A DNA stretch of 47,318 nt from positions 1 through 47,318 of the forward strand of contig JAJTGR010000042.1 in NCBI GenBank assembly GCA_021299375.1. The letters are read 5' to 3'. Under the pieces are notes generated by a model. The model had not been told where the DNA came from. It did no database searches and saw only the letters and a list, made by a program, of their open reading frames with translations. This DNA is from Gemmatimonadota bacterium. GTDB lineage: Bacteria > Gemmatimonadota > Gemmatimonadetes > Gemmatimonadales > Gemmatimonadaceae. This document shows positions 1 through 47,318 of the stretch, piece by piece. Made by a program: the position numbers and the translations under genes. Each line of letters opens with the position of its first letter. Position 1 is the stretch's first letter.

Positions 1-161
1 CCGACGGGGCCGACGTTCACCAGGTAGATCGCCGAGAAGATGATCGTGCCCGCGAACGTGAGCAGCCACCAGCGCGGCATCGGGTTGTCGTATTCCTGGA
101 TGCCGTCGTAGGTGTGGTCGAGCAGCTTGTCCTGCAGCGGATTCTGCTTGTCGTCAGCCAT
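1..161 (-). CDS. ccoP: Cytochrome cbb3 oxidase subunit III, N-terminal part (CcoP)
   Basis: Only the first 53 codons are present; the gene leaves the window at base 1. The protein begins [20 protein letters not shown] and continues with [10 protein letters not shown] followed by a hydrophobic membrane segment, which is the FixP_N / CcoP N-terminal anchor. In the family, CcoP is a membrane-anchored dihaem cytochrome c that takes electrons from periplasmic cytochromes and passes them to CcoO. The haem domains lie outside the window. It starts 3 bases after the ccoQ stop codon, so ccoNO, ccoQ and ccoP form one operon. Confidence 0.9.
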
Positions 162-164
162 GGC

Positions 165-359
165 TCAGCGCTCCTGGGCGCGAGGCGTGAGCACCGTGTC
201 GTCCTCGAGCGGCAGGCGGGCAGCCGCCTCGTACTCCCGGCGCCGCGAGGGGAGGAAGGTGCGGATGGTGATGGCGATGAACACGCCAAGGAAGAGGACC
301 AGCGCCACCTCGGTGTACACCGAGAGCTGCGCGTAGGACATGATGTCGGAGAGCTTCAT
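165..359 (-). CDS. ccoQ: Cytochrome cbb3 oxidase small subunit (CcoQ/FixQ-like)
   Basis: This 64-residue protein has one transmembrane helix (about residues 14-34, AL-VLFLGVFIAITIR) and a short charged cytoplasmic tail. This is the size and layout of CcoQ, which stabilises the cbb3 oxidase complex. The start ATG overlaps the ccoNO stop codon (ATGA), so translation is coupled. Sequence conservation in CcoQ is weak. The call therefore rests on size, topology and position between ccoNO and ccoP. Confidence 0.8.
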   Translation of the reverse strand: MKLSDIMSYAQLSVYTEVALVLFLGVFIAITIRTFLPSRRREYEAAARLPLEDDTVLTPRAQER

Positions 360-2620
360 CAGTTCGAGCCTCCCGCCGCGCCGGTGGCGGGCTTCGGGGT
401 CGCCTGGGCGGTGCTGGTGACCTTGATGTCGCGGCCGAGGCGCTGCATGTAGGCCACCATGGCCACGATCTGCTTGTCCTCGAGGCCATCGGGACCGCCC
501 TGTTCCTTGATGGCGGCCGCGATCTGCCTCGCCTGCTCCCGGGCCATGGCCGGCGCCTTGTTCACGGCGTCGCCGTAGGGTACCCCCACCATGGCCATCG
601 CGTCGACCCGCGACTGGATCTGCTCGAAGTCGATCGACTTGGTGAGGAAATGCGCGTAGGCCGGCATGATGGACTTGGCGGTCACGGCGCGCGGGTTCTC
701 GAAGTGCCGCACGTGCCACAGGTCGGGATACTTGCCGCCCTCGCGCGCGAGATCCGGCCCGATGCGCCGCGAGCCCCAGAGGAACGGATGCTCATACACC
801 GACTCGCCCGGCTTGCTGTACTCGCCGAAGCGCTCGGTTTCGTAGCGGAAGGGGCGGACCATCTGCGAGTGGCAGTTGAAGCACCCCTCGGCGATGTACA
901 TGTCGCGGCCGGCCAGCTCCAGCGGGGTGTACGGCTTGACCGAGGCGATGGTGGGCACGTTCGACTTGATGAGAAACGTGGGCAGGATCTCGAACAGCGA
1001 CGCGACGGCCACGGCGAGCACCGTGAGGGCGGTGAAGAGCATCGGTGTCCGCTCCCACGCCCGGTGCCACTGCACCTGGTTGAAGCGCGCCCAGAGCCCG
1101 GCCGCCGGGATCACCGGGTGCGGATCGACGAACGTTGGCGACAGCGGCGCCGCTTCGACCACCGCCACCTGATACGTCTTCGGCCGGTGCTGCCACGTCT
1201 TCACGACGTTCCACGCGAAGATGAACATGCCGACGATGTACATCGAGCCACCGGCCACCCGCATCCAGTACATGGGCATCAGCTTGAGCACCGTCTCCAC
1301 GAAGTCGGGATAAGCCAGGCGTCCCGTCTCGTCGAAGGCGCGCCACATGAGCCCCTGCGTCACGCCGGCACTGTAGATGGCCACCACGTACAGCACGATG
1401 CCCACCGAGGCGATCCAGAAGTGGATCTCCATGGCCCGCTTGCTGAACACCTCGGCCTGGAAGACGCGCGGCAGCAGCCAGTACACCATGCCGAACGTCA
1501 TGAAGCCGTTCCAGCCCAGCGCGCCCGTGTGCACGTGGGCGATGATCCAGTCGGTGTAGTGGGCGAGGGCGTTGACGCTCTTGATGGAGAGCATCGGGCC
1601 TTCGAAGGTGGACATGCCGTAGGCGGTGACACCGACGACGAAGAACTTGAGGATCGGGTCCTGCGCCACCTTGTGCCACGCGCCGCGCAGCGTGAGCAGG
1701 CCGTTGATCATGCCGCCCCAGCTTGGCGCCCAGAGCATGACCGAGAAGAGCATGCCCACGGTGGAGGCCCACTCGGGGAGCGCCGTGTAGTGCAGGTGGT
1801 GCGGGCCGGCCCAGATGTACATGAACACCAGCGACCAGAAGTGCAGGATGGACAGCTTGTAGCTGAACACCGGCCCCTCGGCGGCCTTGGGCATGAAGTA
1901 GTACATCAGCCCGAGGAACGGCGTGGTGAGGAAGAAGGCCACGGCGTTGTGTCCGTACCACCACTGCATGAACGCATCCTGCACGCCCGCGTAGATGCTG
2001 TAGCTCTTGAACAGCCCCGCCGGCACGGAGAGGTTGTTGAAGATGTGCAGAATGGCGACGGTGACGATGGACGCGATGTAGAACCAGATCGCGACGTAGA
2101 TGTGCCGCTCGCGCCGCTTGATGAGCGTGCCGAAGAAGTTCACGGCGAACGCCACCCACACCACCGCGATCGCGATGTCGATCGGCCACTCGAGCTCGGC
2201 GTACTCCTTGGCCTGGGTGAAGCCGAAGGGCAGCGTGAGCGCGGCCGCCACGATGATCGCCTGCCAGCCCCAGAAATGAAAATTGCTCAGGGCGTCGGAG
2301 AACATCCGGGCCTTGAGCAGCCGCTGGGTGGAGTAGTAGGCGCCGGTGAAGAAGGCGTTGCCGGCGAAGGCGAAGATCACCGCGTTCGTGTGCAACGGCC
2401 TGAGGCGGCCGAAGGACAGGTACTCGGTGTTGAAGTTGAAGATCGGGTTGGCGAGCTGCAGGGCGATCAGCAGCCCGGCCACCATGCCGACGATGCCCCA
2501 GATCAGAGTCGCGAACAGGAATTTGCGGACGACGGCGTCGTCATAGGAGAAGCGGTCCAGCATGGCGCCGGTCGCGCGCGGCACCGCCGGTGGAGCGGCA
2601 GCGCTGGGAGCGGGGGTCAT
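359..2620 (-). CDS. ccoNO: Fused cytochrome cbb3 oxidase subunits I and II (CcoN-CcoO)
   Basis: A 753-residue fusion of the catalytic subunit CcoN (about residues 20-500) and the monohaem cytochrome subunit CcoO (about 530-730). CcoN shows the expected haem and copper histidines in LRPLHTNA (H77), WWYGHNAVAF, AGPHHLHY and the DWIIAHVHTGALG helix. CcoO has the haem c site CFNCH (C580, C583, H584) followed by SQMVRPF, and a later Met region (SIMPAYAHF) that can supply the axial ligand. The complex is a high-affinity proton-pumping terminal oxidase in the cytoplasmic membrane. The start ATG is preceded by a GAGGG ribosome site. In many bacteria the two subunits are separate genes; here they are one uninterrupted frame. 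Confidence 0.95.
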   Translation of the reverse strand: MTPAPSAAAPPAVPRATGAMLDRFSYDDAVVRKFLFATLIWGIVGMVAGLLIALQLANPIFNFNTEYLSFGRLRPLHTNAVIFAFAGNAFFTGAYYSTQRLLKARMFSDALSNFHFWGWQAIIVAAALTLPFGFTQAKEYAELEWPIDIAIAVVWVAFAVNFFGTLIKRRERHIYVAIWFYIASIVTVAILHIFNNLSVPAGLFKSYSIYAGVQDAFMQWWYGHNAVAFFLTTPFLGLMYYFMPKAAEGPVFSYKLSILHFWSLVFMYIWAGPHHLHYTALPEWASTVGMLFSVMLWAPSWGGMINGLLTLRGAWHKVAQDPILKFFVVGVTAYGMSTFEGPMLSIKSVNALAHYTDWIIAHVHTGALGWNGFMTFGMVYWLLPRVFQAEVFSKRAMEIHFWIASVGIVLYVVAIYSAGVTQGLMWRAFDETGRLAYPDFVETVLKLMPMYWMRVAGGSMYIVGMFIFAWNVVKTWQHRPKTYQVAVVEAAPLSPTFVDPHPVIPAAGLWARFNQVQWHRAWERTPMLFTALTVLAVAVASLFEILPTFLIKSNVPTIASVKPYTPLELAGRDMYIAEGCFNCHSQMVRPFRYETERFGEYSKPGESVYEHPFLWGSRRIGPDLAREGGKYPDLWHVRHFENPRAVTAKSIMPAYAHFLTKSIDFEQIQSRVDAMAMVGVPYGDAVNKAPAMAREQARQIAAAIKEQGGPDGLEDKQIVAMVAYMQRLGRDIKVTSTAQATPKPATGAAGGSN

Positions 2621-2712
2621 CGAATACCCTCTGGGAGATGGGATTGGCGGTCAGTGCCCAGAGTCTAGGCCGCGGACCACCCCGTCTCCGTCAGGCGGGC
2701 GATTGAAACACG

Positions 2713-2756
2713 TCGGGGAAAACCCGATGGTCGTGCGGAGTGGACCTGGTGGTCCA
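2713..2756. promoter_or_regulatory. Two short perfect dyads in the ccoNO / DUF411 divergent gap
   Basis: The 227-bp gap between the divergent ccoNO and DUF411 genes holds two perfect inverted repeats: TCGGG-gaaaa-CCCGA at 2713-2727 and TGGACC-tggt-GGTCCA at 2741-2756. Either could be an operator for one of the two divergent genes. I saw no clear FNR box (TTGAT-N4-ATCAA), which would be the usual regulator of cbb3 genes. The function is inferred only from symmetry and position. Confidence 0.35.
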
Positions 2757-2835
2757 AAGTGGTGAGGGGCAAGCGCTTCCCCTGTGTCATCCGCGCGGCG
2801 CGCGTGGCAAACCCATCGTGGCCGCCCGACGCTGC

Positions 2836-2841
2836 TATCTT
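2836..2841 (+). promoter_or_regulatory. -10-like hexamer TATCTT, probable leaderless start
   Basis: TATCTT lies exactly 6 bases before the ATG at 2848, and no Shine-Dalgarno sequence lies between them. A transcript starting about 7 bases after this hexamer would begin at or next to the ATG. The same arrangement occurs before ppc, the ABC exporter and the second tetR gene. No good -35 element is visible. Confidence 0.45.
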
Positions 2842-2847
2842 TTGCGG

Positions 2848-3369
2848 ATGTCACCCGACCTCCTGACCGGCGGCATGGCCGACCGGCGTGCGTTTCTGCA
2901 GCGAGCCGCCGGACTCCTCGGTGGTGCCGCGCTCGCGGTGCCGCTGGTGTCGCCCCTCGCCGCCCAGACGACCCCGCAGCCCGCCACGCGCCGGGCCCTG
3001 CCCCCCATGACGGTCTACAAGGACCCCAACTGCGGCTGCTGCACCGAGTGGGTGACCCACGTGCGCACGGCCGGCTTCACCGTCACCGTACGCGACACCA
3101 GCGACATGGCCAGCGTGAAGGCCTCCTTCGGCGTGCCGGAGGCGCTGGGGTCGTGCCACACGGCCCGGGTGGGGACCTATGCCATCGAAGGGCACGTACC
3201 GGCGGATCTCATCATCCGTCTGCTCGAGGAGCAGAAACCCGGCCGCGGTCTGGCCGTCCCCGGCATGCCCGTGGGGTCTCCGGGCATGGAGCAGGGCGCC
3301 CGCAAGGACCCCTACGACGTGCTGCTCTTCGACAAGGTGGGCAGGACGACCGTGTACGCCTCGCGGTGA
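2848..3369 (+). CDS. Tat-exported DUF411 metal-binding protein
   Basis: The protein has 173 residues. A twin-arginine signal (DRRAFLQRAAG, a hydrophobic stretch, then AAQ) covers about residues 11-44, so it should be exported folded. The mature part is a DUF411 domain: MTVYKDPNCGCC near its start, then SCHTA and the Gly/Pro/Met-rich stretch PGMPVGSPGM. DUF411 proteins are associated with copper and other metals, and the cysteines and methionines here could bind metal. An internal ATG at 2875 would still keep the Tat motif. I prefer 2848 because of the TATCTT hexamer 6 bases upstream. The divergent cbb3 operon needs copper, so a role in copper handling is plausible but not shown. Confidence 0.8.
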   Translation: MSPDLLTGGMADRRAFLQRAAGLLGGAALAVPLVSPLAAQTTPQPATRRALPPMTVYKDPNCGCCTEWVTHVRTAGFTVTVRDTSDMASVKASFGVPEALGSCHTARVGTYAIEGHVPADLIIRLLEEQKPGRGLAVPGMPVGSPGMEQGARKDPYDVLLFDKVGRTTVYASR

Positions 3370-3379
3370 GCCGGCGCAC

Positions 3380-3919
3380 ATGACCGTCCTGGCTCACGAG
3401 GCGCCGGTCGCCGACCGCATCCTGCCGCCGTTTCAGGTCGGCGACGTCACGGTGCATCATGCCGAGGAGCGGGACATCCCCGCCATCGTGGCGCTGAACA
3501 ACCTCTATGCGCCCGACGGACTCACCCTCACCCGCAGTGAGGCGTTCGTCACCAGTCACCTGCAGGACTATCAGGTCATCCGCGCCGCCGACGGGTCCAT
3601 CCTGGGCCAGGTCGCGCTCGACGAGTACTCGCCCTCGCTGGTGGAGCTGGTCTCCCTGGCCGTGGCCCCCGACGCCCAGGGGCGTGGGCTCGGGCAGCGG
3701 CTGATCGTGGCCGCCGAGCAGCTGGCGCGGGAGCGCGGGCATCAGGAGCTGTTCGCGATCTCGCTGGCCGAACCGCTCTTCCTGCGCATGGGATGGACGC
3801 TCACGAGCATCGAGATTTATCCCGAGAAAATCGCCCGCTACCGGAGCATCTCGCGGTCGGAGCTGTCGATCGGGCGGAAGTTCTGCTTCACGAAGCGTCT
3901 GGGACCGGCCGTACGCTGA
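3380..3919 (+). CDS. GNAT acetyltransferase, N-acetylglutamate synthase-like
   Basis: The protein has 179 residues with a GNAT fold. The acetyl-CoA pyrophosphate loop is VAPDAQGRGLGQRL (about residues 97-110), preceded by a beta strand ending in VSLAV. The C-terminal half (AEPLFLRMGWT, then EIYPEK and CFTKRL) resembles the stand-alone GNAT domain of ArgA-type N-acetylglutamate synthases, which start arginine synthesis. The substrate is not certain from sequence alone. The ATG is 10 bases after the DUF411 stop, so the two may be co-transcribed. Confidence 0.7.
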   Translation: MTVLAHEAPVADRILPPFQVGDVTVHHAEERDIPAIVALNNLYAPDGLTLTRSEAFVTSHLQDYQVIRAADGSILGQVALDEYSPSLVELVSLAVAPDAQGRGLGQRLIVAAEQLARERGHQELFAISLAEPLFLRMGWTLTSIEIYPEKIARYRSISRSELSIGRKFCFTKRLGPAVR

Positions 3920-4015
3920 AGGGCGCCGCCTGACCGGTGTGCCCTGGCCGGCCGCGACGGCTCCGCACGAGCACCACACTGGCCTCGGGGAACCCGCGGC
4001 GCGAGCTTTCCCCGA

Positions 4016-4780
4016 ATGTCCCCACAGTTCGTCGACCCCGCCCTGCCCAAGCGCATCGATCGCTGGCGCAGCCCGGCACTCGGCCTCGAGATGCCCATCG
4101 TGAGCTATGGCTGGCGCGGTCAGCCGGTGCTGCTCTTTCCCACGGCTGCCGCCGACTTCCTCGAGAACGAGCGGTTCTGGCTGGTCAAGGCCATCGAGCC
4201 ACTGCTCCAGCAGGGGCGCATTCGCGTCTTCTCCATCGACAGCATCAACCGGCTGGCCTGGATGGACCGTGGGCTGCCCGTGCGCGAATCGGCACGGCGG
4301 CAGGCGCTCTACTCGCGCTACGTGGAAGACGAAGTGGTGCCGTTCATCCGCCACATCTGCGGCGACGGCGGCGCGCGGGCCATCACCACTGGCGCGAGCT
4401 TCGGCTGCTTTCACGCGGCCAATGCCTTCTTCCGCCGCCCCGACCTCTTCGGCGGCGTGATCGGCATGAGCGGCTTCTACGACCTCGCCCCGAGCTACTT
4501 CAAGGGCTACTCGGACGACAACTGCTACTTCAACAACCCCATGTGGTACGTGGCGAACACCGAGGGGTGGGCGCTCGACCAGCTGCGGCACCACTCGCGG
4601 ATTGCGCTGGTGGCAGGGCAGGGGGCCTACGAGGCGCCTGATGCCACGCGGCAGTTCCACGACCTGCTCGATCGCAAGGGTGTGGGGCACATCTTCGACC
4701 TCTGGGGGCACGACGTGAATCACGACTGGCCGTGGTGGCGGAAGATGCTGCCGCATTACCTGGAGCGGATTGGATGCTGA
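4016..4780 (+). CDS. Alpha/beta-hydrolase, putative esterase family
   Basis: This 254-residue cytoplasmic protein has an alpha/beta-hydrolase fold. The nucleophile elbow is TTGASFGCFHA (Ser in G-A-S-F-G, about residue 127), and a late GHDVNHDWPWW segment provides the likely catalytic His and Asp. It resembles the putative esterase family that includes Esterase D-like enzymes (COG4947-type). No signal peptide is visible. The substrate cannot be named. Its stop codon lies 62 bases before the chosen start of the dipeptidase gene. Confidence 0.65.
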   Translation: MSPQFVDPALPKRIDRWRSPALGLEMPIVSYGWRGQPVLLFPTAAADFLENERFWLVKAIEPLLQQGRIRVFSIDSINRLAWMDRGLPVRESARRQALYSRYVEDEVVPFIRHICGDGGARAITTGASFGCFHAANAFFRRPDLFGGVIGMSGFYDLAPSYFKGYSDDNCYFNNPMWYVANTEGWALDQLRHHSRIALVAGQGAYEAPDATRQFHDLLDRKGVGHIFDLWGHDVNHDWPWWRKMLPHYLERIGC

Positions 4781-4842
4781 GGCTGGTCGGCAGACATCAA
4801 CCCCGAGGCATCAGGGGGGAGGGCTTCAGGAAGGAGGGAGCA

Positions 4843-6150
4843 GTGGGAGTGGCGCTGCTGCTGGCGGCCCTTCTGCTTGTTGGGCCGCTGCCGGCGCAGG
4901 CGCGTGCCGGGACCTCTGCCAAGGCGTCGCCCTCGCTCGCCGGCGCGTCGCTCGAGGTGCGGCTGGCCCACGTCCGGCAGCTGTTGCGCACCACGCCGCT
5001 CGTGGACGGCCACAACGACCTGCCGTGGGCGCTGCGCGAGGAGAAGGAGACGCCGCGCGACGTGGAGGCGTACAACCTGCGCCGGAAGACGCGGGGCATG
5101 ACGGACATCGCGCGCCTGCGCAAAGGGCAGGTGGGTGGGCAGTTCTGGTCGGTGTACATCCCCGGCGAGATCCGCGATTCCGGCTACGCGCGGGTGCAGC
5201 TCGAGCAGATCGACATCGCCAGGCGCGTCATCGCCCGCTACCCCGATGTCTTCCAGCCGGCGCTCACCGCGGCCGATGTGCGCCGGGCGTACGCGCGCGG
5301 TCGCATCGGGTCGCTGCTGGGCATGGAGGGCGGCCACGCCATCGAGAACTCGCTCGGCGCCCTGCGCGCCTTCTACGACCTCGGCGTGCGCTACATGACG
5401 CTCACGCACAATGTGACGCTCGACTGGGCCGATGCCGCCGCCGGACCGCCGCGCCACAATGGCCTGTCGCCCTTCGGGCACGAGGTCGTGCGCGAGATGA
5501 ACCGGCTGGGCATGCTGGTCGACCTCTCGCACGTCTCGCCGGCGGTGATGAGTCAGGCGCTCAGCACCACCGAGGCGCCGGTGATCTTCTCGCATTCCAG
5601 CGCCCGCGCCATCACCGGCGTGCCGCGCAACGTGCCCGATTCCATTCTCGCCCGCCTGCCGAAGAATGGCGGCGTAGTCATGGTCACCTTCGTGCCGGGC
5701 TTCGTCTCGCAGAAGGTGGCCGACTACAGCAGCGCGCTCACGGCCGTCCGCGACTCCATCGCCCGGCAATTCCCCAACGACAACGACGCGCAGTTCCGGA
5801 CCATTGCGGCGTGGCGGCAGGCGCATCCGGCGCCGGTGGCCACCATCGCCGACGTGGCCGATCACCTCGACCACATCAGGCGCGTCGCCGGCGCCGCGCA
5901 CGTGGGCATCGGCGGCGACTTCGACGGCATCACGGAAACCGTGCAGGGCCTCGAGGACGTCTCGAAGTATCCCGACCTGCTGGCGGAACTCGTGAAGCGC
6001 GGCTGGACCGACGCCGAGCTGCGCGGCCTGGTGGGCGAGAACGTGCTGCGCGTACTGGCGCGCGCCGAAGTGGTGTCGGCGCGCCTCCGCAAGGAACGCC
6101 CGGCCTCCACGAAGACCATCGAGCAGCTCGACCGCCGCATCACGCCGTAA
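4843..6150 (+). CDS. Exported membrane dipeptidase, peptidase family M19
   Basis: The protein has 435 residues. The M19 (renal dipeptidase) signatures are present in order: VDGHNDLPWAL (zinc ligands H and D), LGMEGGHAIENS (Glu ligand), THNVTLDWAD, LVDLSHVSP and FSHSSARAITGVPRNVPD (His ligands), and HVGIGGDFDGI (substrate-site Asp). These enzymes hydrolyse dipeptides, including D-residue and dehydro-dipeptides, outside the cytoplasm. I chose the GTG start because AAGGAGG sits 5 bases upstream (4831-4837). The protein then begins directly with a signal peptide (VALLLAALLLVGPLPAQARA). An earlier in-frame ATG at 4774, which overlaps the esterase stop, would put a charged stretch before it. The 3' end lies in a 17-bp tandem repeat. 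Confidence 0.88.
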   Translation: MGVALLLAALLLVGPLPAQARAGTSAKASPSLAGASLEVRLAHVRQLLRTTPLVDGHNDLPWALREEKETPRDVEAYNLRRKTRGMTDIARLRKGQVGGQFWSVYIPGEIRDSGYARVQLEQIDIARRVIARYPDVFQPALTAADVRRAYARGRIGSLLGMEGGHAIENSLGALRAFYDLGVRYMTLTHNVTLDWADAAAGPPRHNGLSPFGHEVVREMNRLGMLVDLSHVSPAVMSQALSTTEAPVIFSHSSARAITGVPRNVPDSILARLPKNGGVVMVTFVPGFVSQKVADYSSALTAVRDSIARQFPNDNDAQFRTIAAWRQAHPAPVATIADVADHLDHIRRVAGAAHVGIGGDFDGITETVQGLEDVSKYPDLLAELVKRGWTDAELRGLVGENVLRVLARAEVVSARLRKERPASTKTIEQLDRRITP

Positions 6151-6196
6151 GGCGCATCACGCCGTAAGGCGCATCACGCCGTAAGGCGCATCACGC
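6136..6196 (+). repeat. 17-bp tandem repeat, about 3.6 copies, over the dipeptidase stop codon
   Basis: The unit CGCATCACGCCGTAAGG occurs at 6136-6152, 6153-6169 and 6170-6186, followed by a partial copy to 6196. The first copy encodes the last residues and TAA stop of the dipeptidase. The repeat reaches to within 17 bases of the next start codon. Because 17 is not a multiple of 3, the three TAA triplets fall in the three different reading frames. Confidence 0.95.
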
Positions 6197-6213
6197 ATCT
6201 CCCGGAGCCCGTC

Positions 6214-7386
6214 ATGTCGCTGGACCGTCGTGCCTTTCTCAAGACCTCGGCGGTGCTCGGCGGCGCCGCCGGGCTTGGCCTGCCTGTCATGGCCCGCGCC
6301 TTCACCGCCGACGGCGTGCGCCCGCCGGCCTCTCGCCCCGAGACGGGCGCCGCGCAGCCGAAGCCGCTGCGCATCCTCATTCTGGGCGGCACGGGGTTCA
6401 TTGGTCCGTACCAGGTGCAGTACGCGCTCGACCGCAAGCATCAGGTCACCTTGTTCAACCGCGGGCAGACCAACAAGGCGCTCTTCCCCAACGTCCCGCG
6501 GCTCATCGGTGATCGCAACACGGCCGGTGGACACGATGCGCTGAAGCGCGGCACGTGGGATGTGGTGATCGACAACCCCACCCGTAATCCCGCCTGGGTG
6601 CGCGGCGCCGGTGAGGCGCTCAAGGGCCGCGTAGGCCAGTACGTGTTCGTCTCCACCATCTCGGTGTTCAGCGACTACAGCAAGCCGGGCATGGACGAGC
6701 AGGGCCCCCTGCACACGCCGGGCGCCCCCGCCGTGTGGGCCAGCAACGACGGCGCCAACTACGGCCCCAACAAGGTGCAGTGCGAGATCGACGCCACGGC
6801 ACAGTTCGGCGAGGACAAGGTCACCATCGTTCGCCCGGGCCTCATCGTGGGGCCCGGCGACCTGAGCGACCGCTTCTCCTACTGGCCCGTGCGCATCGAC
6901 AAGGGTGGCGAGATCCTCGCCCCGGGCACTCCCAGTGACCCGGTACAGTACGTCGACGTGCACGACCTCAGCGAGTGGATCGTGCGCTGCGGCGAGAACC
7001 ACACGCTCGGCACCTTCAACGCCACCGGCCCCAAGGCGCCGACGAACATCGCCGAGATGCTCTATGGCATCAAGGCGGTCACGACCAGCGATGCGCGCTT
7101 CACCTTCGTGCCCGCCGAGTTCCTGCGCGAGCAGCAGGTGCGCGCGTGGAGCGAGATGCCCGTGTGGCAGCCGGCCATGGGCCCCACCCTCGGCTTCATG
7201 CAGGTGAACTGCCAGAAGGCGTATGCCGCCGGCCTCACCTTCCGTCCGCTCGCCGATACCGCAAAGGCCACGCTCGACTGGTACAAGAGCCGTCCCGCCG
7301 CCGAGCAGGAAAAGGCACGGGCCGGCATCGCACCGGAGAAGGAGCAGGCCGTGCTGGCCGCGTGGCACGCGAAAGCCGGCCGCTGA
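6214..7386 (+). CDS. Tat-exported NAD-dependent epimerase/dehydratase-like protein
   Basis: The protein has 390 residues. A twin-arginine signal (SLDRRAFLKTSAVLGGAAG) covers about residues 1-30. It is followed by a Rossmann domain opening with LRILILGGTGFIGPYQVQ, the dinucleotide-binding GGTGFIG. Further family features are LFNRGQTN, YVFVSTISVFSDYS and IVRPGLIVGPGDLSDRF. The usual Tyr-x-x-x-Lys catalytic pair appears as YGPNK. It belongs to the extended SDR family (NAD-dependent epimerase/dehydratase). Its substrate is unknown; the Tat signal implies that the cofactor-loaded enzyme works outside the cytoplasm. The next gene encodes a close paralogue without the signal. Confidence 0.8.
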   Translation: MSLDRRAFLKTSAVLGGAAGLGLPVMARAFTADGVRPPASRPETGAAQPKPLRILILGGTGFIGPYQVQYALDRKHQVTLFNRGQTNKALFPNVPRLIGDRNTAGGHDALKRGTWDVVIDNPTRNPAWVRGAGEALKGRVGQYVFVSTISVFSDYSKPGMDEQGPLHTPGAPAVWASNDGANYGPNKVQCEIDATAQFGEDKVTIVRPGLIVGPGDLSDRFSYWPVRIDKGGEILAPGTPSDPVQYVDVHDLSEWIVRCGENHTLGTFNATGPKAPTNIAEMLYGIKAVTTSDARFTFVPAEFLREQQVRAWSEMPVWQPAMGPTLGFMQVNCQKAYAAGLTFRPLADTAKATLDWYKSRPAAEQEKARAGIAPEKEQAVLAAWHAKAGR

Positions 7387-7417
7387 CCAGACCGCCTCAC
7401 TCACGCCGACCCGTCGC

Positions 7418-8437
7418 ATGAAGATCCTCGTTCTCGGGGGGACCGGCTACATCGGGCCCCACCTCGTGTCGCACGCCATCGCGCGCGGCCACTCCGTCAC
7501 GCTGTTCAACCGCGGTCGCACGCGGCCGGGGCTCTTTCCCGAGGCCGAGCAGTTGCTCGGCGACCGTAACGCGCCGGACGGCCATGCCGCGCTCGCCGGG
7601 CGCTCGTGGGATGTCGTGTTCGACCTGCCCACCACCAATCCGCAGTGGGTGGTGAACGCCGCGGCCGTGCTGAAGGGCAACGTCGCCCAATACGTGTACG
7701 TGAGCAGTACCGCCGCCTACAAGGACTTCACGCGGTCGTTTCCCGACGAAACGCACCCCACGCAGGACCCGGCGCCCCTCGACGGTCCCGACGCGGCGAG
7801 TGCGCCGTACGGCAACAAGAAGGTGCGCTGCGAGCAGCTCGTGCAGGCCGCGTTCGGCAGCGGCGCCACGATCGTGCGCCCCGGCCTCATCGTGGGTCCC
7901 GGCGACCTCACCGACCGCTTCACCTACTGGCCGGTGCGCATCGAGAAGGGTGGCGAGATCCTCGCCCCGGGGCAGCTCGACGACCCGGCGCAGTGGATCG
8001 ACGTGCGCGATCTCACCGAATGGATGGTGCGCCTGGCCGAGCAGCGCACGGGCGGCGTCTTCAACGCGGTGGGCCCGCGCACGGTCTGTGGCATCGGCGA
8101 GCTGCTGTATGGCATCAAGGCCTGCTATGCCAACGATGCGCAGTTCACCTGGGTCCCGCAGGCGTTCCTGGCCGCGCAGAAGGTGCGCTCATGGGCGGAG
8201 ATGCCGGTGTGGAGTTACACCGGTGCGAGTACGGTGGCGTTCTGTACGTCGGTGATCGAGAAGGCGCTGGCGGCGGGACTCACCTTCCGCCCGCTGGCCA
8301 CCACCGTGCGGGATGCCATGACCTGGTATCACGCCCGGCCGGCCGCCGAGCAGGAACGACTGCGGGCGGGCATGTCGGCCGAACGCGAGCGCGAGGTGCT
8401 CGCCGCGTGGCATGCGCAGCGCCGCGGGGGCTCGTGA
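7418..8437 (+). CDS. NAD-dependent epimerase/dehydratase-like protein, cytoplasmic paralogue
   Basis: The 339-residue protein begins MKILVLGGTGYIGPHLVSHA and is collinear with the preceding Tat protein to the end. Shared blocks include RPGLIVGPGDL-DRF-YWPVRI and EGGEILAPG-like text, a YGNKK catalytic segment and the tail RPAAEQE-R-RAG-VLAAWHA. The pair is therefore a tandem duplication in which only the first copy has an export signal. Its 3' end overlaps the start of the transporter gene by 4 bases (GTGA). The substrate is unknown. Confidence 0.8.
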   Translation: MKILVLGGTGYIGPHLVSHAIARGHSVTLFNRGRTRPGLFPEAEQLLGDRNAPDGHAALAGRSWDVVFDLPTTNPQWVVNAAAVLKGNVAQYVYVSSTAAYKDFTRSFPDETHPTQDPAPLDGPDAASAPYGNKKVRCEQLVQAAFGSGATIVRPGLIVGPGDLTDRFTYWPVRIEKGGEILAPGQLDDPAQWIDVRDLTEWMVRLAEQRTGGVFNAVGPRTVCGIGELLYGIKACYANDAQFTWVPQAFLAAQKVRSWAEMPVWSYTGASTVAFCTSVIEKALAAGLTFRPLATTVRDAMTWYHARPAAEQERLRAGMSAEREREVLAAWHAQRRGGS

Positions 8438-9726
8438 CCGTCAGTCCCTCGGCGTGGCAACGGGTGATGGGACGGCTCGGCACCATCGAGCCGGGCGAGG
8501 AGCGATCGACGCTGCTGGCAGCGACGTACTTCTTCTTCGCGCTCGCCAGCTATTTCATCCTGCGGGCGGTACGCGACGCAGTGGGCGTGGCCGCCGGCAC
8601 GGGGCAGCTGCCGTGGCTCTTCACGGGCACGCTGCTCACGACGCTGGTGATGAACCCGGCCTACTCGGCGGTGGTGGCGCGCCTGCCGGTGCGTCGCTTC
8701 ATCCCCATCGTCTACCGCGTATTCATCGCGGCGCTGCTCCTCTTCGCGGCGACCATCAAGTACGGCCCGCCGTCCATCGAGCCGTATCTTGGACCGGCGT
8801 TCTGGATCCTCACCAGCATCTACAGTCTGTTCATTCCCTCGGTCTTCTGGGGGTTCATGGCGGACACCTTCCGCCCGGAGCAGGGCAAGCGGCTGTTCGG
8901 CTTCATCAGCGTGGGCGGCACGCTGGGCGCACTGGCCGGCGCGTTCCTCACATCGCGGCTGGCGCAGCTGGTGGGCACACCGGTGCTCATGGTGATGTCG
9001 GTGGTGCTGCTCGAGTGCGCCGTGCAGGCCGCGCGCCGCTTTCCTCCGAGCTTTCGTCCGGATACGCGGGCGCGTGACGAGGAATCGCGCGCCGTGGGGG
9101 GCTCATCGCTGGCCGGCATCACGCACGTGCTGGGATCGCCGTACCTGCTGGGCATCTGCGTGTACATGCTGATGTTCACGATCGGCTCGACCATCCTGTA
9201 CTTCCAGCAGGCCGAGATCGTGGGGGCGCGCTACGCCGACCGCGAGGCGCGCACGGCGTTCCTCGCTACCGTGGACACCGTGGTGCAGTCACTCACCATT
9301 CTCACGCAGCTCTTCGTGACCGGGCGCGTGCTCAGGTGGCTGGGGGTGGGACTCACGCTGGCCATCATGCCCGTGCTGAGCCTGGTGGGCTTCGGGGCGC
9401 TCGGCATGTGGGGCACACTGGCGGTGTTCGTGGTCTTCCAGGTCACGCGTCGTGCCGGCGAGTATGCGTTCGGGCGGCCGGCGCGCGAAGTGCTGTTCAC
9501 CGTCGTGCCGCCCGAAGACAAGTACAAGGCCAAGAACTTCATCGACACGTTCGTGTACCGCGGTGGCGACCAGATCGGGGCCTGGAGTTACGCCGGCTTG
9601 TCGGCCGTGGGGCTTGCCGCCAGCTCGATCTCCCTGCTGGCAGCGCCGCTGAGCGCGGTGTGGCTGGCGGTGGCGTTCTGGCTGGGGAAGCAGCAGTTGC
9701 GGCGGCAGGCGGCGGAAGCGAGCTGA
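8434..9726 (+). CDS. Polytopic transporter of the NTP/NDP exchange (ATP/ADP translocase, TlcA/Npt) type
   Basis: The 430-residue membrane protein has about 12 hydrophobic segments. Its first helix region, TYFFFALASYFILRAVRDAVG, matches the LR-x-x-RDA signature of the ADP,ATP carrier / Npt family (COG3202) within the MFS clan. Later blocks SVFWGFMADTF and FGRPAREVLFTVVPPEDKYKAKNFIDTFVYRGGD fit the same family. The start is a GTG overlapping the previous TGA; an ATG at 8467 is an alternative. Parasites use such carriers to steal ATP. In free-living bacteria the homologues have unknown substrates, so I would not claim ATP uptake. Confidence 0.65.
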   Translation: MTVSPSAWQRVMGRLGTIEPGEERSTLLAATYFFFALASYFILRAVRDAVGVAAGTGQLPWLFTGTLLTTLVMNPAYSAVVARLPVRRFIPIVYRVFIAALLLFAATIKYGPPSIEPYLGPAFWILTSIYSLFIPSVFWGFMADTFRPEQGKRLFGFISVGGTLGALAGAFLTSRLAQLVGTPVLMVMSVVLLECAVQAARRFPPSFRPDTRARDEESRAVGGSSLAGITHVLGSPYLLGICVYMLMFTIGSTILYFQQAEIVGARYADREARTAFLATVDTVVQSLTILTQLFVTGRVLRWLGVGLTLAIMPVLSLVGFGALGMWGTLAVFVVFQVTRRAGEYAFGRPAREVLFTVVPPEDKYKAKNFIDTFVYRGGDQIGAWSYAGLSAVGLAASSISLLAAPLSAVWLAVAFWLGKQQLRRQAAEAS

Positions 9727-9873
9727 CGCTGGCGTGTTGGCTGATGCGCCACGGCTGACGTCCGAATTCCAGTCCGGGATCGCGCTCAGAGGTCGGAACG
9801 CTGTGAGGGAGGGCTCTGGTCAAGGGCGGGTCCGGGGTGCAGCATAGGGCACTCACTTCCACCCCGCGCCGAT

Positions 9874-10794
9874 ATGCGTGCTCCCTCCGATTCCGTGCGC
9901 GCGACGTGTGTCTTCTGCGACTCGCCGCGTCGCGTGGTGCATGGCTCGCCCCCGATGCTCTGCGGAGCGGCGCCCTGTGTACACCGACATGCGGCGCTGC
10001 CGGCGTTCCGGAAGTGCCGCGTGTGCACCACGCCGCTGCTGCCGGCCGAGTGGGCGCGCGAGGTGTGCGCCGAGGACGGCTGTCGGCTCGCATGGCTGCA
10101 ACGTCGGATTCCACCGGCCATGCGGCAGTCGTGGGAACGGCGGATCCTCGGCGCCGAGGTTCGGCGCAACCGGGCGGCGGGGCAGCGAGGCATCCCGGCA
10201 GATGAGCGCGCGAGCTGGCGCGTCTCCGTGTTGCCGCGCAACCGTGATCGCCCGTCGGCCTTGCCGGCTCGGCGGCGTGAGGCGTTCGAGGCGCACCTGC
10301 GCCGGAACCTCGCGGAGGCGCGCGCGCGCTTCGCTGCCGGCGGCCCCATGCCCTCGGCGTCGTTACCCGCGTCCCGATCAGACGTCTCGCCAGCGGAGCG
10401 GGATGCCGAGGCCGCGCTGCTCGGCGCGGGATGTGCCGCGTGCCGCGGCAATTGCTGCAAGGAGGGCGGGAACCACGCCTTCAACACCAGCGACACCATG
10501 CTCGCGTACCTGCACCGGTTTCCCGAGCAGGACGATGAGAGCATCGTCGCCCGGTGGCTCTCGTACCTGCAGCCCCGCTCGATGACGTACGGCTGTGTGT
10601 ACCAGGTGCACGACGGGTGCGCCCTCCCGCGCGACCTGCGCGGCCACACCTGCAATGCGTACTACTGCGAAGGCTTGAAGATGATTCGCGGGCGGTACGC
10701 GCCAGGGGAGCCAGTGCGCGCCTACTTCGTGCACCGGGAGGACGACAGGTTCACTGGCGGGCAGTTCGTACAGATTGCGGTGCGGCGGGGCTGA
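9874..10794 (+). CDS. Cysteine-rich protein with N-terminal zinc-ribbon-like and C-terminal YkgJ-like cluster
   Basis: The 306-residue soluble protein has two cysteine regions. The N-terminal 75 residues hold CVFC, C-x5-C, CRVC and CAEDGC spacing, typical of zinc-binding ribbons. A basic middle part follows (about 80-180). The C-terminal 120 residues hold CAACRGNCCKEGG, YGCVYQVHDGC and CNAYYCEGLK, a pattern like the YkgJ-type Fe/Zn-cluster family. I do not recognise a characterised homologue with both parts. The next gene starts 39 bases later. The function is unknown; metal binding is inferred from the cysteines. Confidence 0.6.
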   Translation: MRAPSDSVRATCVFCDSPRRVVHGSPPMLCGAAPCVHRHAALPAFRKCRVCTTPLLPAEWAREVCAEDGCRLAWLQRRIPPAMRQSWERRILGAEVRRNRAAGQRGIPADERASWRVSVLPRNRDRPSALPARRREAFEAHLRRNLAEARARFAAGGPMPSASLPASRSDVSPAERDAEAALLGAGCAACRGNCCKEGGNHAFNTSDTMLAYLHRFPEQDDESIVARWLSYLQPRSMTYGCVYQVHDGCALPRDLRGHTCNAYYCEGLKMIRGRYAPGEPVRAYFVHREDDRFTGGQFVQIAVRRG

Positions 10795-10833
10795 ATCCCT
10801 GTCGTCGCCCCCGACTCCTTGCCGCCCGCGGAC

Positions 10834-11184
10834 ATGTCCGGCCCCCTGCTGCGCACCATCCTGCTGCTCACCGCGAGCAACGTCTTCATGACGTATGCCT
10901 GGTACGGCCACCTCAAGAACCTCAGTGGACGCCCCTGGTACCTGGCGGCGCTGGTGAGCTGGGGGATCGCGCTGTTGGAGTACCTGCTCCAGGTGCCGGC
11001 CAACCGCATCGGGTCCACCACCATGACCCTGCCCCAGCTCAAGATGCTGCAGGAGGCGATCGCCCTGACGGTGTTCGTCCCGTTTGCGGTGCTGTACATG
11101 AAGCAGCCCGTGCGGCTGGATTTCGTCTGGGCCGGGCTGTGCATCATGGGGGCCATGTACTTCATGTTCCGCGGCGCGACCTAG
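10834..11184 (+). CDS. DUF486 (DMT family) small membrane protein
   Basis: The 116-residue protein has four hydrophobic helices: LLRTILLLTASNVFMTYAWY, YLAALVSWGIALLEYLLQV, EAIALTVFVPFAVLYM and FVWAGLCIMGAMYFMF. The conserved central text PANRIGS and LPQLKMLQE marks the DUF486 family, which is related to small drug/metabolite transporters. I chose the ATG at 10834; a TTG five codons earlier is also in frame. The substrate is unknown. Confidence 0.8.
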   Translation: MSGPLLRTILLLTASNVFMTYAWYGHLKNLSGRPWYLAALVSWGIALLEYLLQVPANRIGSTTMTLPQLKMLQEAIALTVFVPFAVLYMKQPVRLDFVWAGLCIMGAMYFMFRGAT

Positions 11185-11248
11185 CCAGCTCGAGCTCGGC
11201 CCGCCGCGCCCTTCTCCCGGCGCCCTCGCGGTCGATCACTTGACAACG

Positions 11249-11255
11249 TTAGGTG
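11249..11255 (+). promoter_or_regulatory. TTAGGTG box before tetR (probable autoregulatory operator)
   Basis: TTAGGTG ends one base before the ATG of the TetR gene, within TTGACAACGTTAGGTGAATG, which also holds a -35-like TTGACA at 11240-11245. The same heptamer lies in inverse orientation before the efflux operon (12033-12039). The AGGTG may also serve as a weak ribosome site. Operator function is inferred from the shared sequence and the locus layout. Confidence 0.5.
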
Positions 11256-11256
11256 A

Positions 11257-11928
11257 ATGACTCATGTTACCCCCGTGACGACCTCCGCCATCCGCTCCGC
11301 CTCCCTTGCCCGCCGGGAACGACAGAAGGCCGAAACGCGCCAGGCCATTCTGGACGCGGCGCGGGAGCTGTTCGTGGCCGAAGGCGTCGAGGCGACGACC
11401 ATGCGCGGGATCGCGGCCCGGATCGGGTACACGCCCACGGCCATCTACCACCATTTCCGCGACAAGGACGCCCTGATCGTCGAGCTGTGCATGGCTGACT
11501 TCCGGGCCCTCGGTCAGGCTATGTACAAGATCGGCCGAATCGAGGACCCGGTCACGCGGCTGATGCGAATGGGGCAGGCGTATGCCGACTTCGCCTTGGA
11601 CAATCCGAGCCAGTATCGGTTCATGTTCATGACAGTATTCGCTCAGCCGCTCCTTGACGCCGATGGCCACGTGATCAAGATGCCCGATGAGGACGCCTAT
11701 GCCTTCCTCCTCAGCACGGTCGAGGAAGGGATCGCCCGCGGGGTCTTCCGCCCCGAACTGGCCGACGGGCCGGAGCTGGCCCAGATGTTCTGGGGAAGCA
11801 TCCACGGCATTGTCTCCCTGTGGTTTACCCACTGTGCCGACCCCCACATCATCCTCCGTGATCCGCGCGAGACCATTCGTACCCTCTGCGATACCCTCAT
11901 CCGGGGGGCCCTCAGGGCCCCGGCCTGA
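11257..11928 (+). CDS. TetR/AcrR-family repressor of the adjacent RND efflux operon
   Basis: The 223-residue protein has a TetR DNA-binding domain at about residues 25-75: RQAILDAARELFVAEGVEATTMRGIAARIGYTPTAIYHHFRDKDALI contains the helix-turn-helix with the usual YHHF-DKD end. The C-terminal half (about 90-215) is a ligand-binding, dimerisation domain of the WHG-like type, with an MFWGSIHGIVSLWF segment. It lies directly upstream of, and in the same direction as, tolC-adaptor-RND genes, separated by a terminator-like hairpin. It probably represses itself and the efflux operon until a toxic ligand binds. A GTG at 11275 is an alternative start. Confidence 0.85.
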   Translation: MTHVTPVTTSAIRSASLARRERQKAETRQAILDAARELFVAEGVEATTMRGIAARIGYTPTAIYHHFRDKDALIVELCMADFRALGQAMYKIGRIEDPVTRLMRMGQAYADFALDNPSQYRFMFMTVFAQPLLDADGHVIKMPDEDAYAFLLSTVEEGIARGVFRPELADGPELAQMFWGSIHGIVSLWFTHCADPHIILRDPRETIRTLCDTLIRGALRAPA

Positions 11929-12000
11929 CCGGCCCCCGTTCGCCACCCGGCACCTCGTTGTCTCGTCCCCCAACCCACCGCCGACGAACCGGCGGCACCC

Positions 12001-12023
12001 AGGGCGCCTCGGCGCCCTTCTTC
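12001..12023 (+). terminator. Rho-independent terminator-like hairpin after tetR
   Basis: AGGGCGC-CTCG-GCGCCCT (12001-12018) forms a perfect 7-bp GC stem with a CTCG tetraloop, followed by TTCTTC. It lies 72 bases after the tetR stop and before the TTAGGTG box of the efflux operon. It would therefore separate the two transcription units. Confidence 0.65.
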
Positions 12024-12030
12024 AGACCGA

Positions 12031-12047
12031 TACACCTAACAGTGTTC
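12031..12047 (-). promoter_or_regulatory. TTAGGTG box before the efflux operon (probable TetR operator)
   Basis: On the plus strand the site reads ACACCTAACAGTGTT. It contains CACCTAA, the inverse complement of the TTAGGTG before tetR, and the near-perfect dyad AACA-g-TGTT. It lies about 31-47 bases before the tolC start codon, in the promoter region. A regulator bound here would block the operon. Confidence 0.5.
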
Positions 12048-12077
12048 TCTCAAGCATCAGTGTTCACAGGAAACCCC

Positions 12078-13493
12078 ATGTTCAGAGTTGTCTGGAGAAC
12101 CGCTGTCCTGAGTGCCGGTGCCGCGGCGGGCACCGTCGCGGTCCTGCTGGCGCTCGCCGCGACGCCTGCCTGCGTCAAGGCGCAGCCGGCGGACCCTCGC
12201 CCAGTCCCCGACGCCCGCACCCTGCTCGACGGCTATGTCGCCGAAGCGCTCAGCGCCAACCTCGCCATCGCCCAGCAAACGGCCGCGCTCCGACGCGCCG
12301 ACGCCGAGGTGCGGGAGGCCGGTGGTCGTTTCCTCCCCAGCCTGGGCCTGAATGCTCGCTACTCCGAGTTCAGCGGCGTGGTGAACATCGGGAATTTCAT
12401 CAACCCCGCCTATTCAGCGCTCAACCAGCTGCTCGGCCAGGAGCGCTTTCCCACCGACGTCAGCGCCACGCTGCCGTTCCGCCAGGAAACGAAACTCGAC
12501 CTCACGCTCCCCATCTTCAACGACGCGCTGTTCGCCGGCCGCGCCGCCGCCCGCGCCCAGCGCGACCTCGTGGGCAGCACGCGCCAGGCCGCCCGCCGGC
12601 AGCTGGCGGCCGACGTGCAGCAGGCCTGGCTCGGCTATGCGACCGCCACCCGCGCCGTCGAGGTCTTCGAGGCCACCCTCCCCGTGCTCGACGAGAATGT
12701 GCGCGTCAGCGAGCGCCTCATCGGCGCCGGTCAGGCTACCCCCGACGTGCTGCTGCGTGCCCGGGCCGAACGGAGCGACGTGGTGCAGCAGCTCGCCGAA
12801 GCGCGCCGCCAACGCGACGCCGCCCAGCGCGGCTTCAACCTGCTGCGCAACCGCGAGCCCGATGCCCCCATCACCCTCGTCAGCGACAGTACGCTCCTGG
12901 CCATGCCCGCGTTCGATCGCGCGGCCCTCACGGCGAAAGCCCTCACGCGCCGCGAGGAGTTGGCGCAGACCGCCGCCGGCCTCACCGCCGCCAAGGCGCA
13001 GGAGCGCCTCGCCTCCGCGGCGTTCCTCCCCAACCTCGCGCTCGCCGCGAGCTATGGTGTGCAGGGCAATCGCTATCGCTTCGACCAGAACAATGACGTC
13101 GGTCTCGCCTCCCTCGTGCTGTCGTGGAACGTCTTCAACGGGACGCAGGACGCCGCCCGCCGCGAACAGGCCCGCGCGGCCCGTGACGAAGCCGGGTACC
13201 GGCAACGCGAGGTCGCGCTCGGGGTGCGCATGCAGGTCGCCAACGCCGTCGACGCCGTTGACGCCGCGCGCAGCAACCTCACCACCGCCGACGATCGCCT
13301 CGCCAGCGCTGACCGTGCCTTCACGCTCGTGCAGCGCCGCTACGCCGAAGGACTCGCCACGCAGGTGGACTTCCTCAGCGCCCGCGCGGCCTACACCAGC
13401 GCCGCGCTCAACCAGGTCATCACCCGCTTCGCCTTTGCCTCACGCGTCGTCGAGCTCGAGCGCGTCGCTGCCCTGCGTGCCCTGCCCGACTGA
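12078..13493 (+). CDS. TolC-family outer-membrane efflux protein
   Basis: The 471-residue protein has an N-terminal signal sequence (about residues 1-35, a hydrophobic stretch ending near CVKAQ). Two outer-membrane efflux repeats follow, rich in Ala, Arg and Gln, typical of the long coiled-coil hairpins of TolC/OprM. Examples are ALSANLAIAQQTAALRRADAEV near the front and RRYAEGLATQVDFLSARAAYTSA near the end. It forms the outer-membrane channel of the tripartite pump encoded by this operon. The ATG has an AGGAA ribosome site at 12068-12072. It is the first gene of the operon, unlike the common adaptor-pump-channel order. Confidence 0.9.
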   Translation: MFRVVWRTAVLSAGAAAGTVAVLLALAATPACVKAQPADPRPVPDARTLLDGYVAEALSANLAIAQQTAALRRADAEVREAGGRFLPSLGLNARYSEFSGVVNIGNFINPAYSALNQLLGQERFPTDVSATLPFRQETKLDLTLPIFNDALFAGRAAARAQRDLVGSTRQAARRQLAADVQQAWLGYATATRAVEVFEATLPVLDENVRVSERLIGAGQATPDVLLRARAERSDVVQQLAEARRQRDAAQRGFNLLRNREPDAPITLVSDSTLLAMPAFDRAALTAKALTRREELAQTAAGLTAAKAQERLASAAFLPNLALAASYGVQGNRYRFDQNNDVGLASLVLSWNVFNGTQDAARREQARAARDEAGYRQREVALGVRMQVANAVDAVDAARSNLTTADDRLASADRAFTLVQRRYAEGLATQVDFLSARAAYTSAALNQVITRFAFASRVVELERVAALRALPD

Positions 13494-13562
13494 CATGACG
13501 TCGCCGTCTCTGCTCCCAGCTTCCTGATCCCCTCCTCCCTGACGCCTCAGGAGTCCTCCCCA

Positions 13563-14693
13563 ATGTCCCCCGCATTCCGGCCGCGGCCACTGCACCCCAT
13601 CGTCAGCACCTCCTCGGTCCTCCTGCTGCTCGCCGCCTGCGCTCCCGACGCTCAGCCCGCTCCCGAGCTTCGCGCGCCTCCCGTCGCCGTCACCGTCGCC
13701 GACGTAGGCCCCACCAGCCGTGTGGGCACAGTCACTGCTACCGGCACCATCGCCTCCCGCGACGAAATCCCGCTGGGCTTCAAGATCGGTGGTGTTGTCG
13801 CGCGTGTGCTCGTCGACGATGGTGCCACCGTCCGGCGCGGTCAGCTGCTTGCCGAGCTCGACCTGCGCGAGATCGACGCCGCCGTCCGCAAGGCGCAGGT
13901 CGCGGTCGACAAGGCTCAGCGTGATCATGCCCGCGTCCAGCGGCTGGCGCTCGACAGTGTGGCCACGCTCGCCCAGCTGCAGGACGCGCAGTCGGCGCTC
14001 GACGCCGCGCTGGCGGACCAGGCCAGCGCGCGCGTCAATCGCGAGTACGCCGTCATCACCGCGCCCGAAGCCGGTGTGGTGTTGCAGCGACTGATTGCGC
14101 CGGGCAGTCAGATGGCTGCCGGCTCGCCCGCCCTGATACTGGGCGGATCGCGTCGCGGCCGCGTACTCCGTGCCGGCCTGCCCGATCGCGATGCGCTGCG
14201 CGTCCGTGCCGGCGATTCGGCTACGGTGCGCTTCGATGCCGTGGCAGACCGCCGCTACCGCGGCGCGGTGGTACTCATCGGCCGTTCCGCCGATCCGCGC
14301 ACCGGGACGTACGCCGTGGAGATCCGCCTCGCCGACGCGGACGCGCTGCCGAGTGGCCTGGTGGGCACTGCGAGCATCGCCGTGCGCACCATGCTGGTCG
14401 GTCTCAGCGTGCCCGTGGACGCGCTCCTGGAAGCCGACGGCGATTCGGCCACGGTGTACGTGGCCACGCGCGACACGGAGCCGGTCGCCCAACCGCATCG
14501 TGTGCGGATTCGCGGCCTCGACGGGGAACGTGCCACGGTCGACGGCGTCCCGGGCGACGCGCGCCTGATCACGCAGGGCGCCGCCTACGTCACCCCCGGC
14601 GCCCGGTTGCGCGTGGTCACCGGGGCCACGCTCGACTCCATGGCGCCCGCGCGCTCACGCACCGTGGCCACGCGCGGAGGGCTGAGCCCATGA
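13563..14693 (+). CDS. RND efflux periplasmic adaptor (membrane fusion lipoprotein)
   Basis: The protein has 376 residues. A lipoprotein signal ends in LLLLAAC, with Cys 26 as the lipid site. The mature protein has the HlyD/AcrA pattern: a beta-barrel strand start (VGTVTATGTIASRDEI), a lipoyl half-motif (VLVDDGATVRRGQLLAELD), an alpha-hairpin (about residues 105-160) and the second lipoyl half (YAVITAPEAGVVLQRLIAPG). It bridges the inner-membrane pump and the outer-membrane channel. An AGGAG ribosome site (13549-13553) supports the start. Its stop overlaps the RND start (ATGA). Confidence 0.9.
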   Translation: MSPAFRPRPLHPIVSTSSVLLLLAACAPDAQPAPELRAPPVAVTVADVGPTSRVGTVTATGTIASRDEIPLGFKIGGVVARVLVDDGATVRRGQLLAELDLREIDAAVRKAQVAVDKAQRDHARVQRLALDSVATLAQLQDAQSALDAALADQASARVNREYAVITAPEAGVVLQRLIAPGSQMAAGSPALILGGSRRGRVLRAGLPDRDALRVRAGDSATVRFDAVADRRYRGAVVLIGRSADPRTGTYAVEIRLADADALPSGLVGTASIAVRTMLVGLSVPVDALLEADGDSATVYVATRDTEPVAQPHRVRIRGLDGERATVDGVPGDARLITQGAAYVTPGARLRVVTGATLDSMAPARSRTVATRGGLSP

Positions 14694-17600
14694 GCTGGTT
14701 GAGCGGCCTGACTGAATTCGCGGTGAAGCGCTGGCAGTTCACTGTCCTGATCTTCCTCATGTTCGCCGCACTGGGGGTGACCAGCTGGCTGTCCATTGCC
14801 CGCGCCGAGGACCCGGACTTTCCGGTGCCGATCTTCACGGTGATCGCCGTATATCCGGGCGCCTCGCCGGACGACATGGAGCAGCTGGTCAGCGACCCGA
14901 TCGAGAAGGAGCTGCAGTCGCTGGAGGCGGTGAAGAAGCTGGAGAGCACCAGCTCCGATGGGTTGTCGGTGGTGCGTGTCGAATTCGAACCGGACGTGGA
15001 CGCAGACCGCAAGTACGACCAGGTCCTTCGCGAGGTCAACGCCCTGCGGCCGGCACTGCCGGCGTCGCTCCAGCGCCTCGATGTGGAGCGCAACGAGAAC
15101 TCCGACCTCACCGTCTTCCAGGTGGCCATCGTGGCGCCGACGGCGTCGTGGACGGTGATCGACGATGCCGCGAAGGTCGTCGAGGACGCGCTCGAGCGTG
15201 TGCCCGGCGTCAAGCGCGCGGAGCGTGCCGCCGCGCCGCCGCGTGAACTGCAGGTGACGGTGGACCTCGGGCGCCTGGCGCGCCTGGGCCTCACGCCGGG
15301 GCAGGTGCTGAACGCCATCGGGAGCGACAACACGCAGATTCCCGGTGGGTCGGTCGACGTGGGAACGCGCCGCTACAACGTGGCCACGGGCGGACGCTAC
15401 AAAGGTCCCGCCGACGTCGAGCGCACCGTCATCACCGGCGCCGGCGGTGCGGTGGTGCGGGTGCAGGACGTGGCCACGGTGGCGTGGCGCGATGGAGACG
15501 CCGTGCACCTGGCGCGCTACAATGGCCAGCGCGCGATGTGGGTCACCGTGGCGGTGCGAGCGGGGGAGAATGTCTCCACGGTCAAGCGCGCCGTGTGGCG
15601 GGAGCTCGACCGGCTCGAGAAATCGCTGCCAGCCGGCGTCACCATGGCGCGCAGCTTCGATCAGTCAGCCAACGTCGACGCACGGCTGCAGCGCCTGGGA
15701 TGGGACTTCGTCATTGCCATCGGGCTGGTGCTCATCACGCTCCTGCCCCTGGGCGTACGCGCCTCGCTGGTCGTCATGATCTCGATTCCCACATCGCTCG
15801 CCATCGGCGTGCTGCTGCTGTACGTCACGGGCTACTCCATCAACCAGCTGTCGATCGTCGGGTTCGTGATCGCGCTTGGCCTGCTCGTGGACGACTCGGT
15901 GGTGGTGGTGGAAAACATCGCGCGGTTCCTTCGCAGCGGATACTCTCGTACCGCGGCAGCCGTGGAGGCCACCAAGCAGATCGGTGTCGCGGTGCTCGGC
16001 GCCACGGCTACGCTCATCTTCGCCTTCCTGCCGCTGCTCTTTCTGCCGGGGTTGGCGGGTCGGTACATCCGGTCACTCCCGCTGGCGGTGGTGTTCGCCG
16101 TGCTCGCCTCGTTGTTCGTGTCGCTCACCATCATCCCCTGGCTGGCCAGCCGGATCATGCCGCGGGAGGAAGCGGCCGAAGGCAACCGCGTGCTGCAGTG
16201 GTTCGATCGTGGCATCCACCGCACGTACGCGCCCTTGCTGCAGCGCGCCATGGCCTACCCACGCCGGACCCTGGCGCTGTCGTTCGGCCTGGTTGTGGCG
16301 AGCATGGCGCTGATCCCGGCCGTGGGCTTCTCGCTGTTCCCCAAGGCGGGCACGCCGCAATACCACGTGGACATCACCACCCCCGAGGGGACGAGCCTCG
16401 CCGAGACCGACCGGGCCGTGCGCTATGCGGAGGCGGTGATCGGGGCGCACCCGGACACGCGGGCGATCCTTGCCAACATCGGCAAGGACAACCCCGTGGT
16501 CTACTACAATGTCTTCCAGCGTGCCGAGGCGCCGAACCGGGGGCAGCTCATCGTCCTCTTGCATGACTATCACAACACCCGCACGCCGGTGGCGCTGGAC
16601 TCGTTGCGGGCGAAGCTGGCGCTCTACCCCGGGGCACGCATCGAGCTCAAGGAGTTCGAGAACGGTCCACCGATCGATGCCCCCATCGCCATGCGGATCG
16701 AGGGACCGGATCTCGACACGCTCAGTGCCTTGGCGGCCCGCTACGAGGCCGTGCTCGCGAGCACCCCGGGCACGCAGTACGTGAACAATCCCCTGCGCCT
16801 GCGGCGGTCGGACCTGCGGGTCGTGGTGGACAAGCAGAAGTCCGGACTGCTCGGTGTGCCGAGCGCCGACGTGGAGCGTACGCTGCGGCTGGGCGTGGCC
16901 GGACTCGAGGCGGGCACCATCCGTGCCGACAATGGCGACGAGTACCCCATCACGGTACGCATCGCGCACGATGGCCGGCCATCGCCGGACGCGCTCGACC
17001 GGATCTTCGTGGGCAGTGTCACGGGAGCCATGGTACCGCTGACGCAGTTCACAAGCACGCGCTTCGCGGCGTCGCCCACCACGATCGATCATCGGGATCG
17101 CACGCGGGCGGTCACGGTGACCAGCGCCGTGCGCTCAGGCTACAACACCGACGCCGTGACCAAGGTGGTCCTGGCGCGCCTCGACTCCATCCCACTCCCC
17201 AGCGGCTATGTGTTGCGGCCGGCGGGCGAGATCGAGAGCCGTGAGGAGAGCTTCGGCGGTATTGGCGGGGCGATCATCGTGGCGGTGTTCGCCATCCTGG
17301 CCATCCTCGTGCTGGAGTTCCGCGACTTCCGCACCACGCTGGTGGTGGCGAGCGTGATTCCGCTCGGTGTGATGGGCGGCATCGTGGCGCTGTTGCTGAG
17401 CGGCTACACGTTCAGCTTCACGGCGATGATCGGCTTCGTGGCGCTGGTGGGCATCGAGATCAAGACGAGCATCCTGCTGGTGGACTTCACTGACCAGTTG
17501 CGGCACGAGGGCGTCCCACTGGACGAGGCCATCCGCAAGGCAGGGGAAATCCGCTTCCTCCCCATCGTGCTCACGAGCCTCACGGCGATCGGCGGGCTGC

Positions 17601-17797
17601 TGCCACTGGCGTTTCAGGGGTCGGGGCTCTACTCGCCGCTGGCGTGGGTCATCATCGGGGGGTTGGTGAGCAGCACACTCATCGCGCGTCTTGTCACGCC
17701 GGTCATGTACAAGCTGCTGGCGCCGTCGATGGCGGCCACGCCGGCGCCGACGCCGTCTGCGGGATTCGCCCCGTCGGCCATGCCGGTTGTACCATGA
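14690..17797 (+). CDS. RND-family efflux permease (AcrB/HAE1-like)
   Basis: The 1035-residue inner-membrane pump has the full RND layout: helix 1, a large periplasmic loop (about residues 35-330), helices 2-6, helix 7, a second loop (about 545-850) and the last five helices. The proton-relay pair is in GLLVDDSVVVVENI (two Asp in helix 4). The matching Lys is in LVGIEIKTSILLVDF (helix 10). It exports small molecules using the proton gradient. Specificity cannot be read from the sequence. It is translationally coupled to the adaptor gene. No resistance-nodulation substrate clue, such as a heavy-metal motif, was seen. Confidence 0.92.
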   Translation: MSWLSGLTEFAVKRWQFTVLIFLMFAALGVTSWLSIARAEDPDFPVPIFTVIAVYPGASPDDMEQLVSDPIEKELQSLEAVKKLESTSSDGLSVVRVEFEPDVDADRKYDQVLREVNALRPALPASLQRLDVERNENSDLTVFQVAIVAPTASWTVIDDAAKVVEDALERVPGVKRAERAAAPPRELQVTVDLGRLARLGLTPGQVLNAIGSDNTQIPGGSVDVGTRRYNVATGGRYKGPADVERTVITGAGGAVVRVQDVATVAWRDGDAVHLARYNGQRAMWVTVAVRAGENVSTVKRAVWRELDRLEKSLPAGVTMARSFDQSANVDARLQRLGWDFVIAIGLVLITLLPLGVRASLVVMISIPTSLAIGVLLLYVTGYSINQLSIVGFVIALGLLVDDSVVVVENIARFLRSGYSRTAAAVEATKQIGVAVLGATATLIFAFLPLLFLPGLAGRYIRSLPLAVVFAVLASLFVSLTIIPWLASRIMPREEAAEGNRVLQWFDRGIHRTYAPLLQRAMAYPRRTLALSFGLVVASMALIPAVGFSLFPKAGTPQYHVDITTPEGTSLAETDRAVRYAEAVIGAHPDTRAILANIGKDNPVVYYNVFQRAEAPNRGQLIVLLHDYHNTRTPVALDSLRAKLALYPGARIELKEFENGPPIDAPIAMRIEGPDLDTLSALAARYEAVLASTPGTQYVNNPLRLRRSDLRVVVDKQKSGLLGVPSADVERTLRLGVAGLEAGTIRADNGDEYPITVRIAHDGRPSPDALDRIFVGSVTGAMVPLTQFTSTRFAASPTTIDHRDRTRAVTVTSAVRSGYNTDAVTKVVLARLDSIPLPSGYVLRPAGEIESREESFGGIGGAIIVAVFAILAILVLEFRDFRTTLVVASVIPLGVMGGIVALLLSGYTFSFTAMIGFVALVGIEIKTSILLVDFTDQLRHEGVPLDEAIRKAGEIRFLPIVLTSLTAIGGLLPLAFQGSGLYSPLAWVIIGGLVSSTLIARLVTPVMYKLLAPSMAATPAPTPSAGFAPSAMPVVP

Positions 17798-17966
17798 GAG
17801 CGCCCGACGCGTCCGGTACACCGGGCAAGCGCACCCACTGACGTTCCGCCTCGGTTTCGGCGCATGCGAACGGGGCGTCGATGCCGAGGGCGGTGGGGGC
17901 GTTCAGCAGGTGGCTGGCGCGACGTGTCTGGTAGTATGGTGCCCGAGGTCGGCGTGGGGCGCGTGG

Positions 17967-18638
17967 TCATGCCTCGGGCAGGGCGGCGAGCTTGTCGCCG
18001 AGGGCACCGAAGCCGCGGGCCGTGGCGAGCATGGCCGGCGTGGTGCCGTCCTCCATGGTGGCGTGGACGTCGGCACCGCGGGCAATGAAGAGGTCGCAGA
18101 GCGCTTCGTCGCCGCGCGAAGCGGCCAGGTGCAGGGGCGTGATGCGTTGGGCGCCCCAGGCCATGACGTCAGCGCCGGCGAACACGAGGCGGCGTACGAT
18201 GGCGGGGCGGGTGACCCCAGCGAGGGCCGCGTGCAGTGGCGTGTTGCGGGTGGCGTTCGTGGAGTGGGCGTCGAGCGGGGCGCCGTGATCGATGAGCAGG
18301 GCGACGGCGTCTTCCTGACCGAAAAAAGCGGCGAGGTGGAGCGGAGTCCAGCCGTCGCTGCTGCGGCGTACGCGGGCGTCGTCGTCGTGGTGGATGGCAG
18401 TGCGCAGGGCGTCGACGTCGCCCAGCGCAGCGGCTTCACAGGCATCCAGTGGCCGGCCGCGGTGAAGCAGGGGCACCACCTCGGGCGCGCCCACATAGCA
18501 GGCGTGCAGCACCAGCGATTCGCCGCCCGGCGCGCGCATGCCGGCGCGGGCGGAGTCTTCGTCGAGCAACCGGGCGATCGTGACCTGGTCGCGGCTGCGG
18601 ATGGCGGCGATCAGCGCCTCGGGAGCAGTGGGGACCAT
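17967..18638 (-). CDS. Ankyrin-repeat protein
   Basis: The 223-residue protein has no signal peptide and is made of about five to six ankyrin repeats. Clear repeat cores are DGWTPLHLAAFFGQEDAVALLIDHGA, NTPLHAALAG..RRLVFAGADV and ITPLHLAASRGDEALCDLFIARGADV; the last, GTTPAMLATARGF, is less regular. Such proteins bind other proteins; no catalytic domain is present. A TTG two codons earlier (18644) is also in frame. It is convergent with the RND gene across a 169-bp gap in which I see no gene. Confidence 0.85.
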   Translation of the reverse strand: MVPTAPEALIAAIRSRDQVTIARLLDEDSARAGMRAPGGESLVLHACYVGAPEVVPLLHRGRPLDACEAAALGDVDALRTAIHHDDDARVRRSSDGWTPLHLAAFFGQEDAVALLIDHGAPLDAHSTNATRNTPLHAALAGVTRPAIVRRLVFAGADVMAWGAQRITPLHLAASRGDEALCDLFIARGADVHATMEDGTTPAMLATARGFGALGDKLAALPEA

Positions 18639-18991
18639 ACGCAATGCTGAAGCGAGCGGATGCCGTCGTCAACACCCGGGGCTGGGTGGACGGAGCGTAC
18701 CGCACGGCAGTGCTCGTGAGCGGCGGCACTCGTGTACGGTGGCCCGCTTGCAGAGCGGCTGTTCCCCACGGAAGGGAACGGAAGCCGCGAGCGTCGCGGA
18801 GACGGCCAGCTTGGTGCGGGTCGTATCCGTGCATTCCGGGGGGTCCGTTGGTTTCTGTGCGCGATCGGTTCTGATCGGTGCCCTCCCCCGATACAGGGCC
18901 GTGACGGACCCGCCGGCCTGCGCGCGCGGTGCTCGGGATATCTTGTGCCCGACGCCTGCTATCCCTCATCAAGCTCTACGCGCCGTAATCG
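18639..18991. other. Divergent intergenic region without a gene
   Basis: This 353-bp stretch separates the ankyrin gene (minus) from the phosphodiesterase gene (plus). It has no open frame with coding character. It must carry the promoters of both genes. A TATCCC hexamer at about 18959 lies some 27 bases before the phosphodiesterase ATG and is a weak -10 candidate. Confidence 0.6.
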
Positions 18992-20050
18992 ATGAAGATC
19001 TTCGTCCGCCGCCGTGAAGCCCGCTGGGTTCTTGCGGCGAGCCTGCTGGCCCTGCTCGGCGCCTGCCAGCGTCCCGGTTCGGCACGGCTGTTCGGCGAGC
19101 CCTCGGCCCGCCCGATCGTGATCGCCCATCGCGGGGCCAGCGGTCATCGCCCCGAGCACACGCTGGCCGCCTACACGCTGGCGGTGGAGATGGGCGCGGA
19201 CTTCATCGAGCCCGACCTCGTGAGCACGAAGGACGGTGTGCTGGTGGCCCGCCACGAGAACGAGATCGGCGGCACCACCGACGTGGCCGCGAAGTTTCCC
19301 GAGCGCCGCACGCGCAAGGTCATCGACGGCGATACGCTCGATGGCTGGTTCACCGAGGACTTCACGCTCGCCGAGCTGAAGACGCTGCGGGCTAAGGAGC
19401 GGCTGGCGTTCCGGTCGCATGCGTATGACGGCCAGTTCGCGGTGCCCACATTCGATGAGGTGCTGGCGCTCGCCGATTCGCTGGGCAAGGCGCGGGGGCG
19501 GGCCGTGGGGGTGTACCCGGAGACCAAGCATCCCACCTATCATCGCGCCATCGGACTGCCGCTCGAGCCGGCGCTGCGGCGGTCGCTGAAGGCGCGCGGG
19601 CTCGATCGTCGCGACGCGCCGGTGTTCATCCAAAGCTTCGAGGTGGGCAACCTCAAGGCGCTGCGTGCCGAGACGCGGGTGCCGCTCGTGCTGCTGCTGG
19701 CGGGCCCGTCGGTGCCGTACGACCGGGCGCTGGTGGGGGACATGCGCTCGGGTACACAGTGGGTGACGCCCGAGGGGCTGCGGGAGATTGCGTCGTTCGC
19801 CGACGCGATCGGTGTGAATCAGCGCATGCTGGTCGGCGCCGATTCGTCGAGCGTACCCACCACCATGGTGCGCGATGCGCACGCCGCCGGGCTGCGGGTG
19901 CATGTGTGGACGATGCGCTCGGAGCCGGCGTTCCTGGCCAAGCGCTATGGCGGCGATCCGGTGGCTGAGGTGCGGGAGATGGTGCGGTTGGGGGTGGATG
20001 GAATTTTTGGGGACTTTCCGGATGTCGTGGTCGACGGAGTACGGCGCTAA
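18992..20050 (+). CDS. Glycerophosphodiester phosphodiesterase lipoprotein (GlpQ-like)
   Basis: The protein has 352 residues. A lipoprotein signal ends in LLALLGAC (Cys about residue 25). The GDPD domain starts at IVIAHRGASGHRPEHTLAAY, with the catalytic His and the Arg/Glu that bind the phosphate and metal. It continues with GADFIEPDLVSTKDGVLVARHENEI, holding the metal-binding Glu/Asp and the second His. EVGNLKAL and GLRVHVWTMRSEP near the end fit the TIM barrel. The length and the insert (VAAKFPERRTRKVIDGDTL) match periplasmic GlpQ rather than cytosolic UgpQ. It releases glycerol-3-phosphate from lipid head-group diesters. Confidence 0.9.
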   Translation: MKIFVRRREARWVLAASLLALLGACQRPGSARLFGEPSARPIVIAHRGASGHRPEHTLAAYTLAVEMGADFIEPDLVSTKDGVLVARHENEIGGTTDVAAKFPERRTRKVIDGDTLDGWFTEDFTLAELKTLRAKERLAFRSHAYDGQFAVPTFDEVLALADSLGKARGRAVGVYPETKHPTYHRAIGLPLEPALRRSLKARGLDRRDAPVFIQSFEVGNLKALRAETRVPLVLLLAGPSVPYDRALVGDMRSGTQWVTPEGLREIASFADAIGVNQRMLVGADSSSVPTTMVRDAHAAGLRVHVWTMRSEPAFLAKRYGGDPVAEVREMVRLGVDGIFGDFPDVVVDGVRR

Positions 20051-20246
20051 TGCACGGATCGATGTTGCCCAGATACTGCGCGTGATTCCCAGCGATTCGC
20101 GGCAGGTGCTTCCTGGACGCCCCTGTTTCTCGTAGGCTCAGCTCCGAGGCGATTGGATCAGGGACGGCGATTCGTGGGGGCTCGTAGGGCCGAGAGGTAG
20201 AAAGTGCCGCAGTCAACTCGAAACCCCTTTCTTCGGGTGGTCCGCG

Positions 20247-20477
20247 ATGAGAAGCCTTCGCATGCTTGGTCTGGTTATGGCAGGGACGTCGCTCGCTGCA
20301 GCACCGCTAGGCGCGGCTTGTGCGCCAGACGCGGGTAACCCTCGACTTGTATACTGCACGGTGTGCAGTACCCACCCGACAACGGGAAAGGTCACGTGCT
20401 GCACCTCGCTGTTCTACGACGGTGAGTACCAGTCCCATCGATGCGACTCGGGCGGCGAGGAGTCACCTCAAGGCTGA
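20247..20477 (+). CDS. Small secreted cysteine-rich peptide, unknown function
   Basis: The 76-residue product has a signal peptide (MRSLRMLGLVMAGTSLAAAP, then LGAAC). The mature part of about 52 residues contains six cysteines (25, 37, 40, 51, 52, 66) in the order C, CTVC, CC, C, and ends in an acidic GGEES tail. I do not recognise a family. It lies 87 bases upstream of a lipoprotein gene in the same direction. This resembles the Bacteroidota pairing of short secreted Cys peptides with propeller lipoproteins (NVEALA type), but no sequence identity is claimed. Base composition is less GC-rich than that of the neighbours. No clear ribosome site is present. Confidence 0.55.
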   Translation: MRSLRMLGLVMAGTSLAAAPLGAACAPDAGNPRLVYCTVCSTHPTTGKVTCCTSLFYDGEYQSHRCDSGGEESPQG

Positions 20478-20564
20478 ATCATCACCCCGGTAGTTGCATC
20501 GGGTTCGGTCCGCGCCCCGACCGAACGCGAATGTGGTCATCTTCGCAATCATGAAGAGCCCCCA

Positions 20565-21611
20565 ATGCGGAAGATCGCGACGACTCTCCTTCGCTTCGCA
20601 ACCGCTTGCCTGCCGGCCCTTACGATGGGCTGCGACAGCGGAACCATTCAACAAGGCCATGTTAAGCGGTCATGCCTCGACGCCTTTATCGACACGTCCC
20701 TAGCTCGCTCGCGTGTGCCCAGCCTCGACGATCACGACTTCATCGGTGGGGTCGCACGGGTGCCTGGCGGTTTCGTTGGCCTCGACCTGCGCGCGGGGCA
20801 GGTCGTCCTTTTCGATGGCACAGGGGCGAGTCGGCGCGTGTTCGGACGGACAGGCCAGGGTCCGCTGGAGTTTCAACCGTTTGCCCTTAGCGAGCGCCTG
20901 TTGATTCGCGATGCGCGTTGGATCGATGCGCGCGGTACGGATTTGGTCGTCTTCGACGGTCGGCGCCTGCTGTTCGGCGATACCACCGGCTTTCGGCACG
21001 CCGTGAACATCCCGACTACCGTGGTCAGCGGATTCAATCAGATTCATCAGATTCGATGGCTCGATGCCGAACGCGTGGTGCTCGCCTACGAACGTGCGCC
21101 GTCATGGGAGGCACAGGGCGCCGATCGCGGATCGTTCGAGTTTCTGCTGGTGCAACGACGCAGCGGCGACGTCACGGAGTGGGCGCGTTTCAGAACACTA
21201 CCGTGGCCACGCAATGCCATGGGCCGTGTGGGGCGCGGTGCGGCCGAAGCGCAGCCGAGCGTGGACGTGCGCGGAACGTGCCTGGTCTATGCGGACGGAC
21301 ACACCGATTCTCTCTGGATTGTCGATCGGGCGCGTGGCGATTCGCTCGCAATGCGCATCGCACTCCCGGAGCGATTCGCCGAGGATATGTCCGCGGACGA
21401 GTACCGACGTGTGGGAGTCCCGGAAGGCGCCATCCTGCCGATACGCCATGCCGCGCGCATCTCTCGGCTTGCCGTCGATAGTGGCGGTCGGGTGTGGCTG
21501 AGGCCCTCCGCTCCGCGCTACCGTGGAGAGGTGTGGCGGCTCGACGTCGGTATGCAAACCGTCGTCTCCGATACCCTGATCACGCCGTTCGTCATGACGC
21601 CGTTTCCGTAG
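20565..21611 (+). CDS. Lipoprotein with probable 6-bladed beta-propeller fold
   Basis: The protein has 348 residues. A lipoprotein signal ends in LTMGC (Cys 23). The rest has repeated short beta strands with GGVARVPGGFVGLDLRAGQVVLFDG, then GRTGQGPLEFQPF, DLVVFDGRRLLF and SGGRVWLRPSAPRYRGEVWRLD. This GxGPGEF-like text and the blade spacing recall the 6-bladed propeller (NHL/TolB-like) lipoproteins common in Bacteroidota and Gemmatimonadota. No catalytic residues are evident. It follows the small Cys-rich peptide gene and shares its lower GC. The two may be a transferred pair. Confidence 0.55.
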   Translation: MRKIATTLLRFATACLPALTMGCDSGTIQQGHVKRSCLDAFIDTSLARSRVPSLDDHDFIGGVARVPGGFVGLDLRAGQVVLFDGTGASRRVFGRTGQGPLEFQPFALSERLLIRDARWIDARGTDLVVFDGRRLLFGDTTGFRHAVNIPTTVVSGFNQIHQIRWLDAERVVLAYERAPSWEAQGADRGSFEFLLVQRRSGDVTEWARFRTLPWPRNAMGRVGRGAAEAQPSVDVRGTCLVYADGHTDSLWIVDRARGDSLAMRIALPERFAEDMSADEYRRVGVPEGAILPIRHAARISRLAVDSGGRVWLRPSAPRYRGEVWRLDVGMQTVVSDTLITPFVMTPFP

Positions 21612-21648
21612 CGCTATCGGAGTTCCCGCCGTTCGCCGTCAAAAGGCG

Positions 21649-21654
21649 TAGTTT
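21649..21654 (+). promoter_or_regulatory. -10-like hexamer TAGTTT, probable leaderless start of ppc
   Basis: TAGTTT lies 5 bases before the ppc ATG (21660) with no Shine-Dalgarno sequence between. A transcript starting there would have almost no leader. No clear -35 element is visible. Confidence 0.4.
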
Positions 21655-21659
21655 GCGGC

Positions 21660-24443
21660 ATGACCGTGCCTGCGACCGACAAGGACCTCCCCCTCCGCGA
21701 AGACATCCGCCTGCTCGGCCGCCTGCTCGGCGATGCCGTGCGCGCACAGGAGGGGGCACCGGCGTTCGAGCTGGTGGAGGCCGTGCGCCAGGCCGCCGTG
21801 CGCTTCGCGCGCGAAGGACACGCCGAAGACCGGGCCCGATTGCACGACCTGCTCGACAACTTGCCGCCGGATACGGCGCTGCGCGTGGTCCGCGCGTTCG
21901 CGTACTTCCTGCAGCTCGCCAACATCGCCGAGGATTCGCACCGCGCGCGGCGACGCCGTGCGCATGAGCACATGGGGTCGCCGCCGCGTGCAGGCACGCT
22001 GGCCTTTGCCATCGACGCCGTGCGCGAGGCACTGGGCAATGACGATGCGGCGGCAGCGCGGCTATCCGACTTCTTTCGCCACGCGCTCGTCTCGCCGGTG
22101 CTCACGGCGCACCCCACCGAGGTGCAGCGGCAGAGCACCCTCAAGGCGCTGCAGCAGATCGCCGCCCTGCTCGAGCAGCGCGACCGGATGGCGCTCACCC
22201 CCGACGAGCGGGTGGACACTGAGGCCGAGCTCACCCGCCAGGTGCTGACGCTCTGGCAGACGCGGCTCGTGCGCGGGGAGCGGTTGCGCGTGATCGATGA
22301 AGTGAAGAATGGCGTCGCGTACTTCCGGAGCACCTTCTTCACCGAAGTGCCGCGGCTCTATGCCTCGACCGAGGCGCTGGTGCGCGCCCGTTTCCCCGAC
22401 ATGACGTGGCAGCCCGGCACCTTCCTGCAGGTGGGGAGCTGGATCGGCGGCGATCGCGATGGCAACCCGTACGTCACCGGCGAGATCCTGCAGGAGACGC
22501 TGCGCCTGCAGGCTGCGGCGGCGTTCGACTTCTATCTGGGCGAGGTGCACACGCTGGGGCAGGCCCTGTCGATTTCCCGCGCCCTGCGTCCGGCCACGGC
22601 GGCGCTGGAGGCGCTCGCCGCGCTGTCGCCCGACACGTCGGTGCAGCGGGCCGATGAACCCTACCGCCGCGCCCTGAGCGGCGTGTACGCCCGTCTCGCC
22701 GCCACCATGCGTGCCCTTGGCCTGCCGGCGCCCGTGCGGGCAGCCCTTGGTGAAGCGGCGCCGTACGCCCAGGCGGGGGATCTCCGCGCCGACCTCGACA
22801 CCGTGCGGGCGTCGCTCGAGCATGCGGGGCTCTCATTGCTTGCCGACGGCCAGCTGCGCCGGCTGATCACCGCCGTCGATGTGTTCGGCTTTCATCTCGC
22901 ACCACTCGACCTGCGGCAGAACGCCGATGTGCACGAACGGGTGGTGGCCGACCTGCTGGCGCGGGCCGGTGTGTGCGCCGACTATCGCGCGCGCGATGAA
23001 GCGGCGCGCGTGGCGCTGCTGACGAAGGAGTTGCAGGGTACGCGCCCGCTGTATTCGCCGCACCTGTCGTACGCGCCGGATACGACCAGCGAGCTGCACA
23101 TCGTGTTCACCGCCCGCGCCATGCGTGCGCGCTACGGGGCGGCGGCGATTCCGCACTACGTGATCTCCAAGTGCGATGGTGTGTCCGATCTGCTCGAGGT
23201 GGCGCTGCTGCTCAAGGAGGCGGGGCTGGCCTCCGGCGGCGACACGCCGGCGCTTGGGCTCGACATCGTCCCACTCTTCGAGACCATCGCCGACTTGCGC
23301 CGCGCGGGGGAGACGATGCGGGCCGCGTTCGCGCTGCCCGCCTACCGCGCGCTCGTGCGCGCCCGCGACGACATGCAGGAAGTCATGCTGGGGTACTCCG
23401 ACAGCAACAAGGACGGCGGGTTCCTGACATCGGGGTGGGAACTGTACCAGGCGGAGCTGGCGCTGATGCGCGTGGTCGCGGCGCACGGCGTGCGCCTCCG
23501 ACTGTTCCACGGTCGCGGTGGCTCCGTGGGACGCGGCGGCGGGCCCAGCTACGACGCCATCCTGGCGCAGCCCTCGGGGGCGGTCACGGGGCAGATTCGC
23601 ATCACCGAGCAGGGTGAGGTGATCGCCTCCAAGTACGCCACGGCCGACGTGGGGCGGCGCAATCTCGAACTCCTCGTGGCGGCTACACTCGAAGCCACGC
23701 TTCTCGATCACGAGAACGAGTCGGGGCGGGCCGAGGTGTACCATCCGGTGATGGAGCGGCTCTCGGCGCTTGCGTTCTCGGCGTATCGCGCGCTCGTGTA
23801 CGAGACGCCGCGCTTCACGCAGTACTTCCGGGAGTCGACACCGCTGGCCGAGATCGCCACGCTCAACATCGGCAGCCGGCCGGCGTCCCGCACGGCGTCG
23901 GATCGCATCGAGGATCTGCGTGCCATTCCCTGGGTGTTTGCCTGGGCGCAGTGCCGGTGCATGCTGCCGGGGTGGTACGGCTTCGGCAGTGCGGTGTCGC
24001 AGTGGCTGCAGGACACGCCCGACGGCCTGCCGGTGCTGCAGCGCATGGCGCAACAGTGGCCGTTCTTCCGCACCTTGCTCAGCAACGTGGACATGGTGCT
24101 CGCCAAGAGTGACCTGCGGGTGGCGTCGCGCTACGCCGAACTGGTCACCGACGCGGCGCTACGGGCGCACGTGTTCGGGCAGATCGAAGCCGAATGGCAT
24201 CGCACGCGTGAGGCGCTGCGGCACATCACGGGGCAGGATGCGTTCCTCGCCGACAACCCGCTGCTGGCGCGATCGATGGAGAACCGGTTTCCCTACATGG
24301 ACCCGCTCAACCACCTGCAGATCGCGCTGCTGGCGCGGCACCGCGCGCATGTCGCGGCGGGTGTCGCCGCCGACGAGCTGGTACGGCGCGGGATTCACAT
24401 CACCATCAACGGCATCGCGGCGGGGCTGCGGAACAGCGGGTGA
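21660..24443 (+). CDS. ppc: Phosphoenolpyruvate carboxylase
   Basis: The 927-residue enzyme has the full bacterial PEPC length. Key blocks are VLTAHPTEVQRQ (catalytic His), GSWIGGDRDGNPYVT, the Lys/Arg block GYSDSNKDGGFLTSGWELY, LFHGRGGSVGRGGGPSYDAI (glycine loop with catalytic Arg), GQIRITEQGEVIASKYA and the invariant C-terminal GLRNSG. It carboxylates phosphoenolpyruvate to oxaloacetate and refills the citric acid cycle. Family enzymes are often allosterically controlled by aspartate and acetyl-CoA. The gene stands alone and is convergent with the desaturase gene. Confidence 0.97.
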   Translation: MTVPATDKDLPLREDIRLLGRLLGDAVRAQEGAPAFELVEAVRQAAVRFAREGHAEDRARLHDLLDNLPPDTALRVVRAFAYFLQLANIAEDSHRARRRRAHEHMGSPPRAGTLAFAIDAVREALGNDDAAAARLSDFFRHALVSPVLTAHPTEVQRQSTLKALQQIAALLEQRDRMALTPDERVDTEAELTRQVLTLWQTRLVRGERLRVIDEVKNGVAYFRSTFFTEVPRLYASTEALVRARFPDMTWQPGTFLQVGSWIGGDRDGNPYVTGEILQETLRLQAAAAFDFYLGEVHTLGQALSISRALRPATAALEALAALSPDTSVQRADEPYRRALSGVYARLAATMRALGLPAPVRAALGEAAPYAQAGDLRADLDTVRASLEHAGLSLLADGQLRRLITAVDVFGFHLAPLDLRQNADVHERVVADLLARAGVCADYRARDEAARVALLTKELQGTRPLYSPHLSYAPDTTSELHIVFTARAMRARYGAAAIPHYVISKCDGVSDLLEVALLLKEAGLASGGDTPALGLDIVPLFETIADLRRAGETMRAAFALPAYRALVRARDDMQEVMLGYSDSNKDGGFLTSGWELYQAELALMRVVAAHGVRLRLFHGRGGSVGRGGGPSYDAILAQPSGAVTGQIRITEQGEVIASKYATADVGRRNLELLVAATLEATLLDHENESGRAEVYHPVMERLSALAFSAYRALVYETPRFTQYFRESTPLAEIATLNIGSRPASRTASDRIEDLRAIPWVFAWAQCRCMLPGWYGFGSAVSQWLQDTPDGLPVLQRMAQQWPFFRTLLSNVDMVLAKSDLRVASRYAELVTDAALRAHVFGQIEAEWHRTREALRHITGQDAFLADNPLLARSMENRFPYMDPLNHLQIALLARHRAHVAAGVAADELVRRGIHITINGIAAGLRNSG

Positions 24444-24474
24444 CGGTTCGGTCTTCGTTGAGACTGGAGGCTTG

Positions 24475-24608
24475 CCTGATCACGCAAAGACAAGGAGGCG
24501 GGGAGGCAACGACAGCGATGGGTTGGCGCAGTTTCACTTCGTGAATGAAAAGGGCGCCAAGCTCGTGATGTCGTTGTCTCCTCGCTTCCTTGTCTCTGCG
24601 TGATCAGG
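24475..24608. repeat. 134-bp imperfect palindrome (MITE- or REP-like) between convergent genes
   Basis: The left arm 24475-24516 (starting CCTGATCACGCAAAGACAAG) and right arm 24567-24608 are inverse complements over 42 bases with only about 6 mismatches. Inside, TTGGCGC (24523-24529) pairs with GCGCCAA (24554-24560), and a CAC-ttc-GTG tip closes the loop. The whole unit folds as one long hairpin. It holds no gene. It sits between ppc and desA, where it could stop transcription from both sides. Confidence 0.8.
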
Positions 24609-24638
24609 TCCCGTCTGACGTCCGTAGCGGACTCCCGC

Positions 24639-25607
24639 TCACTCCATCGCGAATTCGCGCGCGAACGCCACGTTGAACTGGAAGGTCTTGGCCCGGCTGC
24701 GGGTCTCCATGGCGTCGGCGATGCGCTCGAGGCGCGCCGTGATGCCCATGATCTTCTCCTGCGCCTTCTTGCCGGCCTCGTTGAGCCCCTCGACCTTGTC
24801 GAGCGCCCAGAACTTGATGAGGTCCTCGACGATCTTGATGTATTCGCGCGGGCCGTAGATGCCGGCGCGACGGATGACATCGGCCATCTCGCGGAAGTGC
24901 GGCATGTTCACGCCCGGCATGTCGATGCTCGGCATGACGAGCGACGCCGAAATCATGGCGTTGCTGGGGTCGCGCTTCAGCACGCGGTTGAAGATCTCCC
25001 GATAGAACACGTAGTGCCGGGCTTCTTCCTTGGCCACGTTGGCCAGCACCTCGCCGATGAGCGGCTCGTATTCGCTGGCGAGCTTGCCCGTGTTGGCGTG
25101 ACTCACCTGCGTGGCGCGCTCCTGCAGCGACGTGTAGACGAACACCCGGTAGGGATCCTTGTCCCACTCGGGCTCGAAACCCGCCTTGAGGTATTCGAAC
25201 TGCATGCGCTCGAGCACCGGGTTGTCCAGAATGCGGCTGTCGTGCGCGTAGTCGTGCAGCACGGCCCCGTGCCGGTCCTCCTCGGCGGTCCACAGATTGT
25301 TCCACTTGGCCCAGAAGGTGTCGCCGCCGAGGTAGGTGGCGAGGAGGCGGTGGAAGTGGGGGAGTCCTTCTTCGGTGAGGGTATTGAGGGCCAGCGCGAT
25401 CCGGGCCGGCATGGAGATGCCGCGGGCGCGCTCCCGGAGCTGCTTCACGTGTTCGTCGGGGTCCGTATCCGGCGCCGGGGCCAGCAGTTCGGACGGGAAC
25501 CACAGGATGCGCTTCGCCTCGTGGGCGGCCATGAGCTCGTCGACATCGGGTTCGAGGTCGGCAAGCACTTCCACCTTGGCGAGGATTTCTTGACTCGGTA
25601 TGAACAT
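24639..25607 (-). CDS. Acyl-ACP desaturase (stearoyl-ACP delta-9 desaturase family)
   Basis: The 322-residue soluble protein has the diiron ligands of the acyl-ACP desaturases: Glu in TLTEEGLPHFHR (about residue 79), the EEDRHG box (E109/E110, H113), Glu162 in LQERAT and EEARH (E194/E195, H198). Another Glu lies near the C-terminal EYIKIVEDLIKFW. It introduces a cis double bond into acyl chains bound to acyl carrier protein. This allows aerobic synthesis of unsaturated fatty acids. It is divergent from the ABC exporter gene; the 96-bp gap holds TATGTT about 35 bases before this start. Confidence 0.9.
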   Translation of the reverse strand: MFIPSQEILAKVEVLADLEPDVDELMAAHEAKRILWFPSELLAPAPDTDPDEHVKQLRERARGISMPARIALALNTLTEEGLPHFHRLLATYLGGDTFWAKWNNLWTAEEDRHGAVLHDYAHDSRILDNPVLERMQFEYLKAGFEPEWDKDPYRVFVYTSLQERATQVSHANTGKLASEYEPLIGEVLANVAKEEARHYVFYREIFNRVLKRDPSNAMISASLVMPSIDMPGVNMPHFREMADVIRRAGIYGPREYIKIVEDLIKFWALDKVEGLNEAGKKAQEKIMGITARLERIADAMETRSRAKTFQFNVAFAREFAME

Positions 25608-25691
25608 ACGATTCGATGAGAAGGCTGGATGTGACCCTCGAAACATACTGTGCGGCGGGGGACGGCGCGCCCCCGCCCTTGGGCCGCCCTG

Positions 25692-25697
25692 TACATT
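25692..25697 (+). promoter_or_regulatory. -10-like hexamer TACATT, probable leaderless start
   Basis: TACATT is exactly 6 bases before the ATG of the ABC exporter, with only GCCTGC between and no Shine-Dalgarno sequence. This supports the start at 25704 and a leaderless transcript. Confidence 0.4.
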
Positions 25698-25703
25698 GCC
25701 TGC

Positions 25704-27509
25704 ATGACTCCTCCCAAGGGAAAGCCCAAATACGACACCAGACGCGCCTGGGCGGAAGCGCGCAAGCTGATGTGGGAGCACCGCCGGTCTGTGGGTATCG
25801 GCCTGGTCCTCATGATCATCAGCCGAGCCTCGGGGTTCGTGCTTCCGCTATCCACCAAGTACGTGTTCGACGAAGTGGTGCCAGGCAAGGACGTCCGGCT
25901 CCTTGGACTCATTGCCCTGGCCGGCCTCGCCGCGACCATCGTGCAGGCGCTCACCGGCTATGCCCTGTCGCAGGTGGTGAGCGTGGCCGCCCAGCAGGCC
26001 ATCGCCCGTCTGCGTGAGGAGGTGCAGGGGCACCTCATTCGCCTGCCGGTCCGGTATTTCGACAGCACCAAGAGCGGTGTACTGGTCTCTCGCGTCATGA
26101 GCGATCCGGAAGGCATCCGCAATCTCATCGGCACGGGGCTCATCCAGCTCACCGGAGGCATCCTCAGCGCCATTGGCGCCATGGCGGTGCTGATCTACCT
26201 CAACTGGCGGCTGACGCTGGCCGCGGTCATCCCGCTGGTCGTGTTCGGCGCTGGCCTGAGCATCGCGTTCAGGCGGCTCCGTCCGATCTTCCGTGAGCGG
26301 AGCGTCATTCAGGCCGAAGTCACGGGTCGTCTCACGGAAACGCTGGGCGGTATCCGCCTCATCAAGGTCTATACTGCCGAGGAGCGGGAGAAGCGGGTGT
26401 TCGGCGAGGGTGTGCAGCGCCTCTTCCGCAACATTGCCAAGACCATCACCGGCACATCGCTCACGGGCACAATTGGTCTTGCGGTGGTGGGCGTGATCGG
26501 GGTCATCGCCATCTACATCGGCGGCCGTGATGTGATCCTGGGCCGCATGACGATCGGCAGCCTGCTCACGTTCGGCATCTTCATCGCGATGGTCACGGCA
26601 CCGCTCATCTCCATTGCGAGCATCGGTACGCAGATCACCGAGGCCTTCGCGGGGCTCGACCGCATTCGCGAGCTGCGCGACATGGCCACCGAGGATCAGG
26701 AGGACGCCCACAAGCAGGCGGTGCCCGCGGTGGTTGGGCATGTGGCATTCGAGCACGTGTCCTTCGAGTACGAGCCGGGTGTGCCGGTGCTGCGCGATGT
26801 GTCGTTCGACGCCCCGGCTGGCACCACCACGGCGCTGGTGGGTTCGAGCGGCAGTGGCAAGAGCACGATGATCTCGCTCATCATGGCCTTCGCGCAGCCA
26901 CAGCAGGGGGCCATCCGCGTGGATGGGACGCCCGTGAGTGACCTCAAGCTGCGCGACTATCGCCACCATCTGGGCGTGGTCATGCAGGACAACTTTCTCT
27001 TCGATGGCACGGTCAGGGAGAACATCGCCTTTACCAAGCCCGGTGCGACGGAGGAGGAGATCGTGGCGGTGGCGACGATCGCCAACGCGCACGATTTCAT
27101 CAGCCAGTTCCCCGAGGGCTACGAGACCATCGTGGGCGAGCGCGGCGTGAAGCTGTCCGGTGGCCAGCGGCAGCGCGTGGCCATCGCCCGTGCCATTCTC
27201 GCCGACCCGCGCGTGCTCATCCTCGACGAGGCCACCTCGAGCCTCGACTCGGAGAGCGAGCACCTCATCCAGGAAGGGCTGCGCCGCCTGCGTGCCGGAC
27301 GGACGACGTTCGTGATCGCCCATCGCCTGTCCACGATCACCAGCGCCGACCAGATCCTGGTGCTCGAGAAGGGCCAGATCGTCGAGCGGGGCACGCACCA
27401 CCAGCTGCTCGCCCTTGGTGGGCGATACCGCGACCTCTACAACCGGCAGTATCAGCTCGAGCAGGACCAGTTCATCAATCCCGGCGAGGAAATCGCAGCG
27501 ACCGGGTGA
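25704..27509 (+). CDS. ABC transporter, fused membrane and ATPase domains (MsbA-like exporter)
   Basis: The protein has 601 residues. The N-terminal half has six transmembrane helices (about residues 30-310), including ISRASGFVLPLSTKYVFDEV and LTLAAVIPLVVFGAGLSIAF. The C-terminal ATPase has Walker A GSSGSGKST, Q-loop VVMQDNFLFDGTVRENI, signature LSGGQRQRVAIARA, Walker B VLILDEATSSLD and H-loop IAHRLST. It is a half-transporter that works as a dimer and exports lipids, peptides or drugs; the cargo cannot be told from sequence. The ATG is supported by a -10-like hexamer 6 bases upstream. It stands alone between desA (divergent) and a helicase gene. Confidence 0.92.
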   Translation: MTPPKGKPKYDTRRAWAEARKLMWEHRRSVGIGLVLMIISRASGFVLPLSTKYVFDEVVPGKDVRLLGLIALAGLAATIVQALTGYALSQVVSVAAQQAIARLREEVQGHLIRLPVRYFDSTKSGVLVSRVMSDPEGIRNLIGTGLIQLTGGILSAIGAMAVLIYLNWRLTLAAVIPLVVFGAGLSIAFRRLRPIFRERSVIQAEVTGRLTETLGGIRLIKVYTAEEREKRVFGEGVQRLFRNIAKTITGTSLTGTIGLAVVGVIGVIAIYIGGRDVILGRMTIGSLLTFGIFIAMVTAPLISIASIGTQITEAFAGLDRIRELRDMATEDQEDAHKQAVPAVVGHVAFEHVSFEYEPGVPVLRDVSFDAPAGTTTALVGSSGSGKSTMISLIMAFAQPQQGAIRVDGTPVSDLKLRDYRHHLGVVMQDNFLFDGTVRENIAFTKPGATEEEIVAVATIANAHDFISQFPEGYETIVGERGVKLSGGQRQRVAIARAILADPRVLILDEATSSLDSESEHLIQEGLRRLRAGRTTFVIAHRLSTITSADQILVLEKGQIVERGTHHQLLALGGRYRDLYNRQYQLEQDQFINPGEEIAATG

Positions 27510-27524
27510 CGTCTGGCGGTAGCG

Positions 27525-27550
27525 GCTCGCCCCCCGATCGGCGAGCTTCC
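27525..27550 (+). terminator. Hairpin after the ABC exporter gene
   Basis: GCTCGCC (27525-27531) pairs with GGCGAGC (27540-27546) around an 8-base loop and is followed by TTCC. It starts 16 bases after the stop codon. The short T run makes it a weak intrinsic terminator. Confidence 0.4.
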
Positions 27551-27579
27551 ACCGACACACAACAACCAAGACCACATAC

Positions 27580-29048
<1,469 letters not shown>

Positions 29049-29052
<4 letters not shown>

Positions 29053-29666
29053 GCGACGCGCGGTACCCGGTGCCGGCGGCGCCGCATCGCGTCGCGCAGG
29101 TCATCGACCGCAGCCGGTTTCTGTGCACGGTCGCGCGCGTCGCGAACACCGACGACGCGCAGGCGTTCATCAAACAAGTCAACGCTGAGTTCCCCGACGC
29201 CACGCACAACTGCTGGGCGTATGTCGTCGGGGCGCCTGGCAGCACCGACCGCATTGGCATGAGCGACGACGGCGAACCGCATGGCACCGCCGGCCGCCCC
29301 ATGCTCACGGTGCTGCTGCACAGCGGCATCGGCGAGATTGCCGCCGTGGTCACACGCTACTACGGCGGCATCAAGCTCGGCACCGGTGGCCTGGTAAAGG
29401 CCTACAGCGGCGCGGTGCAGGAAGCACTGGCCTCGCTGCCCACGATGCAGCGGGTCGACACGGTGACCGTGCGCTTCGAGGTGGCGTACCACTCCGTGGG
29501 CGCCGTGCAGCAGCTGTTGCCCACCGTCGACGCCGAGATCCTCGAGCAGCGCTTCGAGGTCACCGCGGCGTTCACGGTCCTCGTGCCGCGCGATGAGGAG
29601 CCGCGACTGCGCGACGCCATTAAGCATCTCACGCGCGGCTCGGCGGCGTATCGGCTCGACGATTGA
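29049..29666 (+). CDS. YigZ/IMPACT-family protein
   Basis: The 205-residue protein has the IMPACT N-terminal domain: SRFLCTVARVANTDDAQAF, then HNCWAYVVGAPGSTDRIGMSDDGEPHGTAGRPM and VVTRYYGGIKLGTGGLVKAYSGA. The shorter C-terminal ferredoxin-like domain (DUF1949-type) follows. Members are linked to translation control in eukaryotes; the bacterial role is not settled. The GTG start overlaps the helicase stop (GTGA), so the two are translationally coupled. Confidence 0.9.
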
Positions 29667-30249
29667 GCGTCGGCTCGTCCGGGTTCGGCGTGGATTGGTC
29701 CGGCTACATCGCGGTCTCCCGGATATCTGACCAGGCGGGCCCCGCGATGCGCGCCCTGCGATGCGGGCGGCGTGAATCAGGCGGCGTGATGCAGGTGCCA
29801 CAAGGCGGGCGCCGCCTTCGGCGTCGCGATCCACAACGGGAGTACGACCGGATTGCCCTGCGCAGCAGGCCACCCACGCGCGCTCCGCGGGTGGATCATC
29901 CGGGTGGCCCCCGGTGGGGCCTCCCGTGGTGGAGCGCCCCCCGCAGGGGGGCCAGGACGCCATCGCGCCGGGCCCGCACGACCGGGCGCGATTCGCACGG
30001 TGCGTGATGCCGGGGTGGCGCCGGACGTCCTCGACCGCCGGCGGGCGCGCGATTCCGGCCGCCACCCTACCGAACGCCTCCCCACGCGAAACCCCGAAGC
30101 GCCTGCGTTTCTTGCTGCGGCGGATCCGCTGGTACTGATCGATGGAGCTTGGGAGCAGAGCAGCAGAGGAGGAATGGGTGGCGGTGAGTTCCTCCTCCCC
30201 GCCGATCCTCCATTCCGCCCACGGTCAGGCACGAACGAACGGCGCGCGC
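29667..30249. other. Gene-free convergent gap with six consecutive strong hairpins
   Basis: This 583-bp stretch lies between yigZ (plus) and fhs (minus), both of which end here. Open frames inside look like GC-rich noise (Arg/Pro/Gly strings). Strong hairpins follow one another: AAGGCGG-gcg-CCGCCTT (29802-29818); CCACCC-a-CGCG paired with CGCGGGTGG (29870-29894); GGCCCC-cggt-GGGGCC (29906-29921); GCCCCCC-gca-GGGGGGC (29936-29952); ATCGCGCC paired with GGGCGCGAT (29962-29992); GGGTGGCG plus CCGGA paired with TCCGG plus CGCCACCC (30013-30067). It could be a structured RNA, a repeat cluster or a pair of terminators. Confidence 0.6.
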
Positions 30250-31935
30250 TCAGCTGAGTCCCTCGATCGTCCCGTCCCGGCGCAGCCGCATCCCCTCCGC
30301 CGCCGGCGTCTTCGCCAGCCCCGGCATCGTCATGATGTCGCCGCACTTGGCCACCACGAAACCGGCGCCAGCGCTGCCGTACACCTCGTTCACGGTGATG
30401 CGGAACCCCGTGGGGACGTTCAACCGCGACGCATCGTCCGTCAACGAGTATTGCGTCTTCGCCATGCACACCGGCGTCTCCCCCATGCCGTTCGCCTCCA
30501 GCCAGTCGATGGCCTTCTCCGCGGCAGGGGAGAAGTCGACGCCGTCGGCGCCGTACACCTTCTGCGCTACGGTGCGGATCTTCTCCCGAATGGGACGTGC
30601 GCTGTCGTAGAGCGGGCGGAACGACGCGCGCCGCGCATCGAGCAGCGCCAGCACCTCCTGCGCGAGTGCTTCACCGCCGGCACCGCCCTCAGCCCATACA
30701 TTTGCGAGTGCCACCGGGACGCCGAGTGACGTGACATAGTCGGCCACCATCCTGAGCTCGGCCTCACTGTCGCTGAGGCGACGGTTGATGGCCACCACCA
30801 CCGGCACCCCGAACTGCTGTACGTTGCGCACGTGATGCGCCACGTGCGGCAAGCCGCGCTCGAGCGCGCCGAGATCCTCGCGATCGAGTTCGGACTTGGG
30901 CACGCCACCCTGCATCTTGAGCGAGCGCACCGTCGCCACCAGTACCGCCGCCTCGGGCGTGAGCCCGCCCGCGCGGCACTTGATGTCGAAGAACTTCTCG
31001 GCGCCCAGGTCGCTTCCGAAGCCGGCTTCCGTGACGACGATGTCGCCCAGCGCGAGCCCGGCGCGCGTGGCCACCAGGCTGTTGCAGCCGTGCGCGATGT
31101 TGCCGAATGGCCCGGCATGCAGAATGGCCGGCCCCCCTTCGAGCGTCTGAACGAGATTGGGGCGCAACGCCTCCTTGAGCAGCAGGGTCATGGCGCCGGT
31201 CGCCCCCAGGTCCCGCGCGCGCACGGGCCGCTTGTCCTTGCCCGCCGTGGTGCCCACGATGATGTGGCCGAGCCGCTGCTCCAGATCCTCGGCATCGGCA
31301 GCGAGGGCGACGATGGCCATGATCTCGCTGGCCGGAATGATGACCCAGCGTTCCTCGCGCATCACACCGTTGCCGGCGCCCACCCCGATGATCGCACTGC
31401 GCAGCGCCCGGTCGTTCATGTCGATCGTGCGCGGCCACGTGATCGCCTTGGGGTTGAGGCCCAAGGCGTTGCCGTGGTACAGGTGGTTATCCAGCATCGC
31501 CGACAGCAGCGCATGGGCACTGGCGATGGCGTGGAAATCACCCGTGAAGTGCAGGTTGATGTCGTCCATTGGCAGCACCTGCGAGAACCCGCCCCCGGCC
31601 GCCCCTCCCTTGACGCCGAACACCGGCCCCAGACTCGGCTCGCGCATGCAGAGCACCGCGGTGTGCCCCAGCCGGCGCAGCGCCTGCGACAGCCCCACGC
31701 TTACGGTGCTCTTGCCTTCGCCGGCCGGCGTCGGGTTGATGGCGGTGACCAGGACCAGCCGCCCCCGGGCCGGCGCTGCCGCGAGCGACAACGGGAGTTT
31801 CGCCTTGTACTTGCCGTACAGGTCGATGTCGTCTTCACTGAGCCCGAGGCCAGCCGCGACCTCGCGAATGGGGCGCATGGTCGCCCGCTGGGCGATTTCG
31901 ATATCGGTGGGGATCGCAGAGGGGGTAGCCGTCAT
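30250..31935 (-). CDS. fhs: Formate--tetrahydrofolate ligase
   Basis: The 561-residue enzyme has the usual family length. The ATP-binding P-loop is in INPTPAGEGKSTVSVGLSQAL. Other conserved blocks are CMREPSLGPVFGVKGGAAGGG, MDDINLHFTGDFHAI, NDRALR and EAGFGSDLGAEKFFDIKCR. It makes 10-formyl-tetrahydrofolate from formate, ATP and tetrahydrofolate, feeding purine and formyl-Met synthesis. I chose the ATG at 31935, which gives the family N-terminus (TDIEIAQRATMRPI); an upstream in-frame ATG at 31983 would add 16 unlike residues. It is divergent from the NAD(P)-binding gene, with a 53-bp gap. Confidence 0.96.
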   Translation of the reverse strand: MTATPSAIPTDIEIAQRATMRPIREVAAGLGLSEDDIDLYGKYKAKLPLSLAAAPARGRLVLVTAINPTPAGEGKSTVSVGLSQALRRLGHTAVLCMREPSLGPVFGVKGGAAGGGFSQVLPMDDINLHFTGDFHAIASAHALLSAMLDNHLYHGNALGLNPKAITWPRTIDMNDRALRSAIIGVGAGNGVMREERWVIIPASEIMAIVALAADAEDLEQRLGHIIVGTTAGKDKRPVRARDLGATGAMTLLLKEALRPNLVQTLEGGPAILHAGPFGNIAHGCNSLVATRAGLALGDIVVTEAGFGSDLGAEKFFDIKCRAGGLTPEAAVLVATVRSLKMQGGVPKSELDREDLGALERGLPHVAHHVRNVQQFGVPVVVAINRRLSDSEAELRMVADYVTSLGVPVALANVWAEGGAGGEALAQEVLALLDARRASFRPLYDSARPIREKIRTVAQKVYGADGVDFSPAAEKAIDWLEANGMGETPVCMAKTQYSLTDDASRLNVPTGFRITVNEVYGSAGAGFVVAKCGDIMTMPGLAKTPAAEGMRLRRDGTIEGLS

Positions 31936-31988
31936 GGCGGGGGGCGGGGTGCGAGTGCAAGTTGGGGGATGTCCTGCTTTCACGCCCC

Positions 31989-32627
31989 ATGATCATAGCA
32001 GTCTTCGGCGCTTCCGGCCGCCTCGGACACCAGTTCATCGATGCCGCCACGGTGGCCGGCCACACCCTGCGCCTGCACTATCGGGCCAAGCCGTCGGCGC
32101 TGGTCCCGGAGCACAGCACGGTGATCGTGGGGTCGCTGGCCGATCCGACGGCCGTGCGCGAGGTCTTGCGCGGGGCCGATGCCGCCGTGGTGTTTCTCGG
32201 GCACAAGGACGACGCGCGCGTCCCGTACATTGCGGCCGCCACGAAGCTGATCGTGAACGCCATGAAGGCGCTGGCCATGTCGCGGCTGCTCGTGGTCACG
32301 GGAGCCACCGTCGGCGAGTCGTCGGGGAATCTCGGGCTCGCGATGAAGATCACGGGTGCCTTTGCCCGACGCTCCGCGCACGACGGCATGATGGAGGATC
32401 GCGACGAGCAGGAACGCCTCGTGAGGAACAGCCGCCTCGACGGGTGGACCGTGGTGAAGCCATCCAGACTCACGGAGGGCCCCCGGTCCGACGCGGTGCG
32501 CATGGCTCCCACCCTTCCGGTGGGGATGGGCAGCAAAGTCTCCCGGGCGTCGCTCGCGAAGGTGCTGGTGCAGGAACTCGAGGCGCCGCAGTACATCCAC
32601 CAGTCCGTGTTCGTCGCCGAGCGCTGA
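31989..32627 (+). CDS. NAD(P)-binding protein, atypical SDR (NmrA/BLVRB-like)
   Basis: The 212-residue protein opens with MIIAVFGASGRLGHQFIDAA, the GxxGxxG nucleotide-binding motif of atypical short-chain dehydrogenases. It continues with GADAAVVFLGHK, LLVVTGATVG and DGWTVVKPSRLTEGP, as in biliverdin-reductase-B/NmrA-like proteins. No Tyr-x-x-x-Lys pair is present, which is normal for this group. The substrate is unknown. It heads a plus-strand run with the cupin and SDR genes. Confidence 0.75.
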   Translation: MIIAVFGASGRLGHQFIDAATVAGHTLRLHYRAKPSALVPEHSTVIVGSLADPTAVREVLRGADAAVVFLGHKDDARVPYIAAATKLIVNAMKALAMSRLLVVTGATVGESSGNLGLAMKITGAFARRSAHDGMMEDRDEQERLVRNSRLDGWTVVKPSRLTEGPRSDAVRMAPTLPVGMGSKVSRASLAKVLVQELEAPQYIHQSVFVAER

Positions 32628-32646
32628 GCGTCGAGGCCTCGTCCTG

Positions 32647-33354
32647 ATGCTGCCGTACGATACGCTCCTCACCTTCGGCGCCGGGGTCCTGTTCTGCGGC
32701 TGGATGCTCTGGGACCTTCGCAAGGAGAACAAGAAGGCGGAAGCGCGCAAGCAGGCGGCACTCGCCGCCGCTGCCAGCTTCGGCCCGCCCGCGCCGCCCA
32801 TCCGGGTGGCCACGGCGCCGCGCCTGCCGTCGGCGCCCCCCGTTGTTGTCCGTCCGCCCCGCCCCTCGGGCGGCGCGCCCCGCATGCCCACCCTGCCTTC
32901 ATCCGTACACATGACCGACGTTCGCAAGCTCGCATGGGACGACATGGCCGTCGAGGAACTCACGCCCCAGATCGGTCGCCGTCTCATCTACTCGCAGCAG
33001 CAGATGCTCGCCCACGTGTACCTCAAGCAGGGCGCCATCGTGCCCGCCCACGATCACGTGAACGAGCAGTTCACCTACGTACTCTCCGGGGCGCTTCGCT
33101 TCTGGATCGGGGAGCATGCCGATAACCCCGGCAGCACGTATGTCGACGTGCGGGCCGGTGAAGTACTCGTCATTCCGAGCCACGTGCGCCACCGCGCCGA
33201 GGCGCTCGAGGACACGCTCGACGTGGATATCTTCAACCCGCCGCGTCAGGACTGGATCGACAAGTCCGACGACTACCTGCGCACGGGTACTCCCATGGGG
33301 AACGTGCCGGGCGGTCCGGCATCACAGGGCGACGGCGACGGGGGCAACGGCTGA
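32647..33354 (+). CDS. Membrane-anchored cupin-domain protein
   Basis: The protein has 235 residues. The first 22 residues (YDTLLTFGAGVLFCGWMLW) form one transmembrane helix. It is followed by a basic Ala-rich stretch and a long Pro/Arg linker (about 45-85). A cupin barrel follows from about residue 90: IVPAHDHVNEQFTYVLSGALRF (His, His, Glu metal ligands) and VLVIPSHVRHRAEAL (last His). The tail is a Gly/Asp-rich spacer. An ATG at 32911 would give a soluble cupin alone; I keep the longer form because the frame stays open and the helix is clean. It overlaps the SDR start (TGATG). Confidence 0.65.
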   Translation: MLPYDTLLTFGAGVLFCGWMLWDLRKENKKAEARKQAALAAAASFGPPAPPIRVATAPRLPSAPPVVVRPPRPSGGAPRMPTLPSSVHMTDVRKLAWDDMAVEELTPQIGRRLIYSQQQMLAHVYLKQGAIVPAHDHVNEQFTYVLSGALRFWIGEHADNPGSTYVDVRAGEVLVIPSHVRHRAEALEDTLDVDIFNPPRQDWIDKSDDYLRTGTPMGNVPGGPASQGDGDGGNG

Positions 33355-34142
33355 TGGATCTCGGACTGCGCGGCAAGGTGGCCCTCGTGTGCGGTGCCAG
33401 CCGCGGCATCGCCTATGCCACGGCCGAGGAGTTGGCGCGTGAAGGGTGCCTCCTCGCGATCTGTTCGCGCGACGCGGTGGCGCTCCACTCGGCGCAGCGC
33501 CGCCTCGAGGCGCTCGGCGCAGAGGTCACCGCCATCGTCGCCGATCTGGCCACGCCGGATGGACTCCACCAGGTGATCGGGGGGGTCAAGGCGTATCATG
33601 GGCACGTGGATATCCTGGTGTGCAACACCGGCGGTCCGCCGACGGGGGCCCCGATGGCGCACGAGTGGGACGTGTGGCAGCAAGCGGGTGATCTGCTGCT
33701 CCGCACGGTGGTCGAGCTGACACGCGCCTTCGTGCCCGGTATGCAGGAACGTCGCTGGGGGCGCGTGGTGGCCATTACGTCACTGGCGGTCAAGCGCCCG
33801 CAGCCATCGCTCGTGCTCAGCAACAGCCTGCGCGCGGCCGTCACTGGTTACCTGCGTACGCTCGCCGACGACGTGGGCAAGGACGGTGTGACGGTGAACA
33901 CGGTACTCCCGGGCTTCACCGCCACCGAGCGACTCGATGCACTGGCCGCCGCCACGTCGGCCCGTACGGGGCAGGAGCGCGAGGCCGTATTCGAGGGGTG
34001 GGCCGCGGAATCACCGCTCAGGCGCCTCGGGCGCCCCGAGGAGCTCGCGGCCGTGATAGCTTTCCTGTGCTCCGAACGGGCGGGCTTCATGACCGGACAG
34101 GCCGTGCTGGTTGACGGCGGTGCCGTGAAGTCCCTGCTCTGA
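33354..34142 (+). CDS. Short-chain dehydrogenase/reductase with non-standard active site
   Basis: The 262-residue protein begins MDLGLRGKVALVCGASRGIAY, with the TGxxxGIG-type cofactor site (here CGASRGIAYA). It has the NTGGPP variant of the NNAG motif and the catalytic Ser in VVAITSLAVK. Where classical SDRs have Tyr-x-x-x-Lys, this protein reads LVLSNSLRAAVTGY, so the Tyr and Lys positions align with Ser and Arg. The C-terminus (RLGRPEELAAVIAFLCSERAGFMTGQAVLVDGG) is typical. Such forms occur in a known SDR subgroup, so it may still be active by another mechanism. It overlaps the cupin stop. Confidence 0.8.
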   Translation: MDLGLRGKVALVCGASRGIAYATAEELAREGCLLAICSRDAVALHSAQRRLEALGAEVTAIVADLATPDGLHQVIGGVKAYHGHVDILVCNTGGPPTGAPMAHEWDVWQQAGDLLLRTVVELTRAFVPGMQERRWGRVVAITSLAVKRPQPSLVLSNSLRAAVTGYLRTLADDVGKDGVTVNTVLPGFTATERLDALAAATSARTGQEREAVFEGWAAESPLRRLGRPEELAAVIAFLCSERAGFMTGQAVLVDGGAVKSLL

Positions 34143-34175
34143 CCGATCCGTTTTTCTCCTCCAGCAGCGACAGCC

Positions 34176-35102
34176 ATGAGCCGCATCACCGAGACGCAGT
34201 GGATCTGGCGCGACGGCCATTTCATTCCGTGGGCCGACGCCACCGTCCATGTGCTCAGCCACTCCATGCAGTTCGGATCGTCCGCCTTCGAGGGGATTCG
34301 CTGCTACCACACCCCCAAGGGCCCGGCGATCTTCCGCCTGCGTGAGCATCTCGAGCGGCTCATGCACTCGTGCAAGATCTACCGCATGGAGGTGCCGTAC
34401 TCCATCGACGAGCTGGTCGAGGCGTCGCGCGAGCTGATTGCCCGCAACGGCGTGGAGTCGTGCTACCTGCGCCCCATGGTCGTGCGCGGCTATGGTACCG
34501 CGGGCATGGTGCCCGTCGGCGCGCCCATCGAGGTGTATCTCCCCTGCTGGCCGTGGGGTGCCTACCTCGGCGACGAAGCGCTGGAGAAGGGGGTGGACGC
34601 CTGCATTGCGTCGTGGCACCGCGTGCAGCCCAACACCATTCCCGCCATGGCGAAGATCGCCGGCAATTACCTCAGCGGGCAGCTCATCAAGATGGAGGCG
34701 CTCGCCAACGGCTACGCCGAGGGGATCGCGCTCTCGCCGAGCGGCATGGTGAGCGAAGGGTCGGGGCAGAACGTGTTCATGGTGTCCAATGGCACCATCA
34801 TCACCACGCCGCTCGACGGCAGCATTCTGGGTGGCATCACGCGTGCCACCATCATGCAGCTCGCTGCCGATGCCGGCATTCCGGTGCGCGAACTGCACAT
34901 CCCGCGCGAGATGCTGTACATGGCCGACGAGGTGTTCTTCACGGGCACTGCTGCCGAACTCACGCCGGTGCGGAGCATCGACCGCATCACCATCGGTGCC
35001 GGGTCGGTGGGGCCGATCACCAGGCAGCTGCAGCAGCAGTACCTCGGCATCGCCAAGGGCGGGATCGAAGATCGCCACGGCTGGCTGACATACGTGACGT
35101 GA
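34176..35102 (+). CDS. ilvE: Branched-chain amino acid aminotransferase
   Basis: The 308-residue class IV PLP enzyme has an N-terminal block VLSHSMQFGSSAFEGIRCY and YLRPMVVRGYG. The PLP lysine lies in IPAMAKIAGNYLSGQLIKMEA. EGIALSPSGMVSEGSGQNVFMV follows, as does EVFFTGTAAELTPVRSID near the end. It makes Leu, Ile and Val from their keto acids with glutamate as the amino donor. No strong ribosome site is visible before the ATG, and the gene follows the SDR by 33 bases. It could be part of the preceding run. Confidence 0.93.
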   Translation: MSRITETQWIWRDGHFIPWADATVHVLSHSMQFGSSAFEGIRCYHTPKGPAIFRLREHLERLMHSCKIYRMEVPYSIDELVEASRELIARNGVESCYLRPMVVRGYGTAGMVPVGAPIEVYLPCWPWGAYLGDEALEKGVDACIASWHRVQPNTIPAMAKIAGNYLSGQLIKMEALANGYAEGIALSPSGMVSEGSGQNVFMVSNGTIITTPLDGSILGGITRATIMQLAADAGIPVRELHIPREMLYMADEVFFTGTAAELTPVRSIDRITIGAGSVGPITRQLQQQYLGIAKGGIEDRHGWLTYVT

Positions 35103-35127
35103 GCGGTGCCACACCGGAGGCGTGCCC

Positions 35128-35670
35128 ATGGCGTTGACCTCCACGATGTACGCCCTGCAGGTCGAGCTGGCCCATGTCGACCGCGGGGTGTACGCGTCGC
35201 TCGACTTCCGCATGGCCATGCATCCGTCGGAGTCCCCGGAGTACTTCGTGGCCCGGATGCTGGCCTACTGCCTGGAGTACGCGGAAGGGATCGGGTTCTC
35301 CAAGGGGGTGTCCGACCCCGACGACCCCACGGTGAGCGTTCGCGACCTCACCGGCACCATCACCACGTGGATCGAGATCGGCGCCCCCGACGCGGCGCGC
35401 CTGCACAAGGCCAGCAAGGCGTCACCGCGGGTGGTGGTGTACACGCACCGGGATCCCACGGCGTGGCTGCGCCAGCTGGCCGGTGCGCGAATTCACAAGG
35501 TGGACCAGATCGAGTGTTTCGTGCTGGACCGAGTCCTCATTGCCGAGCTGGTGGAGCGGCTCGACCGCCGGCTGCGGCTCGACCTCTCGGTGACGGACGG
35601 GACGCTGTTCGTGAACGTGGACACCAGTACGCTCACCGGCACGGTCGAGCGGATTTCGCTCGCCGGCTGA
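35128..35670 (+). CDS. yaeQ: YaeQ family protein
   Basis: The 180-residue protein has YaeQ length and pattern: TSTMYALQVELAHVDRGVYASLDFRMAMHPSESPEYFVARMLAYCLEYAEGI (N-terminal third), then GVSDPDDPTVSVRDLTG, EIGAPDAARLHKASKAS and VYTHRDP. The family has a PD-(D/E)XK-like fold of unknown role; early reports link YaeQ to transcription elongation, which is not firm. GGAGG at 35116-35120 before ATG 35128 decides the start. Confidence 0.9.
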   Translation: MALTSTMYALQVELAHVDRGVYASLDFRMAMHPSESPEYFVARMLAYCLEYAEGIGFSKGVSDPDDPTVSVRDLTGTITTWIEIGAPDAARLHKASKASPRVVVYTHRDPTAWLRQLAGARIHKVDQIECFVLDRVLIAELVERLDRRLRLDLSVTDGTLFVNVDTSTLTGTVERISLAG

Positions 35671-35729
35671 CGTGGCCGGGTTGGTGGGGCGCGGTTGACG
35701 CACCCGGGTCCGCGCTGAATCATCCAGTC

Positions 35730-36083
35730 ATGCCGGTCAGCGAGAACTATCGGGCGTTCATCCTCGAGCAGCTCGGCCGCGTGCTGCACGACGTGCGCGG
35801 CCGCCGCATGTTCGGTGGGTTGGGCGTGTACAGCGGCACCACGTTCTTTGCGCTCGTGGACGACGACGTGCTGTACTTCAAGGTCGACGACCAGTCGCGT
35901 CCGCGTTTCGAGGAACGGGGGATGCGGCCATTCCGACCGTTTGGTGAGGAAGGCGAGGTGATGCAGTATTACGAGGTCCCCGCCGATGTCATCGAGGATA
36001 TCGATGCGCTGAGGGGATGGGGCGCCGAGGCGGTGGCCGTGGGGCGCCGGGCGAAGGCGCGGCGGGTGAAACGGACCGCGTGA
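35730..36083 (+). CDS. TfoX N-terminal-domain protein
   Basis: The 117-residue protein consists of one TfoX_N domain: RAFILEQLGRVLHDVRGRRMFGGLGVYSGTTFFALVDDDVLYFKVDD, then YYEVPADVIEDIDALRGWG. In gamma-proteobacteria TfoX promotes competence, but stand-alone N-domains like this one lack the second TfoX domain and have no known role. It precedes the patatin gene by 13 bases and is probably co-transcribed. Confidence 0.85.
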   Translation: MPVSENYRAFILEQLGRVLHDVRGRRMFGGLGVYSGTTFFALVDDDVLYFKVDDQSRPRFEERGMRPFRPFGEEGEVMQYYEVPADVIEDIDALRGWGAEAVAVGRRAKARRVKRTA

Positions 36084-36096
36084 GTTGCACCGCGTG

Positions 36097-37266
36097 ATGC
36101 GCCCTGGTTTCATCGCGCTCTGCCTGCTGGGCGCAGTGACCGCCTGTGCGGCGGTACACAGGCCTCCGGCGAGCGTCGCGTCGTTGCAGGCGGAAGCGGT
36201 CACGCTGGCGTCGCGTGACCGGCAGGTGCGTGACTCCGTGATCGTGCGCCTCGTGCGCCGCGTTCAGCGGCGCGGCGACCGTACACTCGATGTGCTGCTG
36301 CTCTCGGGAGGCGGGCAGAACGGCGCGTTCGGGGCGGGCTTCCTGCGCGGCTGGCGCTCGCGCAGCGACCAGCCCATGCCGCGCTTCGATCTGGTGACCG
36401 GCATCAGCACCGGCGCCCTGCAGGCCCCGTACGCCCTGCTCGGCACGGCGGCTGCGATCGACACGATCACGGCGCTGTACGCGCGGGCGGCCGCCAGCAT
36501 CGCGCCGACCGTGGACTGGTGGTTCTGGTTGCGTCGTACCGGCGGGGTGGTCAACACGAAACGCTTCGACCGTACACTCGAGCAAAGCATCCACGGGCGC
36601 TTCCGCGATGAACTGCGCGCCGCCTTCGCCGAGGACCGGCAGATCCTCTTCGCGTCCACCGACTTCGACCTTGGCATTGGTCGGCTCTGGTCGTTGGGTG
36701 ATGAACTCGACACCACCGCGGCTGGGCTGCAGCGTACGCGGCGCCTGCTCAAGGCGGCGACGGCGATTCCCGGGATCTTTCCGCCGGTGGTGATCGACGG
36801 GCATGTGCACGCCGACGGTGGCGTGGTGGAGAACATGCTGCCGGCACTGGATTTCGACGACTACGTGCGGCTGGGTGCGGCGCTGGCAGCGTACGGCGTG
36901 CGCGACGTGACGGTGCGCGTGTGGGTGGTCATGAACGTCTGGTCGCATGGCGAACCGCGCGTCATGACGCCCTCGAGTCGCAAGCAGATGAGCGCCCGAT
37001 CGACCGGATTGCTGTTCTATCTGCATCAGCCAAGCACGCTCGATCGCTTGCACAATCTCGCCCGTGCCGTGAGCGCCGAGGTGCCCGGTGTGCGTGTGCA
37101 GCTGAGCGTGGCCTTACTGCCCAGCAGCGAATCCACCACGCCTGGCGCCGAGCAGCTGTTCGAGCGCCGGTTCATGCAGCGCCTCGACTCGATTGGCTAT
37201 TCCAAGGCCCGCAGCAGCGCGCCATGGGATGTTGTGCCGAGCGCCTACCGTCGTCCGGAACGCTGA
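36097..37266 (+). CDS. Patatin-like phospholipase lipoprotein
   Basis: The protein has 389 residues. The lipoprotein signal ends in LLGAVTAC (Cys about residue 17). The patatin domain follows: oxyanion motif LLLSGGGQNGAFGAGFL, nucleophile VTGISTGAL (G-x-S-x-G) and the Asp of the dyad in VHADGGVVENML. These enzymes release fatty acids from lipids. The lipid anchor places this one at the outer or inner membrane, facing the periplasm. I chose the ATG at 36097; a GTG and a TTG one and four codons earlier are in frame. It abuts the next gene. Confidence 0.87.
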   Translation: MRPGFIALCLLGAVTACAAVHRPPASVASLQAEAVTLASRDRQVRDSVIVRLVRRVQRRGDRTLDVLLLSGGGQNGAFGAGFLRGWRSRSDQPMPRFDLVTGISTGALQAPYALLGTAAAIDTITALYARAAASIAPTVDWWFWLRRTGGVVNTKRFDRTLEQSIHGRFRDELRAAFAEDRQILFASTDFDLGIGRLWSLGDELDTTAAGLQRTRRLLKAATAIPGIFPPVVIDGHVHADGGVVENMLPALDFDDYVRLGAALAAYGVRDVTVRVWVVMNVWSHGEPRVMTPSSRKQMSARSTGLLFYLHQPSTLDRLHNLARAVSAEVPGVRVQLSVALLPSSESTTPGAEQLFERRFMQRLDSIGYSKARSSAPWDVVPSAYRRPER

Positions 37267-38307
37267 GTGTCCCTGTCTGCTGATCACCCCGACGCGCCCC
37301 TGGTGGTGGTGCGTCCACACCCTCTGTGCGCCGAGACCCCACCGGCGGCGCTTCGGCCCGCGATCACGCCGGCGGCCAGTGTGTATGTGCGCAGCAACTT
37401 TCCCACGCCGGTGCTCGATGACGCGCACCAGGTGGCGGTACGTGGCGCCGTGCGTGCGCCGTTTGCCATTGGTGTGAATGAGCTCGCGGCCATGCCGCAG
37501 CGCACGGTGGTGGCCACGGTGGAGTGTGCCGGCAACTGGCGTCTGGGCATGGACCCGGTGCCCATCGGGGAGCCGTGGCGGTACGGCGCCGTGAGTACGG
37601 CGGTGTGGACGGGGGTGCCGCTGCAGCGGCTGCTCGAGCGCGCTGGAGTCGCTGCCGATGCCGTGGAAGTGCTGGCCGTTGGCGCCGACACCGGCCCGCG
37701 GGACGATGCCGAGGGCGTCGTGACCTTTGCACGGGCGCTGCCGCTGCCGGTGGCGCTGCACCCCGACACGCTGGTGGTGACGCATATGGGTGGGGCGCCA
37801 CTGACGCCCCATCACGGCGCGCCGGTCCGGTTGCTGGTGCCGGGCTGGTACGGCATGGCCAACGTGAAGTGGCTGGCAGCGCTCGAGCTGCGCACCGTAC
37901 CGTTCACCGGCTACTTCCAGCGGCAGCGTTACGTGTACGACACGGCGGATGGGGTGACGCCGGTGGCCGAGGCGCGTGTGAAGTCGATGATCACGTCACT
38001 GGTGGACGGCGGGCGTTGTGAGGCTCGGGTGATCGTGCGCGGCTGGGCGTGGTCGGGCGCCGGCGCCATCACGCGCGTGGAGCTGTCGGTGAATGGCGAG
38101 GCGTGGCGCGAGGCGCAGCTCGGACCCGCCATGTCGGCCTATGCGTGGACGCCCTTCGAGCTGGCGCTGATGCTGCCGGCGGGTGTGGTGTCGCTGCGCA
38201 GCCGGGCGACGGATGCTGCGGGGGACACCCAGCCGGAGCGTATCGAGTGGAACCGGCTGGGGTACGGGAACAATGCGGTGCGGGCGATGACGGTGCGCGT
38301 CGGGTAG
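37267..38307 (+). CDS. Sulfite-oxidase-like molybdopterin oxidoreductase
   Basis: The 346-residue protein has the sulfite oxidase Mo-cofactor domain: molybdenum ligand Cys87 in VATVECAGNWR, TGVPLQRLLERAGV, and GAPVRLLVPGWYGMANVKWLAALEL (cofactor-binding). A C-terminal Mo-co dimerisation domain (about residues 240-346) is marked by IVRGWAWSGAGAITRVELSVNGE. There is no haem domain and no signal peptide. The GTG start is the first codon after the patatin stop. The family oxidises sulfite or related substrates; the exact one is unknown, and the absence of a leader makes export uncertain. Confidence 0.87.
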   Translation: MSLSADHPDAPLVVVRPHPLCAETPPAALRPAITPAASVYVRSNFPTPVLDDAHQVAVRGAVRAPFAIGVNELAAMPQRTVVATVECAGNWRLGMDPVPIGEPWRYGAVSTAVWTGVPLQRLLERAGVAADAVEVLAVGADTGPRDDAEGVVTFARALPLPVALHPDTLVVTHMGGAPLTPHHGAPVRLLVPGWYGMANVKWLAALELRTVPFTGYFQRQRYVYDTADGVTPVAEARVKSMITSLVDGGRCEARVIVRGWAWSGAGAITRVELSVNGEAWREAQLGPAMSAYAWTPFELALMLPAGVVSLRSRATDAAGDTQPERIEWNRLGYGNNAVRAMTVRVG

Positions 38308-38344
38308 CGACATTCCGCAGCCCCACTGGGTCAGCCTCGTTGGC

Positions 38345-38917
38345 TCAGCCCCGCTTGCGCTGCGGGGGCGCGACCTCCGGCACGTCCATCGTGTTGGGCA
38401 TGTGGGTCACCCCGCGATGGCACATCACGCAGGTCGTCTTGGGCCGCGGGTCGTCGAGCTCCTTGACCTTCGCGATGTACTTCGCGTCGATGTCACGCTG
38501 CATGCGCTCCATCTGCCTGGCGATGACCTTGTTCTTCCGCTCGTCGCTGGCGTAGTCCTTGTTGTCCAGGTGGCAGTTGGTGCACGTCATGCCGAGTCCG
38601 CGCCCGTATTGCTCGTCCATCATGGTGAGGAACTCGCGCGCCGGCATGCTCTTGTGGAGCTTCACGTTCTTGAACACCACCCCTGCCGGTTCATTCTCCC
38701 GCCCCTGCAGCGCAGCCATCAGTTCGGCGATGGCCTGCTTGCGCACCGTATCCTGCTTCATGGGGCTCACGGGCTGGCGGCGCTGCGCCGGTGCCGTGGC
38801 CGGCGCACCGGCCGCCGCCGCGATGGGGCGCGCCTCGGCCACGGGGGCTTCCTGCTGGGTGCGGGCGCAGGCCGCCATGGCGGCGGCAACGAGGACGATG
38901 GTGAACAACGAACGCAT
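38345..38917 (-). CDS. Dihaem c-type cytochrome lipoprotein, reaction-centre cytochrome (PufC) type
   Basis: The protein has 190 residues. A lipoprotein signal ends in AAAMAAC (Cys 17) and is followed by a Pro/Ala linker. The C-terminal domain has two haem c sites, CTNCH (C112, C115, H116) and CVMCHRG (C163, C166, H167). It also has VFKNVKLHKSMPAREFLTMM and YASDERKNKVIARQMERM, the pattern of the photosynthetic reaction-centre cytochrome family, which has non-photosynthetic relatives. With two haems instead of four, it is the short form. It probably carries electrons in the periplasm. No reaction-centre gene is near. It is 45 bases downstream of the SET gene, with a GGAG ribosome site. Confidence 0.82.
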   Translation of the reverse strand: MRSLFTIVLVAAAMAACARTQQEAPVAEARPIAAAAGAPATAPAQRRQPVSPMKQDTVRKQAIAELMAALQGRENEPAGVVFKNVKLHKSMPAREFLTMMDEQYGRGLGMTCTNCHLDNKDYASDERKNKVIARQMERMQRDIDAKYIAKVKELDDPRPKTTCVMCHRGVTHMPNTMDVPEVAPPQRKRG

Positions 38918-38962
38918 GCGTGTCTCCGGGACCGGTGAAGAGGTGTCCGCAAACTGCGTCGG

Positions 38963-39424
38963 TCAGCGCTTCTTCGCCAGAATGGTGCCGCGGCAGGTGA
39001 TGGCCCCGCAGTGGCAGGGAAAGCGCTTCTTGGCCGCGGCGGTGTGGCGTTCCTCGAGCACGTAGGCGTAGTCGTACACCAGCTCCTCACCCACCTCGAT
39101 GTCGTGGATGGCCTCGATCCAGATGCGGCCGTCTTCGATGACCGCATCGCAGTTGGGCGCGCACGAGTGGTTCAGGAACCGCGCCTCGTTGCCGTTCACC
39201 GCCGCGTCGACCACCACCGTGTCGTCGATGGCGAAGAGATACGTGTGGTGCCGTTCCCCGGTCACCTCGGGATAGCGCGAGTCCGCTTCGGAGGGGCTGA
39301 GGCGCTCGCCGGCGTACTCGACGATGCGGGTGCCGGCAGCGATCGGGCGGGTGGCGAAGCCGCCAACGCCCTGGATGCCGGACCGCCGGACCGCGAAGGG
39401 GAGGTCGGTCTGTGGGAAACTCAT
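38963..39424 (-). CDS. SET-domain protein methyltransferase
   Basis: The 153-residue protein is a compact SET domain: GIQGVGGFATRPIAAGTRIVEYAGE at the front, NEARFLNHSCAPNCDA with the NHSC AdoMet-binding motif, and EELVYDYAY with the catalytic Tyr. A post-SET zinc site made of CHCGAITCRGT closes it. Bacterial stand-alone SET proteins methylate lysines on unknown targets. It is divergent from deaD (61-bp gap) and upstream of the cytochrome gene in the same direction; a link between the two is only positional. Confidence 0.9.
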   Translation of the reverse strand: MSFPQTDLPFAVRRSGIQGVGGFATRPIAAGTRIVEYAGERLSPSEADSRYPEVTGERHHTYLFAIDDTVVVDAAVNGNEARFLNHSCAPNCDAVIEDGRIWIEAIHDIEVGEELVYDYAYVLEERHTAAAKKRFPCHCGAITCRGTILAKKR

Positions 39425-39485
39425 GCCCGGAATGTCGCCACGCCGGCCCTCGGGTGGGTAGATTGCAGGCTACAGGAGAAAACCC

Positions 39486-41333
39486 ATGACCAAAACGGAC
39501 GCGCGCTCGTCTGCCGCGCCGATCCGCGCGGGCACCGAGAGCGACACGGCCGAAGCCACCAACGGCTTCGCCACCCTCGGCGTCGACCCGCGCATTGCCG
39601 AGGCACTGTCGGCGCTCGGCTACGAAGAACCCACACCCGTGCAGCGGGCTGCCATTCCGCCCCTGCTCGCGGGTCGCGACGTGCTGGCCCAGGCGGCCAC
39701 CGGTACCGGCAAGACGGCGGCGTTCTCGCTGCCGCTGCTCACGCGCATCGGCGCTGGGCACCGCAACACCAACGGGCCGTCGGTCCTCATGCTGACCCCC
39801 ACCCGCGAGCTGGCCATGCAGGTGGCCGAGGCAGTGCACCGGTACGGCAAGCCGCTCGGCCTGCAGGCGCTGGCTGTGTATGGCGGCGCCAGCATGGAGA
39901 TGCAGGTGCGGGCGCTCAAGCGTGGCGTGGACGTGGTGATCGCCACGCCGGGCCGTGCGCTCGACCACATCAAGCGCGCCACGCTCAAGTTGGGTGGACT
40001 GCAGGCCGTGGTGCTCGACGAAGCCGACGAAATGCTCGACATGGGCTTCGCCGACGAGCTCGAAGCCATTCTCGAGGCCACGCCGTCCACGCGGCAGACG
40101 GCGCTCTTCTCGGCGACGCTGCCGTCCCGCATTGCCAGCATTGCCCGTACGCACCTGCAGGACCCCGTGCACGTCACGGTGGAGCGCGAAGTGGTGGCGG
40201 AGGGCGAGGTGGCCCGGGTGCGCCAGGTGGCGTACATCGTGTCGCGCGCGCACAAGATGCAGGCGCTGGCGCGGGTGCTGGACATCGAGCAGCCCACCAG
40301 TGCCATCGTGTTCTGCCGTACGCGCACGGAGGTGGACGAGCTCAGCGAGACCATGACGGCGCGCGGGCTGCGTGCCGAGTCGCTGCATGGCGGCCTGTCG
40401 CAGGACCAGCGCGACCGCGTGATGCAGAAGTTCCGCGCCAAGAAGGTGGACCTGCTCATTGCCACCGACGTGGCTGCGCGCGGGCTGGATGTGAAGCACG
40501 TGTCGCACGTGGTGAACTTCGACGTGCCGGCCGACGCCGAAACGTACGTGCATCGTATTGGGCGCACGGGGCGGGCGGGGCGCGAGGGCGTGGCCATCAC
40601 GCTGGCTGAGCCGCGCGAGAACCGGCTGCTGCGCAATATCGAGCGGCAGACCAGCCAGAAGATCGAGATCGCGCAGGTGCCCACCGTGGCCGACCTGCGG
40701 GCGCACCGGCAGGAGCTGGTGAAGGCCACGCTGCGTGAGGCGGTGGTGGAGGGTGGCCTCGAGAGCTATCACGGCATGGTGGAGTCGCTGGCCGCCGAGT
40801 TCGACATCATGGATGTGGCCGCCGCGGCCGTGAAGTTGGTGGCGGCGCGTGGTGACGGCGAGGAGCAGGAGATTCCGGCAGTGACCCCCCGCGCTGAGCG
40901 GCCGGGGAGTGAGCGGTTCGAGCGTCCGTCCCGCTTCGATCGTGGTGGTGCGCGCGAGGAGTCGCGTGGTAGCGAGTCACGTGGAGGCGAGTCACGTGGA
41001 GGCGAGTCACGTGGAGGCGACGCGCGTGGGCCGCGCGGTGAGGGCAAGCCCGAGAAGGGCGGCAAGCGGGCCAGGAAGGAGGCGGCGTGGACTGCAGCCA
41101 AGCTGTGGATCGGGGCCGGCCGCAAGCTCAAGATGCGGCCCGGCGACCTCGTGGGGGCGATTGCGAACGAGGCCGGACTGGACTCGTCGCACATCGGGGC
41201 CATTCAGATTGCCGACAACTTCAGCACGGTCGAAGTGCCCGAGGCGTTGGCGGAGGAAGTGATTGACGCGCTGAAGCGGACGAAGATCAAGGGACTCAAG
41301 GTGCAGGTACGGCGGGACCGGATGGGGCGGTAG
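39486..41333 (+). CDS. deaD: DEAD-box RNA helicase of the DeaD/CsdA type
   Basis: The protein has 615 residues. The Q motif (GYEEPTPVQRAAIP) is followed by AATGTGKTA, PTRELAMQ, TPGRALDH, VLDEADEMLD, SAT, then VFCRTRTEVDEL, ATDVAARGLDV and HRIGRTGRAG. After the helicase core comes an Arg/Gly/Ser/Glu linker with a 15-bp repeat. A C-terminal DbpA RNA-binding domain follows (about residues 535-610, KLWIGAGRKLKMRPGDLVGA to LKVQVRRDR). Such helicases help ribosome assembly and RNA unwinding in the cold. AGGAG at 39472-39476 supports the start. Confidence 0.92.
   Translation: MTKTDARSSAAPIRAGTESDTAEATNGFATLGVDPRIAEALSALGYEEPTPVQRAAIPPLLAGRDVLAQAATGTGKTAAFSLPLLTRIGAGHRNTNGPSVLMLTPTRELAMQVAEAVHRYGKPLGLQALAVYGGASMEMQVRALKRGVDVVIATPGRALDHIKRATLKLGGLQAVVLDEADEMLDMGFADELEAILEATPSTRQTALFSATLPSRIASIARTHLQDPVHVTVEREVVAEGEVARVRQVAYIVSRAHKMQALARVLDIEQPTSAIVFCRTRTEVDELSETMTARGLRAESLHGGLSQDQRDRVMQKFRAKKVDLLIATDVAARGLDVKHVSHVVNFDVPADAETYVHRIGRTGRAGREGVAITLAEPRENRLLRNIERQTSQKIEIAQVPTVADLRAHRQELVKATLREAVVEGGLESYHGMVESLAAEFDIMDVAAAAVKLVAARGDGEEQEIPAVTPRAERPGSERFERPSRFDRGGAREESRGSESRGGESRGGESRGGDARGPRGEGKPEKGGKRARKEAAWTAAKLWIGAGRKLKMRPGDLVGAIANEAGLDSSHIGAIQIADNFSTVEVPEALAEEVIDALKRTKIKGLKVQVRRDRMGR
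40959..41018 (+). repeat. 15-bp in-frame tandem repeat in deaD (ESRGG x4)
   Basis: The unit GAGTCACGTGGAGGC occurs three times identically, after one diverged copy (GAGTCGCGTGGTAGC). It encodes ESRGG repeats in the disordered linker before the DbpA domain. In-frame copy-number change is likely between strains. Confidence 0.9.
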
Positions 41334-41424
41334 CGGCGTTGGCTGGCCGGTTGGGTGCGTCGTCATGATGACGTGCGCGATGTGGTGATGACGGCGAGGC
41401 GTGGAGACGGGTGCAGTGTGCTGC

Positions 41425-42390
41425 ATGACGTCATCACGCCTCTTGCTGTTGGTACGGGACCGGGCCGCCGTGCGGCGATACCGTCCGCGCACGACGCAGG
41501 TGTACGTGCAATGGATCGTGCGGTACATCCGTTGGCACGGGATGCGACACCCACGGCAGCTGGGGAGCGTACACGTGCGCGAGTACCTCACGCATCTCGC
41601 GCGGGAGCGGCACGTGGCCGCGTCCACGCAGCATCAGGCACTGGCAGCGTTGCGGTTCCTGTATCGGGACGTGCTGGAGGCACCGCTCGAGGCGTTGGCG
41701 GGGGTCGAGCCCGCCCGGAAGCCGACGCAGCTCCCCAATGTGCTGTCGCGCGAGGCCGTGCAGGCGGTGCTGGCGTGCCTGACGGGTGTTCCGCTGCTCA
41801 TGGCGCAGCTGCTGTACGGCAGCGGACTACGGCTGCAGGAGTGCTGTCAGCTGCGGGTGAAGGACGTGGACTTCGAGCGAGGCGAATTGCGGGTGCGGCG
41901 CGGCAAGGGGCAGCGGGACCGGGTCACCGTGTTGCCCGGGGCCGTGGGCGCGCCATTGACGGCGCAGCTCAAGCAGGTGCGTCTGGGCATGGCGCGGCGC
42001 GCGGCGCGCGGCGGCGGCTACGTGGAAGTACCTGGCGCCCTCGACCGCAAGAGCCCTCGAGCGACCCGCCAATGGGCCTAGTGTTGGGTCTTTCCCGCTG
42101 CTCGTGAGTACTGGCATCGAGAAAGCGGTACGCGCCGCACGCACCATGTGCATCCGACCGTGGTGCAGCGGGCTGTGGCCGAGGCAGCCAGGCAGGCTGG
42201 AATCGCCCAGCGGGTCGGGTGTCACACGTTGCGGCACAGCTTTGCGACGCACCTGCTGGAGTCCGGCGCCGACATTCGGACCGTACAGGAGCTGCTCGGC
42301 CACCGGGACGTGAAGACCACGATGCTGTACACGCACGTGCTCAATCGCGGTGGCCTGGGTGTGCGCAGCCCGCTGGACGTGCGGCACTGA
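41425..42390 (+). pseudogene. intI: Integron integrase (IntI-type tyrosine recombinase) with an in-frame amber stop
   Basis: Read through, the product has 321 residues, the normal IntI length. The N-domain (RPRTTQVYVQWIVRYIRWHG, then STQHQALAALRFLY) and catalytic residues are all present: R136 in YGSGLRLQE, K161 in GKGQRDR, H267 and R270 in [14 protein letters not shown]293 in LLGHRDV, Tyr302 in [17 protein letters not shown]. The ending is typical of integron integrases. Codon 219 is TAG (42079-42081), in the IntI-specific insert DRKSPRATRQWA-stop-CWVFPAA, exactly where relatives have Trp. A single TGG to TAG change explains it; both sides are in the same frame. The truncated protein would lack HRHY and be inactive unless the stop is suppressed. 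It is transcribed towards the cassettes. Confidence 0.85.
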
Positions 42391-42480
42391 GGAACCCGTG
42401 GCATCCACGCCCCTCGGGCTGTGCATCCTTCCTGGCTGCCGTGTCTTCACGCGAAATCCCTTTCGGCTGCGGCGTTCGCA
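42391..42480 (+). other. Candidate attI region between intI and the first attC-like site
   Basis: These 90 bases have no gene. They lie where an integron attachment site would be if the array starts at the integrase 3' end. I see no clean GTTRRRY core inside; the best nearby one is GTTATGC at 42571. So attI may extend to that point, or the 42481-42577 unit is itself an attC. Confidence 0.3.
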
Positions 42481-42577
42481 GCCTAACGGTGGTGCGACGC
42501 GCTGGGCGCCGATCGCGCAACTCATTGACCTGAAGGATCTTGCCGGTCTGCTTTTCACGGCGTACCGTCCGTTATGC
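42481..42577 (+). other. attC-like site 1
   Basis: It begins with GCCTAAC (RYYYAAC core) at 42481-42487 and ends with GTTATGC at 42571-42577, one base from the GTTRRRY consensus. The outer arms pair: AACGGTGGTGCG near the left fits the inverse complement of GCGTACCGTCCGTT on the right. Its length, 97 bp, is within the attC range. It could instead be part of attI. Confidence 0.55.
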
Positions 42578-42592
42578 TGCCGGGACCTGCCT

Positions 42593-42642
42593 GCCTAACG
42601 TCCGCCTTGCAGCGATTCCACACAGGCAAATGGGCGTTAAGC
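42593..42642 (+). other. attC-like site 2 (short)
   Basis: GCCTAAC (42593-42599) and GTTAAGC (42636-42642) match the two attC cores. The arms next to them, AACGTCCGCCTTGC and the inverse complement of GGCAAATGGGCGTT, pair partly. At 50 bp it is shorter than classical sites (57 bp or more). With site 1 it would enclose a tiny cassette (about 65 bp) without a gene. Confidence 0.5.
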
Positions 42643-42673
42643 GGGCTGGAATGCGCCTTGGTAGATTTCCAGC

Positions 42674-42931
42674 ATGCCCGTCATCTGCCGGTTCCTTGGG
42701 ATCGCCATCGCGATTCTCTACCGCGATCACGATCCGCCGCATTTTCATGCCACGTATGGAGAGTATGAGGTGACGGTGGGTATTCGTGACGGGGTGGTGA
42801 CGGGTCGATTTCCCCGGCGCGCCTTGGTGCTGGTCTTGGAGTGGCTGGACCTGCACCGTGACGAGCTGATGGTCAACTGGGAGCGGGCGCGGGCGCGCGA
42901 ACCGCTCTTCCCAATCGCTCCGCTGGAGTAG
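42674..42931 (+). CDS. DUF4160 protein, integron cassette gene
   Basis: The 85-residue protein is DUF4160: ISRF-like start MPVICRFLGIAIAILYRDHD, then PPHFHATYGEYEVTVGI, RFPRRALVLVLEWLDLHRDEL and NWERARAREPLFPI. It lies in the cassette bounded by GTTAAGC (42636) and GTTAGGC (43270), and is followed at once by a DUF2442 gene. DUF4160 and DUF2442 genes are commonly paired in mobile and integron settings and have been suggested to be toxin-antitoxin-like. The biochemical role is unknown. Confidence 0.85.
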   Translation: MPVICRFLGIAIAILYRDHDPPHFHATYGEYEVTVGIRDGVVTGRFPRRALVLVLEWLDLHRDELMVNWERARAREPLFPIAPLE

Positions 42932-42941
42932 GAAAGGGCCC

Positions 42942-43190
42942 ATGCTCCACGTAACCGATGTGCGTCTGGTCAGCGGCTACCGCCTCTGGCTCCGATTCAA
43001 TGACGGAACAGCTGGGGTGATTGATCTCGGCGCCGAGTTGGAAGGGCCCATGTTCACGCCCCTCCGCGACCCAGCGCTGTTCAGTCAGGTCGGCATTGAT
43101 CCCGATGTGCACACCATCGCGTGGCCAAACGGTGCGGATTTTGCACCCGAGTTTCTTCGGGCGCTCGTAGAGCGGCATGTCGCCGCTTAA
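42942..43190 (+). CDS. DUF2442 protein, integron cassette gene
   Basis: The 82-residue protein is DUF2442: LHVTDVRLVSGYRLWLRFNDGTAGVIDLG, then FTPLRDPALFSQVGIDPDVHTIAWPNGADFAPEFL. A GGAAAGG ribosome site lies just after the DUF4160 stop, 4 bases before the ATG. The TAA stop is inside the first core (GCTTAAC) of the downstream attC, as is usual for tightly packed cassettes. It probably acts with DUF4160. Confidence 0.87.
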   Translation: MLHVTDVRLVSGYRLWLRFNDGTAGVIDLGAELEGPMFTPLRDPALFSQVGIDPDVHTIAWPNGADFAPEFLRALVERHVAA

Positions 43191-43276
43191 CCCAACGCTG
43201 CTGCAGGCAGCGCCACAGTGAGGGCGCGCTGCGCGCGCTCTTGTTGCAGGCGCTGCTGCAGAGCTCTGCGTTAGGC
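43185..43276 (+). other. attC site 3 (clear)
   Basis: The cores GCTTAAC (43185-43191) and GTTAGGC (43270-43276) flank 78 bases with strong inner symmetry. AACGC pairs with GCGTT, and CTGCAGGCAGCGCC on the left pairs with GGCGCTGCTGCAG on the right around a GC-rich loop (GCGCGCTGCGCGCGC). At 92 bp it is the best attC in the array. Recombination would cut between G and TT at 43270/43271. Confidence 0.8.
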
Positions 43277-43316
43277 CGCACAAACGACCCCACCTCCCTT
43301 ACGCAGCGCCCCGTAC

Positions 43317-43727
43317 ATGCCAGTCCATCAAGAGTCCAACCCTGCAAGCCTTGCAGCGCCAGATGGTCATTTCTCTCAATGCACTGTGGTGCAGGCGGGC
43401 ACCAAGCTCCTCTTTGTCTCGGGGCAGGTCCCCAGAGACTCAGACGGCCATACTGTTGGCGTAGGCGACATGACGGCACAAGCCGAGCAGGTGTTTGCAA
43501 ATCTGCAAGCGGCCCTTGGCGCACACAGCGCAGGCTTCGAGCATGTCGTGAAGGTCACCGTGTATGTCACGAGAATGGATCTGGCACCCGAAGTAGTTGC
43601 TGTCCGCCGCCGCTTCTACGGAGAGAGTAGGCCCGCAAGCACATTCGTGGGGGTCACAGCGCTCAACGATCCGAATTGGTGGCTCGAGGTTGAGTTGGTC
43701 GCAGCACTGCCGGCGGGTGCGGCCTAA
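43317..43727 (+). CDS. RidA/YjgF-family protein, integron cassette gene
   Basis: The 136-residue protein has the RidA fold pattern: GTKLLFVSGQVPRDSDG, DMTAQAEQVFANLQAALGAHSAGFEHVVKVTVYVTRM and RRRFYGESRPASTFVGVTAL, ending WWLEVELVAALP. Classical RidA has PARS, whose Arg binds the substrate carboxylate. Here the text is PAST, so the Arg is replaced by Ser and imine deaminase activity is doubtful. It begins 41 bases after attC site 3, and its TAA stop lies in GCCTAAC, the start of its own attC. That attC is then interrupted by an IS4-type element. Confidence 0.88.
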   Translation: MPVHQESNPASLAAPDGHFSQCTVVQAGTKLLFVSGQVPRDSDGHTVGVGDMTAQAEQVFANLQAALGAHSAGFEHVVKVTVYVTRMDLAPEVVAVRRRFYGESRPASTFVGVTALNDPNWWLEVELVAALPAGAA

Positions 43728-43730
43728 CCC
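43722..43730 (+). other. Truncated attC of the RidA cassette
   Basis: GCCTAAC (43722-43728) is the first attC core. Two bases later the terminal repeat of the IS4-type element begins. I find no GTTRRRY half-site in the 50 bases after the IS (45237-45286). The rest of the attC, and any further cassettes, seem lost. Confidence 0.65.
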
Positions 43731-45236
43731 CAATACTGTCCAGTGAACGTGATGGCCGTCGTGACCATCGCTTCGGGGGACGGTGGCGCACGATGATATG
43801 CGGAGGCGTGTCACGGCGCGTGGTGCACTGCGAGCGGCGTGGGCGTAACGGGAAATTACTCATCTTGCGTTTCACGCCGCGGCCGCGGCTCGAGCTGACG
43901 ACGACCTGCCGGATTTCCGCGACGACCCGCTGACGCGCGCGGTGCTGGCGCGGCAGGTCCTGAGGGGGGAAGGGCCGCCACATGCGGCAGTGTGCGGCGG
44001 ACGACGCGGAGCGTATGCGTGAAGGACACCGTGTCGGGATCACGCGCCTTCGGGAGGGCGCCCAGCGCCGCCTCGTGCATGAGGGCACGGAGGGCGTAGT
44101 GGGTGAGGAGGAAGCCCCAGGCTTCCTGGTAGACCAAGTCGGGCGTCTTGCTGCGCAGGACGCGCTGGGCGCCACGCAGATGCGTCTTGAGTTCGTCGAA
44201 GGCGGTCTCGATCTCCCAGCGCTCGTGGTAGAGCGCGGCCAGTTCCGCAGCGGGAGCGCGCGCCGGCTCGAGGATCGAGGTGACCAGCCGATAGCGCGTT
44301 ACCGGACGCGGGGCGCCCTCAAGGGTGTATTCGAGGACGCGCACCGCCTGCGGGCGTCGATCCGGGCTCGTGCAGCCCGCGTTCCAGCGGAGCTCGCTCC
44401 GATAGGAGCCGTCCGCGTAGCGCTCCAGCACGGGCAGCGTGACCGTGGCCGGGGCGCGCCACAGCAGCGCCGCGCCCGTCGCGGCCGCCGTGCGCCACAG
44501 ATCGAAGCGGAGGAAGCCACGATCCGCGAGGCAGAGCATCTCGCCGGTCAGGCCGGCGACGACCTCGACGGCGAGCACGCGTTCGTGCGTCCCGTACGCG
44601 CCCAGCTGCGCCGCGGTGATCACATGGGTGCCGTTCTCCAACAGCCCCACCAGCCGGAGCTGGGGAAACGCCCCCGTCGCGTTCACGCCGCGCGCACTGG
44701 CAGGGCGGCCGAAGGCCTCGGCATTCGCGGCCGTGTCCCCCACATCGAGCGTCGTGCCGTCCAAGCTCATCACGCGCCAGCCGCGATACCATGCCCCCGA
44801 CGTGCCCGCCGTGGCGACCGGCGCGACGACCGCGCGATACAACGCCTCCAGCGGCGCCGCCCCCAGCCGGATCCGCGCTTGCGAGATCGCCGACTTGGTC
44901 GGCAGCGCCGCGTCGGACGGCTCGCCGAGCCACCGGGCCCCTTCGACCACGCACCGGAGGACCTCCTGCGTCGAGACCTCCGCATAAAGCGCCATCGCCA
45001 GCACGTAGTACACCATCACATGCGCGGGCAACGCCCGCTCCCGGGCATTCACCGCCTCCGTCTCGACCAACACCTGATCCACCAGCTCGCGGGGGAACTG
45101 CGCGGTCAGCACACCCAAGCTGATGTGATCGGTCAGGCGCATCCCGGCGGGGATCGTCGCGGCCGTCCGTGCCATCGGTTCCTCCGGTGGTAGTCCCCCG
45201 AAGGTAACCCTCAATTGCTTATCTGGACAGTATTGC
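43731..45236 (-). mobile_element. IS4-family insertion sequence, 1506 bp
   Basis: Perfect 13-bp terminal inverted repeats CAATACTGTCCAG (43731-43743) and CTGGACAGTATTG (45224-45236) enclose one intact transposase gene on the minus strand. Flanking bases (CTAACCC left, CCACTAG right) show no direct target repeat. Either one flank was deleted after insertion or the target copy was lost. Confidence 0.88.
43856..45175 (-). CDS. IS4-family DDE transposase
   Basis: The 439-residue protein has the IS4 DDE residues: Asp in VMSLDGTTLDV, Asp in LCLADRGFL and Glu in the signature YHERWEIETAFDELK, which fits Y-(2)-R-(3)-E-(6)-K exactly. An N-terminal IS4 domain (ISLGVLTAQFPRELVDQVL) precedes it. A GGAGGA ribosome site (45181-45186) decides the ATG at 45175; a further in-frame ATG at 45214 lacks one. 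The frame is intact, so the element may still be active. The tail is Arg/Pro-rich. Confidence 0.92.
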   Translation of the reverse strand: MARTAATIPAGMRLTDHISLGVLTAQFPRELVDQVLVETEAVNARERALPAHVMVYYVLAMALYAEVSTQEVLRCVVEGARWLGEPSDAALPTKSAISQARIRLGAAPLEALYRAVVAPVATAGTSGAWYRGWRVMSLDGTTLDVGDTAANAEAFGRPASARGVNATGAFPQLRLVGLLENGTHVITAAQLGAYGTHERVLAVEVVAGLTGEMLCLADRGFLRFDLWRTAAATGAALLWRAPATVTLPVLERYADGSYRSELRWNAGCTSPDRRPQAVRVLEYTLEGAPRPVTRYRLVTSILEPARAPAAELAALYHERWEIETAFDELKTHLRGAQRVLRSKTPDLVYQEAWGFLLTHYALRALMHEAALGALPKARDPDTVSFTHTLRVVRRTLPHVAALPPSGPAAPAPRASAGRRGNPAGRRQLEPRPRRETQDE

Positions 45237-45311
45237 CACTAGGGATGGGTTGGACGGGGTGGCCGTGATGACCTGGGATGGTTGCGTGACCTGCGCCCCA
45301 GAGCGGGACCG

Positions 45312-46019
45312 TTACGAGGTGTAGGCGAGGGGCTGAGGTGATTGGCTGAAGGTCGAGGCGAACTCGGCCGGCGTCAACTGGCCGAGCGCGCTGTGGGGGC
45401 GCACCATGTTGTAGTCCTCTTGCCATGCGGCGATGGTCTCGCGGGCGTCCGGCACCGACGCGAACCAGTGGAGATCCAGGCACTCCCCGCGACACCTGTC
45501 GTGGCAGCTCTCGACGTACGCGTTCTCGATCGGCTTCCCGGGCCGGATCAAGGCGCGCTGCACGTGGTGTGCATACGCCCACGCATCCAGCGCACGGGCG
45601 ATGAACTCCGGGCCATTGTCCACGGCGATCGCGGTGGCCACGCCGCAGACCAGACGCAACGGCTCCACAACCTGTACCACGCGCGCCGCCGGCAGCGATG
45701 TATCGACCAGGCTGAACACCCGGAAGCGCGAGCACGTCGCACGCTGATCGCCGATGACGTCCATCGCCCACACCTGCCTGGCAGTCACGTGCCGACCGTC
45801 TCGCGCCAGCAGGATGTGCAACCGCCGGTATCCCCAGCGCGGGCGCGCCGCGGATTTCGTCTGCAGCGCCTCGATCAACGGCGCATCACTCGGCCGCTCG
45901 CTCTGATGATACCAGCGCGAACGCGCGAGGCCGCTCAGCTGACACGCGGGACGGGTGCTCACCGGGTAGGTGGCGAGGAGAGGGGTGACGACCGCCCGCC
46001 GCTGCTCGGGCGTCACCAC
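45312..46019 (-). pseudogene. IS3-family OrfB transposase with internal in-frame deletions
   Basis: The 235-residue product keeps the start (TPEQRRAVVTPLLATYPVSTRPACQLSGL, RWGYRRLHILLARDG) and the DDE region (WAMDVIGD, AVDNGPEF, and E in ENAYVES about 35 residues on). It ends in WQEDYNMVRPHSALGQLTPAEF. Compared with the family's usual 270-280 residues, about 38 are missing between ARDGRHV and VWAMD, and about a dozen between FSLVD and TSLPAARVV. Both losses keep the frame, so the protein is open but likely inactive. The GTG start overlaps the orfA stop, as in IS3 elements that frameshift. Confidence 0.75.
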
Positions 46020-46279
46020 TTTCGTCCCACGACGTCGCGCAAGATCGCCACATCGAGGGAGAGGTCCGCGACCAGCCGCTTGAGACGCGTATTCTCGTCC
46101 TCCAGCGCCTTGAGTCGCTTCACCTCGGGGATCCCGATCCCGCCGTACTTCGCCTTCCAGTGGTAGAAGGTCGTCTCGGTAATTCCGTGTTTCCGAATCA
46201 CCGTCCGCGCTTGGTCACTCGCGGCGGCCTCCTTCAGGATGCTGACAATCTGCTCCTCGGTGAACCGCTTCCGCTTCAT
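46013..46279 (-). CDS. IS3-family OrfA (helix-turn-helix) protein
   Basis: The 88-residue protein is an intact IS3 OrfA: KRFTEEQIVSILKEAAASDQARTVIRKHGITETTFYHWKAKYGG is the helix-turn-helix. RLKALEDENTRLKRLVADLSLDVAILRDVVGRKW is the leucine-zipper-like coiled coil. It normally forms a fusion transposase with OrfB by -1 frameshifting and can repress transposition alone. Confidence 0.9.
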   Translation of the reverse strand: MKRKRFTEEQIVSILKEAAASDQARTVIRKHGITETTFYHWKAKYGGIGIPEVKRLKALEDENTRLKRLVADLSLDVAILRDVVGRKW

Positions 46280-46501
46280 CCGGGGCTCCTCCGGCCGCTG
46301 GCCGGGGTCGTGCCCCTAACCTACCGTCTGGTCCCGATTCTGGGGCGCAGGTCAACCGCCCACACCCGGACGTCGGCTGGGCAGGCGCGAAGGGGGTACA
46401 CGGCACGACGCACACCGTGGGCAACCCGTTCGCGGCACCCCGCGCTCCTTCGCGTCCCCTTTTCAGATCCTTGACATGAGAAAATGTGGCCATTGACACC
46501 C

Positions 46502-46530
46502 TTGACGGTGAGAACCGACCGGTCTACTTT
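46502..46530 (+). promoter_or_regulatory. Promoter with embedded operator of the NemR-like tetR gene
   Basis: TTGACG (46502-46507), 17 bases, then TACTTT (46525-46530) form a well-spaced promoter. The 14-bp sequence AACCGACCGGTCTA (46513-46526), with core palindrome GACCGGTC, fills the spacer and touches the -10. The same 14 bases occur before the DJ-1/PfpI gene (47160). TACTTT is exactly 6 bases before the ATG, so the transcript should be nearly leaderless. Bound regulator would block RNA polymerase. Confidence 0.65.
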
Positions 46531-46536
46531 CCTTGC

Positions 46537-47136
46537 ATGGTCGCGGGCAGCCTCCCCCCAAGTCGGGAACGAATCATCAACAGCGCGACGGCGCTGATGT
46601 TTCGTGATGGCTACGAGGCAACGGGCATCCAGAGCGTTGTCGAAGCCGCGCAAGTTCCGCGAGGCTCGTTTTTCCACTACTTCGCCTCGAAAGAGCAGCT
46701 CGGGATCGTCGTCCTACAGCGGTTCGCGCGGGCGTCTGAGCAGCGCCAGATCGCAGCGTTCGAGAATGAACAGCAGTCGCCGACGGCACGGCTGAGGTCG
46801 TTCTTCGCCGCAGCAAACGATCGGATTATCGCAGACGACTTCACGAAGGGATGCCTGATCGGGAACTTCACGCTCCAGCTCTCGAACACCTCCGAACCGA
46901 TTCGGCAGGTGCTCGCACAGGCGGCGGACGAGACCATTGATCGAATCGGACGCGTGCTGCAGGCGGCCAAGGATGCCGCCGAGCTCGACCCCGACGTCGA
47001 TCCGGACGAGCTCGCTGAGCTGATCTGGTCAAGCTGGGAGGGCGCGGTCCTCCGCTCGAAGTTGTCACGGACCGACCACGTCTTGCGTTGCTGGGAGACC
47101 CGTCTGCTCGGCTCGCTTCTTGGTGCCATACCGTGA
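46537..47136 (+). CDS. TetR-family regulator, NemR-like
   Basis: The 199-residue protein has the TetR helix-turn-helix at about residues 8-55: RERIINSATALMFRDGYEATGIQSVVEAAQVPRGSFFHYFASKEQL. The C-terminal TetR_C domain contains KGCLIGNFTLQLSNTSEPIRQVL. Its Cys106 falls at the same number as the redox-sensing Cys106 of E. coli NemR, which is also 199 residues. NemR derepresses genes that detoxify electrophiles such as methylglyoxal and N-ethylmaleimide. The neighbouring DJ-1/PfpI gene fits such a role. The equivalence is inferred from length, the Cys position and context, not from an alignment I could run. Confidence 0.8.
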   Translation: MVAGSLPPSRERIINSATALMFRDGYEATGIQSVVEAAQVPRGSFFHYFASKEQLGIVVLQRFARASEQRQIAAFENEQQSPTARLRSFFAAANDRIIADDFTKGCLIGNFTLQLSNTSEPIRQVLAQAADETIDRIGRVLQAAKDAAELDPDVDPDELAELIWSSWEGAVLRSKLSRTDHVLRCWETRLLGSLLGAIP

Positions 47137-47159
47137 TGTCGGTTTTTTTTCTGTGAACT

Positions 47160-47173
47160 AACCGACCGGTCTA
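47160..47173 (+). promoter_or_regulatory. Second copy of the AACCGACCGGTCTA operator
   Basis: The 14 bases are identical to those before the tetR gene and lie 22 bases before the DJ-1/PfpI ATG. TCTATT (47170-47175) overlapping its end is a plausible -10. This makes the DJ-1/PfpI gene a direct target of the regulator. Confidence 0.65.
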
Positions 47174-47195
47174 TTCAACCAAGGAAGGAAGCACC

Positions 47196-47318
47196 ATGAC
47201 CTCCGTACTGATGATCATGACCAACAACCACCGTCTCGGGAACACGAACGTGCCCTCGGGGGCGTGGGCCGAGGAGATCGCCGCGCCACTCGAGGTGTTT
47301 GACCGCGCTGGAATCTCG
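47196..47318 (+). CDS. DJ-1/PfpI (type 1 glutamine amidotransferase-like) protein, N-terminal part
   Basis: Only the first 41 codons are present. The protein begins MTSVLMIMTNNHRLGNTNVP and continues with SGAWAEEIAAPLEVFDRAGI, the N-terminal strand and helix of DJ-1/PfpI proteins of the Hsp31-like type (compare the family pattern SGxWxEE-xxP-F). The catalytic Cys lies outside the window. An AAGGAAGG ribosome site precedes the ATG. Members act on glyoxals or as stress chaperones, which fits control by a NemR-like regulator. Confidence 0.8.
   Translation, partial: MTSVLMIMTNNHRLGNTNVPSGAWAEEIAAPLEVFDRAGIS

What the first reader, a model, noticed from the sequence alone, without database searches (positions are those of the whole stretch)
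29802..30067. Six consecutive GC-rich hairpins in a gene-free convergent gap
Between yigZ and fhs, six perfect or near-perfect stems (6-13 bp) follow each other within 266 bp, the last with 13 bp and a single bulge. One terminator pair would need two. The density suggests a structured RNA or a cluster of palindromic repeats. High GC raises the chance rate, so this needs a statistical test.
Basis: seen in the sequence. Interest (0 to 1): 0.55.

Follow-up and report, generated by a model that had tools for sequence, protein, structure and literature searches.

The report
Decayed mobile-DNA repeat, ISL3-type MITE
The hairpin-rich gap is one of about 28 scattered, decaying copies of a small non-coding jumping element that an ISL3-type transposase most likely moved, so it is an ordinary genomic parasite and not a structured RNA.

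Summary
The six GC-rich stems are real and denser than chance (4 of 1000 dinucleotide shuffles reach six; 1 of 354 tiles of the window). They are not the unit, however. They lie inside a 432-bp dispersed repeat, window 29672-30103, present in at least 28 places in this genome. It was found in none of 29 congeners. The repeat has 27-bp imperfect terminal inverted repeats (GGCTCTTCCGGGTTCGGCGTGGG... / GGCTCTTCGGGGTTTCGCGTGGG...) and 8-bp target-site duplications (89 of 112 bases match over 14 copies; shuffle mean 33.6, maximum 64). It encodes no transposase. The same termini bound ISL3-family elements in other Gemmatimonas genomes and, decayed, one element here. It is therefore an ISL3-type MITE. 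An ISL3-mobilised MITE with GGCTCTTCG ends and 8-bp duplications is published in Microcystis (PMC11448079).

The hairpins show no sign of RNA selection: one of 72 consensus pairs has a two-sided change; stem and other positions are equally conserved, 0.933 versus 0.927; the family consensus is not significantly hairpin-rich (26 of 200 shuffles reach it). Verdict: ordinary; a new member of a known kind.

The parts
29672..30103 (+). ISL3-type MITE copy (432 bp), non-coding; strand arbitrary
   Evidence: at least 27 other copies in the genome with matches ending at the same edges; absent from 29 congeners
29672..29698 (+). left terminal inverted repeat, 2 mismatches to the TIR pattern
30077..30103 (-). 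right terminal inverted repeat, 2 mismatches to the TIR pattern
29664..29671 (+). left 8-bp target-site duplication TGAGCGTC (begins with the yigZ stop codon TGA)
   Evidence: 5 of 8 match in this decayed copy; 89 of 112 over 14 copies
30104..30111 (+). right 8-bp target-site duplication TGCGTTTC
29735..29818 (+). internal 14-bp variable tandem repeat zone (unit about GGGCGCCGTGATGC), degenerate in this copy
   Evidence: A1 alignment; 2 to 12 units in eight other copies at up to 3 mismatches
29802..30067 (+). the six stems of the finding, all interior to the MITE
   Evidence: stem 29901-29926 is specific to this copy

Best explanation
The region is a decayed copy of a non-autonomous DNA transposon (MITE). 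Its ends are ISL3-family inverted repeats. An ISL3 DDE transposase made elsewhere in the cell would have recognised both ends, mobilised the element and inserted it into an 8-bp target, which was duplicated. Here the target overlapped the yigZ stop codon, so yigZ stayed intact. A burst in this lineage after it split from the sampled congeners left at least 28 copies, which have since diverged to 80-93% pairwise identity. The hairpins are GC-rich interior sequence, in part family-wide and in part a chance of this copy. Shown: family, ends, duplications, absence in congeners, shared termini with ISL3 elements, lack of covariation. Inferred: mobilisation in trans, the burst, and present immobility (the only long ISL3 transposase found here has a stop codon and lacks one terminus).
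For: Dispersed copies with sharp common edges. The TIR pattern at up to 3 mismatches hits 36 places; 35 are ends of repeat copies and the 36th borders the ISL3 transposase on C3 (PF01610 E 3e-72); the reversed-pattern control gives 0. Duplication length peaks only at 8 bp (0.81 matching versus 0.23-0.38 at the other lengths from 4 to 13, most elements counted in both orientations). Unique count: 89 of 112 bases over 14 copies, 11 of 14 copies with at least 6 of 8, 0 of 10000 shuffles. ISL3 elements of Gemmatimonas have ends that start GGCTCTTC (one GGGTCTTC) and match the MITE ends at 17-20 of 24 bases. Exact 8-bp duplications flank ISL3 elements in G006 (TCTAAAAG, L239) and Nitrospira L143 (AAAAAATG). 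No copy in 29 congeners nor in the yigZ-fhs gap of 21 congeners, 13 of which have gaps of 23 bp or less. Published precedent with the same ends and duplication length (PMC11448079; passages and section 21 read).
Against: The interior shows no similarity to the ISL3 elements compared beyond the ends, so it is not a simple deletion derivative of those. At 432 bp it is longer than the 30-300 bp given for MITEs in PMC4133298 (passage), though under the 'usually < 500 bp' of PMC11448079. This copy's own duplication is weak (5 of 8). The transposase copy on C3 has only one recognisable full TIR, and its contig may be chimeric at the other end. Two 90%-identical ISL3 elements of congeners (L240, L137) show no 8-bp duplication. 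Mobility was not observed. The own-genome assembly is in 116 contigs.
Confidence: 0.95

Rival explanations
1. A structured non-coding RNA or bidirectional terminator, whose six stems are its working parts.
For: Stem density in this copy exceeds shuffles; it lies between convergent genes.
Against: 1 of 72 consensus pairs with a two-sided change, covariation term +1.75; stems and other positions equally conserved; in 16 of the 19 other aligned copies more than 5% of shuffles reach the copy's stem load; no Rfam hit; absent from the same gap in 21 congeners.
Confidence: 0.02
2. A MITE whose copies were kept because the hairpin-rich interior ends transcription or protects mRNA 3' ends where it lies between genes.
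For: The window copy lies between convergent genes; MITEs are often co-transcribed and may affect transcripts (PMC4133298 introduction, passage read).
Against: Copies decay about as far as their own target-site duplications (79% match, against 87% mean pairwise identity of copies), a rough comparison that gives no clear sign of constraint. The 17 contexts examined are mixed and the coding test was crude. No U-tract terminators found.
Confidence: 0.08
3. A REP/BIME-type or CRISPR-like cluster of short palindromic repeats.
For: Several stems in a row in an intergenic gap.
Against: The stems differ from each other; direct repeats within the gap are short and few; the repeated unit in the genome is the whole element with TIRs and duplications.
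Confidence: 0.01

Closest known systems
187-nt ISL3-type MITE of Microcystis aeruginosa PCC 7806 (PMC11448079)
   Same: Non-coding, about 31-33 copies per genome, inverted ends starting GGCTCTTCG, 8-nt duplications, matched to ISL3 transposases in the same genome, stem-loop fold.
   Different: Ours is 432 bp (375-529 bp among the 14 copies with both ends), with longer TIRs, a GC-rich interior with a 14-bp tandem repeat, and copies diverged to 80-93% rather than identical.
ISL3-family insertion sequences of Gemmatimonas (L239, L240, L137-L139)
   Same: Ends GGCTCTTC...GTGGG; 8-bp duplication (exact in L239).
   Different: They carry a transposase and are 1.2-1.4 kb; the interior is unrelated to the MITE.
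352-bp and 215-bp TIR pairs in congener G023 (L235, L236)
   Same: Same type of ends, no room for a transposase, GC-rich; L235 has a 7-of-8 duplication.
   Different: Interior unrelated beyond the ends for L235; a separate ISL3-type MITE family.

Membership tests
MITE (non-autonomous DNA transposon) | short, multi-copy, no transposase gene | tested here: met
   432 bp, at least 28 copies; consensus reading frames show no transposase by eye, and 14-bp repeat-number changes break any frame
MITE (non-autonomous DNA transposon) | terminal inverted repeats | tested here: met
   (I5)
MITE (non-autonomous DNA transposon) | target-site duplication of fixed length | tested here: met
   8 bp
ISL3-mobilised element | ends match those of ISL3 elements | tested here: met
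   17-20 of 24 bases to complete Gemmatimonas ISL3 ends, 21 of 24 to the C3 element's intact end
ISL3-mobilised element | 8-bp duplication as in ISL3 elements | tested here: met
   L143; L239; ISPpu12a 8 bp in a table passage of PMC4133298
ISL3-mobilised element | transposition by an ISL3 transposase | not testable with these tools
   needs an experiment
structured RNA | compensatory base changes in stems | tested here: not met
   1 of 72 pairs
structured RNA | match to an Rfam family | tested here: not met
REP/BIME palindromic repeats | a short palindromic unit is the dispersed unit | tested here: not met

The most novel reading that the evidence does not exclude
The long, tandem-repeat-bearing interior of this ISL3-type MITE, unrelated to any ISL3 element compared here, was captured from elsewhere and gives the copies a role at gene ends in this one Gemmatimonas species, for example as a co-opted bidirectional terminator.
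Probability: 0.05. Interest if true: 0.4.

Novelty: new member of a known kind. Interest (0 to 1): 0.15.

Why it matters
It explains a hairpin-rich gap without a new RNA, and warns that stem density in GC-rich intergenic DNA can come from decaying MITEs. It adds an ISL3-type MITE family in Gemmatimonas; my paper searches 'Gemmatimonas + insertion sequence + MITE' and 'Gemmatimonas + ISL3' returned no paper in the held library.

Tried and rejected
Structured RNA: global fold, Rfam, consensus fold and pair counts, conservation of stems against the rest and hairpin load of the consensus and 20 copies gave no support. The covariation measure was taken from RNAalifold's own structure only; the count of structure pairs was not used. 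Coding: the consensus has stop-free frames on the - strand, but this is expected at this GC and the tandem units of 14 bp shift the frame; no protein-family search was run on it. Terminator scan: none found. Other hosts: exact-pattern scans of genome contigs and viral contigs found 0; a distant DNA search of plasmids and phages found none. Weak hits in relatives (best E 1.9e-5, 64 bp) were judged chance; only 6 candidates per genome were scored there, and 23 per genome. Copies dropped: C110 (35 bp) is not counted as a copy. A1 holds 20 of the 28 counted copies (L058-L065, truncated or fragmentary, left out). The duplication count uses the 14 copies with both ends recognised; L054's ends are offset by an indel and it scored 3 of 8 but was kept. 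One search's n of 25 counts most elements in both orientations, and one search corrects this by hand. In one search the test for coding flanks was crude and I draw nothing firm from it.

Full report
Observation. The six stems exist and are denser than in dinucleotide shuffles: six perfect stems of at least 6 bp, shuffle mean 2.4 +/- 1.2, 4 of 1000 reach six; the highest of 354 tiles of the window. The minimum free energy of the 266 nt is only mildly low (z -1.42 and -1.51).

What it is. A DNA search of the own genome with 29667-30250 returns 33 matches that merge into the window copy plus 27 clear others and one 35-bp scrap (40 of 155 candidates were scored, so there may be more). The matches end again and again at query positions 5-6 and 437, i.e. 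window 29672 and 30103. Aligned with flanks, the copies have sharp ends: left GGCTCTTCCGGGTTCGGCGTGGGTTGG, right ...CCACCCCACGCGAAACCCCGAAGAGCC, which are imperfect inverted repeats of each other (also seen as pair I5). Outside the ends lie 8-bp direct repeats. Over candidate lengths 4-13 only 8 stands out, with 0.81 matching (most elements counted twice). For 14 distinct copies 89 of 112 bases match, against a shuffle mean of 33.6 and a maximum of 64 in 10000; 11 of 14 have at least 6 of 8. In the window the duplication is TGAGCGTC / TGCGTTTC (5 of 8), the left copy starting with the yigZ stop codon. The flank octamers average 49% GC, while the window around the site is near 68-70%, so targets look AT-leaning.

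Distribution. 1 of 30 genomes of the genus has the repeat at E <= 1e-8: the own one. Among 99 relatives only short weak hits appear (best E 1.9e-5). In 21 of 29 congeners yigZ and fhs lie on one fetched locus; none of the 21 gaps matches the element, and 13 are 23 bp or shorter, two of them overlaps. The other eight gaps are 191-483 bp and hold something else that I did not identify. The element is therefore most simply a gain in this lineage; the empty state is seen, though not base by base, since the remaining 146 bp of the window's gap (30104-30249) match no congener gap either.

Who moved it. The TIR pattern (up to 3 mismatches) hits 36 places in the own genome; 35 are repeat ends and one, C3:17142, lies close to an ISL3 transposase domain (PF01610 match C3:17215-17934, E 3e-72, one in-frame TAG). 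That element lacks a full second TIR: its other end shows only the octamer GGCTCTTC followed by unrelated bases. A second ISL3 fragment lies on C41. Their element ends are GGCTCTTCAGGAA[A/T]TSGAGTGGGT on one side and GGCTCTTCTGGGTTTGTAGTGGGT or GGGTCTTCCGGGTTTGTGGTGGGT on the other; L240 and L137 show no 8-bp duplication. A further ISL3-type TIR pair in G006 (L239, 1394 bp) has an exact TCTAAAAG duplication (its transposase was not separately checked), and a Nitrospira ISL3 element (L143) has AAAAAATG. Congener G023 has two TIR pairs 352 and 215 bp long with related interiors, a second ISL3-type MITE family. The interior of the window's family resembles none of the ISL3 elements compared, apart from the ends.

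Do the stems matter? RNAalifold on 20 copies gives 72 pairs, 1 with a change on both sides, covariation term +1.75, i.e. unfavourable. Stem positions and the other core positions are equally conserved, 0.933 (n=100) and 0.927 (n=206). The consensus has four stems totalling 28 bp against 17.9 +/- 8.2, with 26 of 200 shuffles reaching it. Of the 20 copies, the window alone has no shuffle reaching it; three others (L041, L043, L053) have 5-8 of 200 and the remaining 16 have 11 or more. The stem at 29901-29926 arose in this copy by four adjacent changes, 29907-29910. Copies have 80.4-92.5% pairwise identity (mean 86.8%) and the duplications 79%, as expected for decay after an old burst; this comparison is rough.

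Known kind. PMC11448079 (passages and section 21 read) describes a 187-nt Microcystis MITE with GGCTCTTCG ends, 8-nt duplications and about 31-33 copies, assigned to ISL3 by the same reasoning. PMC4133298 (passages read) lists ISPpu12a of the ISL3 family with an 8-bp duplication. Searches for Gemmatimonas with ISL3 or with 'insertion sequence' and MITE found no paper. I file the finding as a new member of a known kind, of low interest.

Noticed in passing
window 29907-29910: Four adjacent bases differ from the family consensus and create the perfect arm of the stem 29901-29926; this looks like a template-switch (quasi-palindrome) mutation.
   Followed up: partly
L045 about 589-759 and other copies: A 14-bp tandem unit (about GGGCGCCGTGATGC) varies from 2 to 12 units in the eight copies counted, a variable-number repeat inside the MITE.
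   Followed up: partly
L235 516-867 and L236 494-708 (congener G023): Two related TIR pairs with ISL3-type ends and no room for a transposase, 352 and 215 bp; the shorter looks like an internal deletion: a separate ISL3-type MITE family.
   Followed up: partly
L125 2895-2920 and L039 1-26: The truncated ISL3 element on C3 and the MITE at the start of contig C114 share the same 18-bp outer flank; the contigs overlap by 27 bases there, so one junction may be an assembly fork or a repeated target (C5 holds a similar stretch).
   Followed up: partly
window 30168-30219: A separate hairpin between the MITE and fhs folds slightly better than shuffles on both strands (z -1.9 and -2.1) and may be the real gene-end signal.
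   Followed up: no
left flanks of L040 and L060: Both copies sit just beside an ACATCAGGA...TCCTGATGT palindrome, perhaps a terminator or another repeat (seen).
   Followed up: no
L012, L013, L015, L018, L020, L028, L032, L037: Eight of 21 congeners have 191-483 bp between yigZ and fhs that hold neither the MITE nor anything like the window's remaining gap.
   Followed up: no
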